Of a stretch of 64,000 nucleotides of DNA, positions 1 to 64,000 are shown piece by piece; within the stretch, counting starts at the first letter, position 1; the number at the start of each line of letters is the position of its first letter. The notes below the pieces were generated by a model that saw only the letters and a list, made by a program, of their open reading frames with translations, ran no database searches and was not told where the DNA came from. A program made the position numbers and the translations under genes. This DNA is from Candidatus Saccharimonadota bacterium (GTDB lineage: Bacteria; Patescibacteriota; Saccharimonadia; Saccharimonadales; Saccharimonadaceae): NCBI GenBank assembly GCA_030537075.1, contig JAUNOS010000001.1, positions 156,079 to 220,078 of the forward strand. The letters are read 5' to 3'.

Positions 1-30
1 AAAATTATACAGAACACGATATTAGTATTT

Positions 31-333
31 ATGATGGCTGTGGGTGCTGTCGCCGTTTTCATAGATGAGATTAACAACTTCCTGGTGGGCATTTCTCTTA
101 TAGGAATATCTGCTTTAGTTAGTTGTAGTATTTTAGCGATTAAACGCAAAGGTTTTCTTACATACACTATTATAGCCGCATGGCTTTTTATACCTACAAC
201 TTTTCTACTGGGTTTTCTTGGTATGTTTAACACAAATCTTGATAACTTTCTCGATTGGGCGAGGGTATGCTTTGCTGTTGGAGTGATAGCAATACCCCTT
301 ACGGGCGTTCACTTATTTAGAGTAAATCGCTGA
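31..333 (+). CDS. small multi-pass membrane protein, possibly 5'-truncated
   Basis: I do not recognise this 100-residue protein. Three hydrophobic segments are visible at about residues 18-37, 44-65 and 78-97, so it should sit in the cytoplasmic membrane. The reading frame is open back to base 1 with no stop. No ribosome binding site precedes the two adjacent ATG codons at 31 and 34, so the true start may lie outside the window. It ends 18 bases before a doubtful short frame and faces murF tail to tail. No function can be assigned. Confidence 0.55.
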   Translation: MMAVGAVAVFIDEINNFLVGISLIGISALVSCSILAIKRKGFLTYTIIAAWLFIPTTFLLGFLGMFNTNLDNFLDWARVCFAVGVIAIPLTGVHLFRVNR

Positions 334-351
334 GAGATTTGAGAGCACCTT

Positions 352-540
352 ATGCGAACACACAACGCTAAAGCCACCCATAATGAAATAATTGAACCTA
401 TACTCTACACCACTCGCAACGGCAGGTCGTCGCCTGGTGAAGATGAGGATCGGATTTATCTCTTCCGAAACACTAGAGCCAGCGAGCTAACGGGTGCTTT
501 GCGCGAAAAACGCCCGCTTTTTCTTCAGCCACTCCGGTGA
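352..540 (+). CDS. doubtful short ORF
   Basis: A 62-codon frame that follows the small membrane protein and runs 54 bases into the 3' end of murF on the other strand. It has no clear ribosome binding site, no domain and no recognisable motif, and its last third is antisense to murF. It may be chance. It is listed because it is the only frame filling the space between the two neighbours. Confidence 0.2.
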   Translation: MRTHNAKATHNEIIEPILYTTRNGRSSPGEDEDRIYLFRNTRASELTGALREKRPLFLQPLR

Positions 541-1773
541 TTGGCGGACGAGCTGCTGGCTGTCTGTTGGGCGTTTTAGGAGTGGCTTCAGGGCTTCTTC
601 GAGGTAGATGCCGCCCTGGGAGCCTTTAAAGAGAAAGATGGTATCTTTGTGGGCGAGTGCTTTGAGGAGGGAGATGGCCTCGGGGGCGGTGTCAAATGAG
701 GTAACGGTGCAGCCGCCAGCTTCGGCAGCTGGGGCGAGGTGGCGACGGGCATTTGGGCCGACAGTGATGACGTGGGCTAAGTGCTTCGGGTCGCAGAGGG
801 TGCCTAGGGCGCGATGTTCGGCCTCGGTGGTGTCGCCTAGCTCGTTCATGTCGCCGAGGACGGCGATTTTGGTGGCAGCGGGCAATTGGTACAGCGCCTG
901 CAGGGCTGAGCTCACGGCCAGCGGACTGGAATTGTACGAATCATCAATCAGTGTGGCGCCATTCATGCCTTCCAGGACATTCATGCGGCCCGGAACAGGG
1001 GTGAAGGCCTCCAGGGCGGTGATGACACTTTCGATGTCTAGCTCAAACTCCAGGGCCACTGCAGCGGCTCCAGAAGCGATGCGGAGCTGGTGGGGGGCGA
1101 CCACGGGCATGAGAAAGCTGCGCGAGGTCTGGTCGCCGCGCGTCAGGGTGCAGGTGTAGCCCTTGCCAGGGGTGAAAGTGCCGCTGATGTGGTACTCGGC
1201 ACCTGGCTCGGTGCTGTAGGAGATAACGCGCTCCGAGTCGGCGAAGGCGGCAAATTCGGGGCTGATGTCGTCGCGGTTATAAAGTGTGGTGACGCTGCGA
1301 GAGGAGAGGGCGAATTCTTCTTTGGCGACTGTTTCGAGATTGCCGAAAAATTCCATGTGCTCGGGGGAGATAGCGGTCACCACCAGGACGTCAGGGCGGG
1401 CGTAGCGGCCAAAGGTGGCCATTTCGCCGGGGTGGTCGATGCCGAATTCCTGGACGATGACGTTGATGTCGTGAAATTGTCCAGCGGCGCGGTAGGCGCG
1501 GCGAAGGGTGGTGATCCAATCGCTGATAGAGCGGGGATTTTGAGGCCCCTCTATGCCGAGAATTTCCAGTGGCGCGCTAAATTCGCTATTGCGATTACCT
1601 CTGTTGGTGCGGACTTTTTTGGCGCTAGAGAGGATATCGACAATGGTTGACTTGGTGGTGGTTTTACCGACACTGCCGACGACGGCCACCAGGCGGATAT
1701 GCGGGTTGGTGCGGAAAAAGCGCCGCATGATGCGCACCAGCACCCAAGCGATGAAAGATTTGAACAATGTCAT
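487..1773 (-). CDS. murF: MurF-like UDP-N-acetylmuramoyl-peptide ligase
   Basis: Cytoplasmic Mur ligase expected to add D-Ala-D-Ala to UDP-MurNAc-tripeptide, using ATP, for peptidoglycan synthesis. The P-loop GSVGKTTTKSTI lies near residues 33-44, followed by the Mur central-domain segment NRNSE and a C-terminal domain with GDMNELG. At 428 residues it is slightly short because the N-terminal substrate domain is reduced to a hydrophobic, arginine-rich stretch of about 30 residues. A -10 box TATAAT (complement of 1780-1785) sits 6 nt before the ATG, so the mRNA is probably leaderless. MurF rather than another Mur ligase is inferred from the overall pattern; the substrate is not proven. Confidence 0.85.
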   Translation of the reverse strand: MTLFKSFIAWVLVRIMRRFFRTNPHIRLVAVVGSVGKTTTKSTIVDILSSAKKVRTNRGNRNSEFSAPLEILGIEGPQNPRSISDWITTLRRAYRAAGQFHDINVIVQEFGIDHPGEMATFGRYARPDVLVVTAISPEHMEFFGNLETVAKEEFALSSRSVTTLYNRDDISPEFAAFADSERVISYSTEPGAEYHISGTFTPGKGYTCTLTRGDQTSRSFLMPVVAPHQLRIASGAAAVALEFELDIESVITALEAFTPVPGRMNVLEGMNGATLIDDSYNSSPLAVSSALQALYQLPAATKIAVLGDMNELGDTTEAEHRALGTLCDPKHLAHVITVGPNARRHLAPAAEAGGCTVTSFDTAPEAISLLKALAHKDTIFLFKGSQGGIYLEEALKPLLKRPTDSQQLVRQSPEWLKKKRAFFAQSTR

Positions 1774-1797
1774 GGGTTTATTATAGCAAGAGTGGGG

Positions 1798-2079
1798 CTA
1801 GTGTGCACGGAGTTCAGTGAGCTCCTTATCGGTCACGACGCGGCCTTCCACTAATTTCAGCGCTGTTTCACCGACGGCACGATGTTCACCGAGGAGCTTA
1901 TCAAGTTCCGCATCGCGGTTCGCCTTTGCCTCGTCATACAACCTCTGCGCCTTATCTGCTGGGTTCGGATAGCCCTGCCGTTCAGCGAGCCAGGTCAGCT
2001 CTACGACACCGAGGCTTGTGACAATTTGATCTGACGACCAACCATTCTCGGCGGCCTGCTGTGAAACGGGAATTTCCAT
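1798..2079 (-). CDS. hypothetical protein, 93 aa
   Basis: Small soluble protein, mostly helical and charged, with no family I recognise. It begins MEIPVSQQAAENGW and has a helical segment rich in Ala, Glu, Lys and Arg around residues 42-70. The gene is divergent from the 2138 gene. A -10-like TAATAT (complement of 2086-2091) stands 6 nt before its ATG. It stops 24 bases upstream of murF and could share a transcript with it, although murF has its own -10. Confidence 0.6.
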   Translation of the reverse strand: MEIPVSQQAAENGWSSDQIVTSLGVVELTWLAERQGYPNPADKAQRLYDEAKANRDAELDKLLGEHRAVGETALKLVEGRVVTDKELTELRAH

Positions 2080-2137
2080 ACCTCTATATTAGCATAAGTT
2101 ATATCATAAGTCAAGACCGACATGGTATAATACAGCT
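2080..2137. promoter_or_regulatory. divergent promoter region
   Basis: This 58-base gap holds two outward-facing -10 boxes. TAATAT on the minus strand (2086-2091) serves the 93-residue gene. TGGTATAAT on the plus strand (TATAAT at 2126-2131) serves the 73-residue gene. Each box ends exactly 6 nt before an ATG, leaving no room for a ribosome binding site. No convincing -35 is visible for the plus-strand promoter; the TGG extension may compensate. Confidence 0.6.
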
Positions 2138-2359
2138 ATGGAGAAGGAGATAGGCTGCCAGGAGCTGTGCAACCCCGCGAGCGGGGTATGCTTTCTGAAG
2201 GCGGCAATTGAACATCAAGTCGAGGCTATTGCTCGGGCGCAGAAAGAAGGAATTGATAGTGATAATCCTCAGCATGTGGCGTTGGCAGAGAAAGCCGGGG
2301 AACTACGTGACTGCCGTATGGTGCAGCTAGCACGGGCGGTGCTCGAGCTGAAAAATTAG
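2138..2359 (+). CDS. hypothetical protein, 73 aa, cysteine-containing
   Basis: Unrecognised small soluble protein with three cysteines in its first 20 residues (GCQEL, LCNPASG, VCFLK) and a fourth near residue 58, otherwise helical. The start is fixed by the -10 box 6 nt upstream. Its TAG stop (2357-2359) lies inside the left arm of the CIRCE operator of groES-groEL, so the HrcA site partly overlaps this coding region. No function assigned; the cysteines could bind a metal, but that is a guess. Confidence 0.6.
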   Translation: MEKEIGCQELCNPASGVCFLKAAIEHQVEAIARAQKEGIDSDNPQHVALAEKAGELRDCRMVQLARAVLELKN

Positions 2360-2382
2360 CACTCACGCTTGACGAGTGCTAA
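2356..2382 (+). promoter_or_regulatory. CIRCE operator (HrcA binding site)
   Basis: Perfect inverted repeat TTAGCACTC, 9-base spacer, GAGTGCTAA, identical to the CIRCE consensus. It is the known operator of the heat-shock repressor HrcA and lies directly upstream of groES-groEL. The right arm overlaps the -35 hexamer. hrcA itself is not in this window. Confidence 0.96.
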
Positions 2383-2398
2383 TTTGGTGCGGTACAAT
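2369..2398 (+). promoter_or_regulatory. groES-groEL promoter
   Basis: -35 TTGACG (2369-2374), 18-base spacer, -10 TACAAT (2393-2398). The CIRCE right arm begins in the -35 box, so bound HrcA would block the polymerase. The expected start of transcription is near 2405, which leaves a short leader with the GGAGG that precedes the groES ATG. Confidence 0.85.
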
Positions 2399-2430
2399 GG
2401 GGTTATTGCTAAGAAATGGAGGAAATTGCT

Positions 2431-2697
2431 ATGAATACACCTATCAAACCTCTGGGCGACCGCGTGGTAGCGGTGCGCGAGGAGGCGAAAACCCAGACCG
2501 CCAGCGGGCTGTACCTGCCGGATAGTTCCAAGGAGAAGCCGGTGATGGCTGAGGTGAAGGCGGTTGGCGCGGAGGTCAAGCAGGTGAAAGTGGGCGACAA
2601 GATCGTCTATAAGGAATATTCAACGACCGAGCTGAAGATTGATGGTACGGAATTTTTGATCGTCCGCGAAGAAGATATTTTGGCAACAGTAGCGTAA
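2431..2697 (+). CDS. groES: co-chaperonin GroES
   Basis: The 10-kDa lid of the GroEL folding chamber, a cytoplasmic heptamer. The family pattern is complete: IKPLGDRVV at the N-terminus, a mobile loop around TASGLYLPDSSKEKP, then VKVGDKIVYKEY and EFLIVREEDIL. The protein is 88 residues, slightly short of the usual 95-100. ATG 2431 is chosen because GGAGG lies at 2418-2422; an in-frame ATG at 2416 would overlap that site. First gene of the CIRCE-controlled operon, 18 bases before groEL. Confidence 0.96.
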   Translation: MNTPIKPLGDRVVAVREEAKTQTASGLYLPDSSKEKPVMAEVKAVGAEVKQVKVGDKIVYKEYSTTELKIDGTEFLIVREEDILATVA

Positions 2698-2715
2698 GAA
2701 AGGGAGTGTGAACAG

Positions 2716-4362
2716 ATGGCAAAGAAAGTATTTTACGATGATGATGCGCGCGCTCGCGTGCTTGGTGGCGCCGAGGCGCTGTATAACGCGGTCAAGGTGA
2801 CCTATGGGCCAAAAGGCCGCAATGTGGTGATCGCTAAGGGCTTTGGCGGGCCGACGGTGACGCATGACGGTGTGACGGTGGCTGAAGGCATTGAACTGCC
2901 GGAAAACGACGACGAGACGCTGGGCTATAAGGTCGGCGCTGATCTCATCAAGCAGGCGGCCAAGAATTTGAACAAGCAGGCCGGTGACGGCACCACGACG
3001 GTGACGGTGCTGACCTATGCCATCCTGAAAGAAGCTAACCGCTTGATCGCGGCGGGGCATAATCCAATGGAGCTAAAGCGCGGCATCGAGGAAGCAGGTC
3101 GTGAGATCGTCAAAGAGCTGAACGGCTTGGCGGAGTCAATTGAGGGCAAGTCTGAGCGCGTGGCGGAAGTGGCGACTATTTCGGCGGGTGATGCGGAAAT
3201 CGGTAAGCTGATCGCTGGCGTGATCGAAAAAGTTGGCAAGGACGGTGTGGTGACGGTCGAAGCTGGCCAGGGTCTGGAGCTGGAGGCTGAGGTGGTCGAG
3301 GGCTTTAGCCTGGATAAGGGCTGGGTCAGTCCATTCTTTGTCACCGACACGGGTCGGCAAGAGGCGGTGTATGAAAAGCCAGCCATCCTCATCACTGACA
3401 AGAAGATTTCAAGCGTGCAGGAATTCTTGCCGATGTTGGAAAAATTGGCGCAGAGTGGTAAGAAAGATGTGGTGCTGTTCGCTGATGATGTCGAGGGTGA
3501 GGCACTGAGTATTTTGGTGCTGAACAAGCTGAAGGGCGTGTTTAACACCGTAGCGGTCAAGGCGCCAAGCTTTGGTGACCGCCGTAAGGAAATTTTCCGC
3601 GATATCGCGGTGCTGACCGGTGCGACGGTGATTTCTGAGGAGCATGGCTTGACCTTTGAGAACGCTGGCCTAGAGGTGCTGGGTACGGCGCGTAAGGTCA
3701 TCGTCGGCAAGGATGAAACCACCATCGTTGAGGGCGCGGGCAAGCCATCGAGCGTCAAGGAGCAGATCGCGCAGATCAAGGCGCTGTCAGATAACGCCTC
3801 AAGCGAATACGAAAAAGAGCAATTCGACAAGCGCGCTGCGGCGCTGAGCGGCAAAGTGGCGGTCATCAAGGTCGGTGGCGCAACTGAGACTGAGATTGAC
3901 GAAAAGAAATTCCGCGTGGATGACGCCGTGGCAGCGACTAAGGCAGCTTTGGCCGAGGGTATCGTGGCCGGCGGTGGCGTCACTCTGGTCAATCTGTCAG
4001 AGGGCCTAAAGGTCAAGGGTGCAGACAGCGTATCGGCTGGGCGTCAGATTTTGAAGGATGCGCTGAAGCAGCCATTCCTGCAGATCATGAAAAATGCTGG
4101 TCTGAACGCCGATGCGCTCCTCGCGCAAGTCGAGGCTGGCAAGCCAGGGCAGGGCGTCAATGTCATGAAGCCTGAAGCGGGCCTGGTGGACGTCAAAAAA
4201 GACGGCGTCATCGACCCAGCGCGCGTCACCAAAGAAGCGGTGCAGAACGCCGTGTCAATCGCTTCAACGGCGGCAACCATGGGCGCACTGGTGGTTGATC
4301 TGCCAGAGCCAGAAGCACCGAGCGCTGGTGGCGGTATGCCTGGTGGCATGGGGATGATGTAG
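2716..4362 (+). CDS. groEL: chaperonin GroEL
   Basis: 60-kDa ATP-dependent chaperonin that folds cytoplasmic proteins with GroES. Signatures are intact: TYGPKGRNVVI near the N-terminus, the ATP-binding GDGTTT segment, the late family signature AEGIVAGGG and a C-terminal GGMPGGMGMM tail. The length of 548 residues is normal. AGGGAG upstream of the ATG gives the start. Transcribed with groES under CIRCE/HrcA control and followed by a hairpin terminator. Confidence 0.98.
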   Translation: MAKKVFYDDDARARVLGGAEALYNAVKVTYGPKGRNVVIAKGFGGPTVTHDGVTVAEGIELPENDDETLGYKVGADLIKQAAKNLNKQAGDGTTTVTVLTYAILKEANRLIAAGHNPMELKRGIEEAGREIVKELNGLAESIEGKSERVAEVATISAGDAEIGKLIAGVIEKVGKDGVVTVEAGQGLELEAEVVEGFSLDKGWVSPFFVTDTGRQEAVYEKPAILITDKKISSVQEFLPMLEKLAQSGKKDVVLFADDVEGEALSILVLNKLKGVFNTVAVKAPSFGDRRKEIFRDIAVLTGATVISEEHGLTFENAGLEVLGTARKVIVGKDETTIVEGAGKPSSVKEQIAQIKALSDNASSEYEKEQFDKRAAALSGKVAVIKVGGATETEIDEKKFRVDDAVAATKAALAEGIVAGGGVTLVNLSEGLKVKGADSVSAGRQILKDALKQPFLQIMKNAGLNADALLAQVEAGKPGQGVNVMKPEAGLVDVKKDGVIDPARVTKEAVQNAVSIASTAATMGALVVDLPEPEAPSAGGGMPGGMGMM

Positions 4363-4379
4363 AAATTACATCAAAAAGG

Positions 4380-4411
4380 AAACTCCTCGTCGGTAATTGC
4401 GGGGAGTTTTT
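4380..4411 (+). terminator. Rho-independent terminator of groES-groEL
   Basis: Stem AAACTCCTCG / CGGGGAGTTT (one G-T pair) with a 10-base loop, ending in a short T run, 17 bases after the groEL stop. Confidence 0.8.
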
Positions 4412-4435
4412 CATATGGCCTGTCATTGAGTGCGT

Positions 4436-4464
4436 AAAAAGCCCCGCCCGGAAAGGGCGAGGCT
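4436..4464 (-). terminator. Rho-independent terminator of the 4483-4974 gene
   Basis: Read on the minus strand: GCCTCGCCC, loop TTTCC, GGGCGGGGC and five T. It lies just after the stop of the convergent 163-residue gene and faces the groEL terminator. Confidence 0.88.
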
Positions 4465-4482
4465 AGGGAGCTTGTGTAGGGC

Positions 4483-4974
4483 TTATTTCTGCGACAAAAA
4501 GTCAATTTCCTTGATGATGTCGAGCAGCGCTTGAGCTTTGCGCGCTTCATCGGTGATGCTGGCGGCTGCCTCGTAGGCAGGGGCGATGAGGCTCTTGTCA
4601 TCGGTAGAACGCAGGAGTAGCAGGTAGGTATCAAACTTTTCCTCGGCAGAGACGTTCAGCTTGCCGACTAGTGGGCGCAGCTCGTTCAGTGCAGTCTGCT
4701 TGATGCTATCGAGCGCTGGGTCACCTGCTGGCGGCGTATCTTGGGCGGTCTCGACAGGGACCTCTACGGTCTTGGCTGATGGCGCGACCAGTGGTTCGAC
4801 GACGGGCTCGGGAGCGGCTGTGTCGTCACTTGGTGTGAGGATTGCGGGTGGCGGTGTGGTTGGCCCTGTAGTCTCTTCAAATTGTAAATTATCAGCCTCC
4901 TGGCCGACGCCGGCTAGTACTTTCGCCAGCTCTTGGTCGTCGCTGACTGATTGGACGTTATCTTGAATGTTCAT
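4483..4974 (-). CDS. hypothetical protein with Pro-rich linker and helical C-terminus
   Basis: 163-residue soluble acidic protein, family not recognised. Residues 1-30 are helical, about 31-85 form a Pro/Thr/Glu/Val-rich disordered linker, and 88-163 form a helical domain ending LLDIIKEIDFLSQK. The minus-strand leader has an AAGGGGTGGGG ribosome binding site before the ATG, and a TATAAT further upstream overlaps the pgi promoter region, so the two genes are divergent. It has its own terminator. No enzymatic motif is visible. Confidence 0.7.
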   Translation of the reverse strand: MNIQDNVQSVSDDQELAKVLAGVGQEADNLQFEETTGPTTPPPAILTPSDDTAAPEPVVEPLVAPSAKTVEVPVETAQDTPPAGDPALDSIKQTALNELRPLVGKLNVSAEEKFDTYLLLLRSTDDKSLIAPAYEAAASITDEARKAQALLDIIKEIDFLSQK

Positions 4975-5006
4975 TCCCCACCCCTTATCGTTTATGCTAG
5001 ATTATA

Positions 5007-5015
5007 TGTTATACT
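5007..5015 (+). promoter_or_regulatory. extended -10 promoter of the isomerase gene
   Basis: TG-T-TATACT (TATACT at 5010-5015). Transcription should start near 5022, after the in-frame ATG at 4951 and before the AAGGAGG at 5028-5034. This fixes the isomerase start at 5044. Confidence 0.6.
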
Positions 5016-5043
5016 GTACCACAGGAAAAGGAGGAATTTCAAG

Positions 5044-6084
5044 ATGCTTGACGACCAGAACGTGCTCGCACAGCGCGACCCAGGCGAAACTCGTATTGGT
5101 GCTGTAAATATCACAACACAAACAAGTTATGATGCAATTATCGAAGGTGAAGTGCCGACGGGGCAGCCCATCACTAGTGTGGTGCTGGCGGGCATGGGTG
5201 GCTCGGCGCTGGCGGCCGATATGGTGAAGGTCTTGGCGGCGGATCAGCTGACGGTACCGCTGGAGGTGGTGAAGGGATATCAATTGCCAAACCATGTTAG
5301 CGACAAGACATTAGTCCTTACTATCAGCCACTCAGGAAACACTGAGGAGACACTCAGCTGCTACCAGCAAGCGCGTGAGCGGGGCTGCCTTGTGGCGGCG
5401 ATGGCAACTGGCGGTAAGTTGTTCGCAGCGGCTGAGTCAGATGGTGTGCCGCGTGTTCGTATCCCGGGTGGCGCCCAGCCACGTATGTCGACGATATACC
5501 ATCTTCGCGGGTTGCTACGCCTGCTGGAGCAGTATGGGGTGATAGACGGTCGAATGTATCAAGAGGTGGAAGCGGCTGGCGAATGGCTGCGCGCTCACCT
5601 GGCGAGTTGGGCGGCAGAGGTACCGACGGCGGAGAATTATGCTAAACAGTTGGCGATGACGCTGGTGGGTAAGACACAGGTATTTTATGGTGGCGAGCTG
5701 ACTTGGCCCATTGCCTACAAGTGGAAAATTAGCTTTAACGAATCAGCCAAAAATGTCGCCTTCTGGAACCAATATCCAGAGTTCAATCACAATGAGTTCA
5801 TCGGCTGGTCGTCACACCCGGTCGAGAAGCCGTATGCGGTGGTGGATTTTCATAGTGACCTGGAGCGGCCGCGCATCACCGAACGCATGGAATTGACCGA
5901 CCGGCTGCTATCTGGGGTGCGGCCAAAGGCCGAGGTCATCACATTGCAGGGGGAGACACTACTGCAGCAATTTTTATGGGGCCTGGCACTGGGCGAGCTC
6001 ACCAGCATCTACGCTGGTATCCTGAACGGGGTGAATCCTGAGCCAGTCGAGCTGGTGGAGCGGCTCAAGAAAGAATTATCGTAG
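5044..6084 (+). CDS. bifunctional phosphoglucose/phosphomannose isomerase family protein
   Basis: 346-residue cytoplasmic SIS-domain isomerase expected to interconvert glucose-6-P or mannose-6-P with fructose-6-P. The SIS fold is seen in VVLAGMGGSALAADM, LVLTISHSGNTEETL and the later RMSTIYHLRGLL. A C-terminal segment with FNESAKN and EFNHNEFIGW matches the bifunctional PGI/PMI family (the conserved Glu and His regions). The start is set by the promoter at 5010-5015 and AAGGAGG at 5028-5034. Followed by a strong hairpin. The PGI/PMI assignment is by pattern; substrate preference is not visible. Confidence 0.9.
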   Translation: MLDDQNVLAQRDPGETRIGAVNITTQTSYDAIIEGEVPTGQPITSVVLAGMGGSALAADMVKVLAADQLTVPLEVVKGYQLPNHVSDKTLVLTISHSGNTEETLSCYQQARERGCLVAAMATGGKLFAAAESDGVPRVRIPGGAQPRMSTIYHLRGLLRLLEQYGVIDGRMYQEVEAAGEWLRAHLASWAAEVPTAENYAKQLAMTLVGKTQVFYGGELTWPIAYKWKISFNESAKNVAFWNQYPEFNHNEFIGWSSHPVEKPYAVVDFHSDLERPRITERMELTDRLLSGVRPKAEVITLQGETLLQQFLWGLALGELTSIYAGILNGVNPEPVELVERLKKELS

Positions 6085-6097
6085 CTACTCGCGAAAC

Positions 6098-6128
6098 AAA
6101 TACCCCCGAGGCGGTTCGGGGGTATTTT
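6098..6128. terminator. bidirectional hairpin terminator
   Basis: AAATACCCCCGA and TTCGGGGGTATTTT form a long stem between the convergent isomerase and ABC permease genes. A-rich and T-rich flanks on both sides allow it to work in both directions. Confidence 0.85.
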
Positions 6129-6141
6129 AGTGAGCGGTATG

Positions 6142-7359
6142 TTAGTAGTGCAGCGTCTGGATAGGGTCTTTGCGGGCTGCGCGCATGGCGGGGTAGATGC
6201 CAAAGATAGTGCCGATACCGAGCGAAATGCCGATAACAGTGAGCGCTGATTGCCAGGTGATAACAGGGGTGAAGGGAAGGTACATGCCAAGAACAATTGA
6301 CGTGCCGAGACCGATGGCATACCCGAGAAAACCGCTCAGTAGGCCGATGATGGCGGCTTCGATAAGGAATTGACCGACGATGGTGCGGTTGGTCGCACCG
6401 ACCGATTTGCGAATGCCGACTTCACGCTGTCGCTCGGCGACGCTGACGAGCATGACATTCGTGATGCTGATACCGCCGACCAAGAGTGAGATACCGGCGA
6501 TGATGGCGATAGTGATGGACACGGCGTTTATCAGATGTGAGCTCGGGCCAGTGATGGCGTTGCCGATAAGGATGTGAAAATCATCATTATCATTATGCTG
6601 GCGAGTGATGATGGGCTTGGCCTTGTCGATGATCTGCTGTAGCTCGGTGCCATTCTTGGCGGTGAGGGCGATTTGCTGGATCTGGGCGGTGTTTTGGGTG
6701 AGGCGCTTACTCTTTGATATCGGAAGGATGATAGAGCGGTTGAGGTCAACACCAAGGTAGTTGAGCGACGGATCGGCGTTATCAAGGATACCGACGACAG
6801 TAAAGGGCTGGTCGTGAATTTTGATAATATTACCCAGGGAGCGTTCGCTACCAAAGAGGTCAATGGACAGCTGTTTACTGATGACGGCGTTATCTGCCTC
6901 GTCGATGAACTGTCCTTCGAGCATCTTGAGGCCGGTCATCTGCGCGAGGTTGCCAGTGGTGCCGATGATGGAGGCGCGCTCAATTTTCCCCTTGCCATCC
7001 GGAGTGGTGATAGTAGCCTGAAGGCTGGCGAGCGGCGCGGCGCGGTTGTCGCTCACTTTAGCAAGTTCGCGCACATCCTGCTCGGTGAGGGTGTTGACAA
7101 GGTATGCACTCGAGCCGGACGATAGTGACAGCAACGAATCCGGCCGGGCTTCATGGCCAGAACGAATGAGGGCAGTGGTGTCGCTAGCTTTTGCTGCTTG
7201 CTTGCCAAAAAGGCTACCAGCGCCAGCCAGTAGCGACAGAATAATGGTGATACTGGCGATACCGACTGTGATGCCGAAAATCGACAAGTAGGTGCGCATG
7301 CGATTTGATTTGAGCGACTCGATAGCATTTTCAAAATGATTTTTGATCAATAGGCTCAT
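6142..7359 (-). CDS. MacB/FtsX-type ABC transporter permease
   Basis: 405-residue membrane subunit of a MacB/LolCE-like exporter. It has one N-terminal membrane segment (about 22-45, after SNRMRTYLSIFGI), an extracytoplasmic MacB core domain (about 50-270) and three C-terminal membrane segments (about 275-300, 325-350, 365-390), with the family segment AERQREVGIRKSVGA between the second and third. Its ATG overlaps the stop of the ATPase gene by 4 nt, so the two are translationally coupled. Such pairs export peptides or lipoproteins or work mechanically; the substrate here is unknown. Confidence 0.9.
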   Translation of the reverse strand: MSLLIKNHFENAIESLKSNRMRTYLSIFGITVGIASITIILSLLAGAGSLFGKQAAKASDTTALIRSGHEARPDSLLSLSSGSSAYLVNTLTEQDVRELAKVSDNRAAPLASLQATITTPDGKGKIERASIIGTTGNLAQMTGLKMLEGQFIDEADNAVISKQLSIDLFGSERSLGNIIKIHDQPFTVVGILDNADPSLNYLGVDLNRSIILPISKSKRLTQNTAQIQQIALTAKNGTELQQIIDKAKPIITRQHNDNDDFHILIGNAITGPSSHLINAVSITIAIIAGISLLVGGISITNVMLVSVAERQREVGIRKSVGATNRTIVGQFLIEAAIIGLLSGFLGYAIGLGTSIVLGMYLPFTPVITWQSALTVIGISLGIGTIFGIYPAMRAARKDPIQTLHY

Positions 7360-8333
7360 GCCTTTTTCTCCTTTTTCTTTTTCAGGAGGCGACGAGCTTT
7401 CTTCTCCTTGGCTGGCTTTTCCTTTGTGGAGGCTTGTTTTTTGGGAGGAGTTGACTCAGATTTGGCATTGTCCGCTTTCGCATCACTGATGTTCGCTTCA
7501 GTCGACTTTTCCGTCACCTTGTTCTCGTCAGTCGAATGCTCTGTCGCCTCCGGCTCTTTGGCCTCTTCCGCTGGTTCTTTTTGCTCTTCGACTTTCGGTT
7601 CGTTGTCCTCTTCTAGACGCTTGCGATACAGGGTGCGAGTGCGCTGCTCATCAGTATCGATACGCCCGTCCAGCATGCTGATCACGCGGCTGGCATATGA
7701 AAGTAGTTCGGGGTTGTGTGTGACCATGATGATGGTATTGCCACGACGATGGATATCAGCCAATTCTTCCATGATGATGTGACTACTCTTTGAGTCAAGA
7801 TTGCCAGTTGGTTCGTCTGCCAGGATGATCGACGGACTATTGACGAGAGCTCGGGCGATGGCCACCCGCTGCACCTGACCGCCAGACAGCTGGTGTGGCA
7901 GGTAGTATTCGCGTTCACCGAGGTGGAAATTACGCAAGATACGACTCGCTTCTTGGAGGCGCTTTGTCTTGCCGACGCCCTTATACGTCAGCGGCAGTGC
8001 CACATTATCGATAACCGACAGGCGAGGAATGAGATTGAAATGCTGAAAAATAAACCCAATATCGCGGGAGCGCAGCGTTGCGTGCTGCTGAGCAGTCAAG
8101 TCCTCCACCGATTCATTGTCAAGGTAGTATTCACCCTCTGAAGGGTGGTCAAGGAGGCCGAGGATATTAAGCAGCGTCGTCTTGCCACAGCCAGATGGGC
8201 CGACGATGGCGATAAATTCACCTTTTTGGACCTCCAGGTCGATGTTGTCGAGCGCAACATGCTCTGCGTCACCAAAACCAAAGCGCTTTGTAACGCCAGA
8301 CAATTTAATGCGCGGAAAAGAATTGTCGATCAT
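7356..8333 (-). CDS. MacB/LolD-type ABC transporter ATPase with charged tail
   Basis: 325-residue ATP-binding subunit. Walker A GPSGCGKTT (about 44-52), Q-loop FQHFNL, signature LSGGQVQRVAIARAL, Walker B IILADEPTGNLD and switch His in VTHN are all present. Residues from about 240 on are an unusual low-complexity Glu/Lys/Pro tail ending in KKKKEKK, absent from typical LolD or MacB ATPases and perhaps binding anionic partners. A TATAAT (complement of 8342-8347) lies 8 nt before the ATG. Forms an operon with the overlapping permease gene. Confidence 0.93.
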   Translation of the reverse strand: MIDNSFPRIKLSGVTKRFGFGDAEHVALDNIDLEVQKGEFIAIVGPSGCGKTTLLNILGLLDHPSEGEYYLDNESVEDLTAQQHATLRSRDIGFIFQHFNLIPRLSVIDNVALPLTYKGVGKTKRLQEASRILRNFHLGEREYYLPHQLSGGQVQRVAIARALVNSPSIILADEPTGNLDSKSSHIIMEELADIHRRGNTIIMVTHNPELLSYASRVISMLDGRIDTDEQRTRTLYRKRLEEDNEPKVEEQKEPAEEAKEPEATEHSTDENKVTEKSTEANISDAKADNAKSESTPPKKQASTKEKPAKEKKARRLLKKKKEKKA

Positions 8334-8392
8334 TCATCTTCATTATAGGCAAAAAAGGGCGATTCATGCAACCATAACGGGCAAGATTTTGT

Positions 8393-8398
8393 TATAAT
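8393..8398 (+). promoter_or_regulatory. -10 box of tRNA-Ser
   Basis: TATAAT 11 bases before the mature tRNA 5' end. No clear -35 hexamer is visible. Confidence 0.6.
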
Positions 8399-8409
8399 AG
8401 CGATGGCGA

Positions 8410-8499
8410 GGAAGGGTGCAGGAGTGGTTGAACTGGCACGCCTGGAACGCGTGTAGAGGAGCAATCTTCTCGAGGGTTCGAATCCCTCTCCTTCCGCCA
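8410..8499 (+). tRNA. tRNA-Ser(GGA)
   Basis: A 90-nt type II tRNA. The acceptor GGAAGGG pairs with TCCTTCC (one G-T), the anticodon stem CACGC/GCGTG encloses loop CTGGAAC with anticodon GGA at 8444-8446, and a long variable arm and a GGTTCGAATCC T-arm follow. The 3' CCA is encoded. It reads UCC and UCU. It is the only tRNA gene seen in the window. Confidence 0.95.
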
Positions 8500-8763
8500 T
8501 GAATTGACAAATTTGTCTTATAGTATATAGTATTATTAACCTGACAGTAGACACCACTGCACGATGTGTGACCCCCGTAACAAGTTGTAAAATTAACAAA
8601 ACCTCTTGCAAACCCCACATCTAGTGCTTATTATGGTATACATACGCTATATATATAGCGGTGCACACAAACAAAAATAACGGAGCATAGAGACGATACA
8701 ACCCCAGAGGAGGTGCTGGGTGGTCTTTGAGACTCCACGTAGAGGGGTAATAAGGGAGGTAGA
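8500..8763 (+). promoter_or_regulatory. nrd upstream region: promoters, candidate operators, structured leader
   Basis: A 264-base gap with several signals. TTGACA (8504-8509) with an 18-base spacer to TAGTAT (8528-8533) is a promoter-like pair. TGGTATACAT (8635-8644) is a second, extended -10. Two palindromic sites flank the latter: CACATCTAGTG (within 8612-8627) and CGCTATATATATAGCG (8645-8660), with centres 33 bases apart; both resemble NrdR boxes. The transcript beyond 8660 can form small hairpins (ACCCCAG/CTGGGT, GTCTTTGAGAC) before the ribosome binding site GGGAGGT of nrdA. Confidence 0.55.
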
Positions 8764-11169
8764 ATGACAAATATTCACGTCGTCAAACGTGACGGGACGA
8801 AAGAGCCGTTTGACGCCAATAAAATTAACGCTGCGATTTTGAAGGCGTGCGAGGGGCTGCCTGACCAGGTGTCAAAGGTGGTGCAGATCGCGACGGAGCT
8901 GCAGCTGACGCTGTTTGACGGTATTACATCAGAGCAATTGGACGAGGCGGTTATCCAGACCACGCTGCAGAATGTCAAAGATGATCCAGATTATGATAAG
9001 ATCGCGGCGCGCTTGCTGTTGAAGAATATTTACAAAAATACCCTGGGTGACTATGAGACGGCTGAGGAGCTGAAGAAGCTGCACGCCCAGAAATTTCCCC
9101 AGTTTATCAAAGATGCGGTGAAGGTTGGCCTGCTTGATGAGCGGATGGTGGACGGTCGCTTTGATCTGAAGAAGTTGGGTCAGGCGCTCGATCCAAGCAA
9201 GGATGAGCTGAGTAAATACCTGGGTGTGATCACCAATCGTAACCGCTATGCCCTGCGCAAAAAGGACAAGCAGCCACTGGAGACGCCGCAGTTCACCCAT
9301 ATGCGGATCGCTATGGGGCTGAGCTATAACGAAAAGGATCCGACCGCGGCGGCTATCGCCTTTTACCACCACATGAGTAATCTCGAATACGTCCCGGGCG
9401 GCTCAACACGCATCAACGCCGGTGGCTCTTTCCCGCAGCTCAGCAACTGTTTCTTGATGGAAGTGCAAGACGACATGGAGTCGATCGCGAAGAGTGTGCG
9501 CGACACCATGTGGATCGCCAAAGGCACTGGCGGTATCGGTATCGGCTTTACCAAACTGCGTGCGGCTGGCAGTCCGGTCAAGACTACCAACACCGAGTCA
9601 ACCGGCCCAATTCCGTTCATGAAGATGATCGACACAGCGCTGTTTGCGGTTTCACGAAAGGGCAAAAAGGCCGGCGCAGCAGCCATTTACATGGAAAACT
9701 GGCACCTGAATTTCCCGCAGTTTATCGACCTGCGTTCTAACTCGGGTGACCCATACATGCGCACGCGCTTTGCTAACACGGCCGTCTTCATCTCTGATGA
9801 GTTCATGAAGCGGGTGCAAAAAGACCAGGATTGGTACATGTTTGACCCAGCGGAAACGCCAGATCTGCCGGAACTTTACGGCGAGGAATTCTCAGCGCGC
9901 TATAAAGAGTACATCAAGCTGGCCGAAGCGGGTAAGTTGCGAGTGTTTGAAAAAACCTCGGCGCGCCAGCAGTTCAAGCAAATTCTGACCAGTCTACAGG
10001 CCAGCAGCCACCCGTGGCTGACCTGGAAGGACACTATCAATGTGCGGGCGCTGAACAATAACACCGGTACCATTCACCTGTCCAACCTCTGTACCGAAAT
10101 CACTCTGCCGCAGGACGAGAAAAACATTGCTACCTGTAACCTCATCAGTATCAATCTGTCGGCCTTTTTGAACGAAGACAAGACCTGGGACTGGGACCGA
10201 CTGAAAGACGCGTCGCGGGCGGCGGTGCGCCAGCTGGATAATCTGGTGGACATCACCCAAACACCGATCCCTGAGGCGATGCACTCAAACGAGCAGACCC
10301 GTGCCATTGGCCTAGGGTTAATGGGCTTTACCGATGTGCTGGAAAAACTCGGCCTTAGCTATGAGTCAAATGAGGCCTATGATTTGATCGACCAGTTGAC
10401 TGAGTTCATCAGTTACCATGCCATCGACCAGTCGGCGGACTTGGCCGAGCAGCTGGGCAGCTACCCGGTATTCAAGGGCAGCGGCTGGAGCAAGGGCATC
10501 CTGCCGATCGATACGCTGGACGAATTGTCCGACAACCGCAAGGTCAAGGTGAAGGTCGATCATAAGACGCGCCTGGACTGGGACACCCTGCGTAAAAAGG
10601 TCAAAAAGGGTATGCGTAACGCCACCCTGATGGCTATCGCACCAACCGCCAACATCGGGCATATTGCCGGCACCACGCCGGGCCTCGACCCGCAGTTTGC
10701 GCAGATTTTTAGCCGCTCAACGCTGAACGGCAAGTTCCTGGAGGTGAATAATAATTTGGTGCGCGACCTGAAAGCCCTCGGTATCTGGGAGGAGGTCAAG
10801 GAAGAGGTGTTTGCTAACCAGGGCGACATTCAAACCATCGACGCCATCCCGCAAAAGCTCAAAGACGTCTACAAAACCAGCTTCCAGCTCAGTCCATACG
10901 CCTTTATCGAGGTGGCGGCGCGCGCCCAGAAGTGGGTTGACCAGGCGATCAGCCGTAACATGTACCTAGAAACGCGCGACATTGATGAATATGTGGAGAT
11001 TTACTCTGAGGCATGGCGCCGCGGACTGAAGACGACCTACTACTTGCACGTTAAGCCACGCCATCAGTCAGAGCAGACCACAGTGTCAGTGGAAAAATTG
11101 GCGGAACAGAAAATTCGAACAGGCGGAGCAAAAGCGCGCGGCTTTGGCTTTGCAAAGGTGAAGAAATAA
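8764..11169 (+). CDS. nrdA: ribonucleoside-diphosphate reductase large subunit, lacking C-terminal cysteines
   Basis: 801-residue class I catalytic subunit that reduces ribonucleotides to deoxyribonucleotides. An N-terminal ATP-cone (VVKRDGTKEPFD onward) indicates dATP control. Active-site residues align with E. coli NrdA: Cys229 (QLSNC), Asn441/Cys443/Glu445 (SNLCTE), Cys458 (ATCN), and the radical-transfer pair Tyr759-Tyr760 (TTYYL). The last 41 residues contain no cysteine, although class I enzymes normally end with a cysteine pair that re-reduces the active site. A separate small gene at 12737 ends in CEGCE and may supply it. Start set by GGGAGGT. nrdB follows after 21 bases. Confidence 0.95.
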   Translation: MTNIHVVKRDGTKEPFDANKINAAILKACEGLPDQVSKVVQIATELQLTLFDGITSEQLDEAVIQTTLQNVKDDPDYDKIAARLLLKNIYKNTLGDYETAEELKKLHAQKFPQFIKDAVKVGLLDERMVDGRFDLKKLGQALDPSKDELSKYLGVITNRNRYALRKKDKQPLETPQFTHMRIAMGLSYNEKDPTAAAIAFYHHMSNLEYVPGGSTRINAGGSFPQLSNCFLMEVQDDMESIAKSVRDTMWIAKGTGGIGIGFTKLRAAGSPVKTTNTESTGPIPFMKMIDTALFAVSRKGKKAGAAAIYMENWHLNFPQFIDLRSNSGDPYMRTRFANTAVFISDEFMKRVQKDQDWYMFDPAETPDLPELYGEEFSARYKEYIKLAEAGKLRVFEKTSARQQFKQILTSLQASSHPWLTWKDTINVRALNNNTGTIHLSNLCTEITLPQDEKNIATCNLISINLSAFLNEDKTWDWDRLKDASRAAVRQLDNLVDITQTPIPEAMHSNEQTRAIGLGLMGFTDVLEKLGLSYESNEAYDLIDQLTEFISYHAIDQSADLAEQLGSYPVFKGSGWSKGILPIDTLDELSDNRKVKVKVDHKTRLDWDTLRKKVKKGMRNATLMAIAPTANIGHIAGTTPGLDPQFAQIFSRSTLNGKFLEVNNNLVRDLKALGIWEEVKEEVFANQGDIQTIDAIPQKLKDVYKTSFQLSPYAFIEVAARAQKWVDQAISRNMYLETRDIDEYVEIYSEAWRRGLKTTYYLHVKPRHQSEQTTVSVEKLAEQKIRTGGAKARGFGFAKVKK

Positions 11170-11190
11170 GGAAAGAGGAGGGATAACGTA

Positions 11191-12168
11191 ATGGGTATTT
11201 TAGGTTCAGGATTGCGCGATGGGTTGAGTTTGCACCCGATTCGCTACCCGTGGGCATATGATTTGTACAATCAAGCGGTGGCTAACACTTGGTTCCCAAA
11301 CGAGGTGCAGCTGAGCCAAGATTTGGTGGACTTTGAAAAACTGAGCGACGAAGAAAAGCACGCCTTGAAGACCGTCATCAGCTACCTCAACCCAAATGAG
11401 CTGCTGATCAACAAGTCGCTGGCGTTTGGTATTTACCCATATGTCAATGCCGCCGAAGCACAGCTCTACCTCTCGAAACAGATGTGGGAAGAGGCCAATC
11501 ACTTCATGACGTTCGAGTACATCATCGAGACCTTTCCGTTTGACCGCGAGGAAATTTACGCGGCTGGCTTTGGCAAAAAATCATTGGCTGACAAGGCTGA
11601 TTTCCAGAATAAGCACCTGGAAGTGATGCTGGATCCTCATCTGGATATTTCGACACTGGAGGGCAAAAAGGACTTTGTTCGCTCACTGGTGGCATATAAC
11701 ATCGTGCTGGAGGGCATCTGGTTCTATTCTGGCTTTATGGTGGGTATGAGCTTTAGGCAGCGCAATTTGCTGCGCAATGTCGGCACGCTGCTGGACTGGA
11801 TTACCAAGGACGAAAACTTGCACCTGACCTTTGGTATCAATTTGCTGCTGACCATCCTCGACGAAAATCCAGAACTGCAAACGGAGGAATTTGCTGAAGA
11901 AATCCGCAATCTTATCCTGCAGGCGGTGGAACTGGAGAAGGAATACAACAAGGACATGCTGCCAAAGGGCATTTTGGGCCTAAATGCCGATTATGTGAAC
12001 CAATATGTCATGCACATGACCGACCGTCGTTTGGTCGAGCTGGGCTTTGAGCCAGAGTACAATGTGGCAAATCCAGCCAAATGGATGGCCACCGCTAACG
12101 ACACGCTGGAATTGGTCAACTTCTTTGAGAGTACCAATACGAGTTACGAAGTGAATACGACAAAATAA
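11191..12168 (+). CDS. nrdB: ribonucleotide reductase small subunit, class Ic-like (R2c)
   Basis: 325-residue ferritin-fold radical subunit partnering NrdA. Metal ligands are Glu70 (PNELL), Glu101 and His104 (EANH), Glu174 (LEGIW), Glu208 and His211 (ENLH); their spacings 31, 3, 34 and 3 equal those of Chlamydia R2c (Glu89, Glu120, His123, Glu193, Glu227, His230). The radical position His+4 is Phe108, not Tyr, and the first ligand is Glu, not Asp. Both features mark the Mn/Fe class Ic type. No nrdI or nrdH is adjacent. The ribosome binding site AGAGGAGGG is strong. Cofactor identity is inference. Confidence 0.94.
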   Translation: MGILGSGLRDGLSLHPIRYPWAYDLYNQAVANTWFPNEVQLSQDLVDFEKLSDEEKHALKTVISYLNPNELLINKSLAFGIYPYVNAAEAQLYLSKQMWEEANHFMTFEYIIETFPFDREEIYAAGFGKKSLADKADFQNKHLEVMLDPHLDISTLEGKKDFVRSLVAYNIVLEGIWFYSGFMVGMSFRQRNLLRNVGTLLDWITKDENLHLTFGINLLLTILDENPELQTEEFAEEIRNLILQAVELEKEYNKDMLPKGILGLNADYVNQYVMHMTDRRLVELGFEPEYNVANPAKWMATANDTLELVNFFESTNTSYEVNTTK

Positions 12169-12193
12169 TTTTGAGCGCCGACTATCAACCGAA

Positions 12194-12236
12194 GTTTTCC
12201 AGACAGCTCCGCTTCGCTCCGGATTGTCTGGAAAAC
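12194..12236 (+). other. intercistronic hairpin after nrdB
   Basis: A perfect 12-bp stem (GTTTTCCAGACA / TGTCTGGAAAAC) around a 19-base loop, with no T run behind it. It may slow 3' decay of the nrdAB message or attenuate read-through to the next gene. Confidence 0.6.
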
Positions 12237-12277
12237 CTGGTTGCCAACGGCGCACCCGCAAAAAGAGGAGGTAGGTG

Positions 12278-12676
12278 ATGAATGATGTAGCGCGAGAGAT
12301 TTTAGATAGTGTGCAGGTCGGTGCGCTGGCGACGGTTAATCGTGACCGCACGCCACTAGTGACACCGCTACATTTTGTGCGTGTTGATGAGGAAGTATTC
12401 TGGGTGTCGGATCGCGATTCGCGTCATGCCCTGAACGCCTTTCGCACTGGCAAGGCCGAGTTCGTGGTGTGGAACGACGCCAAAGAAGCGGTTTTTCTGA
12501 CCACCACGGTGCGTGAGGTGACTGACGAGGCGGAAAAAACAGCGGTCATGGAGGCGTATGCAGAAAAGATGAATGGTTTTGTGCCATCGGTTCCTCGGGC
12601 TCGTTTATATGCTATGCCGATAGGTCAACTTGATGAAAAAACTACAACAAAAAATTGGCTGCATTATGTTGCATAA
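12278..12676 (+). CDS. pyridoxamine 5'-phosphate oxidase-like (FMN split-barrel) protein
   Basis: 132-residue cytoplasmic protein with the split-barrel fold: a short N-terminal helix, GALATVNRDRTPLVTPLHF, then VFWVSDRDSRHALN and VWNDAKEAVFLTT. This is the usual PNPOx-like pattern that binds flavin or another cofactor, and many members remain without known substrates. ATG 12278 follows AGGAGG (12266-12271) by 6 bases. A GTG three bases upstream is possible but less well placed. It lies between nrdB and the 57-residue CEGCE gene. Confidence 0.75.
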   Translation: MNDVAREILDSVQVGALATVNRDRTPLVTPLHFVRVDEEVFWVSDRDSRHALNAFRTGKAEFVVWNDAKEAVFLTTTVREVTDEAEKTAVMEAYAEKMNGFVPSVPRARLYAMPIGQLDEKTTTKNWLHYVA

Positions 12677-12697
12677 GCGCTATATATAGCGTATGAT
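12669..12697 (+). promoter_or_regulatory. promoter with palindromic operator in its spacer
   Basis: -35 TTGCAT (12669-12674), 17-base spacer, -10 TATGAT (12692-12697). The spacer contains the perfect palindrome CGCTATATATAGCG (12678-12691). Its core CTATATATAG fits the NrdR-box core CWATATATWG, and it is 2 bp shorter than the palindrome before nrdA. It drives the 57-residue cysteine-tailed gene. Confidence 0.65.
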
Positions 12698-12736
12698 AAG
12701 CATAAGCACATACTAAATATAGAGAAGGACAGAAAA

Positions 12737-12910
12737 ATGAACGCAAGTCAAATCATCTCCGACGACATGACCCTGGAAGAAAAATTGAGCGCCATCGACG
12801 CAGCCATGCAGGCAGCGCAGGCGGTTGCTGATGAGCATGCACGAGCCTCAGGTGGCATTGCGGCGCCGCTTGACCCAGCAACACTGACTATTTGCGAAGG
12901 TTGTGAATAG
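12737..12910 (+). CDS. small protein with NrdA-like CxxC tail (57 aa)
   Basis: A 57-codon gene beginning MNASQIISDDMTLEEK, with a helical Ala-rich middle and the C-terminus DPATLTICEGCE. Cys53 and Cys56 in a terminal CxxCE resemble the redox tails that end class I NrdA proteins. The neighbouring NrdA lacks such a tail, and both genes share a similar palindromic operator. I infer a trans-acting reductant or detached tail for NrdA. An AGAAGGACAG ribosome binding site precedes the ATG by about 6 bases. A general thiol or metal-binding peptide is an alternative. No homologue was checked. Confidence 0.65.
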   Translation: MNASQIISDDMTLEEKLSAIDAAMQAAQAVADEHARASGGIAAPLDPATLTICEGCE

Positions 12911-12945
12911 CAATTTCGCTAAGCCAAAATCGCCAAAGCCATCAA

Positions 12946-14160
12946 TTGTTTTCGGCGGACGAACATTGGTTATCTAGACGACCAGTAGGTGGTAGCAATG
13001 GGAAAATAACTTTGAGTAGTATTAGGCTAATAAATAAATTTTTCAATTTATGCACGAATTATCGATATCGCTATAGTGTGGCGGGTGTTTTTCTGCCATT
13101 TATCTTTGCGGCGAGTTCTGCCTTTATGCTTTGGCTATCCCTATATATAATATTGGCCAGAGACAGGTCATCTCTTGACGCTCTGGCTACTGCACTGTTT
13201 GCTACAGCAGTTCTTGTCATAAGCCTTCTACGTCTATGTAAGCCCGGGCGCATTAGTAAGCAGAAGTTAAAAGCGAGGCGAGAGGCAATAGAAAAATTAA
13301 AAGACCCTAAATACGAAGATGGCTCAGGTGGTGTTTATCAAAAGATGCTGCCGTCGGATACGGTAAGTGAGCTGTATCATCGGGGGATTGAGGCGATAAA
13401 TGTATTATCCAGAGATGGCTGGAAGTTTGGCGATTTCGTATATGCGACAGGATCGCTCGTCTTCAATAATGCCATCTCGGAAATGAGATATTTTTCGTGC
13501 ATAGAGATAGATCTTCCGCGGAAATTGCCAGCGATGTTGTTTTTGTCAAAGCGCAGCCCCCATAATTTCGCATTTCTTTTCAAGAAGACCCAAGCAGAGA
13601 AGGCAAGGCTAGAGGCCAATATGGAAAAATACTTTGATATGTATTTTCCAATCCATTATCATATAGACTCCATTAGTATAATGTCGCCAGAGGTTATTGA
13701 GATGATGCTGCAGTTGAAGGATTTTGACATTGAGATTCGTGACAATACATTACTTCTCTACGGGCCACTCATAGAAGAGCAATCAATATTAACAGTGGTT
13801 GATACAGCTATAAAGATGGCTAATAAGCTGTCTGATCATGCCGCGTTTTATATAGATGAACGAGCTGAAGATAGCAGAAGCGAGGTGTCGATTATAGGCA
13901 GTCGATTGCGGGAGTCTGGGAATGGCGTGCTAGTTTACGGACTAACTAGCCTTATCTTGGCCGGGGTGGCTGCGTGGCAATTGAGCCTCGACAAGGGCTT
14001 GCTACACAAGGTGGCGATGCTATATCTTCTGGTTGTGCTTTTGGCCCTTGGAATTGTGATATGTGTCGGAACTATAGTAGCCACGAGAGAGCATGGCAAA
14101 AAGCTCGACAATCTCCAGAAAGAATACGAGAAGAGGCGAAATGTCCAAAAGGAAAATTAG
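12946..14160 (+). CDS. membrane protein of unknown function, 404 aa
   Basis: Not recognised. Two membrane segments lie near the N-terminus (about 45-68 and 75-95) and two near the C-terminus (about 328-345 and 352-378), enclosing a soluble domain of about 230 residues with mixed strands and helices (QKMLPSDTVSELYHRG, then DIEIRDNTLLLYGP). The start is uncertain: ATG 12946 has no ribosome binding site, and in-frame TTG 13012 is an alternative. Codon use is more A/T-rich than in the neighbours, which could mean recent acquisition. It precedes the SGNH surface gene. Confidence 0.6.
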   Translation: MFSADEHWLSRRPVGGSNGKITLSSIRLINKFFNLCTNYRYRYSVAGVFLPFIFAASSAFMLWLSLYIILARDRSSLDALATALFATAVLVISLLRLCKPGRISKQKLKARREAIEKLKDPKYEDGSGGVYQKMLPSDTVSELYHRGIEAINVLSRDGWKFGDFVYATGSLVFNNAISEMRYFSCIEIDLPRKLPAMLFLSKRSPHNFAFLFKKTQAEKARLEANMEKYFDMYFPIHYHIDSISIMSPEVIEMMLQLKDFDIEIRDNTLLLYGPLIEEQSILTVVDTAIKMANKLSDHAAFYIDERAEDSRSEVSIIGSRLRESGNGVLVYGLTSLILAGVAAWQLSLDKGLLHKVAMLYLLVVLLALGIVICVGTIVATREHGKKLDNLQKEYEKRRNVQKEN

Positions 14161-14254
14161 GCCATAAGCAAAGGGTCTCCGCTCCGTACTACGGCTTATT
14201 GACTATGCGTTTTGTGGGATGCTATACTGCAGGTAGTAAAACGTAGGGGGGTGT

Positions 14255-16816
14255 ATGAGATTTTCGATACGAAGACGACATAACAATCTACGGGTCATTT
14301 GCGTCATGCTATTAGCGGTGCTCATCGGAGCGCCGTTTTTCTTGCGTGCGGCTCAGGTCAGTGCGGGGGTGGTAAGTTGGATGGAGAGTGAGCCGGCGCT
14401 GAAGAGTACGCGACCGCTTGACCCGGCAAAGGACCCAAACGCAATAGTACGCGGCGATTGCGTACTCGAAACCGTGGAGGTGGTAAAGACCTACCAAGAC
14501 AAAAAGCCGACCCGCAGCGTGGTACTGTGTCTCAATGAGGCGAACGGATGGCGGTTCGGTCAGGAGAATGGCTCATATGATGTGTATGCTTCGGATGGCG
14601 GTCTGTTCTATAAGGTGCGTAACCTGAGTGCGGTGCATCATTTCAAAGGAACCGATACCATCATGGGGATGCATCGAGGACATGCGTTTGACTATGACGA
14701 GATTTCTCACCTGAAAAAGTATGATAACTTTACGAAACGCCTGAAGCTAAGCGAGGACAAAAAGAGCTTTGAGTTTGACCAAGCGAACCCGCTCTTCTCT
14801 TTGGAGAGAAACGGCAAGCCGTCGTATGCTATCAGCTGGGGTGTATCAAACAATGGTCGGTATCTGGTGTACTCACACAGCGCTCGAAATGTGAATGCGT
14901 ATGATATCTTCTCGCGGGTCGATATGGAGACTGGCGAGAAAAAAGTATTCGGCCGAGGGTATTATGAGCATACGCATAATCGTGAGCCGCAGCCCGGTGT
15001 CGTTGTATCGAATGATGGCGACCAGGTGGTTATTAGTGGGGTTGCATCGTTTAAAGTGTGGCGCCTGACGCCTGAATGTCTTATAGATTACGATCAGATG
15101 AAGGATGAGTTCCGCGACCCTTGCCTGACGAGGACCATCACACCAACCTTTTATGATGAGAAGTGGAAAGGACTAGAGGCCTCGCACGAGCGACTCCGCG
15201 TGAATGATGCATTTACGGAACTGACCTATCAGCACCGAGCACTACGTGGCGGGCCACCGAGTGAAGTTGTGACAATTTCTATCGCTAAGCAGGAGCCCGA
15301 AACACCCCGCCTGGATTACCTGGCGCTGGGTGACTCTTATTCGAGTGGGGAGGGGGATATCAAGGATGGCTTCTCGGAATTCTACATCAAAGATACTGGG
15401 TCGCCAAAAGACTGTCATCTTAGCTCTCGGTCTTACCCATATGTATTGGCGGGAAGGAAAGGTATCCAGGGGGTGCAATCGGTTGCCTGTTCTGGTGCAC
15501 GAATGATTCATGATTACGTAATGAATCCGAGATATTATACGGGACAGAATGAGGTGACGCAGAAGATTATAAAAGAGAAAGGGGCGGCAAGGGCGACAAG
15601 CGATGCGCTTGCGGCATTTCTGCCGGGATACATACCCCAGCTGGAATTTGTTAAGAAGTATCAGCCACAGACCATTACACTGACCGGGGGCGGCAATGAC
15701 GTTGGCTTTGGCGATGTTTTGAAGACGTGCCTACTTGACACGGGGACCTGCAGCTATGCGGATAATCCAGAGGTCATATTGGCGACAAATAACCTTGTAT
15801 ATAATCAATATGGCGCGGCCCGCATCGTTATCAAGAAATTACAGCAGGCTTCGCCCCGTTCAAAGATTTTTATCATCGGCTATCCGCAGTTTATTGACGA
15901 TACTAGTGATAAGTGTGAAGGAGTTGGGTTTTTAAACAAGGCAGAGCGCAGGATGATACGGCAGCATACGTCGAGGCTTAATAATGTACTAAAACGCGCG
16001 GCCCGAGATAGCGGTGTTCAGTATGTCTCCGTGGAGCAGGCTCTAAGAGGCGGTCGACTGTGTGAAAATAAAAAATATGTGACTAGCCTTGCAGATGTTG
16101 GGATAGCTGGCTTTGCAGCCAATGCCGTTCAGAATGCTTTTCACCCGAACGCGACGGGTCATGCACTCATGGCAAAAGCGATAGACTATGAGATGAGTAA
16201 GAGCGACCAAGAAAGTAAGCCGGGCGTCGAAGGTGAGCCTCAGGACAAGCCGAAGGAGGTGACACTCACAAAACGGCTAGATATGAGTGATGCAAAAGAC
16301 ATCAGGGTTAATGGAAACATCCCGGTTCATATCAGTGGTGAGGGTCTGGCGCCAGGGAGTACGCTCACGGCAAAGCTATTTTCCAAACCAACCGCACTAC
16401 CTAGCCTCACAGTCAATGGGAAGGGCGATGTCAGCGGCAAGCTAAAGTTGCCCGAGGGCATTGGTGCCGGGCACCATACGCTTTTAACAAGGGGTATCAC
16501 AGCTTCGGGGAGGGAAATTGTATTCTTGAGCACAATTTTTGTTAAAGGGGTTGATGGCGACGAAGATGGTGATGGCATCCCCGATGTTTCGGATCGCTGT
16601 GCGGGAATGCCCCCCATCATAAAGGAAGGGAAAGACATTTGTTCTGCTGGTGTCAATGACAAACAGCCTGCCGCATCATCTAATTATAGTCATAAATATA
16701 CGACGGAGATGCCGCGCTCTGCGTCCACATGGAAGGCATCTGCTATACTTACGGGAGGGGCCGCCCTTGCGCTTGTCGTTGTTATTGGGCTAATCATAAA
16801 AATAAGGAGATCGTAA
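14255..16816 (+). CDS. surface-anchored SGNH/GDSL hydrolase
   Basis: 853-residue extracellular protein. An N-terminal signal or anchor (about 12-38) is followed by about 300 residues of a possible beta-propeller-like domain (unassigned). The SGNH esterase domain has GDSYSSGEG (Ser361), GGGND (Asn481) and HPNATGH (His630); the usual Asp three residues before that His is Asn. Next comes a beta domain, a calcium-type DGDEDGDGIPDVSD repeat near 770, then MPRSAS, a hydrophobic segment and KIRRS, the layout of a sortase sorting signal. GGGGGGTG precedes the ATG, with a -10 TATACT upstream. Likely de-esterifies a polymer or lipid outside the cell. Confidence 0.85.
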   Translation: MRFSIRRRHNNLRVICVMLLAVLIGAPFFLRAAQVSAGVVSWMESEPALKSTRPLDPAKDPNAIVRGDCVLETVEVVKTYQDKKPTRSVVLCLNEANGWRFGQENGSYDVYASDGGLFYKVRNLSAVHHFKGTDTIMGMHRGHAFDYDEISHLKKYDNFTKRLKLSEDKKSFEFDQANPLFSLERNGKPSYAISWGVSNNGRYLVYSHSARNVNAYDIFSRVDMETGEKKVFGRGYYEHTHNREPQPGVVVSNDGDQVVISGVASFKVWRLTPECLIDYDQMKDEFRDPCLTRTITPTFYDEKWKGLEASHERLRVNDAFTELTYQHRALRGGPPSEVVTISIAKQEPETPRLDYLALGDSYSSGEGDIKDGFSEFYIKDTGSPKDCHLSSRSYPYVLAGRKGIQGVQSVACSGARMIHDYVMNPRYYTGQNEVTQKIIKEKGAARATSDALAAFLPGYIPQLEFVKKYQPQTITLTGGGNDVGFGDVLKTCLLDTGTCSYADNPEVILATNNLVYNQYGAARIVIKKLQQASPRSKIFIIGYPQFIDDTSDKCEGVGFLNKAERRMIRQHTSRLNNVLKRAARDSGVQYVSVEQALRGGRLCENKKYVTSLADVGIAGFAANAVQNAFHPNATGHALMAKAIDYEMSKSDQESKPGVEGEPQDKPKEVTLTKRLDMSDAKDIRVNGNIPVHISGEGLAPGSTLTAKLFSKPTALPSLTVNGKGDVSGKLKLPEGIGAGHHTLLTRGITASGREIVFLSTIFVKGVDGDEDGDGIPDVSDRCAGMPPIIKEGKDICSAGVNDKQPAASSNYSHKYTTEMPRSASTWKASAILTGGAALALVVVIGLIIKIRRS

Positions 16817-16817
16817 C

Positions 16818-17102
16818 ATGGGACAAAGTCAAACATCATCTTCACCTCAAGACAGGCGCATCAACATCGCCATAGCAGTAGCGAGCCTTCTGGGACTGTT
16901 CATCCTCTGCGATCTCGCATTTCTCGGCAATACCATGTTTTATGTAAAGTGGGCGGAGTGCGGCCGAAAACCGATTATTCTGTATGATCCAAACCCGCTT
17001 GATGCAGCGAGAAGTCGGCAGATTATCGACCCACCTGCACTGGCGCTTAAGAGAGGGTATCCGCACTATATATGCTCTCTTGATGACAGTCGAGTCAACT
17101 AG
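16818..17102 (+). CDS. small membrane protein paired with the SGNH hydrolase
   Basis: 94 residues with one membrane segment (about 17-38) and a short extracytoplasmic C-terminus carrying two cysteines (AECGRKP and YICSLD) that could form a disulfide. It starts one base after the SGNH stop, with AAGGAG inside the end of that gene, so the two are co-translated. It may assist export or anchoring of the hydrolase; this rests only on adjacency. No family recognised. Confidence 0.65.
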   Translation: MGQSQTSSSPQDRRINIAIAVASLLGLFILCDLAFLGNTMFYVKWAECGRKPIILYDPNPLDAARSRQIIDPPALALKRGYPHYICSLDDSRVN

Positions 17103-17188
17103 CGTCCTGTAATTATCACAACACACCACATCTAGAGCTTGTCCATGGAAAAATGCTATAATAAAACCCCATGGAGGTGAGTAAAATC

Positions 17189-18778
17189 ATGGCAACACAA
17201 ACAGGGAAAAAGTATATTTTCGTCACAGGCGGCGTGCTGTCGGGCGTCGGCAAGGGCATCACGGCGGCCAGTATCGGGGCGGTGCTGCAGGCGAAGGGTA
17301 TCAGCGTGTCGGTGCAGAAGTGTGACCCGTACTTGAACGTTGACGCGGGGTTGCTGAACCCTAAGGAGCACGGCGAATGTTTTGTCACCAAGGACGGCGC
17401 CGAAACCGACCTGGACCTTGGGCATTATGAGCGTTTTTTGGACCTGGAATTGACGCGGAAAAATTCGACACTCTCAGGGCGGCTACTGCGCGATCTGATC
17501 AATGATGAACGAGCTGGCAAATTCGGCGGCAAAACCGTGCAGCTGGTGCCGCACCTGACCAACGCCATCAAGCGCGCCATCCACGAAGCGGCCGACGGCG
17601 ACGTACATCTGGTGGAGATCGGCGGTACGGTGGGAGATTATGAATCGCTGAGTTTTATCGAGGCTATTCGCGACTTTGCTCATGAGGTGGGTCGCGAGAA
17701 CTGCCTGTTTGTTCATGTGGTGTATGTGCCGTTTCTGGAGGCGAGTCAGGAGTATAAGACCAAACCTGCCCAGAACGCCCTGGCCGATCTGCGCGGCTTT
17801 GGTATCATGCCCGATGTAGTGGCGGTGCGCACCGAGGGCCACAATATACCGCCACGCAGTGTCGGTGAAAAAATTGCCATTTCTTCAGGGGTGCGCCAAG
17901 AGGGCATCATCATGATGCCAAATGTCGATACCGTGTACGAGGTGCCACTGACGGTCAGTCGCGACCTCGGTTCGCTGCTCAGCGAATTTACGGGCAATCC
18001 AGCGACGCCGGAATTGTCACGCTGGCAGCAGCTGGCGGAGCGCGACACCATCGAGTATGCTAAAGAGGTGACGGTCGGCCTGGTGGCGAAGTATATCGAC
18101 AATGGCGACACCTATCTTTCCGTAACTGAGGCGCTGAAAGCGGCAGCCTGGGCGAACAAAAGCGAGATCACCATCCGTTGGATCAATGCCGAGGCGGTGA
18201 CCGATGAGGAGCTGACCAGTGTCGATGCAGTGGTGGTGCCAGGCGGCTTTGGCGAGCGCGGCGTGGAAGGGAAGATTCAGGCTGCTGAGTATTGTATAAA
18301 AAACAACAAGCCGTATCTGGGCATCTGCCTGGGGCTGCAAGTAGCGGTGATCACGGCGGCGCGTCTGGGCGGCGTGGTGGGGGCGAACAGTGAAGAATTT
18401 GGTGCTGGCCCTGGCGAAAACGTGGTCTATCTGATGGACGGCCAGGCCGGCAAGGAATCGACGGGCGGCACCATGCGCCTGGGCGATTATCCAGCGGTGC
18501 TGCGTGAAGGGTCACTGGCGGCCCGCACCTACGAAAAAACAGAGGCGACGGAGCGTCATCGGCACCGCTATGAAGTGAATCAAGAATTTATTCAAGCTAT
18601 CGCGGCGGGCGGATTGGCCATTTCTGGCACCTCGCCAGATGGCAGCCTGGTGGAGTTCGTGGAGGCGCCCGCAGCTGACTATTTCATCGCCACCCAAGCC
18701 CACCCAGAATTTCGCTCTCACCCCTTCCGGCCACACCCACTCTTCGACGGCCTCATCCGTGCTGTCTTGACAAAATAA
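17189..18778 (+). CDS. pyrG: CTP synthase
   Basis: 529-residue cytoplasmic enzyme converting UTP to CTP with ATP and glutamine. The synthetase domain opens with KYIFVTGGVLSGVGKG and contains CDPYLNVDAG. The glutaminase domain has the nucleophile in GICLGLQ (about Cys380) and the His-Glu pair in AHPEF near residue 505. ATG 17189 is preferred over ATG 17171 because GGAGGTGA lies between them and the family begins right before KYIF. A TATAAT at 17156-17161 gives a short leader. Confidence 0.97.
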   Translation: MATQTGKKYIFVTGGVLSGVGKGITAASIGAVLQAKGISVSVQKCDPYLNVDAGLLNPKEHGECFVTKDGAETDLDLGHYERFLDLELTRKNSTLSGRLLRDLINDERAGKFGGKTVQLVPHLTNAIKRAIHEAADGDVHLVEIGGTVGDYESLSFIEAIRDFAHEVGRENCLFVHVVYVPFLEASQEYKTKPAQNALADLRGFGIMPDVVAVRTEGHNIPPRSVGEKIAISSGVRQEGIIMMPNVDTVYEVPLTVSRDLGSLLSEFTGNPATPELSRWQQLAERDTIEYAKEVTVGLVAKYIDNGDTYLSVTEALKAAAWANKSEITIRWINAEAVTDEELTSVDAVVVPGGFGERGVEGKIQAAEYCIKNNKPYLGICLGLQVAVITAARLGGVVGANSEEFGAGPGENVVYLMDGQAGKESTGGTMRLGDYPAVLREGSLAARTYEKTEATERHRHRYEVNQEFIQAIAAGGLAISGTSPDGSLVEFVEAPAADYFIATQAHPEFRSHPFRPHPLFDGLIRAVLTK

Positions 18779-18795
18779 GACGCTTGTGCTAATAT
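18767..18795 (+). promoter_or_regulatory. promoter overlapping the pyrG 3' end
   Basis: -35 TTGACA (18767-18772), 17-base spacer, -10 TAATAT (18790-18795). The -35 sits inside the last codons of pyrG. It would start the transcript of the 50-residue gene and the acidic 357-residue gene. Confidence 0.75.
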
Positions 18796-18828
18796 AGGGG
18801 AAAGAATAGCAATAAACAGGAAACACAC

Positions 18829-18981
18829 ATGAACACCCCCGACGAACAAGCGACCACCACACCGCAAAACGGCTTTACGCACGACGACATGTCAGCATTG
18901 GAGTACGTGCTGCATCACGTCAAGGGCTCGAGCGCCAGCTCGGTCACGCTGCTGCAGCTGGAAGAGATGGCGGAAGAGTAA
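18829..18981 (+). CDS. hypothetical small protein, 50 aa
   Basis: A 50-codon frame, MNTPDEQATTTPQNGF onward, ending LLQLEEMAEE: a disordered N-terminus and an acidic helical C-terminus. CAGGAAAC precedes the ATG, and a complete promoter lies 34 bases upstream. It is followed after 41 bases by the acidic 357-residue gene and probably shares its transcript. No family recognised. Confidence 0.5.
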   Translation: MNTPDEQATTTPQNGFTHDDMSALEYVLHHVKGSSASSVTLLQLEEMAEE

Positions 18982-19022
18982 GTAGTATATATTAAAAACA
19001 CAAATAAAAAGGAGAATAAAAC

Positions 19023-20096
19023 ATGAGTGAACACGACCATAATCCAGTAAGCGGCGCACCGAGCGATCGCGACCGAGAACTGGGGGAGGCGGTATCTAAA
19101 AAGGTGCTGCTCGGCACACTTGGGAAGGAGGGTCTACAGGGTGTAGTTGAAACGCTCAATACAGGTGATGATCCGGACCGCGCAGAGCAAACTTACCCTA
19201 CTCTTGCAGCAGAAATAGAAGAGACAGAGCGTGAAATGTTCCGAGAACAGGGCGTTGATGTCGATGACGATGACGATGATGATGGCGAAGACGAAGACCC
19301 CCTTGCGCCGGAAGAGCCTCGCCCGATACTCGAGCAATGGATGACGGGGGAGCCAGAAGCCGAGCACCGCGAGGCATTTCTGCTTAAGCACCTAGAAGAA
19401 GTAAATAGTGGGCTCGAGAAGCAAGGGGGCCCAAGGGGATATGGCACGCTCTATGGTGAGGAGTACAAGCTTAATGATGATGCGGAGGTGGCTGCTAAGC
19501 TGGTGGAATACATCAGGCTCATCGAGGATAAGCAGGGCGTCTTTGAGCAGCTGAGGGGCTTTGGCTATGACTGGGCTATTATGCAGCATATGGCGGAGCT
19601 AAATCAGGCTGAGGTAAAAATTGACGATATCAAAGAGTACTGTAAGGAGTTGTTAAAAGATCCTCGCGATTACGACATAGCTTACCCGATGGTCGCAAGT
19701 ATCAATGCGTTACGTCAGCGTGGCGTGGATATGGATGCTATTATTAAAGATGTTGTAAAAAACGGGAATCGGGGTTATAAGTATCTCGAGGACCACTTTG
19801 GTGACTTTATATTTGGTGATGGTGAGCAATTTGACTTGCCCAAGGCTCGGGAGAATGCGCTGCGACGCCTTGATATGCTACTTAGAGTATCTGGCGGTCA
19901 TGGAGAGCAAGAGAAAGAAGACATGTACGACTGCATCTTAGGAGATTCTAATGCTGTCTGGGGCATGGTGCAGTATCAATTGACTCTGGAAGAGCTGGAG
20001 AAGTTGTTTAAGAGGCATGGAATTGATACTGGGTCATTGAGCGATATTTATCAGGAGATGCAGAATGTTATGGATGAGCAGGAGCAGAATCCTTAA
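19023..20096 (+). CDS. acidic hypothetical protein, 357 aa
   Basis: Soluble, strongly acidic protein without a recognised family. Residues 1-75 are helical and charged; about 78-92 is an almost pure Asp/Glu run (VDVDDDDDDDGEDED); the remainder is helical with repeated Tyr/Leu/Glu-rich segments (EEYKLNDD, LEDHFGDF). A strong AAAAAGGAG ribosome binding site gives the start. It is followed by a terminator and shares the promoter at 18767. No catalytic motif is visible. Confidence 0.65.
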   Translation: MSEHDHNPVSGAPSDRDRELGEAVSKKVLLGTLGKEGLQGVVETLNTGDDPDRAEQTYPTLAAEIEETEREMFREQGVDVDDDDDDDGEDEDPLAPEEPRPILEQWMTGEPEAEHREAFLLKHLEEVNSGLEKQGGPRGYGTLYGEEYKLNDDAEVAAKLVEYIRLIEDKQGVFEQLRGFGYDWAIMQHMAELNQAEVKIDDIKEYCKELLKDPRDYDIAYPMVASINALRQRGVDMDAIIKDVVKNGNRGYKYLEDHFGDFIFGDGEQFDLPKARENALRRLDMLLRVSGGHGEQEKEDMYDCILGDSNAVWGMVQYQLTLEELEKLFKRHGIDTGSLSDIYQEMQNVMDEQEQNP

Positions 20097-20120
20097 GTTC
20101 TAAAGCAACGACTCTCTAGG

Positions 20121-20151
20121 GAAACACCCCGGCATCACCCCGGGGTGTTTC
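20121..20151 (+). terminator. hairpin terminator
   Basis: GAAACACCCCGG, a 7-base loop and CCGGGGTGTTTC, with a short T-rich tail, 25 bases after the acidic protein gene and just before the argS promoter. Confidence 0.75.
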
Positions 20152-20191
20152 ATTTGAGAAAAGGCGGGGGCGGTGGTATAATTTAACAGAT

Positions 20192-21820
20192 ATGGAACAG
20201 AAGATAGTTGAGATTATTCAGCGGCGGTTTGGTGTGGCGGCGACGGTGACACTGACGCGGCCGGACCCGCAGTTCGGCGACTGGGCGACGAATGTGGCAC
20301 TTCAGTTGGCCGGTCCGCTGGGCAAAAACCCGCGCGAGATCGCGGAGCAGGTGGCGGAAGAGTTGCGCCAGACGGGCGAGTTTTCTGAGGTCAGCGTGGC
20401 TGGTCCGGGATTTATCAATCTTCGCCTGAGCGACCAGGCACTGCTTGATAGTCTGAAAACCCGCCCAGCGACGACTCGCACCGGCCGCACGGTGGTTATC
20501 GAAACCAATAACCCCAATCCGTTCAAGGCCATGCACATCGGCCATGCCTTTAATGCCATTTTGGCGGATACCATCGCAAATCTCTTGGCGATGAGCGGCG
20601 CGCGGCTGCACCGGGTGAGCTATCACGGTGATGTCGGGACGCATGTGGGTAAGAGCATGTGGGCGATTTTGCGTTTTATCGATGGCGACGCCGGGAAGCT
20701 CGAGAGCGTGGCGCCAGCGGAGCGCAACACCTTTATGAGCAAGATGTATGCTGAGGGCGCGCGGGCATTTAAGGAGGATGAGGCGGCCAAGGCGGAGATC
20801 ATGGAGCTGGCGCGGCAGTCATTTACCCTGGATGATCCGCTCTACAAACAGGTGTATGAGACCTGCAAGCAGTGGAGCTTTGATGAGATTGATGCCAATA
20901 TGCGGCGTATCGGCAACTTGCCCATCGAAAAGCGCTATCTGGAAAGCGAGGCTGATGCGACCGGTGTGCCGATCGTCAAGGCGCATGTGCCGGATGTCTT
21001 CCAGGAGTCTGACGGTGCATTGGTCTTTAAGGGCAGCGAATATGGCAGCTTCGACAATGTATTCGTCACCTCTCAGGGACTGGGGCTGTATGGCGCGCGC
21101 GATATCGGTCTGATGCGGCTGAAGCATGATGATTTTCAGGCGGAAAAAAGCTATATCGTGACGGCCGAGGAGCAGCGAGATTATTTCAAGGGTGCCATCA
21201 AGGCGGCTGAGCTGTGCATGCCGGATATGGCGGGCGTGACGGAGAATATCTCGACGGGGACTGTCAAATTGACCACAGGGAAAATGAGCTCGCGTAGCGG
21301 CGATGTCGTCACTATTGGCTGGCTGTTTGATGAGTTTAGCAAGGCGATTCGTCAACGGGGCGGTGAGCCGACGGATGAGGTGGTGGCTGGTGCGCTGCGC
21401 TATCAATTCCTCAAGGTGAAAATTGGCAGCGACGTGGTGTTTGACATCAATGAAGCGGTCAGTCTGACGGGCAACACCGGCAGTTACCTGCAGTATGCCC
21501 ATGCTCGGGCGCGGGGTATTTTGGCCAAGGCGACGGCTCAGGTCACGTTCCCGACGGCGCTCTATGAGGAAGATCGGGCGCTGGTACGGGCGCTGAGCGA
21601 ATACCGTGAAGTGGTGGAGCGTGCCAGTGAAAGCCTGGAGCCGCACCATATTTGCCACTATCTGTTTGAGCTAGCGCAGGAATTCAATCGCTACTATGAA
21701 AAAAACCAAGTGGTGGGCAATGAAAAGGAAGCGCACCGCGTGGGTCTGGTGGCCGTCTATGCTGATATCTTGCAGGCGGGCCTGGCGATTTTGGGCATCG
21801 CGGCGCCAGAAAAGCTGTAA
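20192..21820 (+). CDS. argS: arginyl-tRNA synthetase
   Basis: 542-residue class I synthetase charging tRNA-Arg. The HIGH motif occurs in KAMHIGHAFN (about residues 110-119) and the KMSKS motif as KMSSRSG (about 364). The C-terminal helical anticodon-binding domain has HARARGI and ends with the DALM-like region. The N-terminal tRNA D-loop domain is present (FGDWATNVALQL). A TGGTATAAT -10 (20177-20182) ends 9 nt before the ATG. The stop TAATG shares its last A with the start of the next gene. Confidence 0.96.
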   Translation: MEQKIVEIIQRRFGVAATVTLTRPDPQFGDWATNVALQLAGPLGKNPREIAEQVAEELRQTGEFSEVSVAGPGFINLRLSDQALLDSLKTRPATTRTGRTVVIETNNPNPFKAMHIGHAFNAILADTIANLLAMSGARLHRVSYHGDVGTHVGKSMWAILRFIDGDAGKLESVAPAERNTFMSKMYAEGARAFKEDEAAKAEIMELARQSFTLDDPLYKQVYETCKQWSFDEIDANMRRIGNLPIEKRYLESEADATGVPIVKAHVPDVFQESDGALVFKGSEYGSFDNVFVTSQGLGLYGARDIGLMRLKHDDFQAEKSYIVTAEEQRDYFKGAIKAAELCMPDMAGVTENISTGTVKLTTGKMSSRSGDVVTIGWLFDEFSKAIRQRGGEPTDEVVAGALRYQFLKVKIGSDVVFDINEAVSLTGNTGSYLQYAHARARGILAKATAQVTFPTALYEEDRALVRALSEYREVVERASESLEPHHICHYLFELAQEFNRYYEKNQVVGNEKEAHRVGLVAVYADILQAGLAILGIAAPEKL

Positions 21821-22890
21821 TGCATGATATTGCGACTAACATCTTGACGCCGAAGCGGCGTGTGGCCGAGGCGGATCCGAATATTCAGCGGGAGCGGCTG
21901 CTTGAGTCTCAGGCGCTGCGCTTGATTAAGGCGACATATGAGCAGTCGGCGAAGCGGTTTGATGATATGATTGAGGCGGCGGTCGAGGTTGGTGGGCTGG
22001 TGCGGCGGACGCTGGATTTTGCACCAACCACCGGGCTGACACCTCCGTTGACGCCGCACAGTGTGGCTGATCGAGAGGCGACTAACTGTTTTGGCTATGC
22101 TATCGTGGCGTCGGAGTGTCTGGAGCAGCTAGGAATGGAACATTTTATCGGTTATGCCAATCAGCACGCCTTCGTCATGTTGGTGGACCGAAAAAGCGAT
22201 CGCTCCTTTATGCTTGACGTGGCAAATAAAGAGCTATATCAAGAAACAACACAGGCAATTGGTGGTGAGGATGTGATCCAGCAACTTGAGTTGGGCAATC
22301 TGCGAGCGATCAACGTGCTTGATAGTCGTGTGTTGATTCGGCAGCTGCCGCCCATGGCGTCGGTGAGCGCCTTTGTTGGCGAGCGGCCGTGGCTATCGTA
22401 TGCGCCGACCGACAGCGCTGCGGAGCGGTGGCATGAGCCAAAGCCGCGTGACTACCTTTTGCAGCTTATCACGCTGCCATCAGTGCCCGGCCGGCAAGTG
22501 CTGGTTCAGCAGCTGAATGCGCTGATCGCGTCAGCCAAAGGCGACGATGTGGAGGCGCACCATCAACTGAGCGATCTGGCCGGGCTGTATTTGGATGTCG
22601 ATCCGCGCAATAACCTTGCGGTGATGGAAACACTTTGCCGGCGATTGATCGCGAACCACATGAGCCGGCATGCGCTGCACATTGCCGAAGTGGTGGATGC
22701 GAGCCTGGCACCGGGCGATCGGTCAAAAAATCAGCTTTTTCTGCCAGATATGATGCGCCGGGTAGCGCGGTGTCTCGGAGATGCTGCGCTGATGGAGCAG
22801 GCGGTAGCGCGCTATGAGGGGTTGCCGCGTAACAGTTTGACGTGCGGCAAGCTGAAAAAAGCCAAGCAACAGTTGCGCGCTATGGTATAA
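21820..22890 (+). CDS. possible transglutaminase/papain-fold protein
   Basis: 356 residues, family not firmly recognised. The segment TNCFGYAIVASECLEQLGM, then NQHAFVML and FMLDVAN, has the Cys90-His116-Asp133 order and spacing of transglutaminase-like cysteine peptidase folds. The C-terminal 150 residues are helical, TPR-like in feel, with NNLAVMETLCRRL. The ATG overlaps the argS stop by one base, so it is translationally coupled. Cytoplasmic, as no signal is seen. An amide-hydrolysing or cross-linking activity is inference; the triad may equally be inactive. Confidence 0.55.
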   Translation: MHDIATNILTPKRRVAEADPNIQRERLLESQALRLIKATYEQSAKRFDDMIEAAVEVGGLVRRTLDFAPTTGLTPPLTPHSVADREATNCFGYAIVASECLEQLGMEHFIGYANQHAFVMLVDRKSDRSFMLDVANKELYQETTQAIGGEDVIQQLELGNLRAINVLDSRVLIRQLPPMASVSAFVGERPWLSYAPTDSAAERWHEPKPRDYLLQLITLPSVPGRQVLVQQLNALIASAKGDDVEAHHQLSDLAGLYLDVDPRNNLAVMETLCRRLIANHMSRHALHIAEVVDASLAPGDRSKNQLFLPDMMRRVARCLGDAALMEQAVARYEGLPRNSLTCGKLKKAKQQLRAMV

Positions 22891-22925
22891 TAATGGCAGA
22901 AAATAATTGTCAAAAAGGAGTTTTT

Positions 22926-23330
22926 ATGGCAGAAAAGAAAGCAACCAAGAAGCCAGCGCTGAAAAAGCCAAGCGTGGCAGCACTGAAGGCAAAGGCGGCC
23001 AGCGCTAAGCAGCATGGCGGCGGGTTTATGGAATTTATCCGCACCCAAGGCGTGGTTGGCCTGGCAGTTGGTTTGGCTATCGGTACTGCGGCTGGCGACA
23101 CCGTGAAGAAGTTGGTGGCAGCGTTCATTGACCCGCTGGTGCAGCTGATCATCGGTTCTCAGGAGGGTCTGCAGGCGGCTTCATTTACCGTCGAAGTAGC
23201 TGGCCGCAAGGGCGAATTCCTTTACGGCGCCTTTATCAGCTCGCTCATCACCCTGCTGGCAGTGGCCTTCGTGGTCTACGCCATCATCCACTTTTTGAAG
23301 CTGGACAAATTGGATAAGAAGAAGGATTAG
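22926..23330 (+). CDS. mscL: large-conductance mechanosensitive channel MscL
   Basis: 134-residue membrane channel that opens under membrane tension to release solutes. A Lys/Ala-rich N-terminal extension of about 35 residues precedes the MscL core FMEFIRTQGVVGLAVGLAIG, the second half of M1, an extracellular loop, and M2 near FLYGAFISSLITLLAV. The start is ATG 22926 with AAAAAGGAG before it. A TGGTATAAT (22886-22891) lies inside the end of the upstream gene. The core is usual in length; the basic extension is unusual. Confidence 0.93.
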   Translation: MAEKKATKKPALKKPSVAALKAKAASAKQHGGGFMEFIRTQGVVGLAVGLAIGTAAGDTVKKLVAAFIDPLVQLIIGSQEGLQAASFTVEVAGRKGEFLYGAFISSLITLLAVAFVVYAIIHFLKLDKLDKKKD

Positions 23331-23346
23331 GAGCTCAACTCATAGC

Positions 23347-23375
23347 AATGCCCGCTTATAGCAAGCGGGCATTTT
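23347..23375 (+). terminator. Rho-independent terminator of mscL
   Basis: AATGCCCGCTT and AAGCGGGCATT with loop ATAGC, followed by TT, 16 bases after the mscL stop. Confidence 0.9.
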
Positions 23376-23429
23376 CTTGAGTGTACTATATTGACTATCT
23401 AAAATAAAAATGCTATAATAAGTTATACT

Positions 23430-24059
23430 ATGAGCTTAGAAACACGGCCCGTTCCTGGTCCATCGCCGATATTTATTGAGCGGCACGCATGTAGCACACG
23501 TACCCCAGATGTCGTTTTGCGTCGTGCTGGCGCCAAAGAGTGGGAGGGTAGTCCTGGCGTCTGGTCTATCCCGCTGGATGATGCGGTAATTGGGCGAGCA
23601 AATATCGGTGTTGATATAATGTCGCTACCAGAAGGATATGGTATTGTGGGCGGAGCGGCTCGTAATGTGCTTGAGGCGGTAGTACATCCAGACACCCAGC
23701 TCTCGCGCCCGCGTGATATTGATGCAAAATTCTTCTCTGAGCAGGGCGGCGAGCGACTTGATAATAGTCGGGAGCATGAAATATCTATGGCATTGTCGCC
23801 GCGTGATACGGAAAACGGGCATGGTATCAGTGAGGTATCAAGTATAAGGGAATGGCTGCGATCCTGTGATTTTACGCTTAACCAGTCAGTTGTGTACGGT
23901 GACATGCTGCACACAACAACCAATGCGGTGGGCGACATGATAAATTACATAATTCGTCCAACGACGTATGAGCATACACGGGAACACCAGCTGAGTCTAA
24001 AATTGGCACTGAAGGCGTTAAGGCTACTGGCCGAACTAAAGGTTGATGGTATTGAATGA
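23430..24059 (+). CDS. nucleotidyltransferase-like head domain (probable 5' part of a split gene)
   Basis: 209 residues. YGIVGGAARNVLEAV followed by RDIDAKFF matches the GG...R and DxD signature of the polymerase-beta superfamily as in poly(A)/CCA-adding enzymes, so a metal-dependent nucleotidyl transfer is likely. Later residues (LNQSVVYGD, GDMINYI) continue that family pattern. The frame ends at TGA 24057, where the next frame takes over with a helical domain, suggesting one protein of about 320 residues broken by a frameshift. A TATAAT at 23414-23419 precedes the ATG. Confidence 0.65.
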   Translation: MSLETRPVPGPSPIFIERHACSTRTPDVVLRRAGAKEWEGSPGVWSIPLDDAVIGRANIGVDIMSLPEGYGIVGGAARNVLEAVVHPDTQLSRPRDIDAKFFSEQGGERLDNSREHEISMALSPRDTENGHGISEVSSIREWLRSCDFTLNQSVVYGDMLHTTTNAVGDMINYIIRPTTYEHTREHQLSLKLALKALRLLAELKVDGIE

Positions 24060-24399
24060 AGAGGCCTCTATCCGCGGAATTAACTTGAAGCACGAGGTTT
24101 ACATTGAGGAGTCTAGTCGTATATTTTGGCACACACTGAACCTAGATAAGGCACTTGAACGTGGAGTTAACGTGGCGAGGCAGTATCTTGTTAGTATGGA
24201 AAAATCAGGGATGTCACTGCCTGTCAGAGGTGGCAGTAACCCGATCGAGGTGTACGGCAGATTGATCAAAAGGATACCTTCTTTTGTTCCTTCGGAAAAA
24301 GTAGGGGAGTTGCTTAAGACTCCGTGGGTTGGGCGACCGCGAGAGACCATTCTGCGTGATATGGGCTTGATAGGCCTAGGAAATCAGCGTCCCCACTGA
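24046..24399 (+). CDS. helical domain, probable 3' part of the split nucleotidyltransferase-like gene
   Basis: 117 residues in a different frame, overlapping the upstream frame by 14 bases. It starts MVLNEEASIRGINLKHEV and is helical (FWHTLNLDKALERG, then RLIKRIPSF), as expected for the C-terminal domain of a nucleotidyltransferase. ATG 24046 has no ribosome binding site. Either it is translated by coupling or frameshift, or the gene is broken, or the read has an indel. Its end overlaps pyrH by 24 bases, tail to tail. Confidence 0.5.
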   Translation: MVLNEEASIRGINLKHEVYIEESSRIFWHTLNLDKALERGVNVARQYLVSMEKSGMSLPVRGGSNPIEVYGRLIKRIPSFVPSEKVGELLKTPWVGRPRETILRDMGLIGLGNQRPH

Positions 24400-25080
24400 T
24401 GTGCCGCTCGCTGCGCGGGCGATGTTACCGTCGGTCAGGAGGTCGCAGATGAGGACCGGGATGTGTTCGTCCATGGCGAGGCCGATGGCGGCTTTGTCCA
24501 TGACGGCGATGTCGGGATTGGTCAGTGCGTCGTGGTAGGACAGGGTGTCGAATTTGACGGCATCGGGGAATTTAGTGGGGTCTTTGTCATAGACGCCATC
24601 GACTTTCGTTGTCTTTATGACAACATCACATTGCATTTCTAGCGCTAAGTTTAGTGCGGCGGTGTCAGTGGTCAGGAAGGGTCGGCCGGTGCCGCAGGCC
24701 ACTATGACCACGCGGCCCTTTTTGATATGGCTGAGGGCGCGACGGTAAGTGTAGTGGTCGATAAATTGGTTTACTTCCACGGTGGATAGGGCGCGGGTCG
24801 GCAGGTCAGCATCATTGAACACGTCCGTCAGAGCGATGGCGTTCATCAGGGTGGAGAGCATGCCGATGTTGTGAGCCGAAACTGGCTGGATGCCGTGACC
24901 CATGATTTGGTTGCCGCGGACATAGTTGCCGCCACCCACCATGATGACGATCTCGGCGCCGCTCATCAGTGCTGGCTTGATCTGCTCGGCTATCCAGCGC
25001 GCCCTGCTCGGGTCGAACCCGCTGGTAAAGTCACCTTGTAATTGTTCACCTGAAAGTTTGAGAAGAATGCGTTTGGTCAT
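24376..25080 (-). CDS. pyrH: UMP kinase
   Basis: 234-residue amino-acid-kinase-fold enzyme phosphorylating UMP to UDP, feeding pyrG. It opens RILLKLSGEQLQG and has VMVGGGNYVRG (substrate loop), GTGRPFLTTDTAA and TKVDGVYDKDP, all characteristic of PyrH. The usual bacterial length is about 240. A -10 TACACT (complement of 25087-25092) lies 6 nt before the ATG. tsf and frr, often adjacent, are not here. Confidence 0.96.
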   Translation of the reverse strand: MTKRILLKLSGEQLQGDFTSGFDPSRARWIAEQIKPALMSGAEIVIMVGGGNYVRGNQIMGHGIQPVSAHNIGMLSTLMNAIALTDVFNDADLPTRALSTVEVNQFIDHYTYRRALSHIKKGRVVIVACGTGRPFLTTDTAALNLALEMQCDVVIKTTKVDGVYDKDPTKFPDAVKFDTLSYHDALTNPDIAVMDKAAIGLAMDEHIPVLICDLLTDGNIARAASGTSVGTLIS

Positions 25081-25119
25081 AAGTTTAGTGTAGCACGGGA
25101 GTTGGGGTATAATAAAGTC

Positions 25120-25653
25120 ATGATGAACGCAACACTACTGTGGATTGATCTTGAGATGACCGGTGCCGACCCGGCAGAAGACCGGATTTTAGAGGTCGGG
25201 GCAATTGCGACCGACTGGGAGTTTCGGGAGCTGGGGCGGCTGACAGCCGTGGTACAGGTGGACGAGGCGCTGATGCAGCGGCGCATGGTCGGGCCGTTTT
25301 GGGAGAAATTTAGCGATGTGAGGGATGCGCTGATGGCGCAAAATGCCTCGGGTCAAGCAGTCGAGGATGTTGAGGCGCAGCTGCTGGCCTTCGTGGCAGA
25401 GCATTTTCCGGCGGATCAGCCAGTGCTGCTGGCGGGTAATTCCATCCACCAGGATCGGCGCTTTATCCGCCGCGAGTGGCCACTGCTGGAGAAAAAATTA
25501 CACTACCGGATGCTGGATGTCAGCGCCTGGAAGGTGGTGTTTGAGGGCAAATACCGCAAGAAATTTGCCAAACCAGAAGCCCACCGAGCGCTGGATGACA
25601 TCCGCGGCAGCATCCAGGAGCTGGAGTATTATTTGAAAAAAGTGAAAGTCTAG
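25120..25653 (+). CDS. orn: oligoribonuclease
   Basis: 177-residue DEDDh 3'-5' exonuclease that degrades RNA fragments of 2-5 nt in the last step of RNA decay. Exo I is LLWIDLEMTG, exo II LLAGNSIHQDRRF, and exo III HRALDDIRGS. ATG 25120 is preferred: a TATAAT (25108-25113) ends 6 nt before it, which excludes the longer in-frame start upstream. Divergent from pyrH; the two promoters lie in a 39-base gap. Confidence 0.95.
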   Translation: MMNATLLWIDLEMTGADPAEDRILEVGAIATDWEFRELGRLTAVVQVDEALMQRRMVGPFWEKFSDVRDALMAQNASGQAVEDVEAQLLAFVAEHFPADQPVLLAGNSIHQDRRFIRREWPLLEKKLHYRMLDVSAWKVVFEGKYRKKFAKPEAHRALDDIRGSIQELEYYLKKVKV

Positions 25654-25694
25654 CTCCTTGCTTTTTCTGACCAGCATAGTATAATATATACGAT

Positions 25695-26444
25695 ATGAAC
25701 ACCGCTCAGGGGTATATGAACGCGCTTACCAACGAGTTTTCTCGGGGGCATTTTCAGGATGCGCTGCGTTTTGGTTGGATGCTCCTGGAAGACCCGACAC
25801 TGCAGGAAGAGTTACGGGGGGATCCGTGGCGCCTGGGTATCATTCACCGTGATATAGCAGCGGTGTATGACCGGCTTGGTGACGTTGAGGCGGCAAAACA
25901 ATCACTCTACAAGGCCGAGTGGTATCATAATCAATTTGTTGTGGAGCAGCACAAGGATTCGCCACGGTCGCATCGAGACAATGAAGGCCAAAAAGCGGCA
26001 GCTCATGCCGAACGGTCGGCGACGCGCAGCTATGTCGGTATGATCGGATTGAGAGCAGCGCTCTTCTCTGGTGATGGTGGTAAGAACGCCCTCTCTGCTA
26101 TGCGGAGTGCGATGCGCGACATGGAGGAGGCGCATACCTATGGGCAGGCATCAGCTGAGCCACAGCCATTATTAAGGCAGTATGAAACCAACCTGACGCC
26201 GCGTTGGAGCATGGCCGAAAGCCTGTATGGTGATAGGCAGCGTGGTTTGGCGCTGGCAGGGCGCGCGATTCATTTGGCACTTTCTTCTGAATCAGAGGGT
26301 CACGCCAAGGGGATGACGAGCGGTGATATTATACGGGCGCGACTGCGCGGTGTAGCGAGGGGGATGGCGGCTGTCGCGGTCAATGTGTGTGCGCGCCTCG
26401 GCATGGCAAAGACAGCACAAACGATAACAGGAAAAGCATTGTAG
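25695..26444 (+). CDS. TPR-like hypothetical protein, 249 aa
   Basis: All-helical soluble protein. Residues 10-75 resemble one or two tetratricopeptide repeats (GHFQDALRFGWMLLED, then IAAVYDRLGDVEAAKQSLYK). The C-terminal part has GDRQRGLALAGRAIHLAL and an Arg/Ala-rich helix. TATAAT (25680-25685) ends 9 nt before the ATG. Followed after 11 bases by a YjbR-type gene. Probably a protein-interaction scaffold; partner unknown. Confidence 0.6.
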   Translation: MNTAQGYMNALTNEFSRGHFQDALRFGWMLLEDPTLQEELRGDPWRLGIIHRDIAAVYDRLGDVEAAKQSLYKAEWYHNQFVVEQHKDSPRSHRDNEGQKAAAHAERSATRSYVGMIGLRAALFSGDGGKNALSAMRSAMRDMEEAHTYGQASAEPQPLLRQYETNLTPRWSMAESLYGDRQRGLALAGRAIHLALSSESEGHAKGMTSGDIIRARLRGVARGMAAVAVNVCARLGMAKTAQTITGKAL

Positions 26445-26455
26445 AGGGGTGGACG

Positions 26456-26818
26456 ATGACGCATAAAGAATTTGAACAATTTATCCTCACCCTGCCGGGC
26501 GTTTGGTTGGATTATCCGTTTGGTGAGGACGTGGCAGTGTATAAGTTTGGTCGCGACAATGACGGCGCGGGCAAGATGGTGGCGCTGGTGGCGGAAGGCT
26601 CGAAGCCCTTGCGCGTCAGCTTGAAGTGCGACCCGCTGCTAGCGGAAAATCTGCGTGAAAAGTATGAGTCGGTGCTGCCAGGCTACCATCTGAACAAAAA
26701 GCACTGGAATACCATCATCTGCTCGGGGCAGCTGAGCGATGAGGAGATTTTTGATCTGGCGCGACTGAGTTATCAGCTGGTGGGCGGCGACTTGGTCGGC
26801 ACGTCGACGGACGGCTAG
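26456..26818 (+). CDS. MmcQ/YjbR family protein
   Basis: 120-residue protein of the YjbR (CyaY-like fold) family. Typical segments are LPGVWLDYPFGEDVAVYKFG, then LRVSLKCDPLLAENLRE, YHLNKKHWNTI and a C-terminal helix. Members are common, small and cytoplasmic, with a proposed nucleic acid-binding role but no firm function. ATG 26456 follows a GAGGGGTGG ribosome binding site. It ends 4 bases into the tail of the convergent gene. Confidence 0.85.
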   Translation: MTHKEFEQFILTLPGVWLDYPFGEDVAVYKFGRDNDGAGKMVALVAEGSKPLRVSLKCDPLLAENLREKYESVLPGYHLNKKHWNTIICSGQLSDEEIFDLARLSYQLVGGDLVGTSTDG

Positions 26819-27435
26819 GCACCATCTGCTTCGGTGATGGCGGTGAGTTGCTTACGCACTTGAGTCAGGTCAGCGATGGTTTTTGTCAAAAATTCCTTCA
26901 TGCTTTTACTGCTACTGGCTTTGTTCAGTTTTTCCATCATCAAGATGGTATCAGCCAGCTCAGTGCTCATCGTGTAGGCATACGTAGCGTCAAGATTGAC
27001 GTTCAGGTAGGCCTCGTCAAATTTTTTCTTCAAAGCGTCAGCCGGGTCAAGCGCAGTGATGGCTTTGGCCTGCTTTTTAAGGTCAATATTTTGGGCTGCA
27101 GCTGGCGTCTCGACTGATTTTTCGGCGGTCGTCAGCACAGCGACCAGCGAGCTGTTCGCATCCTGGAGCTTACTGGAGCGTAGCTTCGGCGTGTAGTCGC
27201 TGGCGACGGTTTTTAGCTTTTGGATGCGCGCGATCATTTTCATCGGTGAGGGGTTGCCGGCGGTGTTTTGGGCTGCCACGAGAATAAAAATAAGACTCAG
27301 GATGCCAATGATCCCCATGATGATCATGATGATCTTGGATTTTTTATCAAAGCCAGTGGGCGGCGCTGGCGCAGCGATTTGATTGAGATAATCAATACCA
27401 GACGGCGTAGGATCGAAAGGATTTTGTGGTTGCAT
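26815..27435 (-). CDS. single-pass membrane protein, 206 aa
   Basis: A proline-rich cytoplasmic N-terminus (MQPQNPFDPTPSG), one membrane segment (about 34-56, IIMIIMGIIGILSLIFILVA) and a helical extracytoplasmic domain of about 145 residues rich in Lys, Ala, Thr and Leu. Layout resembles the 48836 protein (Pro-rich head, membrane segment, helical domain), so they may be distant paralogues. A -10 TTTAAT (complement of 27442-27447) lies 6 nt before the ATG; divergent from dnaG. Confidence 0.65.
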   Translation of the reverse strand: MQPQNPFDPTPSGIDYLNQIAAPAPPTGFDKKSKIIMIIMGIIGILSLIFILVAAQNTAGNPSPMKMIARIQKLKTVASDYTPKLRSSKLQDANSSLVAVLTTAEKSVETPAAAQNIDLKKQAKAITALDPADALKKKFDEAYLNVNLDATYAYTMSTELADTILMMEKLNKASSSKSMKEFLTKTIADLTQVRKQLTAITEADGA

Positions 27436-27488
27436 ATCTCCATTAAAGCATAATCAGCAACAGAGGTAAAGAGTGGTATAATAAAGCT

Positions 27489-29231
27489 ATGCAAGATGCC
27501 AAAGAAGAGGTGCGCGCGCGACTGAATATCGAAGATGTCATCGGCGAGTATGTGCAGCTGAGTCGGGCGGGGCGCAACCTCAAGGGGTTGAGTCCGTTTA
27601 CGGACGAGCGGACACCGAGCTTTATGGTGAGTCCTGAAAAGCAGATTTGGCATGACTTTTCTTCTGGCAAGGGCGGCGACATCTTTTCCTTCGTGATGCT
27701 GGTCGAGGGGATGGATTTCCGGGGGGCGCTGGAGCATTTGGCGCGCAAGGCGGGTGTGGAGCTCGACATGTTTTCGGGTGGTGACGGCAAGACGGCCAAG
27801 CGGCGAGCGCGGGCGCGTGAGGCCTTGGCCCTCGCGGCGCGGTTTTACCAACAGGTGCTGCTGCGGACGCCGGAGGCGCTGTCGTATGTCAGTCAGCGGC
27901 GTGGCCTGGACAAGCAAACGGTGGCCGCGTTTCAGATTGGCTATGCGCCAAGCGACGGCTCGGCACTGGTGCGGGCATTGGAAAAGCGCGGCTTTTCACG
28001 GCGCGAGCTGGCAGATGCGGGCCTGACAAACCGCTATGGCGGTGATCTGTTTCGTGGACGTATGGTGGTGGTGCTGAGCGACGGCGCGGGTGAGCCGGTC
28101 GGCTTCACTGGACGTATCATTCGTGACGAGCCAAATGCCCCGAAGTACCTCAATACGCCCCAGACGCTCTTGTTCGATAAGTCACGCCATATCTTCGGGC
28201 TGTACCAGGCGAAAGAGGCGATCCGCAAAGAGGACGTGGCAGTCATCGTCGAGGGTAATCTAGACGTGGTAAGTAGTCATCAAGCGGGCGTGGCGAACGT
28301 GGTGGCGACTGCTGGGACGGCGATGACCGAGCAGCACCTGAAGGCGTTGAGTCGCCTGGCGGGACGTATCAAGCTGGCATTCGACGGCGACAAGGCGGGG
28401 GTAAGTGCCACGGAGCGAGCTATCGGTTTGGCGCAGGCGGTCGGTGTGGAACTAGAGGTCATTTCCTTGCCAGGTGGTGCTAAGGATCCTGATGAGCTCA
28501 TCCAGTCCCGCGGTGTTGACGCCTGGCGTCAGGCTATCGCCGAGGCTCTGCCGGCAGTGGAGTGGGTGATTCGGCGGTATTCTGAGCGAGAAGACGTCAC
28601 TTCGGCCGAGGGCAAGCGGCGCTTTTCGACGGCGGCCCTCACCTTGATACGTCGCCTGAAAGATCCGGTAGAACAAGAGCATTATCTGAAGGAAGTTTCT
28701 GCCACGACGGGGGCGAGTCTGATAGCACTGCGGGCAAAGTTGCAGGGCCAGGCTTCGCAGTCGTCAGTGCTAACATTGAAACGACCCAAAGTCGAAAAAC
28801 AGGCGATCCGGCAACCGACGGATGATGCGGAAGATGCCGTACTCGGCCTGGCGCTGCGCGAGCCTGCGGTGCGACGTTGGTTGCCAGCTCTGAAGCCGGA
28901 GATGTTCACGAATGAAACAGTGCGGGAATTGGCAGCTGCTTTGCAGGCGGGCGACGACCTGAACACCGAGCAGTTGCCGCCACACTTGCAAAAATTTGAA
29001 CAGTATGTAAAGATAGTACAGTTGAAAAGTGACAGTCGCTATGCCAATTGGGAGCCAGAAGCGCTCGATAAAGAAATGGCTCGGCTGGTCAAGAGAATCG
29101 TAACCAAACACCGTGAACACAAAAAACAGCAATTATTACACCAGTTGCGCGATGCGGAAGATATGAATGACGAGACGCAGGCGGAAGCCTTGCGCCATGC
29201 GCTGAACGCACTGATAAAGGAGAACAAGTGA
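27489..29231 (+). CDS. dnaG: DNA primase DnaG without zinc ligands
   Basis: 580-residue primase making RNA primers at the fork. The N-terminal zinc-binding domain keeps its fold sequence ([26 protein letters not shown]), but the four metal ligands of the family, Cys, His, Cys, Cys, read Ser35, Thr38, Asp56 and Ser59. The RNA polymerase core follows, with FTGRII, the TOPRIM Glu in VIVEGNLD (about 255) and FDGDKAG (about 299). The C-terminal helicase-binding region is shorter and divergent. TGGTATAAT ends 6 nt before the ATG. Overlaps rpoD by GTGA. Confidence 0.95.
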
Positions 29232-30187
29232 ACGACGATACGCAGTACACCACCGACGAAGATTTTTTAGAGCCAGATTTGCAGGCGGTTGACGACGAGG
29301 AAGAGGTCGAGGACCTCGACGCGCTGAACGCCGGCCAGTATCTGGATGATATTTCCGATGACTCGGTGCGGTTGTATTTGCGCGAAATTGGTAAAATTCC
29401 GCTCTTGAGCGCCGAAGAGGAGATGGAGCTGGCGCAGCGTATCGTCCAGGGTGATAAGAAGGCCAAGGACAAGATGGCCGAGGCAAATATGCGCTTGGTG
29501 GTGTCCATCGCTAAGCGCTACTCGGGCCGCGGGCTGGACTTCCTGGATCTTATCCAGGAAGGAAATACCGGTCTGCTGCGCGCCGTTGAGAAATTTGACC
29601 CCGACAAGGGCTTTAAGTTTTCGACCTACGCTACCTGGTGGATTCGCCAGGCTATCACCCGCGCCATCGCTGACCAGGCGCGTACCATTCGCATCCCGGT
29701 CCACATGGTTGAGACTATCAACAAGTTGCTGCGTACCCAGCGGCGGATGACCCAGGAGCTGAACCGCGAGCCAACCATCGAAGAGCTGGCGAAAGAGCTC
29801 GAGATGGAGCCGGAAAAGGTCGAACACGTGATGAAGATCAAGCAAGACATCTCCAGCCTCGATGCTGGCGTGGGGCGCGATGGCGACGACGAGGACTCGG
29901 TCTTAGGCGATTTTATCGAGGATGAGGACACGGTTTCTCCAGAGGAATCAGCGACCAATCAGTTGCTGAAAGAGAAGGTGGCCGAGGTGCTTTCCAGCCT
30001 CAGTGATCGCGAGCAGAAGATCGTCCGTATGCGCTTCGGGTTGGACAACGGCAAGAGCCATACTCTGGAAGAAGTCGGCCAGGAATTTGCCGTCACTCGC
30101 GAGCGTATCCGCCAGATTGAAGCCAAAGCCCTCACCAAACTTCGCAAGCACAAGGATGCGAAGAAGCTGTATGAGTATTTGAGTTAG
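29228..30187 (+). CDS. rpoD: primary sigma factor RpoD
   Basis: 319-residue sigma-70 housekeeping factor. An acidic N-terminus of about 40 residues replaces a full region 1.1. Region 1.2 begins [12 protein letters not shown]; region 2 has [20 protein letters not shown] and [10 protein letters not shown]; region 3 has [12 protein letters not shown]; region 4 has [14 protein letters not shown] and the helix-turn-helix [19 protein letters not shown]. The start is GTG 29228 with AAAGGAG upstream, overlapping the dnaG stop. The dnaG-rpoD pair is a classic bacterial order. It should recognise the extended -10 boxes seen across this window. Confidence 0.97.
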
Positions 30188-30480
30188 GGCTGCCTGTTGC
30201 CAAGTTCTCGGGGCGGACGAAGACCGACCAGATCGTTCTCCTGGGCCATCCACCCTTGTGCTTCTCGGACACTTTTTGGGTCTGGTCCGAGCTCGGGCTG
30301 CATGAGTTGCTCTATGCTTATCCGATTTCGTTCATTCTCTTCAAGTCGTTTGATCTCTCCCTCGCTGAGGAGGCTTGCCTGTATAGCAGTTTTACCCACG
30401 CTGCGCACCATTTTTTCTGAGCGTGGCTCGTTGTCTGGTGTTTCGGGTGTGTTTGTGGGGTTACTGGTTTCTTTGTCCAT
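30184..30480 (-). CDS. hypothetical protein, 98 aa
   Basis: Small charged soluble protein, convergent with rpoD (4-base overlap). A disordered Thr/Pro/Asn/Glu-rich N-terminus ([15 protein letters not shown]) is followed by a helical part with [19 protein letters not shown] 30480 is chosen because a TATAAT (complement of 30487-30492) ends 6 nt upstream and overlaps the longer in-frame start. No family recognised. Confidence 0.6.
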
Positions 30481-30549
30481 ATTTAAATTATAGCACATAA
30501 TATACTTTTATGCAAGCATATGCACTAAAATGACGAAGAATAACAGAGG

Positions 30550-31140
30550 TCAGCACTGCTCGGGCGCCTTACAAAAATGCTCGTGGCGAGTGATGGCGTC
30601 GAGTTTGGCGTGTAGCTCCTCCAGACTGCCGTCATTGATGACGAAGTAGTCAGCGATGGCGATGGGGCCGCCTTTTTCGAGGTTTTCGATTTCCGACCAA
30701 TCACGCTGGTCGATCTCGTGCGGTTGCATCGGTCGCTCGGGGCGCTTGGCCATGCGCTGGTAGCGCAGGTGCTTTGGCGTGACGATGGCGACGACCGACA
30801 TCTGGCCGGGAAATTCATGCTTGAGGATCTTATATTCACTCCAGGTGTACAGACCATCTAGCACGATCATCTTCTGCCCCGCGTTGATCAGATCATGCGC
30901 GTTTTTAATAGCTCGCTTGACGACGAAATCCTTACCTTCTTTCGCGCGAATTTCCTCGCGGAACTGCTGCTGGTTATCCCAGGTCGGCTCAATGCCTGCT
31001 TCGGCCATGGCCTGGTAAATGATGCCGCCAAAGTAGATCTTCGGGATGCCTTTAGCGGTGAAATAATCGACCGCCGAACTCTTGCCGCTGCCCGCCAGGC
31101 CCACTAGGGCGATGATTTTTGCATGCTTGTCTGTACTCAT
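30550..31140 (-). CDS. P-loop kinase, dephospho-CoA kinase-like
   Basis: 196-residue nucleoside/CoA-type kinase fold: Walker A GLAGSGKSSAVDYF at the N-terminus, IYFGGIIYQ, a lid-like region with RYQRMAKRPER and EIDQRDWSEIE, and DYFVINDGS near the end. This pattern is seen in AAA/dephospho-CoA kinase-like proteins; the true substrate is uncertain. ATG 31140 follows a -10 TACAAT (complement of 31147-31152) by 6 nt, ruling out a longer frame. Single gene. Confidence 0.75.
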   Translation of the reverse strand: MSTDKHAKIIALVGLAGSGKSSAVDYFTAKGIPKIYFGGIIYQAMAEAGIEPTWDNQQQFREEIRAKEGKDFVVKRAIKNAHDLINAGQKMIVLDGLYTWSEYKILKHEFPGQMSVVAIVTPKHLRYQRMAKRPERPMQPHEIDQRDWSEIENLEKGGPIAIADYFVINDGSLEELHAKLDAITRHEHFCKAPEQC

Positions 31141-31256
31141 GAAGGTATTGTAGCAACTCGGTAGCAGGGTGGCAAACACGGGGCCAGTGATGGGCGGTCA
31201 GAGGCGCCCCGTAAGGTGTTTATGGTTGCAAAAAGAAAGAAAAATTGCAAAAGTAC

Positions 31257-31287
31257 TTGACAAATCAAGAGAGAGAGAGAGTATTAT
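31257..31287 (+). promoter_or_regulatory. lipoprotein promoter with (AG)7 repeat in the spacer
   Basis: -35 TTGACA (31257-31262), a 19-base spacer of which 31268-31281 is seven AG units, and -10 TATTAT (31282-31287). Loss of one unit gives the optimal 17-base spacer, and loss of two gives 15. It drives the 304-residue lipoprotein. Confidence 0.7.
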
Positions 31288-31351
31288 AGGAGCCATAACA
31301 ACACCACAGACGCCAGAGAAAACCAGGCGGCAAAAGAAAGGCAAGACATTC

Positions 31352-32266
31352 ATGGCACGAAATGAGAAATTCACGGCACCAGCTCCTAGCGTAGAAAAAG
31401 GGGAAGACAGCGGGCGACCTGGCCCGCTCAAAAAGTTAGTACTGGCCGGTATCGCGGTGGGAACAGCATTTAACACGGCTGCTTGTTCAGCGGAGGATTG
31501 GGAGTCACCACGGCCGACAGCTACAGTGACGGTGACTGAGACGGCGACCCCTTCAGCGGCGCCAGAAGCCGCTACCAGTGAAGTTGGGAAAGAGCAGTCT
31601 GACATCGAGATTAAGCCGACCCCAGAGGAAATGCAGCGCGCAAAGGAAATTGTGCTTCCTGAGATAGAGGAGAGGCTTAACGAGTTTGAAGGTCTTATCG
31701 CAAGTGGAGAGTTATCGCAGTATAACGTTCTTAGCGGCAAGGACTCACTATCGTTTTATGGCGATGAGCATCATATACCTGGGTATGGCGAGGAGCAGGG
31801 TGTGACGTTTGAGGGACGGAATTCCCTTGGATTCTTTGTTACTCCTACGCTTGAGGGTACTACTTTGAGAGTTTCTCAGGAGGCATCGGTGTCTGCTTAT
31901 CAGAATGGAGAACTTGTTAAGTACGATGAGATGAGTTCTGAGCTAAAAAAAGAAGAGGCTAAGTTAGAAGAAAGCGTTACTGTCAAGTTTTCTATCCCAG
32001 AGGGTTATCTCTCAGATGGGGATCTGGCCCCTGATACTATTCGTAAGGTGTTGAAGGATCCTGAGACGCTAATGACTGATATCAGTAGTGATATTCGTGG
32101 GCTAAACAAACACGCCTGGGATGATGGTGGTATACTGAATTCCTATGAGTATAAGTATGAGTATGATGATGCTGGAGACGGCACGATGATTTTTCTTGAC
32201 GGTTATGGCCCACGAGAAACTCTGGAACGCATACTCAGTGACTACCTTCGGGGTGCGGGTAAGTAG
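31352..32266 (+). CDS. Sec-type lipoprotein with Thr/Pro-rich linker
   Basis: 304 residues. A signal segment (about 27-44) ends in a lipobox with Cys45 (NTAAC), so the mature protein is lipid-anchored outside the membrane. A Thr/Val/Pro linker (TATVTVTETATPSA) leads to a domain of about 230 residues with SIPEGYLSDGDLAPDTI and a C-terminal YEYDDAGDG region; no fold recognised. ATG 31352 lies after the promoter at 31257; the frame is open further upstream, but that part precedes the start of transcription. The linker resembles that of the 39148 lipoprotein. Confidence 0.75.
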   Translation: MARNEKFTAPAPSVEKGEDSGRPGPLKKLVLAGIAVGTAFNTAACSAEDWESPRPTATVTVTETATPSAAPEAATSEVGKEQSDIEIKPTPEEMQRAKEIVLPEIEERLNEFEGLIASGELSQYNVLSGKDSLSFYGDEHHIPGYGEEQGVTFEGRNSLGFFVTPTLEGTTLRVSQEASVSAYQNGELVKYDEMSSELKKEEAKLEESVTVKFSIPEGYLSDGDLAPDTIRKVLKDPETLMTDISSDIRGLNKHAWDDGGILNSYEYKYEYDDAGDGTMIFLDGYGPRETLERILSDYLRGAGK

Positions 32267-32290
32267 TCCACTCATCTGACACACCCTATT

Positions 32291-32316
32291 CCCGCCGTTA
32301 CCCACGGCGGGATTTT
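32291..32316 (+). terminator. Rho-independent terminator of the lipoprotein gene
   Basis: CCCGCCGT, loop TACCC, ACGGCGGG, then ATTTT, 24 bases after the lipoprotein stop and 21 bases before the polA -10. Confidence 0.88.
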
Positions 32317-32348
32317 CTGTGTTGTGGTCGGGCTGGTATAATGAAGCT

Positions 32349-34883
32349 ATGAAACGACTGGCGGTTATTGATGGCAAATCGGTATTTTACCGGGGGTATT
32401 ATGCGATGCCCGGCCTCAGCACGGCTGACGGGGTGCCGACGGGCGGGGTGTATGGGTTTGTCTCTTTGGCGATTGAATTGATCAAAAAGTTGGAGCCGGA
32501 CTATGTGGCAGTGGCGTGGGATAAGAAGGGGACGAATATCCGCAAGCGCCGTGAGCTCTACCCGGAGTACAAGGCGGGGCGAAAACCCGCGCCGGATGAT
32601 TTTTATGCCCAGATTCCCATTTTGATGGAGCTGCTGGACGCTTTTGGTTGGCCGCTGTATGAGCTGGATGACTATGAAGCGGATGATATCATGGCGACGT
32701 TCGCAGTGGAGGCGGCTCAGAAGGGGGTCGAAACCTGCCTGATTACCTCTGATCTGGACGCCTTGCAGGCAGTTAGTCCGACCACCCGGGTGTTTGCTAT
32801 GAAAAACGGCCTGAGTAACATCCAGGAGTTTACGCCAGAAAGCTTTGAGGCAAAATATGGCATTCGGACCGAGCAGTTTTTGGATTTGAAGTCGCTGATG
32901 GGTGACTCAAGTGATAATTTGCCAGGCGTGCCAGGCGTGGGGCAAAAAACAGCGGTGAAGTTGCTGCAGGCGTACGGCGACCTGGACGGCGTGTACGCGC
33001 ACGTGGATGAGCAGAAGGGCGCCCTGAAGGCCAAGTTAGAGGCAGGGCGTGAATCGGCGTACCTGACGCGTGAGGTGGCCAGGCTGTGGAGTGATGCGCC
33101 GGTGCAGCTGGACTGGGCGGTGGCGGATGTCAATGACTGTGATTATGCGCGGGTGGCAGAAATTCTCAGGCGGCTGGAGTTTCATTCGCTGGTGGGGAAG
33201 TTGCCGGCGTATATGCAGGCGGAGAGCGCGGCCTTTGTCCCTGAGGCGCTGGCCGAGCCGTCCCTAGAGCCGCTACCGCCAGCGCCGCTGTTTGACGCGG
33301 TGGTGTTTGCGTGGCACGATGACGCTACTCCTGGCACGCTATATGTAGCGTCGACACCAGATGTAGCGTATACGGTGGATATAGCGACGGCGCCCGAGTC
33401 GCTATGGCGGGTGTTGGAGCAGGGGCGCGTGGTGGCGGAGGATGTGAAGGCGCTGTATCACGCGCTGGACGCGGCAGGCGTCAGCGTGCGGTTTGGCGAG
33501 GTGTGGGATGTGCGGCAGGCGGCGTTTTTACTGGATCCACTCAGGCGGGACCGGAGTTTATCCGCGCTGAGCGGTGATTTTACGGAAGATGCTGGGCCGG
33601 TGCGGCAGGTGGCGCGGCTGCAAAAGGTGTATACTGAACAGGTCAGTAGCTTTGAGGGTCGTCCGGAGCTTTCGCGCATCGCCATGGACTATGATTTTCC
33701 AGTGATTTGGCCGCTCTTTCAAATGGAGCGGCGGGGGATGCGGCTGGATGTCTCCTCTTTGGAACAGATGGGCCGAGAGCTAACGGCGGAGCTCAGGCAG
33801 ATTGAGCAACAAATGTATACGGCCGCTGGCTATGAGTTCAATCCCGCTAGTCCGGCGCAGCTGTCTGAGGTGCTGTTTACGAAGCTGCAACTGCCGACGT
33901 CAGGGATAAAAAAGGGCAAGACGGGTTATTCGACGGGGCAGAAAGAGCTGGATAAGCTGCGCGGCCAGCATCCTATCATTGAGTTGATTGAGCGGCAGCG
34001 TGAGCTGGCAAAACTGATGAGTACTTATGTGGAGGCGCTGCCAAAGCTGGTGGCGGACGATGGGCGGATTCACACCACCTTTCATCAGGACACCACCAGT
34101 ACTGGGCGGCTCTCCAGCACCAATCCAAATCTGCAGAATATTCCGGTGCGCACCGAGCTAGGGCGGCGGATTCGTCAGGCGTTTGTACCGAGCAGGGGCA
34201 AGGTGTTCGTGGGCGCCGATTATTCGCAGTTTGAGCTGCGTCTGGCGGCGGCGCTGGCGGGCGACCAAGCGCTGATTGACGACTTTAATAGCGGGGTGGA
34301 TATTCACACCAAGACAGCGGCGGAGACCTATGGTGTGGCCATGGAGCAGGTGACGAAGGAGCAGCGGCGGGCTGCTAAGGTGATCAATTTCGGCGTGCTG
34401 TACGGCATGAGCCCGCACGGGCTGGCGGCCGCGGCGCAGATGAGTTTTATGGAAGCGAAGCAATTTATTGATCATTATTTTGCGCTGCGCCAACCAATTC
34501 GCGACTACCTGGATAAGACATTAGCACAGGCGAAAGAACAGGGCTATGTGGCGACTTACTTTGGCCGACGCCGTCCGACGCCAGATGTTAATTCGAGCAA
34601 TTTTATGGTTCGCTCGGCGGCTGAGCGGGCAGCTATGAATATGCCGATCCAAGGCACCGAGGCGGATCTGATGAAGCTGGCGATGATTCGGCTGGAGGAA
34701 AGCTTAGCAGGGCTAGCCGAGCCGGTGCTGCAGGTGCATGATTCCATCCTCGTGGAATGCGCGCCAGAGGATACCAAAAAAGTGGGCGATATCATGCGGC
34801 GAGAGATGGAGAGTGTCTGTCCAGAGCTGGCTATTAACCTTAAGGTTGATGTGGGCGTCGGGTCACACTGGGGTCGGGTATGA
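32349..34883 (+). CDS. polA: DNA polymerase I
   Basis: 844-residue repair and Okazaki-fragment polymerase. The 5'-3' exonuclease domain is intact (LAVIDGKSVFYRGYYAM, DDYEADDIMATF, GDSSDNLPGVPGVGQKTA). The 3'-5' exonuclease region (about 295-460) lacks the DxE motif, so proofreading is probably absent. Polymerase motifs A (GADYSQFELRLAA, about 620), B (RRAAKVINFGVLYGM, about 673) and C (VHDSILVE, about 796) are complete. TGGTATAAT (32337-32342) ends 6 nt before ATG 32349. The stop overlaps the next start (ATGA). Confidence 0.97.
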   Translation: MKRLAVIDGKSVFYRGYYAMPGLSTADGVPTGGVYGFVSLAIELIKKLEPDYVAVAWDKKGTNIRKRRELYPEYKAGRKPAPDDFYAQIPILMELLDAFGWPLYELDDYEADDIMATFAVEAAQKGVETCLITSDLDALQAVSPTTRVFAMKNGLSNIQEFTPESFEAKYGIRTEQFLDLKSLMGDSSDNLPGVPGVGQKTAVKLLQAYGDLDGVYAHVDEQKGALKAKLEAGRESAYLTREVARLWSDAPVQLDWAVADVNDCDYARVAEILRRLEFHSLVGKLPAYMQAESAAFVPEALAEPSLEPLPPAPLFDAVVFAWHDDATPGTLYVASTPDVAYTVDIATAPESLWRVLEQGRVVAEDVKALYHALDAAGVSVRFGEVWDVRQAAFLLDPLRRDRSLSALSGDFTEDAGPVRQVARLQKVYTEQVSSFEGRPELSRIAMDYDFPVIWPLFQMERRGMRLDVSSLEQMGRELTAELRQIEQQMYTAAGYEFNPASPAQLSEVLFTKLQLPTSGIKKGKTGYSTGQKELDKLRGQHPIIELIERQRELAKLMSTYVEALPKLVADDGRIHTTFHQDTTSTGRLSSTNPNLQNIPVRTELGRRIRQAFVPSRGKVFVGADYSQFELRLAAALAGDQALIDDFNSGVDIHTKTAAETYGVAMEQVTKEQRRAAKVINFGVLYGMSPHGLAAAAQMSFMEAKQFIDHYFALRQPIRDYLDKTLAQAKEQGYVATYFGRRRPTPDVNSSNFMVRSAAERAAMNMPIQGTEADLMKLAMIRLEESLAGLAEPVLQVHDSILVECAPEDTKKVGDIMRREMESVCPELAINLKVDVGVGSHWGRV

Positions 34884-35281
34884 TCCGCGCGGTGCTGTTT
34901 GACTGTTTCGGGGTGCTGGTCGGTCATGACGGCGTTGACCCGGCGCTCGCCGAGGTGGTGATGGTGCTCAAGGGGAGGGTGAAGTTAGGTGTGCTGTCAA
35001 ATATGAGCTGTAACCAAGTGCCAGAGCTACTGGGGCCAGAGCTGACGGCGTGCTTTGATGAGATATTGGTGTCGGGCGAACTGGGTGTCGGCAAGCCCGA
35101 CATGCGCGCATACCTGGCGGCAGCGCAGCGGCTGGGTGAATTTCCCGGCGACTGCTTACTTATCGACGACAGTGCGCGCAATGTGACGGGGGCCGAGGAG
35201 GTTGGTATGGCGGCGGTGTCGTACACTGATCCAGCGGAGCTAGTGCAAAAATTGAAAGAATATGGTATAATCACCTCATGA
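34880..35281 (+). CDS. HAD-superfamily hydrolase, short
   Basis: 133-residue HAD phosphatase-like protein: motif I VLFDCFGVLV (nucleophile Asp; the second position is Phe as in dehalogenase-like members), motif II LGVLSNM, motif III Lys in VGKPDMRAY, motif IV LLIDDSARN. The cap domain is almost absent, so a large or macromolecular substrate is possible. It overlaps polA by ATGA and the following gene by ATGA; the middle of a tight three-gene set. Confidence 0.88.
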   Translation: MIRAVLFDCFGVLVGHDGVDPALAEVVMVLKGRVKLGVLSNMSCNQVPELLGPELTACFDEILVSGELGVGKPDMRAYLAAAQRLGEFPGDCLLIDDSARNVTGAEEVGMAAVSYTDPAELVQKLKEYGIITS

Positions 35282-35925
35282 GACGTTCACAATCCTATAA
35301 TTCTTTTGCTCGGTTTGTACCAATTTTACTCGTGATCATCATTACCATTGTCGTTATCGCAGCCATTATCGCCATCGGGCGGGCGCTGTTCGGTGGCGAG
35401 ACGCAGCAAACACAGACCACGACCACAACTGATGCTGGTCGTGACGCGCTACTTTCAACCGATGTCAATCGTGCAGTACGCGTTACGGTACGCGGCCCTA
35501 TCGTAGCCCAGGAAAAATTTCGTTCGTATCGTGTGATGGCGTCTCCGCAGGCGCGTAGCATGGTGACGTATGAGGGCTACATGGATAAGCAGCTGGATGC
35601 TAAGCAACTGGATAATAATCCAAAAGCATATGAGGAGCTGGTCTATGCCCTCGAAAAGCGCAAGATGATGGAAGGCCGACAGCTCAGTGATGCCCAGAAC
35701 GACTTACGCGGCATCTGCGCAACGGGGAAGGTCTATATTTTTGAGACGCTGTATAATGGCCAGCCAGTAAAGACATTGTGGACGTCTGACTGTAGCGGCT
35801 CGAAGGGCTCGGCGGTGGCTTCGACGGAAGAGATTATCGATATGATACTCAAACAAATCCCAGATGGTAGCAAAATGGCTTCATCCGTTGGGCTCTATCA
35901 GAAGGAAAATTTCTTTCGGCTGTAG
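35278..35925 (+). CDS. membrane-anchored hypothetical protein, 215 aa
   Basis: A short basic N-terminus, one membrane segment (about 13-36), a Thr/Gln linker (QQTQTTTTTDAG), then an extracytoplasmic domain of about 165 residues with two cysteines (GICATGK and SDCSGSK) likely paired in a disulfide. No family recognised. Its own TGGTATAAT (35266-35271), inside the end of the HAD gene, ends 6 nt before the ATG, so it can be made independently of the polA transcript. Confidence 0.65.
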   Translation: MRRSQSYNSFARFVPILLVIIITIVVIAAIIAIGRALFGGETQQTQTTTTTDAGRDALLSTDVNRAVRVTVRGPIVAQEKFRSYRVMASPQARSMVTYEGYMDKQLDAKQLDNNPKAYEELVYALEKRKMMEGRQLSDAQNDLRGICATGKVYIFETLYNGQPVKTLWTSDCSGSKGSAVASTEEIIDMILKQIPDGSKMASSVGLYQKENFFRL

Positions 35926-35969
35926 TGCATGAGCGGGGGCTGTTTGCGACACTATGGGCGCTATAGCTC

Positions 35970-36013
35970 CCTGTATAGTACATATTTACAAAAATGACCT
36001 ATACAGGTAATAT
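35970..36013 (+). promoter_or_regulatory. inverted repeat and -10 box before the HATPase gene
   Basis: CCTGTATAG (35970-35978) and CTATACAGG (35999-36007) are perfect 9-bp arms separated by 20 bases. The right arm abuts the -10 TAATAT (36008-36013), which ends 6 nt before the HATPase ATG. The position suits a repressor operator. Confidence 0.6.
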
Positions 36014-36019
36014 AAGGAC

Positions 36020-37000
36020 ATGAAGGTATATCTGCCTAATTCAGCGTATATCGGCAATATTGATGGCTTTTTGCGCCATCTTGATACAGGCAGCCCGGAT
36101 GAGCTGAGCATTACGACGCATGACAAATGGATCAATGTACATCCTGGTGTCCTTGCGCTGGTTGCGCGACTTGGCATGGGTCTCAGTCCATCACATATCC
36201 ACTTTGATAATATTACGGCGACATCTGGCCATTATCTTGAGAGGATGGGGCTGTTTCGGCTGTTGGGCGTTGATTCGCCATATACGATTACCGAGCATGA
36301 GGCGGCAGGGCGTTTTGTGCCACTGACGGTCGTGAAGACACAGGAGGACCAAACCCGCTTTATCACGGATATGATCCCGCTCCTGCATCTTGCGCCTGAG
36401 CAGGCGGATGCTATTCGCTATGTGGTCGGTGAGCTGTTGCGCAATGTGCTCGAGCATGCCCGGTCGCCGCTCGGCGGTATCGTTGCGGCACAGTATTATC
36501 AAAAGACGAACATGGTGCGGGTCGGTATTTGCGATGGCGGTATCGGTGTGAGGCGATCCCTGTCGCGTGCCTGGTCAACCGCCCACGATGCCGAAGCACT
36601 GAGTCTGGCATTGACGCCTGGCATCACTGGCACAACGCGACGTGAAGGGGGAAGTGAAGTGAATGCTGGCGCTGGCCTCTTTTTCATTAAGTCAATGGCC
36701 CTGGTCGGCAGGAGTTATTTTATGCTATATAGCGGACAAGCGATGTACAAGCTGCATCTACGGCGTCCAACCAAGCGTTTTCCAACGATTCACTCCGACC
36801 CGCTGCGTGATCGTCATGCGCTGCGTGATGATGTGCCGCTGCTGGATGGTACGCTAGTGGCGGTTGATATTGCGCTGGATCAGACGCTGCATTTTCAGGA
36901 GCTATTGCGGACCATACGTGCGGCATACACCCAGACGGTTCGAGAACGACGAGAGCGACGCTATAAACGACCACAATTCATCACTGGAGATAACCTATGA
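36020..37000 (+). CDS. GHKL/HATPase-domain regulator
   Basis: 326-residue cytoplasmic protein with a GHKL ATP-binding domain in its middle: N box ELLRNVLEHA (Glu138, Asn142), G1 box CDGGIGV (Asp172, Gly174), G2 box NAGAGLFF (Gly217, Gly219). No dimerisation/phosphoacceptor His box and no membrane segment are seen, so it resembles anti-sigma-factor-type kinases more than sensor kinases. The N-terminal 100 residues are an unassigned alpha/beta domain. Translationally coupled (ATGA) to a STAS-like gene, the usual partner type for such ATPases. Confidence 0.8.
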   Translation: MKVYLPNSAYIGNIDGFLRHLDTGSPDELSITTHDKWINVHPGVLALVARLGMGLSPSHIHFDNITATSGHYLERMGLFRLLGVDSPYTITEHEAAGRFVPLTVVKTQEDQTRFITDMIPLLHLAPEQADAIRYVVGELLRNVLEHARSPLGGIVAAQYYQKTNMVRVGICDGGIGVRRSLSRAWSTAHDAEALSLALTPGITGTTRREGGSEVNAGAGLFFIKSMALVGRSYFMLYSGQAMYKLHLRRPTKRFPTIHSDPLRDRHALRDDVPLLDGTLVAVDIALDQTLHFQELLRTIRAAYTQTVRERRERRYKRPQFITGDNL

Positions 37001-37287
37001 CTATTATGATATATGACCAGGCGGGCGCATTTGCGGAAAATAAAGACATTGCGCGACGCATACGTATCGAGCAGATTATGCCTGCTATCACGAAAGGTGA
37101 GGTTGTGCAGCTCAATTTTACTGGGGTAACAGGAGTAACTCAGTCGTTTATGCACGCACTATTGGCAGAGCTGATACGCACGTACGGCGATGATGTGTAT
37201 GATCAAGTGCTGTTCATAAATTGTACGCCGCTGGTGCAGGAGATTGTCAACATAGTTGCGGATTATATGCAGGAGAGTGTGTTGTGA
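36997..37287 (+). CDS. STAS-like (DUF4325-type) protein
   Basis: 96 residues with the STAS-like pattern VVQLNFTGVTGVTQSFMHAL, then LFINCTPLVQEIVNIV. This small alpha/beta domain, known as DUF4325, typically sits beside a GHKL ATPase, analogous to anti-anti-sigma/anti-sigma pairs. The Ser/Thr-rich GVTQSF turn lies where STAS antagonists are phosphorylated, so the ATPase could phosphorylate or bind it; that is inference. It overlaps the ATPase gene by 4 nt and ends 12 bases before mutM. Confidence 0.75.
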   Translation: MTIMIYDQAGAFAENKDIARRIRIEQIMPAITKGEVVQLNFTGVTGVTQSFMHALLAELIRTYGDDVYDQVLFINCTPLVQEIVNIVADYMQESVL

Positions 37288-37299
37288 TGGAGCTTACGC

Positions 37300-38229
37300 A
37301 TGCCTGAGCTGCCAGAAGTCGAAACGGTGCGGCGGGGCTTGGCGGAGTTGCTGCCGGGGAGGCGGGTGGCGCGAGTCGTGGTGTTTGATTCGCCGAAGAG
37401 TTTTCCGAATGCCAAGGACCAGGTTGAGCAATTTTTGTATGGTGCGAATGTGACGGCGGTGCGGCGGCGAGCAAAAGTGTTGCTCATCGAGCTTGATTCG
37501 GGCTATACGCTGCTGACACACCTGAAGATGACGGGGCAGTTGGTGTTTCGCTCAAGCAGTGCCCAGCGGGCGGCACGAGGTGGGACTGGACCCGCGTCGC
37601 TCGAATCTGACTTCGCTGGCGGGCACCCGAACGATTCGCTCATCGGCGAGCTACCAGACCGCTCGACGCGGGTGCAGCTGGAGTTTGCCGATGGCTCGCG
37701 GCTGTTTTTCAATGACCAGCGCAAGTTCGGTTGGCTGCAGCTGCTGCCGACTGCCGAGGTATCGAACACGCCGTTTATGCAAAAAGTTGGCCCTGAACCG
37801 CTCGACCCACGCACCACGAGTGAACAATTTATTCAGCGCATCCGCCGCCGTAACGGCTCGCTCATCAAGCCGGCCTTTCTCGACCAGTCGGTTATCGCGG
37901 GCGTGGGGAATATTTACGCCGATGAGGCACTGTGGGCGGCGCGAATTCACCCTGAGGCGCGGGTGCGTGAGGTGACGGACGAGCAATTGAACACATTATT
38001 TACGGAACTGAAAAAAGTGCTGCAACTGAGTATCGACCAGGGCGGTTCGACGGATAAAAACTATGTTGACGCCGAAGGTCGGCGGGGAAATTATCTCCAA
38101 TTCGCTCACGTGTTTCGCCGCCAAGGCCAGCCGTGCCACCGCCACCCCGACCAAGAAATTATCAAGACCAAAGTCGGCGGCCGCGGGACGCATACCTGTC
38201 CGGTGTGTCAGGTAAAGGAGGTCGCATGA
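37300..38229 (+). CDS. mutM: formamidopyrimidine-DNA glycosylase
   Basis: 309-residue base-excision repair enzyme removing 8-oxoguanine and formamidopyrimidines, with AP-lyase activity through Pro2. The N-terminus PELPEVETVRRGL is canonical; THLKMTGQL and the H2TH region DQSVIAGVGNIYADE follow. The C-terminal zinc finger reads C-x2-H...C-x2-C (CHRH and CPVC), a variant of the usual four Cys. An insertion of about 25 residues (SSSAQRAARGG onward) follows the H-K-M-T-G segment. The stop overlaps holA by ATGA. Confidence 0.95.
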   Translation: MPELPEVETVRRGLAELLPGRRVARVVVFDSPKSFPNAKDQVEQFLYGANVTAVRRRAKVLLIELDSGYTLLTHLKMTGQLVFRSSSAQRAARGGTGPASLESDFAGGHPNDSLIGELPDRSTRVQLEFADGSRLFFNDQRKFGWLQLLPTAEVSNTPFMQKVGPEPLDPRTTSEQFIQRIRRRNGSLIKPAFLDQSVIAGVGNIYADEALWAARIHPEARVREVTDEQLNTLFTELKKVLQLSIDQGGSTDKNYVDAEGRRGNYLQFAHVFRRQGQPCHRHPDQEIIKTKVGGRGTHTCPVCQVKEVA

Positions 38230-39155
38230 TCCACCTCCTTCACGGTGACAACGAATTTGAAAAGCGGGAGCGGCTGGTGGCGCTGCTGGATGGTGCGCGC
38301 CCGCTTTCCCATGATGGCGCGGTGCTGGAATTGGGGCGGCTGCGTGAGCTGCTGCAGGGGCAGAGCTTGTTTGGCGAGGCTGAGCCAATTGTCATCCGGC
38401 GGCTGAGCGACAATACTGAAGCCTGGGCGGCGCTGCCGGAGCTGGCGGACGGCACGGACGTCACGCTCATTTTGCTGGAGATGAAGCCTGACAAGCGCAC
38501 TAAAACCTACAAATGGCTGCAAAAGCACGCCGAAGTGACGGAGTGCAAGGCATTTGGTGAGCGCGACCAGACTAAAGCGGTGGCCTGGTGTGTGGCGCGG
38601 GCTGAGGCGGCGCATCGGCTGAGCCTGACGCGTGAGGCCGCTCAGGCTATCATCGAGCGGCTGGGGCATGATCAGCTGCGGATCGATCATTTTCTGGCGC
38701 AACTGGCGCTGGCGGACGACGCGACGGTGGCGACCATCCATCAGCTGCTGCCGCTGGCGAAGACGGAGAGCGCTTTCGTGCTGTTCGAGGCGGCGCTCAA
38801 GGGTGACATTGCGACTGTGCAGCGCACGCTGCGGTTTTTAGAGCAGAGCAGTGGCGATGACGGCGCGTACCAGACACTGGGGCTGCTGGCGTCGCAGCTG
38901 GTGCAGCTGAACGCACTAGTGTTGGCGGGTGGTGACGCCGCACGAGTAGCGGCAGATTTTGCGGCACATCCGTATGTGCTCCGTAAATTGGCGCCGTATG
39001 TGAAAAATATCACGGTGGCACAATTAGCGGCGATGAACCAGGCACTAGCGGCGGCTGACCACCAGATGAAAACGACCAGTGTGGGGCCATGGCTACTTGT
39101 CGAAGTAGCGATACAAGACATAATGGGCGGGAGAAAAGGAGTAGATGATGAGTGA
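38226..39155 (+). CDS. holA: DNA polymerase III delta subunit
   Basis: 309-residue clamp-loader subunit that opens the sliding clamp. The opening IHLLHGDNEFEKRERL matches HolA (LLYGxDxxLxxE type), then LILLEMKPDKRTK, KAVAWCVARAE, LGHDQLRIDHFLAQLAL and a C-terminal helical domain with FVLFEAALKGD and LGLLASQLVQL. ATG 38226 is chosen for the ATGA overlap with mutM and the AAAGGAGG before it. The rpsT gene nearby is a common bacterial neighbour of holA. Confidence 0.92.
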   Translation: MIHLLHGDNEFEKRERLVALLDGARPLSHDGAVLELGRLRELLQGQSLFGEAEPIVIRRLSDNTEAWAALPELADGTDVTLILLEMKPDKRTKTYKWLQKHAEVTECKAFGERDQTKAVAWCVARAEAAHRLSLTREAAQAIIERLGHDQLRIDHFLAQLALADDATVATIHQLLPLAKTESAFVLFEAALKGDIATVQRTLRFLEQSSGDDGAYQTLGLLASQLVQLNALVLAGGDAARVAADFAAHPYVLRKLAPYVKNITVAQLAAMNQALAAADHQMKTTSVGPWLLVEVAIQDIMGGRKGVDDE

Positions 39156-39993
39156 AAAGCGATGGAGCGGGGAGTTGGGAGAGCGTACTCGCGGGATGGT
39201 GCTGCGTGGTATGGCTGGAGTGGCTTCGCTGTCGGTACTACTTGGCTTGACCTCATGTGATAAGGTTTCGGCTGAGGTGAAACCAGCGCAGGCTACTGCT
39301 GGTGAGACGCCGTCACCTAGCCCCAGCGAGACCGCTCCTCGACCGGTGGCGACTGCGACCGTCACGGAGACGGTGACCGCGCCACCATCTTCTGAGCCGG
39401 TCGTCGAGAAGACAGCGTCCCTGGAGGAGTCACTGGCGCCTGACCAGCTCACGGAAGATGAACGAGTAGAGCGGTCGCATCAGGCACAGGCTGCAGTGCT
39501 GCGCGCCCTTGAAGCAATTCCGCTGACTCGCGAGGCAGAACTGGCTGGTGAGGATGCGCCAGTTGACGGCGTGATAGCTTTCGCGGAGCTGAGGCGGACA
39601 TACGAGGACGGTGATCGCTCAGTGGTTCAGTCGCTGGCCGTGGAGACGAGTAGTGGTGAGTTAGTGGTGCGGCTGACGAGTACCGAAGTGTGCCTGGAGG
39701 GCGACGAACCAGTCGGCTGCGCTGCGGAGAAAGATGGTGCGTATGAGCTGCGCTTTGGCCGTGTGGTGCCAGCGGGCGAGGTATTCACCCTTGCTGAACT
39801 GCGTGGTGCGATGCAGTCAGGCCAAGCGATACTTGTGGGCGGACGTATCGCTGTCTCTGGCCACGAGGGAACCTACGACGCGGAGGTGATGCTGGGGGAG
39901 GATGGTCGCATCAGGCTGGTCGGCGGCGAGGGCATGACCGCACGCCAGGAGCTTGATGGACTACTAGTATTCGGTGGCTACGGCCGTTCCTAG
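39148..39993 (+). CDS. Sec-type lipoprotein with Thr/Pro-rich linker
   Basis: 281 residues: a basic N-terminus, a hydrophobic segment (about 19-36) and lipobox LTSC with Cys37, then a linker containing PVATATVTETVTAP and an acidic domain of about 190 residues with one Cys pair (TEVCLEG, VGCAAE). No fold recognised. ATG 39148 is spaced 6 bases from AAAGGAG; ATG 39145 is too close. It overlaps the holA 3' end by 8 bases. The linker is shared in style with the 31352 lipoprotein. Confidence 0.72.
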   Translation: MSEKRWSGELGERTRGMVLRGMAGVASLSVLLGLTSCDKVSAEVKPAQATAGETPSPSPSETAPRPVATATVTETVTAPPSSEPVVEKTASLEESLAPDQLTEDERVERSHQAQAAVLRALEAIPLTREAELAGEDAPVDGVIAFAELRRTYEDGDRSVVQSLAVETSSGELVVRLTSTEVCLEGDEPVGCAAEKDGAYELRFGRVVPAGEVFTLAELRGAMQSGQAILVGGRIAVSGHEGTYDAEVMLGEDGRIRLVGGEGMTARQELDGLLVFGGYGRS

Positions 39994-40011
39994 CGAAAAA
40001 GCGACGATAGC

Positions 40012-40041
40012 AAAAATCCCGCCAGATCTGGCGGGATTTTT
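40012..40041. terminator. bidirectional terminator
   Basis: AAAAATCCCGCCAGA / TCTGGCGGGATTTTT, a perfect 30-base palindrome between the convergent lipoprotein and rpsT genes. It works on both strands. Confidence 0.92.
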
Positions 40042-40057
40042 ACTTGGTGAAGATGAC

Positions 40058-40474
40058 TTACGCAGCCTTCTTGGCAGCTGGTTTTTTGGCTGCAGTGGTC
40101 TTCGTCGCAGGCTTCTTGGCAGCGGTTGCCTTTGGCGCAGCTTTCTTCGCAGGTGCTTTCGCAGCTGGCTTTGGTGTGGCAGGCTTGGCAGTAGTTTTCG
40201 CAGCGGCTGGCTTCTTGGTTGCCTCTAGCTTGACGCCAGCTTCCTTGGCGATCCTGCTCAGGGCGCTCTTGCGGCGCGCCACGGTATTTTTCTTCAGCAG
40301 ACCCTTTTTTACTGCAGTGTCGAGTTCGCGCTGTGCATCAGCCAGGGTCTTGGCTGATGGCTGAGCCATAAAGGCCTTCACGGCGCCCTTGATATCTTTC
40401 TTGATACCGATGTTGAGCTCGCGACGCTTGATGGTTTGCTTGGCACGCTTGATGGCGGATTTGATGATTGGCAT
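40058..40474 (-). CDS. rpsT: ribosomal protein S20 with histone-like tail
   Basis: 138 residues. Residues 1-83 are a normal bS20 (PIIKSAIKRAKQTIKRR, then KKGLLKKNTVARRKSALSR) that binds 16S rRNA early in 30S assembly. Residues 84-138 are an added tail of Lys/Ala/Pro repeats (PAAKAPAKKAAPKA and similar), not part of the usual 85-90 residue protein, and resembling histone H1-type tails. The minus-strand leader has AAAGGAAA before the ATG. Confidence 0.94.
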   Translation of the reverse strand: MPIIKSAIKRAKQTIKRRELNIGIKKDIKGAVKAFMAQPSAKTLADAQRELDTAVKKGLLKKNTVARRKSALSRIAKEAGVKLEATKKPAAAKTTAKPATPKPAAKAPAKKAAPKATAAKKPATKTTAAKKPAAKKAA

Positions 40475-40618
40475 AGATTTCCTTTACCTCTATAAATTTG
40501 TTTCGCTAATCAAGGAAGGATTATACAGAAAAATGGTATAAAAGTAAAGAGGAGGGCTGATGGAAGTGTGGTATGATGGAAAGAGAGTAGTATGCGGTGG
40601 GACGGAAGGAGTAACGGT

Positions 40619-41266
40619 ATGGCAGAAAAAAGTGGTAATATGCAGGGCGAAGCTTGGGGTCCTCGACTGAGCCGGCGTCAGCTTGGCGGGATGATGTTCG
40701 CAGCATGCACGGCGTCGCTGGTGGCGGGATGTCATAGTGCGGAGAGTAGTCCCCCTCCTCGGGTGGAGACGTCACCACCTCGTCCATCTGAACAGCTATC
40801 CAGCGAGGAGTTGTTTGATATGACGCAGCACGGCATCGGCGCAGTGACGCAGCTGGTCGATGAAGCCGGAAAGATATATTCAGCAAATGACTACATGGAG
40901 TTTGCCTACAGGAGTCGTAATGGTGATGTGAGGGATATCTCCATCCAAACAATTGGCGTTGGGGTCGGTGAAGTGTACATCGCGGTTATCGTGAAAAATA
41001 CGCCGCGTGATGGCTGCGCAGCAGAACAGACTTGCGACCCTGAACTAGAAATGAAGATATATGTACCTGGAGAGTACCCAGGGGATGTCAATTTGACCGC
41101 AGATAAGGTACGTGAATTCCTGTATGGCGAAGGTGCGTTTTTAGCGGAAGTGCGGTGTGGCACCGACAGCGTTGATCTGACGAAAGAGGGTAAGGTCACG
41201 CTCGGAGAGGGGGCGGTAGACTCCTCTCCGACAGACGTGTTGCGAGATTGTCTGTATAGGTGGTAG
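40619..41266 (+). CDS. Tat-type lipoprotein, 215 aa
   Basis: The N-terminus has a twin-arginine motif RLSRRQLGG (Arg19, Arg20), a hydrophobic stretch and lipobox LVAGC with Cys38, so export folded through Tat and lipid anchoring are predicted. A Pro/Ser linker leads to a domain of about 150 residues with two further Cys pairs (DGCAAEQTC and RCGTD/RDCLYRW). Fold unknown. GGAAGGAG precedes ATG 40619, and a TATGAT lies at 40572-40577. Divergent from rpsT. Confidence 0.72.
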   Translation: MAEKSGNMQGEAWGPRLSRRQLGGMMFAACTASLVAGCHSAESSPPPRVETSPPRPSEQLSSEELFDMTQHGIGAVTQLVDEAGKIYSANDYMEFAYRSRNGDVRDISIQTIGVGVGEVYIAVIVKNTPRDGCAAEQTCDPELEMKIYVPGEYPGDVNLTADKVREFLYGEGAFLAEVRCGTDSVDLTKEGKVTLGEGAVDSSPTDVLRDCLYRW

Positions 41267-41357
41267 TCTGATACAAGATGGCCTCTTGACGTAAGCAAGA
41301 CGCTTATGGTATAATGGAGAAAAGTGTACACCAACAAACATAAACAGGAATACATCA

Positions 41358-43031
41358 ATGGCCAGCCAACCCCCAAAGCAGGAAATTATTGACAAAATCA
41401 AAGATGCCACAAATATTTTAGTGGCAGTCAGTGCCGACCCGTCAGTCGATGAGTTGTCGGCGGCGTTGGGGCTGACGCTGTTTTTGAATAAGCTGGACAA
41501 GCACGCTACCGCGGTGTTTAGCGGTAAGGTGCCGCCAGCCATTTCCTTCCTGGAGCCAGACAAGACGTTTGAGGGAACGGTGGACTCGCTGCGGGACTTC
41601 ATCATCGCGCTGGATAAGGAGAAGGCTGACCATCTGCGCTACAAGGTGGTGGATGATGCGGTGAAGATTTTTATTACACCGTATCGGACGACGATTTCTG
41701 AGAAGGATCTGGATTTTTCTCAGGGGGATTATAATGTCGAACTGGTCATCGCGCTCAATGTTGAGAATAGTGAGCATCTGGATGCGGCGCTGGCGGCACA
41801 CGGTAAGATTTTGCATGATGCGGTCGTGACCACGGTGACAGCTGGAGCAGTGAAGAGTAGTCTGGGGACGATTGACTGGCATGATGAGAAGGCGTCGAGC
41901 GTCAGTGAGATGCTGGTCGAGCTGATCGATGGACTGAAAACGCCGAAGGTGGTGCTGGATGAGCAGATTTCGACGGCGCTGCTGACTGGTGTCGTGGCGG
42001 CAACCGAACGCTTTAGTAATACCCTCACATCATCGCGCACTATGACAGCGGCGGCTGAACTGATGGCGGCGGGAGCAAATCAGCAACTGATCGCGCAGAA
42101 GTTGCTGGAGGGCGAGGCCAAACCTGCGGACGACACGCCACGTCCGTCTGACAGTAACGATGACGGCGTCAGTTCATCTGATGACACTGTATCGGCATCC
42201 GACAGCGCTGCATCGGATGATGCGCCAGAAGAGAAGGACGAGACGAAATTATCAATTCAGCGAGAAGCGAAGACTAAGCCAGAGTCAAAGAAGACTGACG
42301 GTGCTCTTTCGGTACGCCATGAAAAAACCGGTAGTCTAGAGGAGGTGGCTAAGCAGGCGCAGGCGGAGGCTCAGGATGCGGCGACACGTGCTGCGACCGC
42401 ACAACTCAGTAAGATTCAGCCGCTAGGGAGTGTCACGGGTGATGCTGATTTGAACTATGAAGAGCAGCCGGTTATTCAGCCGTCGACCGCGGCCATGCCA
42501 CAGACGGCGCCATCGCCAGTATTTGGCGGGACGCTGAATGCCACCTCTGATCAGGCAGCTGAAGATAAGCGCCGCGAGCGAGAAAGCGACCAAAATAAAG
42601 CGATTTTGACCCATCGTCAGTATGTCGGTGACGACACGCCATCGTTTAGCGACTCGCCACTTAACTCGACTGTTGCAGGTTCTGATGAGCCGCCAAAGGT
42701 CGATCCATTCGCCGCGGCACCATCAGCTGGCAAGAGTGGCGATGATGTGCTGTCGGCGCTAAAAGAAGAGACGAAAAAGATCGCTGAACCGGCGGCGTCA
42801 GGGGCAAGTTCTACACCAGCCGCACCGATGACCACGCTGGCGGATATCGAGGCGAATATCAGCCATGGCTTGCCACCGATGCCAGACTTTTCGCAGTTGC
42901 CGCCGCTCCCACCGGCGCCGGTCGGCGCTGCAGTAGGCGAGGGTAGCACTGCGACCCCTTCGCCAACGTCCACCACGCAGCCAAATGGTCAATTTAATCC
43001 TTCGCAGTTCCAAATTCCAGGGCAGTCATAG
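41358..43031 (+). CDS. degenerate NrnA-like DHH protein with long disordered tail
   Basis: 557 residues. Residues 1-255 follow the NrnA/DHH outline: VAVSADPSVDELSAALGL stands where HxxPDxDxxGS is expected, TIDWHDEKASSVSEML where the DHH motif lies, and TALLTGVVAATERF where GIxxDTGxF lies. Most metal ligands are lost, so the nuclease/phosphatase activity is doubtful. The DHHA1 domain is replaced by about 300 low-complexity residues rich in Ser, Asp, Ala and Pro. Position before truB is the nrnA slot of bacterial rbfA-nrnA-truB-rpsO-pnp clusters. Promoter TTGACG-18-TATAAT (41286-41315). Confidence 0.7.
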   Translation: MASQPPKQEIIDKIKDATNILVAVSADPSVDELSAALGLTLFLNKLDKHATAVFSGKVPPAISFLEPDKTFEGTVDSLRDFIIALDKEKADHLRYKVVDDAVKIFITPYRTTISEKDLDFSQGDYNVELVIALNVENSEHLDAALAAHGKILHDAVVTTVTAGAVKSSLGTIDWHDEKASSVSEMLVELIDGLKTPKVVLDEQISTALLTGVVAATERFSNTLTSSRTMTAAAELMAAGANQQLIAQKLLEGEAKPADDTPRPSDSNDDGVSSSDDTVSASDSAASDDAPEEKDETKLSIQREAKTKPESKKTDGALSVRHEKTGSLEEVAKQAQAEAQDAATRAATAQLSKIQPLGSVTGDADLNYEEQPVIQPSTAAMPQTAPSPVFGGTLNATSDQAAEDKRRERESDQNKAILTHRQYVGDDTPSFSDSPLNSTVAGSDEPPKVDPFAAAPSAGKSGDDVLSALKEETKKIAEPAASGASSTPAAPMTTLADIEANISHGLPPMPDFSQLPPLPPAPVGAAVGEGSTATPSPTSTTQPNGQFNPSQFQIPGQS

Positions 43032-43034
43032 TCC

Positions 43035-43691
43035 ATGGATGAAATGATCCTGATCGATAAGCCGGCTGGGATGACCAGTTTCGGCGTGGTGGCGCGGGTG
43101 CGCCGAGTGCTGAGCCAGCAGGCGGGCAAGAAAGTCAAAGTGGGTCATACAGGGACGCTGGACCCATTTGCCACGGGGCTGATGATACTCGTCACAGGAA
43201 AGATGTGCCGCGAGGCCGGGACCTACACCAAGCTTGATAAGTGGTATGAGGCGGAGATTATCCTTGGACAGGAGTCGACCACGGGCGATCCTGAGGGTGA
43301 GCTCACTGTCATTTCCGACGCCAGCCCGTCACGCGAGGCCGTCGAGGCGGCGCTGCGGCAGTGGACGGGGCCGATTCGGCAGCGTCCGCCAATTTTTAGT
43401 GCTATCAAGATCAATGGTCAGCGGGCGTATCATCTGGCACGCGATGGCAAAGAAGTGGAGATGCCAGAGCGCACCGTGACAGTTTACGCACTGGAGCTGG
43501 TGTCATATGATTACCCGCGTCTCGTGATTCGTGCGCACGTGTCGAGTGGCACTTATATCCGCAGCCTGGCGGTGGATATCGGGCGGACACTGGGGACGGG
43601 GGCGTATTGTCAGGGCTTAAGGCGAACGCAGATTGCCCAGTATATGGTGGATGAGGCGAAAACGCTGGCAGATTTTGGCATCACGTCCTAA
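43035..43691 (+). CDS. truB: tRNA pseudouridine-55 synthase
   Basis: 218-residue enzyme making pseudouridine 55 in the T-loop of tRNAs. Motif ILIDKPAGMTSF starts the fold, catalytic Asp43 lies in GHTGTLDPFATG, and RPPIFSAIKINGQRAY and SSGTYIRSLAVDIG follow. The protein is short because the C-terminal PUA-like domain is missing. It starts 3 bases after the NrnA-like gene, so they are co-transcribed. An in-frame ATG 43044 is an alternative start. Confidence 0.95.
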   Translation: MDEMILIDKPAGMTSFGVVARVRRVLSQQAGKKVKVGHTGTLDPFATGLMILVTGKMCREAGTYTKLDKWYEAEIILGQESTTGDPEGELTVISDASPSREAVEAALRQWTGPIRQRPPIFSAIKINGQRAYHLARDGKEVEMPERTVTVYALELVSYDYPRLVIRAHVSSGTYIRSLAVDIGRTLGTGAYCQGLRRTQIAQYMVDEAKTLADFGITS

Positions 43692-43709
43692 AGGTGCTAT
43701 GATGAGGAT

Positions 43710-44201
43710 ATGATGAAGCATAAGGGTTTTACGATCGTTGAAGTTTTGATTACGCTGGTCGTCATCGCAATATTAGCAGGTATTGGTTTTGTGTCGTATT
43801 CGTTCATACAGCAAGATGCGATGGACGGCAAGATACGCTCAACGGTAAAGGATGTGGGCGATGCCATGTCGCTTTACGCCTCAGATAACGGAGGGCTACC
43901 AGGCGCCCAGGGTCACTTTCAGCAAGCAAATGGCGTCCGGCGTCTAATGCCGAAGTATCTTAAAGAGGACTATAATAGCGGACTCAAGAGTAAGCATGCC
44001 TCGCATCCAGGAAATATTTTACGCTGGTATAAATGCAATGCGCCTGGCGAGGAGGGCGACTTTGTTATTTATGCCACGCTGAATAATCCATCTGATGATG
44101 ACAAGACAAACTTTATGAAAATAAGAAATGAATGCCAGCATAGTGATACACATGCACCGACCTCTGGGCAGACGCAGTATAACTATGCGCGTCGCTTCTA
44201 G
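43710..44201 (+). CDS. type IV pilin-like protein
   Basis: 163 residues with a class III prepilin signal: a short basic leader KHKG cut before FTIVEVLITLVVIAIL, whose Glu5 is conserved for pilus assembly, and one hydrophobic helix. The globular part has two cysteines (YKCNAP and NECQHS) that may form the D-region disulfide. It is likely processed by a prepilin peptidase and assembled into a pilus or pseudopilus. TATGAT (43698-43703) ends 6 nt before the ATG. It sits between truB and rpsO, an unusual place. Confidence 0.85.
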   Translation: MMKHKGFTIVEVLITLVVIAILAGIGFVSYSFIQQDAMDGKIRSTVKDVGDAMSLYASDNGGLPGAQGHFQQANGVRRLMPKYLKEDYNSGLKSKHASHPGNILRWYKCNAPGEEGDFVIYATLNNPSDDDKTNFMKIRNECQHSDTHAPTSGQTQYNYARRF

Positions 44202-44240
44202 CTTGCGAATGCCTTGCTTTTTTGGTATAATTGCAAGGCT

Positions 44241-44507
44241 ATGATTAGCAAAGACAATAAAGCACAAGCGATTGCTTTGACTCAGGTCACCAAGAATGAC
44301 GTCGGCAGCCCACAGGCGCAGATTTCAATCTTGACGGCTCGTATCAAAGAGGTCACGGAGCACCTGAAGGCGAATAAGCACGACTTCATGGCGCGCCGCG
44401 GTCTGGTGCAGATGGTAGGAAAGCGCAAGCGCCTGCTCAAGTACCTGGAGCGAACTGATTTCGAGAGTTACAAGCAAGTCGTGGCCACATTGGGTCTGCG
44501 TAAATAA
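44241..44507 (+). CDS. rpsO: ribosomal protein S15
   Basis: 88-residue 16S rRNA-binding protein (uS15). The hallmarks GSPQAQISILTARI, HLKANKHDFMARRGLVQMV and RKRLLKYL are complete. ATG 44241 gives the family N-terminus; TGGTATAAT (44226-44231) ends 9 nt upstream and rules out a longer frame. rpsO stands before pnp in many bacteria; here sortase and lipoprotein genes intervene. Confidence 0.97.
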   Translation: MISKDNKAQAIALTQVTKNDVGSPQAQISILTARIKEVTEHLKANKHDFMARRGLVQMVGKRKRLLKYLERTDFESYKQVVATLGLRK

Positions 44508-44530
44508 CGACGCGCCAATTGGTTCATGAA

Positions 44531-44566
44531 TAGCCGCTCCGCCATGCGCGGGGCGGCTGTTTTTAT
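44531..44566 (+). terminator. Rho-independent terminator of rpsO
   Basis: AGCCGCTCCG and CGGGGCGGCT (one G-T pair) with a short loop, followed by GTTTTT, 24 bases after the rpsO stop. Confidence 0.9.
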
Positions 44567-44581
44567 GCAAGGTAGCGCGGA

Positions 44582-45175
44582 CTAGGCCTTCAGAGTGGCC
44601 ACAAAGACATTACGGCCGTCTGCTGCACCGCCCAAGGTGCAAGAGTAAAGCGTCAGACGTGGCTGCTCGGTGCGGTCCTCGATATGCACCGCGTCGGGCT
44701 TGACATCAAACAACTGGCTGATGACGTAGGTGTAGCGCTTGCCTTCGTAGTCGATGATGATTTCGTCGCCTGGCTTTAGCTTGTCGATAGTGTAAAAGGG
44801 TGATTTACGCAGGGTTTGCTCAGGTGTCAGGCCCATGATGAAGCGGTGGGCCGACAGCACAAAATTACCGCCGTCACGGGGGTTGCCATTGTGCGGCTTG
44901 CGCCACCAGGCACCATGCTCCATGACGCTGGCGTCACCGGTGTTATACGGCAGATTGATGTCAATTTTCGGGATGTAGAGGCGATTTTCGGTAATTTTTT
45001 CCTCTGGAGTCTCTGCTAGTAGCTTGGTGGTGCTGTTGTTTTCTGGGTCGATCAATTGCGACTGCAGTGCCGGCATAAAGGCAGTGAGTAGAGTGTAAAG
45101 GCCACCCAGCATCAACACAAGCGCCACGACAGTGGTGATGAGGGGGCCAGCGCGTCGACGGGTCGGTAATTGCAT
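44582..45175 (-). CDS. sortase
   Basis: 197-residue membrane transpeptidase that joins surface proteins with a sorting signal to the cell wall or to one another. One N-terminal membrane segment (about 12-33); catalytic His110 (VLSAHRF), Cys179 (TLYSC) and Arg188 (DGRNVF) are in the right order. Class is unclear; it resembles D/E-type enzymes. ATG 45175 is chosen since a TGGTATAAT (complement of 45183-45188) overlaps the longer start and ends 7 nt before this one. A candidate substrate is the SGNH protein at 14255. Confidence 0.9.
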   Translation of the reverse strand: MQLPTRRRAGPLITTVVALVLMLGGLYTLLTAFMPALQSQLIDPENNSTTKLLAETPEEKITENRLYIPKIDINLPYNTGDASVMEHGAWWRKPHNGNPRDGGNFVLSAHRFIMGLTPEQTLRKSPFYTIDKLKPGDEIIIDYEGKRYTYVISQLFDVKPDAVHIEDRTEQPRLTLYSCTLGGAADGRNVFVATLKA

Positions 45176-45208
45176 AGCTTTCATTATACCATAAGCACGA
45201 GCGAAATA

Positions 45209-45237
45209 TTGACTTTTTAAGATGTTTATTGTAGAAT
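45209..45237 (+). promoter_or_regulatory. promoter of the 173-residue gene
   Basis: -35 TTGACT (45209-45214), 17-base spacer, -10 TAGAAT (45232-45237), then 6 bases to ATG 45244. The expected start of transcription coincides with the A of the ATG, a textbook leaderless arrangement. Confidence 0.85.
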
Positions 45238-45243
45238 GGAAGT

Positions 45244-45765
45244 ATGGAACCAAAGACACCCATCGATGTATGTACACACGACAAGCCCGATAGGGAGTCA
45301 CGCTATGCTTCACTGGAGGAGTTTTGGCTGGGATGGTCTGGCAAAGACTCGCGTCGTTGGGCCGATCAAGAAGCCTCTACTGAAGGAAAGGTGAAGCCGC
45401 CGTCTCTGAATAATTTTAAGCAGCTTCTCATGAGCGAGAAAAAGCTGCGAGCCTTGTATCCTGATGACTTTGCATATATGGTGAATGCTGCGCAAAAAGC
45501 ACCAATAAGGGAAATACTCGACGAAGCTGAATTCCTGAAGGATGATATGGCAAAAGCAAGGGCGGTGTTTGATCAGCTCAAAGGGGCAATGGTGGAAGAT
45601 GATGATGTCGCAAGCATTGAGGCTCAATTTGATGAGCGTGAGGCGCTAGAGGAGTTCAAGGAACTTACCTACCGAATATACCAGGAAGCGCTGCAACTGG
45701 TGCCTCTTGATATGATGCGGGATGGTGATTGCCGGGTGAGCGCTCACGAGGTACTATGTCGCTAG
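45244..45765 (+). CDS. hypothetical protein, 173 aa
   Basis: Soluble, mostly helical, charged protein without a recognised family. Residues 20-45 are Trp-rich (EEFWLGWSGKDSRRW); the rest is long helices (FLKDDMAKARAVFDQL, EREALEEFKEL), likely a coiled coil. The start is fixed by the promoter 6 nt upstream. The end overlaps the start of the Tat lipoprotein by 10 bases, so the two are coupled. Divergent from the sortase gene. Confidence 0.6.
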   Translation: MEPKTPIDVCTHDKPDRESRYASLEEFWLGWSGKDSRRWADQEASTEGKVKPPSLNNFKQLLMSEKKLRALYPDDFAYMVNAAQKAPIREILDEAEFLKDDMAKARAVFDQLKGAMVEDDDVASIEAQFDEREALEEFKELTYRIYQEALQLVPLDMMRDGDCRVSAHEVLCR

Positions 45766-46538
45766 AGCATCCTAGTAGTGGCGACGGTCGGCTGAGTCGG
45801 CGCGGCTTTTTGCGGGCAGTAGGTGCGGGCGCGGCTGCTGCGCTGGTGCCAGGATGCGCTGCGTCAGAGTTAACACCTGCGCCAGAGCCAAAGGTACCCG
45901 ACATTGAAGAGGGGCGTAACCACGAAGCTATAGAGGAGGCGTATCGGTTGTGGTCGGATATGAGGGAACAGATTAAGCACCTCCTTGGTCCTGCTCAGGA
46001 TGCGCAAGGTCGAGAATATTCATTTCCAAGCGCTCGGAGGCTGCGAGAGCAGGGAAGCGAGTCGTATACCATTCCGCTTCGCTATACTACTGAAGATGGC
46101 CGCCATGAGCCGCTTGAGATTCGTACGATGGTTCATTGCCGTGATGTGATACCTGGTAATCGCGAGGAGAGTGCCGTTTGGATACGTATTGACTGCGGAG
46201 TCGGGCTGGATGTTGCGGGGGGTGCCTGGCTGGCGAGTGAGTGGCGTATTACAGAGCAAAACCCACTTAACCGTATCGTTGATGGCGAGGCCGATGTATC
46301 ATTTATTGTAGATCTTATCAGCAGCATACAGCCGGCATTGCAACGAGCTGGTCGGTGGGATGAGAAGCAGATGGTCGTCATGCGTACTGGTGATGCCTTT
46401 GGATTGCGGGTGGCGCCGGATGATGAAGCGATGGCTTTCGGTGATGTGTTTGAAGAGCCAGATATGGCACTCGTGAAGGATGCGCGAGCAGTCGCCGCAG
46501 ATGCAGCTGGCGACATTAAGCGACGAGTGGGCGTCTAG
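45756..46538 (+). CDS. Tat-type lipoprotein, 260 aa
   Basis: A twin-arginine signal RLSRRGFLR (Arg15, Arg16), an Ala-rich hydrophobic stretch and lipobox LVPGC with Cys34. A short Pro linker is followed by a domain of about 210 residues with mixed strands and helices (YTIPLRYTTEDGRHEPLEI, then AWLASEWRITEQNP); fold unknown. GAGG precedes ATG 45756 inside the previous gene. Layout matches the 40619 lipoprotein. Confidence 0.75.
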   Translation: MSLEHPSSGDGRLSRRGFLRAVGAGAAAALVPGCAASELTPAPEPKVPDIEEGRNHEAIEEAYRLWSDMREQIKHLLGPAQDAQGREYSFPSARRLREQGSESYTIPLRYTTEDGRHEPLEIRTMVHCRDVIPGNREESAVWIRIDCGVGLDVAGGAWLASEWRITEQNPLNRIVDGEADVSFIVDLISSIQPALQRAGRWDEKQMVVMRTGDAFGLRVAPDDEAMAFGDVFEEPDMALVKDARAVAADAAGDIKRRVGV

Positions 46539-46555
46539 TTCCCTTTGCTTACGGC

Positions 46556-46668
46556 ATGGTATAATGGGGTTGAAACGATAATCCGCAGATGGTGATGGAT
46601 GAGCGTTGCGCGCAGGCTGTTCTCGGGCGCGAGGCTCACCTGTTACTTTCTGCGAGAAAGGAAGTAGT
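46556..46668 (+). promoter_or_regulatory. pnp promoter and hairpin leader
   Basis: TGGTATAAT (TATAAT 46560-46565) starts a leader of about 95 nt. Bases 46584-46654 can fold into a long stem: CGCAGA with TCTGCG at the base, then a partly G-U-paired arm ending GAGC/GCTC, and an inner GCGC/GCGC helix. The ribosome binding site AAAGGAAG follows at once. In E. coli a comparable pnp leader stem is cut by RNase III and used by PNPase for self-control; a similar role here is inference. Confidence 0.65.
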
Positions 46669-46794
46669 ATGAGTATTATCAATCCAACTGGCAAGGATAT
46701 TTTTTCTGTTACCACGGAGTGGTGCGGCCGGCCGCTGCCGTTGGAGGTCAAACCACTGTGCTTTCGCACCACCGCCCGTGTCATCGCGCGCTAA
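46669..46794 (+). pseudogene. pnp: N-terminal piece of PNPase, cut off by in-frame TAA
   Basis: ATG 46669 with AAAGGAAG upstream opens SIINPTGKDIFSVTTEW, then FRTTARVIAR and TAA (46792-46794). In the same frame the code goes on [12 protein letters not shown], the usual PNPase continuation after an aromatic residue (ARY-x-DTVVLG). So one Tyr codon (TAC or TAT) appears to have become TAA. Without it the gene would run to 48777, a normal PNPase length of 702 residues. Confidence 0.85.
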
Positions 46795-46803
46795 GTCGAC
46801 ACC

Positions 46804-48777
46804 GTGGTACTGGGCACGGCCATGGTCGGCTCGCGGCCGGTGGAGCTGGACTATTTCCCGCTGTCGATTGACTATGAAGAAAAGTTTTATGCGGCTGGTA
46901 AGATTTCTGGCAGTCGCTTTATTAAGCGCGAGGGTCGTCCGAGTGATGAGGCAATTCTCATCGGGCGTTTGATCGATCGGCCGATTCGTCCGCTGTTTCC
47001 GAAGGGCTATCGCCAAGAGGTGCAGGTGGTCTCGAGTGTCCTCAGTATGGATCCGAGTTTCCGGCCTGATATGGTGGCGATGGTGGCGGCCAGTGCGGCG
47101 CTGATGCTGACCGGTACGCCGTTTGATGGCCCGGTGTCGGGTCTGCGCGTCGGCCGGGTGAACGGCAAGTTTAAGGCCTTTTTGAGTCCTGAAGAGCGAG
47201 CAGCCAGCGATCTTGACTTAGTGGTAGCGGGTATTGAGAGCGGTATCACCATGGTAGAAGCCGGTGCCAATGAGGTTGATGAGCAAGTGATCATCAACGC
47301 TATGGCCTGGGCGCATCAGATGATGCAGCCAGCCATCCAGTTGCAGCGCGAATTGGCAGCAAAGGTGCAGCCAGTCGAGCAGCAGTATGAGCTGATCTTG
47401 CCAAATGAGGATATTCAGGCGGAAGTAAATGCCTGGGCTGAGGGCAAATTTGGCGCCGCGATTCGCCGCGAGTACCCACAGCGTAACGAACTCATCGCCC
47501 AGCTGCGCGAGGATTTCCATGCTGAGTTTGCTGAGAAATTGGGCGAAAGCTATGACGAACTGCGTGGTGAATACGACGAAGCCTTTACCTCGGCGCTCCA
47601 CAAAGATGTTCGCCGTGGCATTGTCGAGGAGCGGGTGCGACCGGACGGTCGTCAATTGACCGAAATTCGTCCACTGAGCTCTGAAGTCGGCTTTTTGCCG
47701 CGCGCCCATGGCTCCAGCCTGTTTACCCGCGGGGTGACCCAGGGCATGAACATTGTCACTCTGGCGCCACTGAGCTATGCGCAGTTGGTGGACACTATGG
47801 AAGTGAATGATGGCGAGCGCCGCTACATGCACCATTACAATGCGCCGGGCTACACCGTCGGTGAAGTGCGTCGCCTCGGCAGTCCAGGTCGCCGTGAAAT
47901 TGGTCATGGCTACTTGGCGGAGCGGGCATTGGTGCCGGTATTGCCGACTGAAGAAGAATTCCCATACGCCATCCGCAGCGTGACGGAAATTATGAGCCAG
48001 AACGGTTCCACCTCGATGGCGGCGACCTGTTCCAGCTGTTTGGCGCTGATGGATGCTGGCGTGCCACTGAAAGCGCCGGTGTCGGGTATCGCCATGGGTC
48101 TGATGATGGACGGCGACCGCGCCTATGTGCTGAGCGACATCGCGGACGCCGAGGACTTTGCGGGCGACATGGACTTTAAGGTGACGGGTACCGCCAAGGG
48201 CATCACGGCGCTGCAGATGGACATGAAAGTGCATGGGTTGCCGGTAGAGATTTTGGCGCAGGCCATCGCTCAGTCAAAGGATGGTCGGGCACATATTCTC
48301 AACCATATGCTAAGCGTCATCGCCCAGCCGCGTCCAAGCCTCAGCCCATATGCGCCACGAATTGAGAAGTTGAAGATTAACTCAGACAAGATCGGTGCGG
48401 TCATCGGTAAGGGCGGCGAGATGATCAATAAGATCACCAGTGAAACCGGTGCTGAGATTGACATTAAGGAAGACGGGCTGATCACCGTGGCGAGCCCTGA
48501 CGGCGCATCAATTGAAAAGGCCATGAACTGGATCAAGAGTTTGGTGGAGGAGCCGGAAGTCGGCAAAATCTACGAAGGTAAGGTGGTCAGTATCAAAGAT
48601 TTCGGTGCGTTTGTGAACATTTTGCCAGGAGTGGACGGTATGGTGCATATCTCGAAGCTGGCAGAGGGCCGCGTTGAGAAAGTGACGGATGTGGTGAAGG
48701 AGGGCCAGATGGTCCGCGTCAAGATCACTGGTATCGATGAGCGGGGCAAGATTAACTTGACGATGATCGGCTTGTAA
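46804..48777 (+). CDS. pnp: polyribonucleotide nucleotidyltransferase (main part after internal stop)
   Basis: 657 codons from a possible restart at GTG 46804. PNPase degrades RNA 3'-5' with phosphate. Both RNase PH domains are present (first: [20 protein letters not shown]; second: [17 protein letters not shown] with [16 protein letters not shown]), then KH ([15 protein letters not shown]) and S1 ([15 protein letters not shown]). The first 45 residues, a core strand of domain one, lie upstream of an in-frame TAA. The restart GTG has no ribosome binding site. The rest shows no decay, so loss of function is recent, or TAA is read through, or the base is a read error. Confidence 0.93.
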
Positions 48778-48835
48778 TTTGCCGTTGTCGTAAAAATACG
48801 ATACAATAAGAAGATAAGTAATGAAGAGGGAGAGT

Positions 48836-49675
48836 ATGGACAATAGCAATAACGTTCCACAACCAGTCGAACCGCCAATGCCGGGGCAGGCACCGCAGGA
48901 TGGCTACCAGATGCCACCGAAGAAGAAGCTCAGTAAGGGTGCTTTGTGGGGTATCATCGGCGGGTCAATCGCGGTTGTCTTGGCGGTAGTCGGCGTCGTC
49001 TTAGCATTTGTATTCCTGGGTGGGCCAAGCAAAGAGGACTATAACAAAGCCGGCCAGAAGTTGTCTGATGCAGCGAGGTCATATAACAAGATTACCGCTG
49101 CTGAGTCGCGCCTGAATGTTTACGTCTCAACCGACAGCAGCCGGCAGTCAGCGGTAAATGAGATTAAGCAGAGTCACAGCGACGTCAACGGCGCCATCGA
49201 TGAGTTGGGTAAGATGAAGGCAGTGACGAGTGACAAAGACGTCAAGGAGAAGTTTGACGCGCTCATCGCAAAGCGCGATAAGTTTAACAGCCTCATCAAC
49301 TTCGAGGTGAAGGTTGTCGAAGAGTTCTATCCTGTCATCGGTAAAATGCGCTCGCTTGGTAGCTCGGCTAGCCCAAGTGATATTGAAGCGATCATCAAGG
49401 ATATCGAAGGAGTGTCACTTGACCATGAGCCAACCAAGGAGTTCAAGAATGAGATGCTCGAGTTCCTGCGAACCGCCAAGGCATACAAGGAAGCACAGGC
49501 GGGCGGCAAACCTGATACATCAGTAACGATGAGGTTCTATCAAGCGTCAACCAAGTATCAGCGTGCGGCTCTGAAGTGGCAGTCTGACTTGCGTAAGTAT
49601 ATCGAAGAATCGCAGATCAAGAATGAAATAAATGCGCTGAAGGATACGCTACAGAATAAGTACAATAATAAGTAG
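48836..49675 (+). CDS. single-pass membrane protein with helical outer domain
   Basis: 279 residues: a Pro/Gln-rich cytoplasmic head (VPQPVEPPMPGQAPQDG), one membrane segment (about 38-62), then about 210 helical residues rich in Lys, Ser and Asp outside the membrane (SAVNEIKQSHSDVNGAIDEL, IIKDIEGVSLDHEP). ATG 48836 follows GAGGGAG; TACAAT lies upstream at about 48801. Layout resembles the 26815 gene. Its terminator follows. Function unknown. Confidence 0.68.
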   Translation: MDNSNNVPQPVEPPMPGQAPQDGYQMPPKKKLSKGALWGIIGGSIAVVLAVVGVVLAFVFLGGPSKEDYNKAGQKLSDAARSYNKITAAESRLNVYVSTDSSRQSAVNEIKQSHSDVNGAIDELGKMKAVTSDKDVKEKFDALIAKRDKFNSLINFEVKVVEEFYPVIGKMRSLGSSASPSDIEAIIKDIEGVSLDHEPTKEFKNEMLEFLRTAKAYKEAQAGGKPDTSVTMRFYQASTKYQRAALKWQSDLRKYIEESQIKNEINALKDTLQNKYNNK

Positions 49676-49696
49676 TTGCTTGAGTGAGCACCCTTG

Positions 49697-49724
49697 ACAC
49701 CCTGCCATCTGGCGGGGTGTTTTT
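49697..49724 (+). terminator. Rho-independent terminator
   Basis: ACACCCTGCC, loop ATCT, GGCGGGGTGT (one G-T pair), TTTT, 21 bases after the 279-residue gene. Confidence 0.9.
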
Positions 49725-49747
49725 ATGGTGGGCGGCAGGGCGAAATC

Positions 49748-49870
49748 TTGCATTTTGCAGCGGTTTTTGCTACAATGGAAGTAATTGCAAAGGGGATACT
49801 GAGCACCGGCTGATATGCCCTTTGCCACTCGGGATACGAAAGTTTATATAAATTAAAAGGAGATATACTT
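49748..49870 (+). promoter_or_regulatory. RNase J promoter and structured leader
   Basis: -35 TTGCAT (49748-49753), 17-base spacer, -10 TACAAT (49771-49776). The leader of about 88 nt starts with GCAAAGGG (49787-49794), pairing with CCCTTTGC (49818-49825) around a loop containing AGCACCGGCT. The ribosome binding site AAAAGGAGATATA precedes ATG 49871. RNase genes often control their own messages; that role is inferred. Confidence 0.6.
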
Positions 49871-52027
49871 ATGGGTCAGAGACGACTCGCGACGCCGAAG
49901 GGCGATGATCAGTCAAAGCGACCGGCTGCTAAAAAAGCTAATACAGCGGTAATGAACAGCACCAACACTCGCAAGGGCGAAGTGTTTCGGGCACAGCGCC
50001 GCACCTCAGAAAATGTTAATTTGCAGGCCTCGCAACACCTGATCGACATTCCGGTCAATAAATCGGTCTATAACGGCTACAACGGTGAGCAATTCAGCAT
50101 GAAAATGCAGCCAAAGCGGACCAAGGGCGGGCAGCCAAAGCTGCGGATCATCCCTATCGGTGGTGTGGGCGAGATGGGTATCGGTAAAAACATGAATGCC
50201 ATCGAGTACGATGACGAGATTATCATCGTTGATATGGGCTTTTTGTTCCCAGGGAGTGACTATCCTGGCATCAACTACATCACGCCAGACATTACTTATC
50301 TAGAGGAAAATAAGCACAAAATCAAAGCGCATATTTTCACCCACGGGCACCTGGATCACATCGGGTCGTTCCGGCACTTTATTCACCGCATCCCAGCACC
50401 GGTCTATGGGTCGCGTTTTACCATCGGCATGCTGAACCGCACCATGGAAGACGCTGATACGGATTTCGAGCCTGACTACCGGGTGATGTATCCGCTGGCT
50501 CACGAGGTTGTGCAGGTATCAAAGCATTTTTCGGTGGAGCTGGTGCGGGTGAACCACTCCATCCCTGATTCGACCGCGGTGGTAATCCGCACCCCGGTCG
50601 GTGTCGTGGTAGACACGGGCGACTGGCGCTTTGAGGAAAATCCAGTGGATGGTCAAAAATTTGACCTGGAGCGTCTGACGGAAATCTCTGCTAAAGAAGG
50701 TATCTTGATGTTGATGAACGAGTCGACCAACTGTGAGTCGGACGGCACGCATCATCACGGGGAGTTCGATATTCAGCACTCCATCGGTCAGGTGATGGAT
50801 AAATTCCACTCTAGCCGTATCATCCTCAGCTGTTTTTCGAGCCAGATTCACCGTATGCAGCTCATCCTCGATGAGGCGCATAAGCACGGGCGAAAAGTGG
50901 CCTTTGCTGGGTACAGTATGATTCAGAACCTGGAGGTGGCGCTGCGAGCGGGGACGATTAAAATTCCCAAAGATACCATCATGAAGATGGAAGATATCGT
51001 TAAGCAGCCAGATAGTAAAATTGCCATCGTCTGTACTGGGTCGCAGGGTGAGTTTAACGCAGTGCTGAACCGGATGGCGTCGGGCTCGCATAAGCACATC
51101 AAAATTAAGGGGTCGGACGTCATCGTCTTTAGCTCAAATCCGATCCCGGGCAACGAAAAGAATGTGGTGCGCACGGTGGATGGGCTGATGCGCGAAGGCT
51201 CGGACGTTATCCAGAACGGCAAGACACATCTGACAGGCGTCGGTCCGCTGCACCTGTCGGGTCATGGCTACTATGACGACCATGTCAAGCTGATCAACGC
51301 CCTGAATCCGACCTACTATATGCCGATTCACGGTGAGTTCCACATGCTGGTGTATAATGCGCGGCTAGCGGAGAAGGAATGCCATATTCCGCGCAAGAAT
51401 ATCTTTGTGTGTGATGCGGGCGATATCATTGAGATCGATGTGGAGCGACAGGCGAAGAAGGCGGGTCGTATCCAGGTCGGCGGTGTGATGTATGATGACA
51501 CCGGCGCCATCGTGTCGGAAGTGGTACTCAAGGACCGTATCCATATGAGCCAAGAGGGGATGTTCGTGGTGGTACTGACCGTGCAGAAGGGCACGGGTCG
51601 GCTGCTGACCAGTCCGGATATTATCTCGCGCGGCTTTATCTATCTGCGCGACTCGGAAGAGCTGATGAACCTGATCCGTCAGTACCTAAAGCAGAAGGCG
51701 GCACGCAGCTTCGGCGGCAAGTATGACCTGGACGTTATCAAGAAAGAAATTCGTGATGAACTGACGCATATTTTGTATGACCAGACGCGCCGCACGCCTA
51801 TCGTTATCCCGGTGGTGAACGAGATAGGCGGTGGTGGCCTGAAGGCAACCGTCAAGCCGGCTGGTCGCACTGCCAAGCCGCAGAAAACGACCGCGAAGCC
51901 AGTGGCCGATGAGCCGCGGATGACCCTGCCGACCGCGCCGCGCCGCCGTTTCCCGAAGCGTCAAGTGCCTGATACTGAGGCCAATGACACCAAGGCGCGC
52001 GAGCGGCATAGTACGCCGAGCTACTAG
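49871..52027 (+). CDS. rnj: ribonuclease J
   Basis: 718-residue metallo-beta-lactamase RNase (5'-3' exo and endo). About 88 basic, low-complexity residues come before the usual start KLRIIPIGGVGEMG. The metal motif FTHGHLDHIG, then VNHSIPDS and DTGDWRFEE, the beta-CASP region (FSSQIHRMQ, GRKVAFAG, VCTGSQGE) and IHGEFHML are all present. The C-terminus ends in a basic Pro/Thr tail. With PNPase and Orn it makes up the RNA-decay set visible here. The N-terminal extension is the odd feature. Confidence 0.96.
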   Translation: MGQRRLATPKGDDQSKRPAAKKANTAVMNSTNTRKGEVFRAQRRTSENVNLQASQHLIDIPVNKSVYNGYNGEQFSMKMQPKRTKGGQPKLRIIPIGGVGEMGIGKNMNAIEYDDEIIIVDMGFLFPGSDYPGINYITPDITYLEENKHKIKAHIFTHGHLDHIGSFRHFIHRIPAPVYGSRFTIGMLNRTMEDADTDFEPDYRVMYPLAHEVVQVSKHFSVELVRVNHSIPDSTAVVIRTPVGVVVDTGDWRFEENPVDGQKFDLERLTEISAKEGILMLMNESTNCESDGTHHHGEFDIQHSIGQVMDKFHSSRIILSCFSSQIHRMQLILDEAHKHGRKVAFAGYSMIQNLEVALRAGTIKIPKDTIMKMEDIVKQPDSKIAIVCTGSQGEFNAVLNRMASGSHKHIKIKGSDVIVFSSNPIPGNEKNVVRTVDGLMREGSDVIQNGKTHLTGVGPLHLSGHGYYDDHVKLINALNPTYYMPIHGEFHMLVYNARLAEKECHIPRKNIFVCDAGDIIEIDVERQAKKAGRIQVGGVMYDDTGAIVSEVVLKDRIHMSQEGMFVVVLTVQKGTGRLLTSPDIISRGFIYLRDSEELMNLIRQYLKQKAARSFGGKYDLDVIKKEIRDELTHILYDQTRRTPIVIPVVNEIGGGGLKATVKPAGRTAKPQKTTAKPVADEPRMTLPTAPRRRFPKRQVPDTEANDTKARERHSTPSY

Positions 52028-52049
52028 TGATGCTCATGCTTGCATCACT
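52026..52049 (+). other. hairpin at the RNase J stop codon
   Basis: AGTGATGC, 8-base loop, GCATCACT: a perfect 8-bp stem beginning within the stop region, without a T run. Possibly a 3' stabiliser or a weak terminator. Confidence 0.45.
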
Positions 52050-52105
52050 CCTGTAGACATAGTACACTCAAAATAAGTTGTAAATAATAAAATTTTGAGG
52101 TAGTC

Positions 52106-53707
52106 ATGTCAAATCCAGAGAGAGAGAGTCATTACTCGAGTGATCAGCCACAAGATGCGTTAATCCGACTGGTGACTGGTCAAACATTGCATGACTTGGA
52201 ATCGGTGCGTGATGATGTCGCAGATAAACTGACGACGGCGCAGGCTGTTGCTGAGCAGTTAAAAAGCGGTTCAAGCGAGGAGGTGGTGAAGGCGCTGCGG
52301 GTAATTCTGGCGTCAGGCGACCCGGTGCGTCAGGAATTTCCACAGCTAGAGGCCTTCATTGACCGGGCGCAGCCGACTCATTTGCATGCGCCGTTACTGC
52401 GGGCAGCTTTGATGGCGAATATTCCGGTGTGGCTGCACGGTGAGGCTGGTAGTGGTAAATCGACGACTGCTGAGCGCAGCGCGGATTGGCTAGGGCTGTC
52501 ATTTCGCTCAATTTCGCTCGGGCCTTCTTCATCAAAAGCTGATCTCATGGGGTATCGTGATGGTCACGGTGAGTATCGGGGGACGGGGTTTCGCGAGGTG
52601 TATGAAGACGGCGGTGTGTTTTTGTTTGATGAAATTGACAACGCCCATCCGTCTATTTTGACATTACTGAATGCTGCGATCGCCAATGGTCATGGCGAAT
52701 TTCCGGACGGGCGGGTGGCGCGACACGAAACCACGCGGTTCGTGGCAGCGGCGAATACCATTGGCAAAGGCGCGACCGCCGAATATGTTGGTCGAGCGCC
52801 GATTGATGCAGCGACGATTGACCGCTTTGCGTTTGTTCAGATGAATACCGACCCTGATTTGGAGCAGGCGCTCGTGCTGGGTGGTGATATTGACAGGCAG
52901 TCGCTCGACATTTCTGCTGGTGGCGTGCCGGACAGGCCGGAGTGGTTAGCAGAAGTACGGGCGCACCGCGAGGCGGTCGAAGAACTCGGTATTCGGGCTA
53001 TCATCAGCACACGGGCAGCGCTGTATGGTGCACGACTCAGTGAGCAAGGCGTGGGACTGGACTGGCTGCGCGAGATGTTGCTCTACAAAGGTATGCGTCA
53101 GGAGGAGCGTGAGAAGTTGGCGGAAGCTGCCGCCAAGTTGTGGCCAAAGCATGCGGAGGGCTTGGCGGCGGATACCAAGATATCTTCTGCTGGAGAGGTT
53201 CAGCGCGAAACAGCGTTTCAGCCACCCGTGCTGGACGTGGAGTATATTCAAAAATTAGACCCCTACGGCTTTGCGAGCAAGCTAGACGACGCAATGCATC
53301 GCTTAAACGACGTGATGAAAAGTCTTGTTGACGGCATCGAGCTAAAGGGCGAGCTGGAGAAAAAAAGTACCAAAGCCCTGCTAGCGCTGAGTTGGCGGCT
53401 AGAACAGGAAGGCAGGTATATTCTTACGGGATATGATACAGAGATGGTTCGCCGTGCGAGGAGTAAGGCGGCATCTGTAGATTGGCTCGAGAAATGGTGT
53501 CGTGATTATTTCCACCCGGTTAGACTTGATTGGGAAACAAACGATGATAGCTCGGCGATATGCCGCATGAGGGAGCAACTTGATAGCGCGCAGCTACAAG
53601 GGCTACTCAATGACTTTAGGGATGAATATCAGTTTACGCCTGGGCCGTACACAATGTTGAATTGGCTGGTGAAGACTGGAAGGCTAGAGGATCTCCTGGA
53701 TGCGTAA
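52106..53707 (+). CDS. MoxR-type AAA+ ATPase
   Basis: 533 residues. AAA+ core: Walker A GEAGSGKST (112-120), Walker B GVFLFDEIDNA (170-180), sensor 1 FVAAANT (to Asn217), and an IDRF segment with a possible arginine finger near 240. A helical N-terminal part (1-95) and a C-terminal half of about 210 residues are unassigned. MoxR ATPases act as chaperones with VWA-domain partners; the next gene overlaps by 8 bases and looks VWA-like. TTGAGGTAG precedes the ATG. An (AG)6 tract lies in codons 4-8. Confidence 0.82.
   Translation: MSNPERESHYSSDQPQDALIRLVTGQTLHDLESVRDDVADKLTTAQAVAEQLKSGSSEEVVKALRVILASGDPVRQEFPQLEAFIDRAQPTHLHAPLLRAALMANIPVWLHGEAGSGKSTTAERSADWLGLSFRSISLGPSSSKADLMGYRDGHGEYRGTGFREVYEDGGVFLFDEIDNAHPSILTLLNAAIANGHGEFPDGRVARHETTRFVAAANTIGKGATAEYVGRAPIDAATIDRFAFVQMNTDPDLEQALVLGGDIDRQSLDISAGGVPDRPEWLAEVRAHREAVEELGIRAIISTRAALYGARLSEQGVGLDWLREMLLYKGMRQEEREKLAEAAAKLWPKHAEGLAADTKISSAGEVQRETAFQPPVLDVEYIQKLDPYGFASKLDDAMHRLNDVMKSLVDGIELKGELEKKSTKALLALSWRLEQEGRYILTGYDTEMVRRARSKAASVDWLEKWCRDYFHPVRLDWETNDDSSAICRMREQLDSAQLQGLLNDFRDEYQFTPGPYTMLNWLVKTGRLEDLLDA
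52117..52128 (+). repeat. (AG)6 dinucleotide tract in the MoxR coding start
   Basis: Six AG units at the 5' end of the coding region, in codons 4-8. Gain or loss of one unit would shift the frame near the N-terminus. Together with the (AG)7 tract at 31268 it is the only AG run of this length I noticed. Confidence 0.7.
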
Positions 53708-54575
53708 GCAGTATGTTACGCAAAGTGATGGAGAGGTACATGTGCGCTGGCTTGAGGGTATGGGCGAGGCGATATGGCATATGCAGCATGCCGAGACGCA
53801 GCAGGAGGAGAGCGACATCCTGGGTGCGAGCCTAGTTCGATATGACACTGGCTGGTATGGCACGGCAGATATGGATGAGGCCATAGAGCTTGCGCGATTT
53901 GGCTGGGAGGAGGGGCGTCGTCAACTACTCCGGCAGGCCGGGCGCGTGGCGGTGGATAAACTGGTGGGTAGGCGGCTAACGGTTGACCCGATGCCGTCGT
54001 ATAGTGGTGATGAAGTTGACATCGACAATTTCCTGACGGGCAGGCCAGACCATATGGTGGAGTACCCGCTGCGCTACGACGCCGGCGGCAAACAGGCCAC
54101 GGTCCTGATGAACTGCAGTATGGCGGCTCACGTATCAGCGGAGCGCATCATGCGGCGCGGCGCAGCAGTGCTGGCAGCCATTGAGGCGTTGCGCGCCGAG
54201 GGTTATTCGTTGGGGCTGACAATGACGGAAGCAAGTCGGAATGATCGGAATGACACGACCGTTGAATATCATATCCCGGTGGTGCATCCCGGTGGTTTTT
54301 TGGATATGGATGCGGCGGCGTTTTGCGTGGCACATCCGTCGTTTCTGCGGCGGTTGATCTTTGCGCTGAACGAGCATGAACCGGTCGATTTGAGGAGAGT
54401 GATGGAGTTTTACAGAGCTGGTGGGTATGGCCAGCCGGTGAGGATGGTGTCCGAGCTGCCAGCGCATAGTTTCGTGATAGAGCAGGGCGAAGGGCTGGAT
54501 CTTCGCAGCGACGCAGAGATGCAGCAGTTTGCGCAAGAGGTGGTGGATCGAGCGGTAAAAGCACTTGATAGCTAG
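53700..54575 (+). CDS. VWA-like partner of the MoxR ATPase
   Basis: 291 residues, family not firmly recognised. A helical N-terminal part with MDEAIELARFGWEEGRRQ is followed at about 132 by ATVLMNCSMAAHVS and a long helix, then SLGLTMTEA, resembling the first strands and metal loop of a VWA fold. The MIDAS DxSxS reads Asn138-Cys-Ser140-Met-Ala142, so metal binding is doubtful. It overlaps the ATPase gene by 8 bases. Likely the client or adaptor of that ATPase; inference from MoxR-VWA pairs. Confidence 0.6.
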   Translation: MRKQYVTQSDGEVHVRWLEGMGEAIWHMQHAETQQEESDILGASLVRYDTGWYGTADMDEAIELARFGWEEGRRQLLRQAGRVAVDKLVGRRLTVDPMPSYSGDEVDIDNFLTGRPDHMVEYPLRYDAGGKQATVLMNCSMAAHVSAERIMRRGAAVLAAIEALRAEGYSLGLTMTEASRNDRNDTTVEYHIPVVHPGGFLDMDAAAFCVAHPSFLRRLIFALNEHEPVDLRRVMEFYRAGGYGQPVRMVSELPAHSFVIEQGEGLDLRSDAEMQQFAQEVVDRAVKALDS

Positions 54576-54653
54576 ACTTTTGTTGTAAAATATGCTACAA
54601 TAATAAGGTAAGCAGTAGCGGGATTAACCGTGACGCTGTATAATGAGACACAT

Positions 54654-56879
54654 ATGCCGAAAAAACGAAAGACCACACGCAAAAAAGCTACGCCGAGCGC
54701 ACCACGACATGAAATGCCGACAGGATTTTGGTCGCAGGTGGGCGCGGTGGTGCTGGTGCTTCTCTCGCTCCTGCTCATCGTGGCGTGGTTCGGGCAGGGT
54801 GGTCCGGTGCTGGAGTGGCTGAATAAGACTGCGCTGATGACACTGGGCTATGCCACCTATGTTTTGCCGGTGCTGCTGGTGTATATCGCGGTGGAAATTT
54901 TTCGGGCAGAGGACAATCGCTTGCCCTTGGTGATGAAATTTGCCGCGGTGTTGGAGCTGGTATGGCTGAGCGGGCTGTTTGGCCTGCTGAAGACAGCTGA
55001 GCGTCCAGAGACGGGTGGCTTCATCGGTGAGACGGCAAATAAGGCGATGCTGGCCATGGTGGATACGGGCGTGGCGGCCTTGATATATGTGCTACTCATT
55101 ATCATCACAGCGCTGTTTATCACGCGGACGTCGCCGTTTGCGGTTATCAAGAAGCTGTGGGAGATGACACGGCGTGATACGACTGAAGAGGCTCAGAATA
55201 CTGCGGTGATGAAGAAGGTGGCGGCAGCCGAGCTAAAGCCAAAGCAGGCGAGCGATATCAAGCTGAACGCTGGGGTGCCGACACTCGACGCTGAAAAGCC
55301 AGAGAAAGAAAAGAAAGCCTCGCCGCTCAGTTCGCTGAAAAATAGCGTCAAGCCGGATAAGGTCGCCGAAGAGCAGACGGCTCTAGTGGCGGCACATGAC
55401 CCGAATTGGCAGGCGCCGAGCCTGGACCTTTTGGAAAAGAAGCAGAACCCAGCTGATGCGGGTGATATTCGTCAAAATGCCCAGATTATCCACGATACAC
55501 TGGCGGAGTTTAATATCAATGTGGAGATGGAAGACGCCAACATTGGGCCGAAGGTGACGCAGTATACGCTGCGGCCACCGAGCGGGGTGAAATTGACGCG
55601 TATCACGGCGCTGGAGACCAATATCGCGCTGAATTTGGCGGCGCAGAGCCTGCGTATCGAGGCGCCAATTCCGGGGCAAAAAGCGGTCGGTATCGAGGTG
55701 CCGAACCGTCGAGCGGCAGATGTGCGGTTGTTCGGCGTGCTGGACTCGAAGCAGTGGAAGTCGTCCCGCGAGCCGTTGAGTTTCGCAGTAGGAAAAGATA
55801 TCTCTGGCGATGCCGTGGTTGGTGAGCTGAATAAGATGCCGCACTTGCTTATCGCCGGCCAGACGGGGTCGGGTAAGTCGGTGATGATTAACACCTTATT
55901 GACGAGCTTGCTCTACCGTAACAGTCCGAGCGACATGAAGCTGATACTGGTCGATCCAAAGCAGGTGGAAATGGCGCCGTATGAGGACATTCCGCATCTG
56001 CTGACCCCCGTTATTACTGAGCCGGAAAAAACTATCTCGGCGCTGAAATGGGCGGTCAATGAAATGGAGCGGCGCTATAGTCTGCTGGCGACTGAGAAGA
56101 TTCGTGATATTAAGACGTACAATCAGCGTATCGCTGCCAAGGCGAAAAAGATTCCGGTGCAAGACGAGGACGGATTTATTCAGCAGCATGAGGATGGTGC
56201 CATGCCGTACATCGTCATCGTCATCGATGAGTTGGCGGACCTGATGATGGTAGCGGCGCGCGACGTTGAGGCGCTCATCGTGCGGTTGGCGCAAAAGGCG
56301 CGCGCTGTGGGTATTCATCTGGTGCTGGCGACGCAGCGGCCAAGTGTGGATGTTATCACCGGGCTGATCAAGGCGAATATTCCGGCGCGTATCGGTTTTA
56401 CCGTGGCTAGCCAGGTAGATTCGCGAACTATTTTGGATCAGATTGGTGCGGAAAAGCTGCTTGGCCAGGGTGATATGCTGATGTATACCCCGAGCATGAG
56501 TAAGCCAAAGCGTATCCAGGGTGCGTGGGTGACCGACGAAGAAGTGAATAAGATTACTGATCATTTGCGTATGCAGTCGGCGCCGCAGTACAACGACGAA
56601 GTGGTGGCGCAGCCAGTGCAGCTGAATGGCAAGGGCGGCGTGGTGGTGAACCTCGAGGGTGGTGATGGCGACGATATGTTCAAGGACGCCGTGCGGGTAG
56701 TACTGGAAAGCCGGCGCGCCTCAACCAGCTTGCTGCAAATGCGGCTAAAAATCGGTTATGGCCGGGCGGCGCGCATCATCGCAGAGATGGAGGAGCGGGG
56801 TATCATCGGCCCAGCCAATGGTTCGAAGCCGCGGGAGGTGCTGATCTCGAGTTTGGATGAGCTCGGGGATGAGTTGTAG
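54654..56879 (+). CDS. ftsK: DNA translocase FtsK
   Basis: 741-residue septal DNA pump. Four membrane segments (about 28-48, 58-82, 92-112, 133-157), a charged linker, then the motor: alpha/beta start with FNINVEMEDANIGPKV, Walker A IAGQTGSGKSV (about 402-410), Walker B IVIVIDELADLM (about 520), and ATQRPSVDVITG. The C-terminal gamma winged helix (ASTSLLQMRLKIGYGRAARI) binds orienting DNA sites. ATG 54654 is chosen because a TATAAT (54639-54644) ends 9 nt upstream and inside the longer frame. Confidence 0.97.
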   Translation: MPKKRKTTRKKATPSAPRHEMPTGFWSQVGAVVLVLLSLLLIVAWFGQGGPVLEWLNKTALMTLGYATYVLPVLLVYIAVEIFRAEDNRLPLVMKFAAVLELVWLSGLFGLLKTAERPETGGFIGETANKAMLAMVDTGVAALIYVLLIIITALFITRTSPFAVIKKLWEMTRRDTTEEAQNTAVMKKVAAAELKPKQASDIKLNAGVPTLDAEKPEKEKKASPLSSLKNSVKPDKVAEEQTALVAAHDPNWQAPSLDLLEKKQNPADAGDIRQNAQIIHDTLAEFNINVEMEDANIGPKVTQYTLRPPSGVKLTRITALETNIALNLAAQSLRIEAPIPGQKAVGIEVPNRRAADVRLFGVLDSKQWKSSREPLSFAVGKDISGDAVVGELNKMPHLLIAGQTGSGKSVMINTLLTSLLYRNSPSDMKLILVDPKQVEMAPYEDIPHLLTPVITEPEKTISALKWAVNEMERRYSLLATEKIRDIKTYNQRIAAKAKKIPVQDEDGFIQQHEDGAMPYIVIVIDELADLMMVAARDVEALIVRLAQKARAVGIHLVLATQRPSVDVITGLIKANIPARIGFTVASQVDSRTILDQIGAEKLLGQGDMLMYTPSMSKPKRIQGAWVTDEEVNKITDHLRMQSAPQYNDEVVAQPVQLNGKGGVVVNLEGGDGDDMFKDAVRVVLESRRASTSLLQMRLKIGYGRAARIIAEMEERGIIGPANGSKPREVLISSLDELGDEL

Positions 56880-56891
56880 CGTTGCCGGCCA

Positions 56892-56934
56892 TTGACTTTT
56901 TAGGCGATATGTGCTATATTAAATACATAAGCAC
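56892..56934 (+). promoter_or_regulatory. promoter with imperfect palindrome
   Basis: -35 TTGACT (56892-56897), 17-base spacer, -10 TATATT (56915-56920). GTGCTAT...ATAAGCAC (56911-56934) forms an imperfect 24-base palindrome over the -10 and start of transcription, a plausible operator. Confidence 0.65.
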
Positions 56935-56951
56935 ATAAAACAGGGTAATTC

Positions 56952-58559
56952 ATGCCAAAAACAAAAACGCCAGAACAATTTATCGCTCAGTCGCCAATCG
57001 GTGAACGGCTTTTAAAGGAAGTACTGCACAGGCACCTCGCAGAAGGTGCCCTGCGCTTAGTTGCTATTAATGGCGAAGTGCAGCCGCTTCGCAAGCTGGG
57101 GAACAATGAGGCGAAAGTTGCTGGGGTGCTAGAGAGTGGCTATTTTGGTATTCTACATAGCAACCCTAATTTTATTGAAGCCGATATAGCAGATCTTCTT
57201 ATTGATGGGAAAAAGGTCCCCGACTCTTATTTCCAGTTGCAACAGCGTATCGCCAGGGAGCGCGGATATGGCGAGATTGCATTCACTGAAGACGCTAAAG
57301 ATGAAGCGATTGTAAGGCTGCGGAATGATCAGGCCGAGAGTCTGACCGAATGGGCCGATTATTTACGTAGCGAGGAGAATGGTCACGTTTATCCCGATTG
57401 GTTTAAGGTGTATGCCTGGGAGTCGCTTAAGAAAATGGGCGATTTTGATAAAGAAAAGGGTGAATTTAAAAAACGCACAAAATCAACAGCCGCGCCGTGG
57501 CCGGAGTTGAATGCCGAGGCGCTGGCGTATGTGTATGATGCGATTGACACTGGAGTGCTTCAGGGTGTCGCCTCTGGCAGTGATCAGCTCAATAAGCTTC
57601 TCGGGACGGGTAATTTTGCAAAACTATACGCCCATGCGATCAAGGAAGCCGGTGTTGGCGGCTCACCTGAGCTGCGCGAGATAACAAAGGGTTCATGGGT
57701 AAAGTATGATCAGATTGAGGGAAAATACGCCCCCGACTATACGGTGGTTGACGGTGAATATACTGACGATAAGTTTGTTGATAATCCTACGGTAATTGCG
57801 CTGACTGATTCATTGCGTGGCATGGGCACGGGCTGGTGTACAGCAGGAACGCGAACGGCGGCGCATCAATTATCGATGGGCGACTTTTATGTATATTATA
57901 CCCAGGATGAAGAGGGTGAAGATAAAATTCCGCGCATCGCAATCCGCATGGAGAATGGTGTTGTTGCTGAAGTTCGTGGTATCGAGCCAGACCAAGAAGT
58001 AGAGCCTGCCATGCTCGATATAGTTGCCAAGAAACTAAAGACGCTCCCGGGGGGTGATGAATACTACAAAAAAGTTGCTGATATGAAATGGCTTACTTTG
58101 CTGTATGATCGACACGCTAAAGGCGAACAGTTTATGCTGTCTGCGCAGGAATTGGTAAAGCTCTATGAACTAGAGAAGCCGCTGCAGGGTTTCGGATGGG
58201 GCAGTGATCCCAGGGTTGATGAGATTCTGAGGGGTAGACCTCTGAAAGATGATCTTACGACGATATTTACAGATGAACGATACAAGGTTTGGGCCGGCGA
58301 CCTCGACCTCAGCAGCCTCACTACCGCCGAAGGCCTAACGCTCCCTGAGGCAGTCGGTGTCAATCTCTATCTCGACAGGCTCACTACCGCCGAAGGCCTA
58401 ACGCTCCCTGAGGCAGTCGGTGGCCACCTCGACCTCCGTAACCTCACTACCGCCGAAGGCCTGGAGCTCCCTGAGGCAGTTGGCGACGAGGTGTATCTAC
58501 CTCGTCATCTGGAGGGTCTAATCACCATACGGGACGGTATGCGGGTATACTGGATGTAG
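56952..58559 (+). CDS. WC-motif protein with C-terminal leucine-rich repeats
   Basis: 535 residues, cytoplasmic (no signal). The middle has GTGWCTAGTRTAAHQL, then GDFYVYYTQDEE, IPRIAIRMENGVVAEVRG, a Trp-Cys pattern that I associate loosely with PcfJ-like proteins; its function is unknown. Residues about 456-515 are three near-identical 21-residue leucine repeats (LTTAEGLTLPEAVG plus a variable LDL part), encoded by a 63-base tandem repeat. Repeat number could change by recombination. Has its own promoter; no partner gene. Confidence 0.6.
   Translation: MPKTKTPEQFIAQSPIGERLLKEVLHRHLAEGALRLVAINGEVQPLRKLGNNEAKVAGVLESGYFGILHSNPNFIEADIADLLIDGKKVPDSYFQLQQRIARERGYGEIAFTEDAKDEAIVRLRNDQAESLTEWADYLRSEENGHVYPDWFKVYAWESLKKMGDFDKEKGEFKKRTKSTAAPWPELNAEALAYVYDAIDTGVLQGVASGSDQLNKLLGTGNFAKLYAHAIKEAGVGGSPELREITKGSWVKYDQIEGKYAPDYTVVDGEYTDDKFVDNPTVIALTDSLRGMGTGWCTAGTRTAAHQLSMGDFYVYYTQDEEGEDKIPRIAIRMENGVVAEVRGIEPDQEVEPAMLDIVAKKLKTLPGGDEYYKKVADMKWLTLLYDRHAKGEQFMLSAQELVKLYELEKPLQGFGWGSDPRVDEILRGRPLKDDLTTIFTDERYKVWAGDLDLSSLTTAEGLTLPEAVGVNLYLDRLTTAEGLTLPEAVGGHLDLRNLTTAEGLELPEAVGDEVYLPRHLEGLITIRDGMRVYWM
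58317..58490 (+). repeat. 63-bp tandem repeat (about 2.8 copies)
   Basis: Units start at 58317, 58380 and 58443, each beginning CTCACTACCGCCGAAGGCCT. Two units share a 42-base core without change; the third is diverged. Each encodes one leucine-rich repeat of 21 residues. Confidence 0.9.
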
Positions 58560-58594
58560 GGGCTATCGGTAATCTAAAAGATGCTTGGGCTGCA

Positions 58595-58693
58595 TTGCAA
58601 AAACCCTCCAAGAAGTGTATAATTGTGATCAATACCAACCTAAGCTTATGTGAAACAGCATAAGCATCCGCATGGATTCCAAAGGAGGAACGC
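58595..58693 (+). promoter_or_regulatory. rpsF promoter and leader
   Basis: -35 TTGCAA (58595-58600), 17-base spacer, -10 TATAAT (58618-58623). The leader contains hairpin GCTTATG/CATAAGC (58644-58665) and a small ATCC-GCAT-GGAT stem exposing CCG, then AAAGGAGG before rpsF. A CCG-bearing hairpin is the known S6:S18 regulatory element; a match here is tentative. Confidence 0.6.
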
Positions 58694-59062
58694 ATGAACG
58701 AATACGAACTGACCGTTCTGATTCACCCGGATTTGGAGACAAATCTGGAGGCGGCGCTGGACAAGGTGCGCTCGCTGATCACCACGAATGGGGGTGAGAT
58801 TAGTAAAGAAGATAACTGGGGCAAGAAAAAGCTGGCGTATGCCATCCGCCGCGAAGAGTTTGCGGTGTATGTGTGCTTTGACATCAAGTTGCCAGGTGAG
58901 GCAGCGCTCAAGGTTTCAAATACTTTGAATATCACCGATGAAGTGCTGCGCTACTTGCTGGTGAAGACTGACGAGAAGACGCGCCAGGCGCTGGCCGAGC
59001 AGCATGAGCGCGAAGCGAAGGCGGCTGCTGAGGCTGCTGAAAAGGGTGACGGCGAGGCGTAA
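58694..59062 (+). CDS. rpsF: ribosomal protein S6
   Basis: 122-residue 30S protein that pairs with S18. It opens NEYELTVLIHPDLE and has WGKKKLAYAIRREEFAVYV and LNITDEVLRYLLVK, all canonical bS6. The C-terminus adds about 25 Ala/Glu/Lys residues. First gene of the rpsF-ssb-rpsR operon, an order conserved across bacteria. Confidence 0.96.
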   Translation: MNEYELTVLIHPDLETNLEAALDKVRSLITTNGGEISKEDNWGKKKLAYAIRREEFAVYVCFDIKLPGEAALKVSNTLNITDEVLRYLLVKTDEKTRQALAEQHEREAKAAAEAAEKGDGEA

Positions 59063-59100
59063 ATCGCCCACGTGATAACGAAATAAAGGAGGGTAACACC

Positions 59101-59517
59101 ATGGCACGAAGTATCAACCAAGTCATTTTGATGGGACGACTTACTCGTGATCCAGAGCAGCGCACGACAACGTCTGGTAAGACGGTCGTCAGCTTTAGTC
59201 TGGCGGTTGACCGCGCAGGGCAAGATGATCAGGCGGACTTTTTCGACATTACCGCCTGGGATAAGCTGGGTGAGCTGGTGGTGAAATATTTGGCGAAGGG
59301 GCGCCGGGTGCTGGTGCAGGGTCGTCTGCGGCAGGATAGCTGGGATGACAAGGAGACGGGCAAGAAGCGGTCGCGTGTCGAAGTGACGGCGAGCGATGTG
59401 ACCTTCCTGGACGGTCCGAGCGACGGTGCTGGGACTGGTACTGCACCAACCACAAAGCAAGAAGAGGTCGTGGTGGCTGATGATAAGCCGATTGACCTGA
59501 GTGAAATTCCATTCTAA
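59101..59517 (+). CDS. ssb: single-stranded DNA-binding protein
   Basis: 138-residue OB-fold tetramer former protecting single-stranded DNA. NQVILMGRLTRDPEQR, VVSFSLAVDR, ITAWDKLGELVVKYLAKG and VLVQGRL mark the OB fold; a short disordered linker leads to the acidic tip IDLSEIPF, which docks repair and replication proteins. AAAGGAGGG precedes the ATG. Between rpsF and rpsR as usual. Confidence 0.97.
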   Translation: MARSINQVILMGRLTRDPEQRTTTSGKTVVSFSLAVDRAGQDDQADFFDITAWDKLGELVVKYLAKGRRVLVQGRLRQDSWDDKETGKKRSRVEVTASDVTFLDGPSDGAGTGTAPTTKQEEVVVADDKPIDLSEIPF

Positions 59518-59529
59518 GAAGGAGAAGAG

Positions 59530-59727
59530 ATGGCAAAGAAGATGAAGAACACACCAACGGTGTTTGATTATAAAGATGTGAAGCTGCTGCAGCGCTATGT
59601 GAATGCGTATGGGCAGATTGAGCCAATCGCCAAGACTGGCCTCAGCGTGAAGCAGCAGCGCAGCCTGGCGGTAGCTATCAAGCGGGCACGTCATTTGGCG
59701 CTGATGCCATTTGTGGCACAGGGGTAG
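59530..59727 (+). CDS. rpsR: ribosomal protein S18, cysteine-free
   Basis: 65-residue partner of S6 in the 30S platform. [20 protein letters not shown] and [25 protein letters not shown] are typical bS18. The N-terminal part, [10 protein letters not shown], lacks the cysteine seen in many S18 proteins, so no zinc is expected. AAGGAG precedes the ATG. The L9 gene, which often follows, is absent here; loss of L9 is reported for several CPR lineages. Confidence 0.96.
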
Positions 59728-59733
59728 GCCCTG

Positions 59734-61011
59734 GTGTCGTTGACGACGCCGTTTTCGCTTGCTGAGGTGCAGGCGATACATCAGCAGTACCCGACGCCGT
59801 TTCATCTTTATGACGAGGCGCGTATGAGGCAACGAGCACGGTACCTTCAGGTGACGATGGCGTCAGCTGGGGTGCCGGGCTTTCGTAATTATTTCGCGGT
59901 CAAGGCACTGCCAAACCCAGTCGTGGTAGGACTGCTCGCTGAAGAGGGTATGGGGGTTGACTGTAGCAGCATGGCAGAGCTGGCCATCGCTGAAATGTGT
60001 GGCCTGAGGGGTGATGACATCATGTTCACCAGTAACAATACGACTGATGAGGAATTTGCTTATGCGGCAAGCCTCGGGGCCATCATCAATTTTGACGATG
60101 TGAGCCTGGTACGCAAGTATCTGGCGCGTCATGGTGCGCCGCGAGTGGCCTGCTGCCGGTTCAATCCAGGCGACCTAGAGTTTGGTGGGGTGAACGAGGA
60201 GCTGATCGGTTCGCCGCGTGAAGCCAAGTATGGCATGCCGTTAGAGGATATACTGGAGTCATACCGATTATTGAAGGAGGCGGGCGTGACACAGTTTGGA
60301 CTGCATACCATGCTATTGTCGAACGAGCTTGATTTTCATAAGCATCAACTTATCGCCGAGAAGCTGTTCGCGGCAGCTCGTCGAGTGGCTAGTGAAGTTG
60401 GCATATCGTTTCAATTTATCAACCTGGGTGGCGGTATCGGGGTGCCATATCGACCGAGTGAACAGGCATTTGAGCTAGAATCATTCGCTGCGATATTATC
60501 AAAAATATATCATGAGGCGGGTTTAGAAAATATCGGCGCGCCGGCCATTGTGATGGAAAATGGACGATACGCGACGGCCGAGGCGGGCTGGTTGGTGACG
60601 AAAGTGATCAATGAAAAGCGCACTCATAAACAGTATGTCGGCGTTGATGCATCGATGAGTGACTTGATGAGGCCAGGCATGTACCGGGCATATCATCATA
60701 TAAGCGTGCTAGGGAAGGAGGATCAACCGGCGGAGTTAACGGTTGATGTGGTCGGCAGCTTGTGTGAAAATAATGATAAGTTTGCGATCGATCGGGCGCT
60801 GCCAGCCATCGCTGAAGGTGACCTGTTAGTGATCCATACGACAGGTGCGCATGGGCAGTCGATGGGCTTTCAGTACAATGGGCGATTGCGTCATGCTGAA
60901 TTATTGCGTCGCAGTGACGGGTCAGTGGATATGATTCGGCGGGCGGAAACGCTGGATGATTATTTTGCAACACTAACAACGAAGGGAGTATATCATGTAC
61001 CAACCAACTGA
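59734..61011 (+). CDS. lysA: diaminopimelate decarboxylase-like PLP enzyme
   Basis: 425-residue fold-III PLP decarboxylase. PLP Lys57 lies in YFAVKALPNP; INLGGGIGVPY binds phosphate; ENGRYATAEAG, VDASMSDLMRPGMY and GSLCENNDKFA (Cys from the dimer mate) follow LysA. LysA turns meso-diaminopimelate into lysine; ornithine or another substrate is possible because the segment that normally reads HIGS is LLSNE. No other lysine genes are nearby. The start GTG 59734 lies 6 bases after the rpsR stop. Overlaps efp by 17 bases. Confidence 0.85.
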   Translation: MSLTTPFSLAEVQAIHQQYPTPFHLYDEARMRQRARYLQVTMASAGVPGFRNYFAVKALPNPVVVGLLAEEGMGVDCSSMAELAIAEMCGLRGDDIMFTSNNTTDEEFAYAASLGAIINFDDVSLVRKYLARHGAPRVACCRFNPGDLEFGGVNEELIGSPREAKYGMPLEDILESYRLLKEAGVTQFGLHTMLLSNELDFHKHQLIAEKLFAAARRVASEVGISFQFINLGGGIGVPYRPSEQAFELESFAAILSKIYHEAGLENIGAPAIVMENGRYATAEAGWLVTKVINEKRTHKQYVGVDASMSDLMRPGMYRAYHHISVLGKEDQPAELTVDVVGSLCENNDKFAIDRALPAIAEGDLLVIHTTGAHGQSMGFQYNGRLRHAELLRRSDGSVDMIRRAETLDDYFATLTTKGVYHVPTN

Positions 61012-61555
61012 TTTGAAGAAGGGCACCGTGTGTCAAATTGATGGCAAGCCATATCGTGTCGTCGAGTACGGCCAGAAGGTGATGGGGCGGGGTGGTTCTA
61101 TCGTCAATGTGAAGCTAAAGAATCTTATCGACGGCAGTGTCATTCCAAAGACCTTTAAAGGACAAGATAAGATCGAAGCGGCAGAAGTGAACAATAAAGT
61201 TGTTCAATATCTCTATCAAGACGGCGAGACCTTCTACTTTATGGATCCAGAGAATTTTGAGCAATTCGAGCTGTCTATCGATGTCGTGGACACCGCGAAA
61301 GACTACCTCAAGGAGGGCGATGAGCTGAATCTTCAGCTGTTTGACGGTCGCGTCATCAATGTGGAGCTGCCAAAGAATCTCTATCTTGAGGTGACGTATA
61401 CCGAAGACGTTGTGAAGGGTGACACGACCTCTTCGGTGTTGAAGGATGCGACGCTGGAGACTGGCTTGGTTATCAAGGTGCCGGCCTTTATCAAGCAGGG
61501 TGATGTGGTGAGCGTGGACACCGCTACTGGCGAGTACCGCGAGCGTAAGAAATAG
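60995..61555 (+). CDS. efp: elongation factor P, Arg-tip type
   Basis: 186-residue three-domain factor that rescues ribosomes stalled at polyproline. TDLKKGTVCQIDGKPYRVVEYG opens domain I; the tip loop, normally PGKG with a modified Lys, reads MGRGG with Arg32 at the tip. Domains II/III end with VPAFIKQGDVVSVDTATGEY. Arg-tip EF-P is rhamnosylated by EarP in some proteobacteria; no modification gene is seen here. AAGGGAG precedes the ATG inside lysA. Confidence 0.95.
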   Translation: MYQPTDLKKGTVCQIDGKPYRVVEYGQKVMGRGGSIVNVKLKNLIDGSVIPKTFKGQDKIEAAEVNNKVVQYLYQDGETFYFMDPENFEQFELSIDVVDTAKDYLKEGDELNLQLFDGRVINVELPKNLYLEVTYTEDVVKGDTTSSVLKDATLETGLVIKVPAFIKQGDVVSVDTATGEYRERKK

Positions 61556-61569
61556 GAGGTCTCTCGTAG

Positions 61570-62295
61570 ATGTCTCGACAGCGACTCGACAAGGCGATGC
61601 TGGCACGCGGCCTAGTAGCGTCACGCTCGGCGGCGGAGAACTGGATCCGGCTCGGTAGGGTTGAGGTGAACGGCATGGTGGTGACCAAGGCCGGGATGCC
61701 CGTGAGTGAAATAGACAACGTTGTATTAAATACAACGGAACAATATGTCTCGCGGGCCGGCCTCAAGCTAGCAAGTGTGGCAACTGCCTTTGGGCTGGAC
61801 TTTAGGGGTAAAGTCGTGCTCGATATTGGCTCGAGCACGGGAGGGTTTACGGATTATGCCTTGCAGCATCGAGCAAAAAAAGTGTTCGCTGTAGATGTCG
61901 GCACTGATCAGCTCCATCCCAGTCTACGAGGGGATTCGCGCATTGAGCTTCACGAAAAGACAGACATTCGTGAGTTTTATGCTAGCGAGTCGATTGATAT
62001 TATCGTCGGGGATGTATCATTTATTTCACTAAGAGATATCCTGCCGCATGTGGCAAAGCACCTGATGAGTTCTGAGACGCTGCTCATTGCCATGGTAAAG
62101 CCGCAGTTTGAAGCGGGTCGCCACCAAACAAACAAGGGCGTTATCAAAAATGATAAGGTGCGGCGCCAGGTACTTGCAGACTTTGAAGCCTGGGCCAGGC
62201 AGTACTTTGTCATCATCGATAAAAAAGACAGCGATGTTGCTGGGAGCAAGGGAAATTTAGAACGTTTCTACGTCCTGCGCCTCGTCACACGTTGA
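61570..62295 (+). CDS. tlyA: TlyA-family rRNA methyltransferase
   Basis: 241 residues: an N-terminal S4 RNA-binding domain (RLDKAMLARGLVASRSAAENW) and a FtsJ-like SAM methyltransferase (VVLDIGSSTGGFTDYAL, VFAVDVG, IIVGDVSFISL, AMVKPQFEAG). TlyA enzymes 2'-O-methylate rRNA and were once called hemolysins. GGAGGTCTC precedes the ATG, 14 bases after efp. The end overlaps ychF by 11 bases, tail to tail. Confidence 0.92.
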   Translation: MSRQRLDKAMLARGLVASRSAAENWIRLGRVEVNGMVVTKAGMPVSEIDNVVLNTTEQYVSRAGLKLASVATAFGLDFRGKVVLDIGSSTGGFTDYALQHRAKKVFAVDVGTDQLHPSLRGDSRIELHEKTDIREFYASESIDIIVGDVSFISLRDILPHVAKHLMSSETLLIAMVKPQFEAGRHQTNKGVIKNDKVRRQVLADFEAWARQYFVIIDKKDSDVAGSKGNLERFYVLRLVTR

Positions 62296-63364
62296 AGCGA
62301 AATTCGACGACATCGCCTGGTTGCATGACGTAGGTTTTGCCCTCGGTGCGGAGTTTGCCGGCTTCGCGAGCCTTTGTTTCGGAGCCGGCTTTGACGAGTT
62401 CGTCGTAGTCGATAATTTGTGCTGCGATAAACCCGCGTTCAAAATCTGAATGAATAACACCAGCCGCCTGCGGGGCAGTCCAGCCTTTTCGGATGGTCCA
62501 GGCACGCACCTCCTTCTCGCCAGCGGTTAGATAACTTTGCAGGCCTAATATATCATAAGCGGTATAAATCAACTGCATCAGCCCAGTCTCCTTGACGCCG
62601 TAGCTCTCCAGTAGCTCGGTGGCATCTTCGGGCGATAGGCCCTTGATCTCCTCCTCGAGCTTAGCGCAGATAAAGAGCGCGCGCGCTGGAGCAACGAGGC
62701 TACTCAGCTGCGCCTGTAGGGCGCTGTCGGTGAGGCCGGCTTCATCGACATTAAAGGCATACATGACGGGCTTGGCAGTGAGAAGGTGCAGGTCGGCGAT
62801 GGCGTCGGTATCGACTTGACTCATGGCAGAGATGGGGGTGCCGGCGCGCAGCTGCTCGGCGATCGCTTCGAGTGATGCGGCAGTCTGCCGCGCTTCGGGG
62901 TTTGCCTTGGCTTCTTTAGCGAGGCGCGGCAGTCGCTGCTCGATGGTTTGCAAGTCGGCTAGAATAAGCTCGGTATTAATAATATCGATGTCCGCCTTCG
63001 GGTCAACCGGTGCTTCATCGTGCCGGAGAATATCACTATTTTCGAAAGCGCGCACTACATGGACGATGGCATTGCACTCGCGTATATTGTGCAGGAATTT
63101 ATTTCCCAGGCCTTCACCTTTGGACGCACCAGCAACGAGTCCGGCGATATCGACAAAGGTGACGGTAGCAGGGATGATTTTCTGGGCGCCATACAGCTTC
63201 GCCAAGACGGATAGTCGAGGGTCGGGCACGGGCACGATACCAGTATTTGGCTCAATAGTGGCGAACGGATAATTCGCCGCTAGAATGTCATTGTTTGTTA
63301 GGGCGTTAAATGTGGTGGACTTACCAACATTGGGTAGCCCGACGATACCGATAGATAAACTCAT
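62285..63364 (-). CDS. ychF: ribosome-binding ATPase YchF
   Basis: 359-residue OBG-family P-loop protein that binds the 70S ribosome and hydrolyses ATP. GIVGLPNVGKSTTFNAL (Walker A), ATIEPNTGIVPVPD, FVDIAGLVAGASKGEGLGNKFL (switch II) and the C-terminal TGS domain with KGWTAPQAAGVIHSDFERGF and VMQPGDVVEFRFNV are canonical. A -10 TATAAT (complement of 63371-63376) ends 6 nt before the ATG. Confidence 0.96.
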   Translation of the reverse strand: MSLSIGIVGLPNVGKSTTFNALTNNDILAANYPFATIEPNTGIVPVPDPRLSVLAKLYGAQKIIPATVTFVDIAGLVAGASKGEGLGNKFLHNIRECNAIVHVVRAFENSDILRHDEAPVDPKADIDIINTELILADLQTIEQRLPRLAKEAKANPEARQTAASLEAIAEQLRAGTPISAMSQVDTDAIADLHLLTAKPVMYAFNVDEAGLTDSALQAQLSSLVAPARALFICAKLEEEIKGLSPEDATELLESYGVKETGLMQLIYTAYDILGLQSYLTAGEKEVRAWTIRKGWTAPQAAGVIHSDFERGFIAAQIIDYDELVKAGSETKAREAGKLRTEGKTYVMQPGDVVEFRFNV

Positions 63365-63433
63365 AGCTTTATTATACCAGGCGCTGGCGATGTGGCTTGC
63401 AAAAGAGGGGTGGAATATATTAGAATAAGCAAT

Positions 63434-63910
63434 ATGAAACGGTTGTGGGCAAAGCGAGTGATGATTATTGGCGGTATGTTAGTGTTGGCGGCCGCAGCGG
63501 GTCTGATGGGCTGGCTATGGTGGCAGGAAAGGCAGTTGCGCGAGGCGATGATGAATCAGGTGGATTATTCGCTTATCGCCCCTGATGCACTTCATCATTA
63601 CGTACAGCGTGATTTGGGAATTACCCTGGACGACTTGAAACAGAAGCATCCGCGTGACCTCCCGTTGGGCGGTTTTTCGCGTAGCTTTCTAGCGGGGCGC
63701 ATCCTCGTGTGGGCTGGGGAGGAGAAAAAAGCACTGGAGTACTATCAACATGCTGAGCAGCAACTTGGCCCGCACGCTGGAGATCAAGACCTGCGGACGG
63801 CATTTTATAGTCGCTATGTTCTGTTGTCGCCCCACATGGATGAGTCAATGCGCGAGCGGGTAGGGAAGGAATATGATGCGATTACTGGCGGGAGTATTGA
63901 GGAGAAATAG
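63434..63910 (+). CDS. membrane-anchored hypothetical protein, 158 aa
   Basis: A basic N-terminus (MKRLWAKRVM), one membrane segment (about 10-30, with a Trp-rich end WLWWQ), then about 125 residues with a TPR-like part (RILVWAGEEKKALEYYQHAE). TAGAAT (63421-63426) ends 7 nt before ATG 63434, ruling out the longer frame. Its 3' end overlaps the next gene by 35 bases. No family recognised. Confidence 0.65.
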   Translation: MKRLWAKRVMIIGGMLVLAAAAGLMGWLWWQERQLREAMMNQVDYSLIAPDALHHYVQRDLGITLDDLKQKHPRDLPLGGFSRSFLAGRILVWAGEEKKALEYYQHAEQQLGPHAGDQDLRTAFYSRYVLLSPHMDESMRERVGKEYDAITGGSIEEK

Positions 63911-64000
63911 GTTTCTTACGTATGGTATGCGGGGTGCTGCGGTGGCACTTCTGTTTCTCGGTATGCTATGGGCATCTCCTGTCGCCAGGGCGGATACGCA
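63876..64000 (+). CDS. secreted protein, N-terminal part only
   Basis: Runs off the window. The 41 visible codons read MRLLAGVLRRNRFLTYG, then a hydrophobic stretch (AAVALLFLGMLW) and ASPVARAD, a Sec signal peptide with a likely cut after ARA. The ribosome binding site AGGGAAGGA (inside the previous gene) is 5 bases before ATG 63876; ATG 63873 is closer and less likely. Function not visible. Confidence 0.6.
   Translation, partial: MRLLAGVLRRNRFLTYGMRGAAVALLFLGMLWASPVARADT

Follow-up and report, generated by a model that had tools for sequence, protein, structure and literature searches.

The site at positions 31257-31287 of the window (the whole 64,000-nucleotide stretch of Saccharibacteria DNA that was analysed) is a member of a promoter class in which a simple repeat fills the spacer between the -35 and -10 hexamers. 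It is probably the promoter of the gene encoding a 304-aa protein and one of a Saccharibacteria class in which slippage of the repeat would alter the spacing and the expression. Phase variation by spacer length appears to be the best explanation of this promoter class. Judged from sequence comparison, the mechanism put forward in the original prediction is strengthened, the surface-antigen rule seems weakened for AG promoters, and what had been a single site extends to a putative family-wide promoter class.

Saccharibacteria live as tiny episymbionts on other bacteria, and few regulators are known in them. Genome-wide slippage-controlled promoters, if true, would provide population-level variability, perhaps in host attachment or defence evasion. 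The AG and poly-G promoters together would constitute a list of candidate interaction genes, testable in cultured Saccharibacteria such as Nanosynbacter.

Features of the promoter region, its gene and the flanking genes (positions in the window)
Feature	Position	Strand	Remark
Primary sigma factor, RpoD type	29228..30187	+	consistent with -35/-10 promoters
Divergent AAA/kinase-like gene flanking the slot	30550..31137	-	kept in 8/9 genomes of the genus
Promoter-like TTGCCA-17-TACAAT of the divergent kinase-like gene	31175-31147		
A-rich segment upstream of the -35 box	31212..31256	+	contains TTGCAAAAA-type motifs
-35 hexamer TTGACA	31257-31262	+	direct reading of the sequence
Spacer, 19 bp, AATCA + (AG)7	31263-31281	+	direct reading
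(AG)7 tract	31268-31281	+	14/19 spacer bases
-10 hexamer TATTAT	31282-31287	+	followed by discriminator AGGAGCCATAAC
304-aa orphan protein, putative lipoprotein	31352..32266	+	ATG 31352
Predicted intrinsic terminator	32290..32312	+	directly 3' of the 304-aa gene
polA-like gene, other flank of the slot	32349..34883	+	conserved in the genus; named by sequence, not by family search

Anatomy of the promoter and its gene

Direct reading confirmed to the base that TTGACA and TATTAT stand 19 bp apart with (AG)7 taking up 14 of the spacer bases, as had been predicted; a pure simple repeat lies between recognisable -35 and -10 hexamers. Pattern searches in the 810-kb genome (99.75% complete, 5 contigs) yielded 13 matches to TTGACAN{16,20}TATWAT and none to the reversed-pattern control. 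Nine of these have a spacer of 17 bp, three of 18 bp and a single one, the site at 31257-31287, of 19 bp. The expected occurrence of the promoter pattern in the window is 0.02. A default sigma-70 scan (spacer 16-18) omits the site because its spacer is 19 bp long. The loss of one unit would give (AG)6 and 17 bp, the spacer length found most often in this genome, and both paralogous elements are (AG)6, in agreement with the earlier claim that one AG unit fewer gives the ideal distance. Dinucleotide frequencies predict about 0.14 tracts of (AG)>=6 and about 0.01 of (AG)>=7 per genome, while four tracts of at least six units were observed. The discriminator AGGAGCCATAAC is partly common to the sister elements (AGG..CCATAA), and TTGCAAAAA-type motifs also occur upstream of several of them. 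Elsewhere in the window, a TTGACA/TATTAT-like site directly follows a tRNA-like sequence (8504-8700), and a palindrome, CGCTATATATATAGCG, possibly an NrdR-type site, lies upstream of a ribonucleotide-reductase-like gene (8764).

The 304 codons open at the ATG at 31352, the next ATG in frame that is preceded by a ribosome site resembling AAAGG. By inspection, the protein has a hydrophobic segment at residues 29-40, followed by NTAAC45. The surface lipoprotein that had been proposed stands as far as the hydrophobic stretch ending at Cys45 is concerned, but the Asn at -4 of this Cys falls outside the strict lipobox; a surface lipoprotein is thus plausible but not secure. Similar proteins of another genome, G008, carry a regular lipobox. 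No Pfam or NCBIfam family was found for the 304-aa protein, a search of 100 other genomes returned no relative except one marginal match, and a pattern search of GTDB contigs gave no homologues. An AlphaFold2 model (3 sequences) was discarded as unusable (mean pLDDT 40.6). Among the putative lipoproteins under AG promoters (that of the window, two of G008 and one of G205) the best pair reached E=7e-5, in one direction only and in a 15-sequence set, and a profile built from the four proteins recovers its own members alone.

AG and poly-G spacers across the family

Three of the four (AG)>=6 tracts of the genome are housed in an element of the form TTGACAAATC[A/G](AG)nTA[A/T]TAT, with n=7 at the window site and n=6 at both sister elements; the latter, at C4:795 and C4:27142, have spacers of exactly 17 bp. 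The fourth tract, (AG)6 at window 52117, was rejected as a promoter spacer, as it is part of the coding sequence of an AAA ATPase, where it takes up codons 4-8. This MoxR-like gene carries the tract (52106-52128) beside an opposite-strand TTGACA-17-TATTAT promoter, and slippage at this point would cause a frameshift. A gapped pattern search of 198 family genomes found the perfect element in 7 of them, from 4 genera, at a total of 11 sites, and none with the reversed pattern. The unit number is five at one site, six at six and seven at four, corresponding to spacers of 15, 17 and 19 bp. A scan of 84,980 GTDB species returned eight matches, seven of them in Saccharibacteria; in the eighth, from Prochlorococcus, the spacer is longer, and this match seems fortuitous. 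Viral contigs gave three unrelated matches and no sign of a phage origin. The AG tract differs between species and between paralogous sites in whole units, in a comparison that rests on one assembly per species, mostly metagenome-assembled.

Related or imperfect forms were found as well: GAGATAGAGAGAG in G008, with an interrupted tract and the 17-bp spacing kept, AGAGAAAAAGAG in G194, TTGACAAATCGA(G)9 in G130, and an (AG)5 form at the extreme end of a contig in G004. The latter contig (G004:C9) stops directly after TTGACAAATCTAGAGAGAGAGTATATTA, which is what an assembly interrupted by a variable or repeated promoter would look like. Conservation goes slightly beyond the hexamers, taking in TTGACAAATC[A/G] and the AGG..CCATAA after the -10 box. 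Another conserved element, TTGACAAATAGTCCYTCGTATTAT, with 12 bp between its hexamers, is found in genus g8, at roughly one copy per genome.

In relatives of the window's genome, which itself has no poly-G promoter, the spacer may be filled by a run of G. The pattern TTGAC...(G)8+...TANNNT has 192 matches (a total summed by hand from a table, with a few sites matching twice) in 76 of 394 family genomes and 20 genera, against 4 for the reversed pattern, and reaches 12 per genome (G028). The tracts of the 134 listed poly-G promoters range from G8 to G19 and abut the -10 box in 115; their spacers measure anything between 11 and 26 bp, and just 13 have 17 bp. Repeat-free promoters with TTGACAAAT and TAWTAT have 17 bp in 19 of 22 cases, these having been hand-picked with sites offering a second possible -10 box left out. 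Poly-G is also found in the -35 frame of the AG element, as TTGACAAATCGA(G)9 and TTGACAAATC(G)14; apart from the tract, the poly-G promoters have no common spacer sequence. The genes behind them include those of collagen-like proteins, an N-methylated pilin, and IPT/TIG and Fib_succ_major proteins, and further ones whose products combine a signal peptide with a C-terminal anchor, e.g. behind TTGACAAATC(G)14TAATAT. By a crude hydrophobicity test exported products are not significantly enriched behind poly-G promoters (14/27 vs 12/34, p=0.30).

Proposed phase variation and its alternatives

We propose that slipped-strand mispairing would alter the number of AG units, that (AG)6 would set the optimal 17 bp and high expression, and that (AG)7 (19 bp, the assembled state) and (AG)5 (15 bp) would allow little or no transcription. 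A population would thus contain both expression states. Three steps we infer: slippage would be frequent enough within a population, tract length would control transcription, and the protein would be on the surface. The spacer-filling repeat is a pure tract in several genera, its length changes by whole units between orthologous and between paralogous sites, and poly-G takes its place in the same frame; selection for variable spacing best accounts for this. The earlier claim that AG slippage changes the -35/-10 distance finds strong comparative support in the (AG)6 paralogues, the range of n from 5 to 7, the differences at an orthologous slot and the poly-G promoters of relatives. Against phase variation, seven dinucleotide units make a short tract, the poly-G promoters are not significantly enriched for exported products, and the shared TTGACAAATC[A/G] exceeds what a repeat alone would require, a surplus that could be due to a regulator site or to common descent. 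Tracts of five dinucleotide units in Haemophilus influenzae are mostly constant in length between strains (PMC2651432), and in Neisseria dinucleotides were called unlikely to be phase-variable (PMC5320596).

What the AG elements have in common goes beyond the repeat, and the main rival is therefore a small regulon of accessory genes under a regulator that recognises TTGACAAATC[A/G]AGAGAG...; the length differences would then be tolerated drift. The conservation between genera of the spacer bases outside the repeat and of those after the -10 box would fit such a site, as would the G008 member GAGATAGAGAGAG, in which the tract is interrupted and its length kept, and three sites in one genome would make a regulon. 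However, n runs from 5 to 7, and a spacer change of 2-4 bp would displace the site relative to the hexamers; AG is replaced by poly-G in the same frame, and the many poly-G promoters have no common spacer sequence outside the tract. We consider a regulator site unlikely as the whole explanation. It is not exclusive of phase variation, since at the meningococcal nadA gene the operators bound by a repressor flank the phase-variable tract (PMC2791445).

Somewhat less likely still is an ordinary constitutive or weak promoter with an inherited AG-rich spacer, in which slippage would have acted over evolutionary time and would not constitute a switch. The shortness of the tract and the optimal 17 bp of both sister elements agree with it, but the purity of the tract in several genera, the repeated whole-unit variation and the independent poly-G tracts of up to G19 are hard to explain without selection. 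In the window an open frame extends from upstream across the tract, which might also suggest a translational switch, with the AG tract inside a frame running from GTG 31169 into the lipoprotein and slippage shifting that frame. We regard this as highly improbable: a consensus promoter would fall in a coding region and the start in the promoter of the divergent gene, and the frame is open through the tract in just 3 of the 11 elements and closed between tract and gene in most.

Phase variation by spacer length has precedents outside the Saccharibacteria. A (TA)9-11 tract in the hifA/hifB promoter of H. influenzae was proposed to alter the -10/-35 spacing (PMC2651432, which cites van Ham 1993 and Geluk 1998). 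The likeness to hif that had been drawn for this site holds for the promoter logic, a dinucleotide tract proposed to act on the -10/-35 spacing, and at some hifA loci the upstream tract is a mononucleotide one, comparable to the substitution of poly-G for AG here. It does not extend to the genes, as there is no pilin or chaperone and the 304-aa protein lacks an assigned family. The hif locus comprises divergent pilus genes with a longer tract and demonstrated switching, and it has no sequence relation to the AG promoter. The homopolymers between -35 and -10 at Neisseria fetA and porA, whose length sets expression, closely match the poly-G promoters of the relatives (PMC5320596); those systems, however, belong to Proteobacteria, encode outer-membrane proteins and were shown experimentally, whereas the unit here is AG and is known from sequence. 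In Mycoplasma gallisepticum, which also has a reduced genome, repeat length controls the vlhA lipoprotein promoters, but the variable GAA trinucleotide lies upstream of the promoter (~-40 region) and serves a large paralogous family (PMC6258824). The hypervariable repeat described in a Gracilibacterium belongs to a coding region rather than to a promoter (PMC6851277). Searches of the open PMC literature (subscription papers and preprints lie outside it) yielded nothing on phase variation, phase-variable genes or contingency loci for Saccharibacteria, Nanosynbacter, the candidate phyla radiation or Patescibacteria, and the novelty of phase-variable promoters in Saccharibacteria is therefore provisional.

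Slots and the genes behind the promoters

The AG elements sit in small gaps between housekeeping genes; the names of these (prfA, prmC, recJ, rpsU etc.) were assigned by reading translations, not by family searches. Comparison with 8 congeners of the window genome revealed that the prfA-prmC gap contains the element in three of the genomes, with n=6 (the window's own genome), 7 and 7 and with similar upstream sequence. Between these three prfA is 84-88% identical and prmC 64-67%, and the three genes behind the promoters have no detectable mutual similarity. The gap is empty (75-117 bp) in two congeners, and in one it is occupied by another gene, whose promoter is an ordinary one. In G004 (G004:C29:11124-11153) it contains TTGACT-TTCTTGCA-(G)10-TATACT, with N8 before the tract, and then a gene for a collagen-like Gly-X-Y protein. 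In the recJ-rpsU gap the promoter region is nearly identical in two congeners and the encoded proteins are hardly comparable. The window slot, between the kinase-like and polA-like genes, has different small genes or none in the congeners.

A surface antigen had been named as the classic target of such a switch, an expectation that does not apply to the AG family as a whole. Lipoprotein-like products number three (the window's and two in G008), that of G205 is by appearance of a membrane-anchored or secreted type, and most of the remaining proteins have no recognisable signal peptide. No Pfam family was found among the AG-promoter proteins scanned. As a tentative generalisation, Saccharibacteria might keep exchangeable slots beside housekeeping genes, each with a portable slippage-prone AG or poly-G promoter, in which the gene would change, by replacement or rewriting, at a far higher rate than the promoter. 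These episymbionts would thereby possess a reservoir of species-specific proteins with stochastic expression, including some on the surface.

An rpsT-like gene adjoins an AG-promoter gene in both G008 and G134, and its copy in the window is without such a promoter. Between holA-like and rpsT-like genes the window encodes a second putative lipoprotein (39145-39993, + strand), of 282 aa and with the regular lipobox LTSC.
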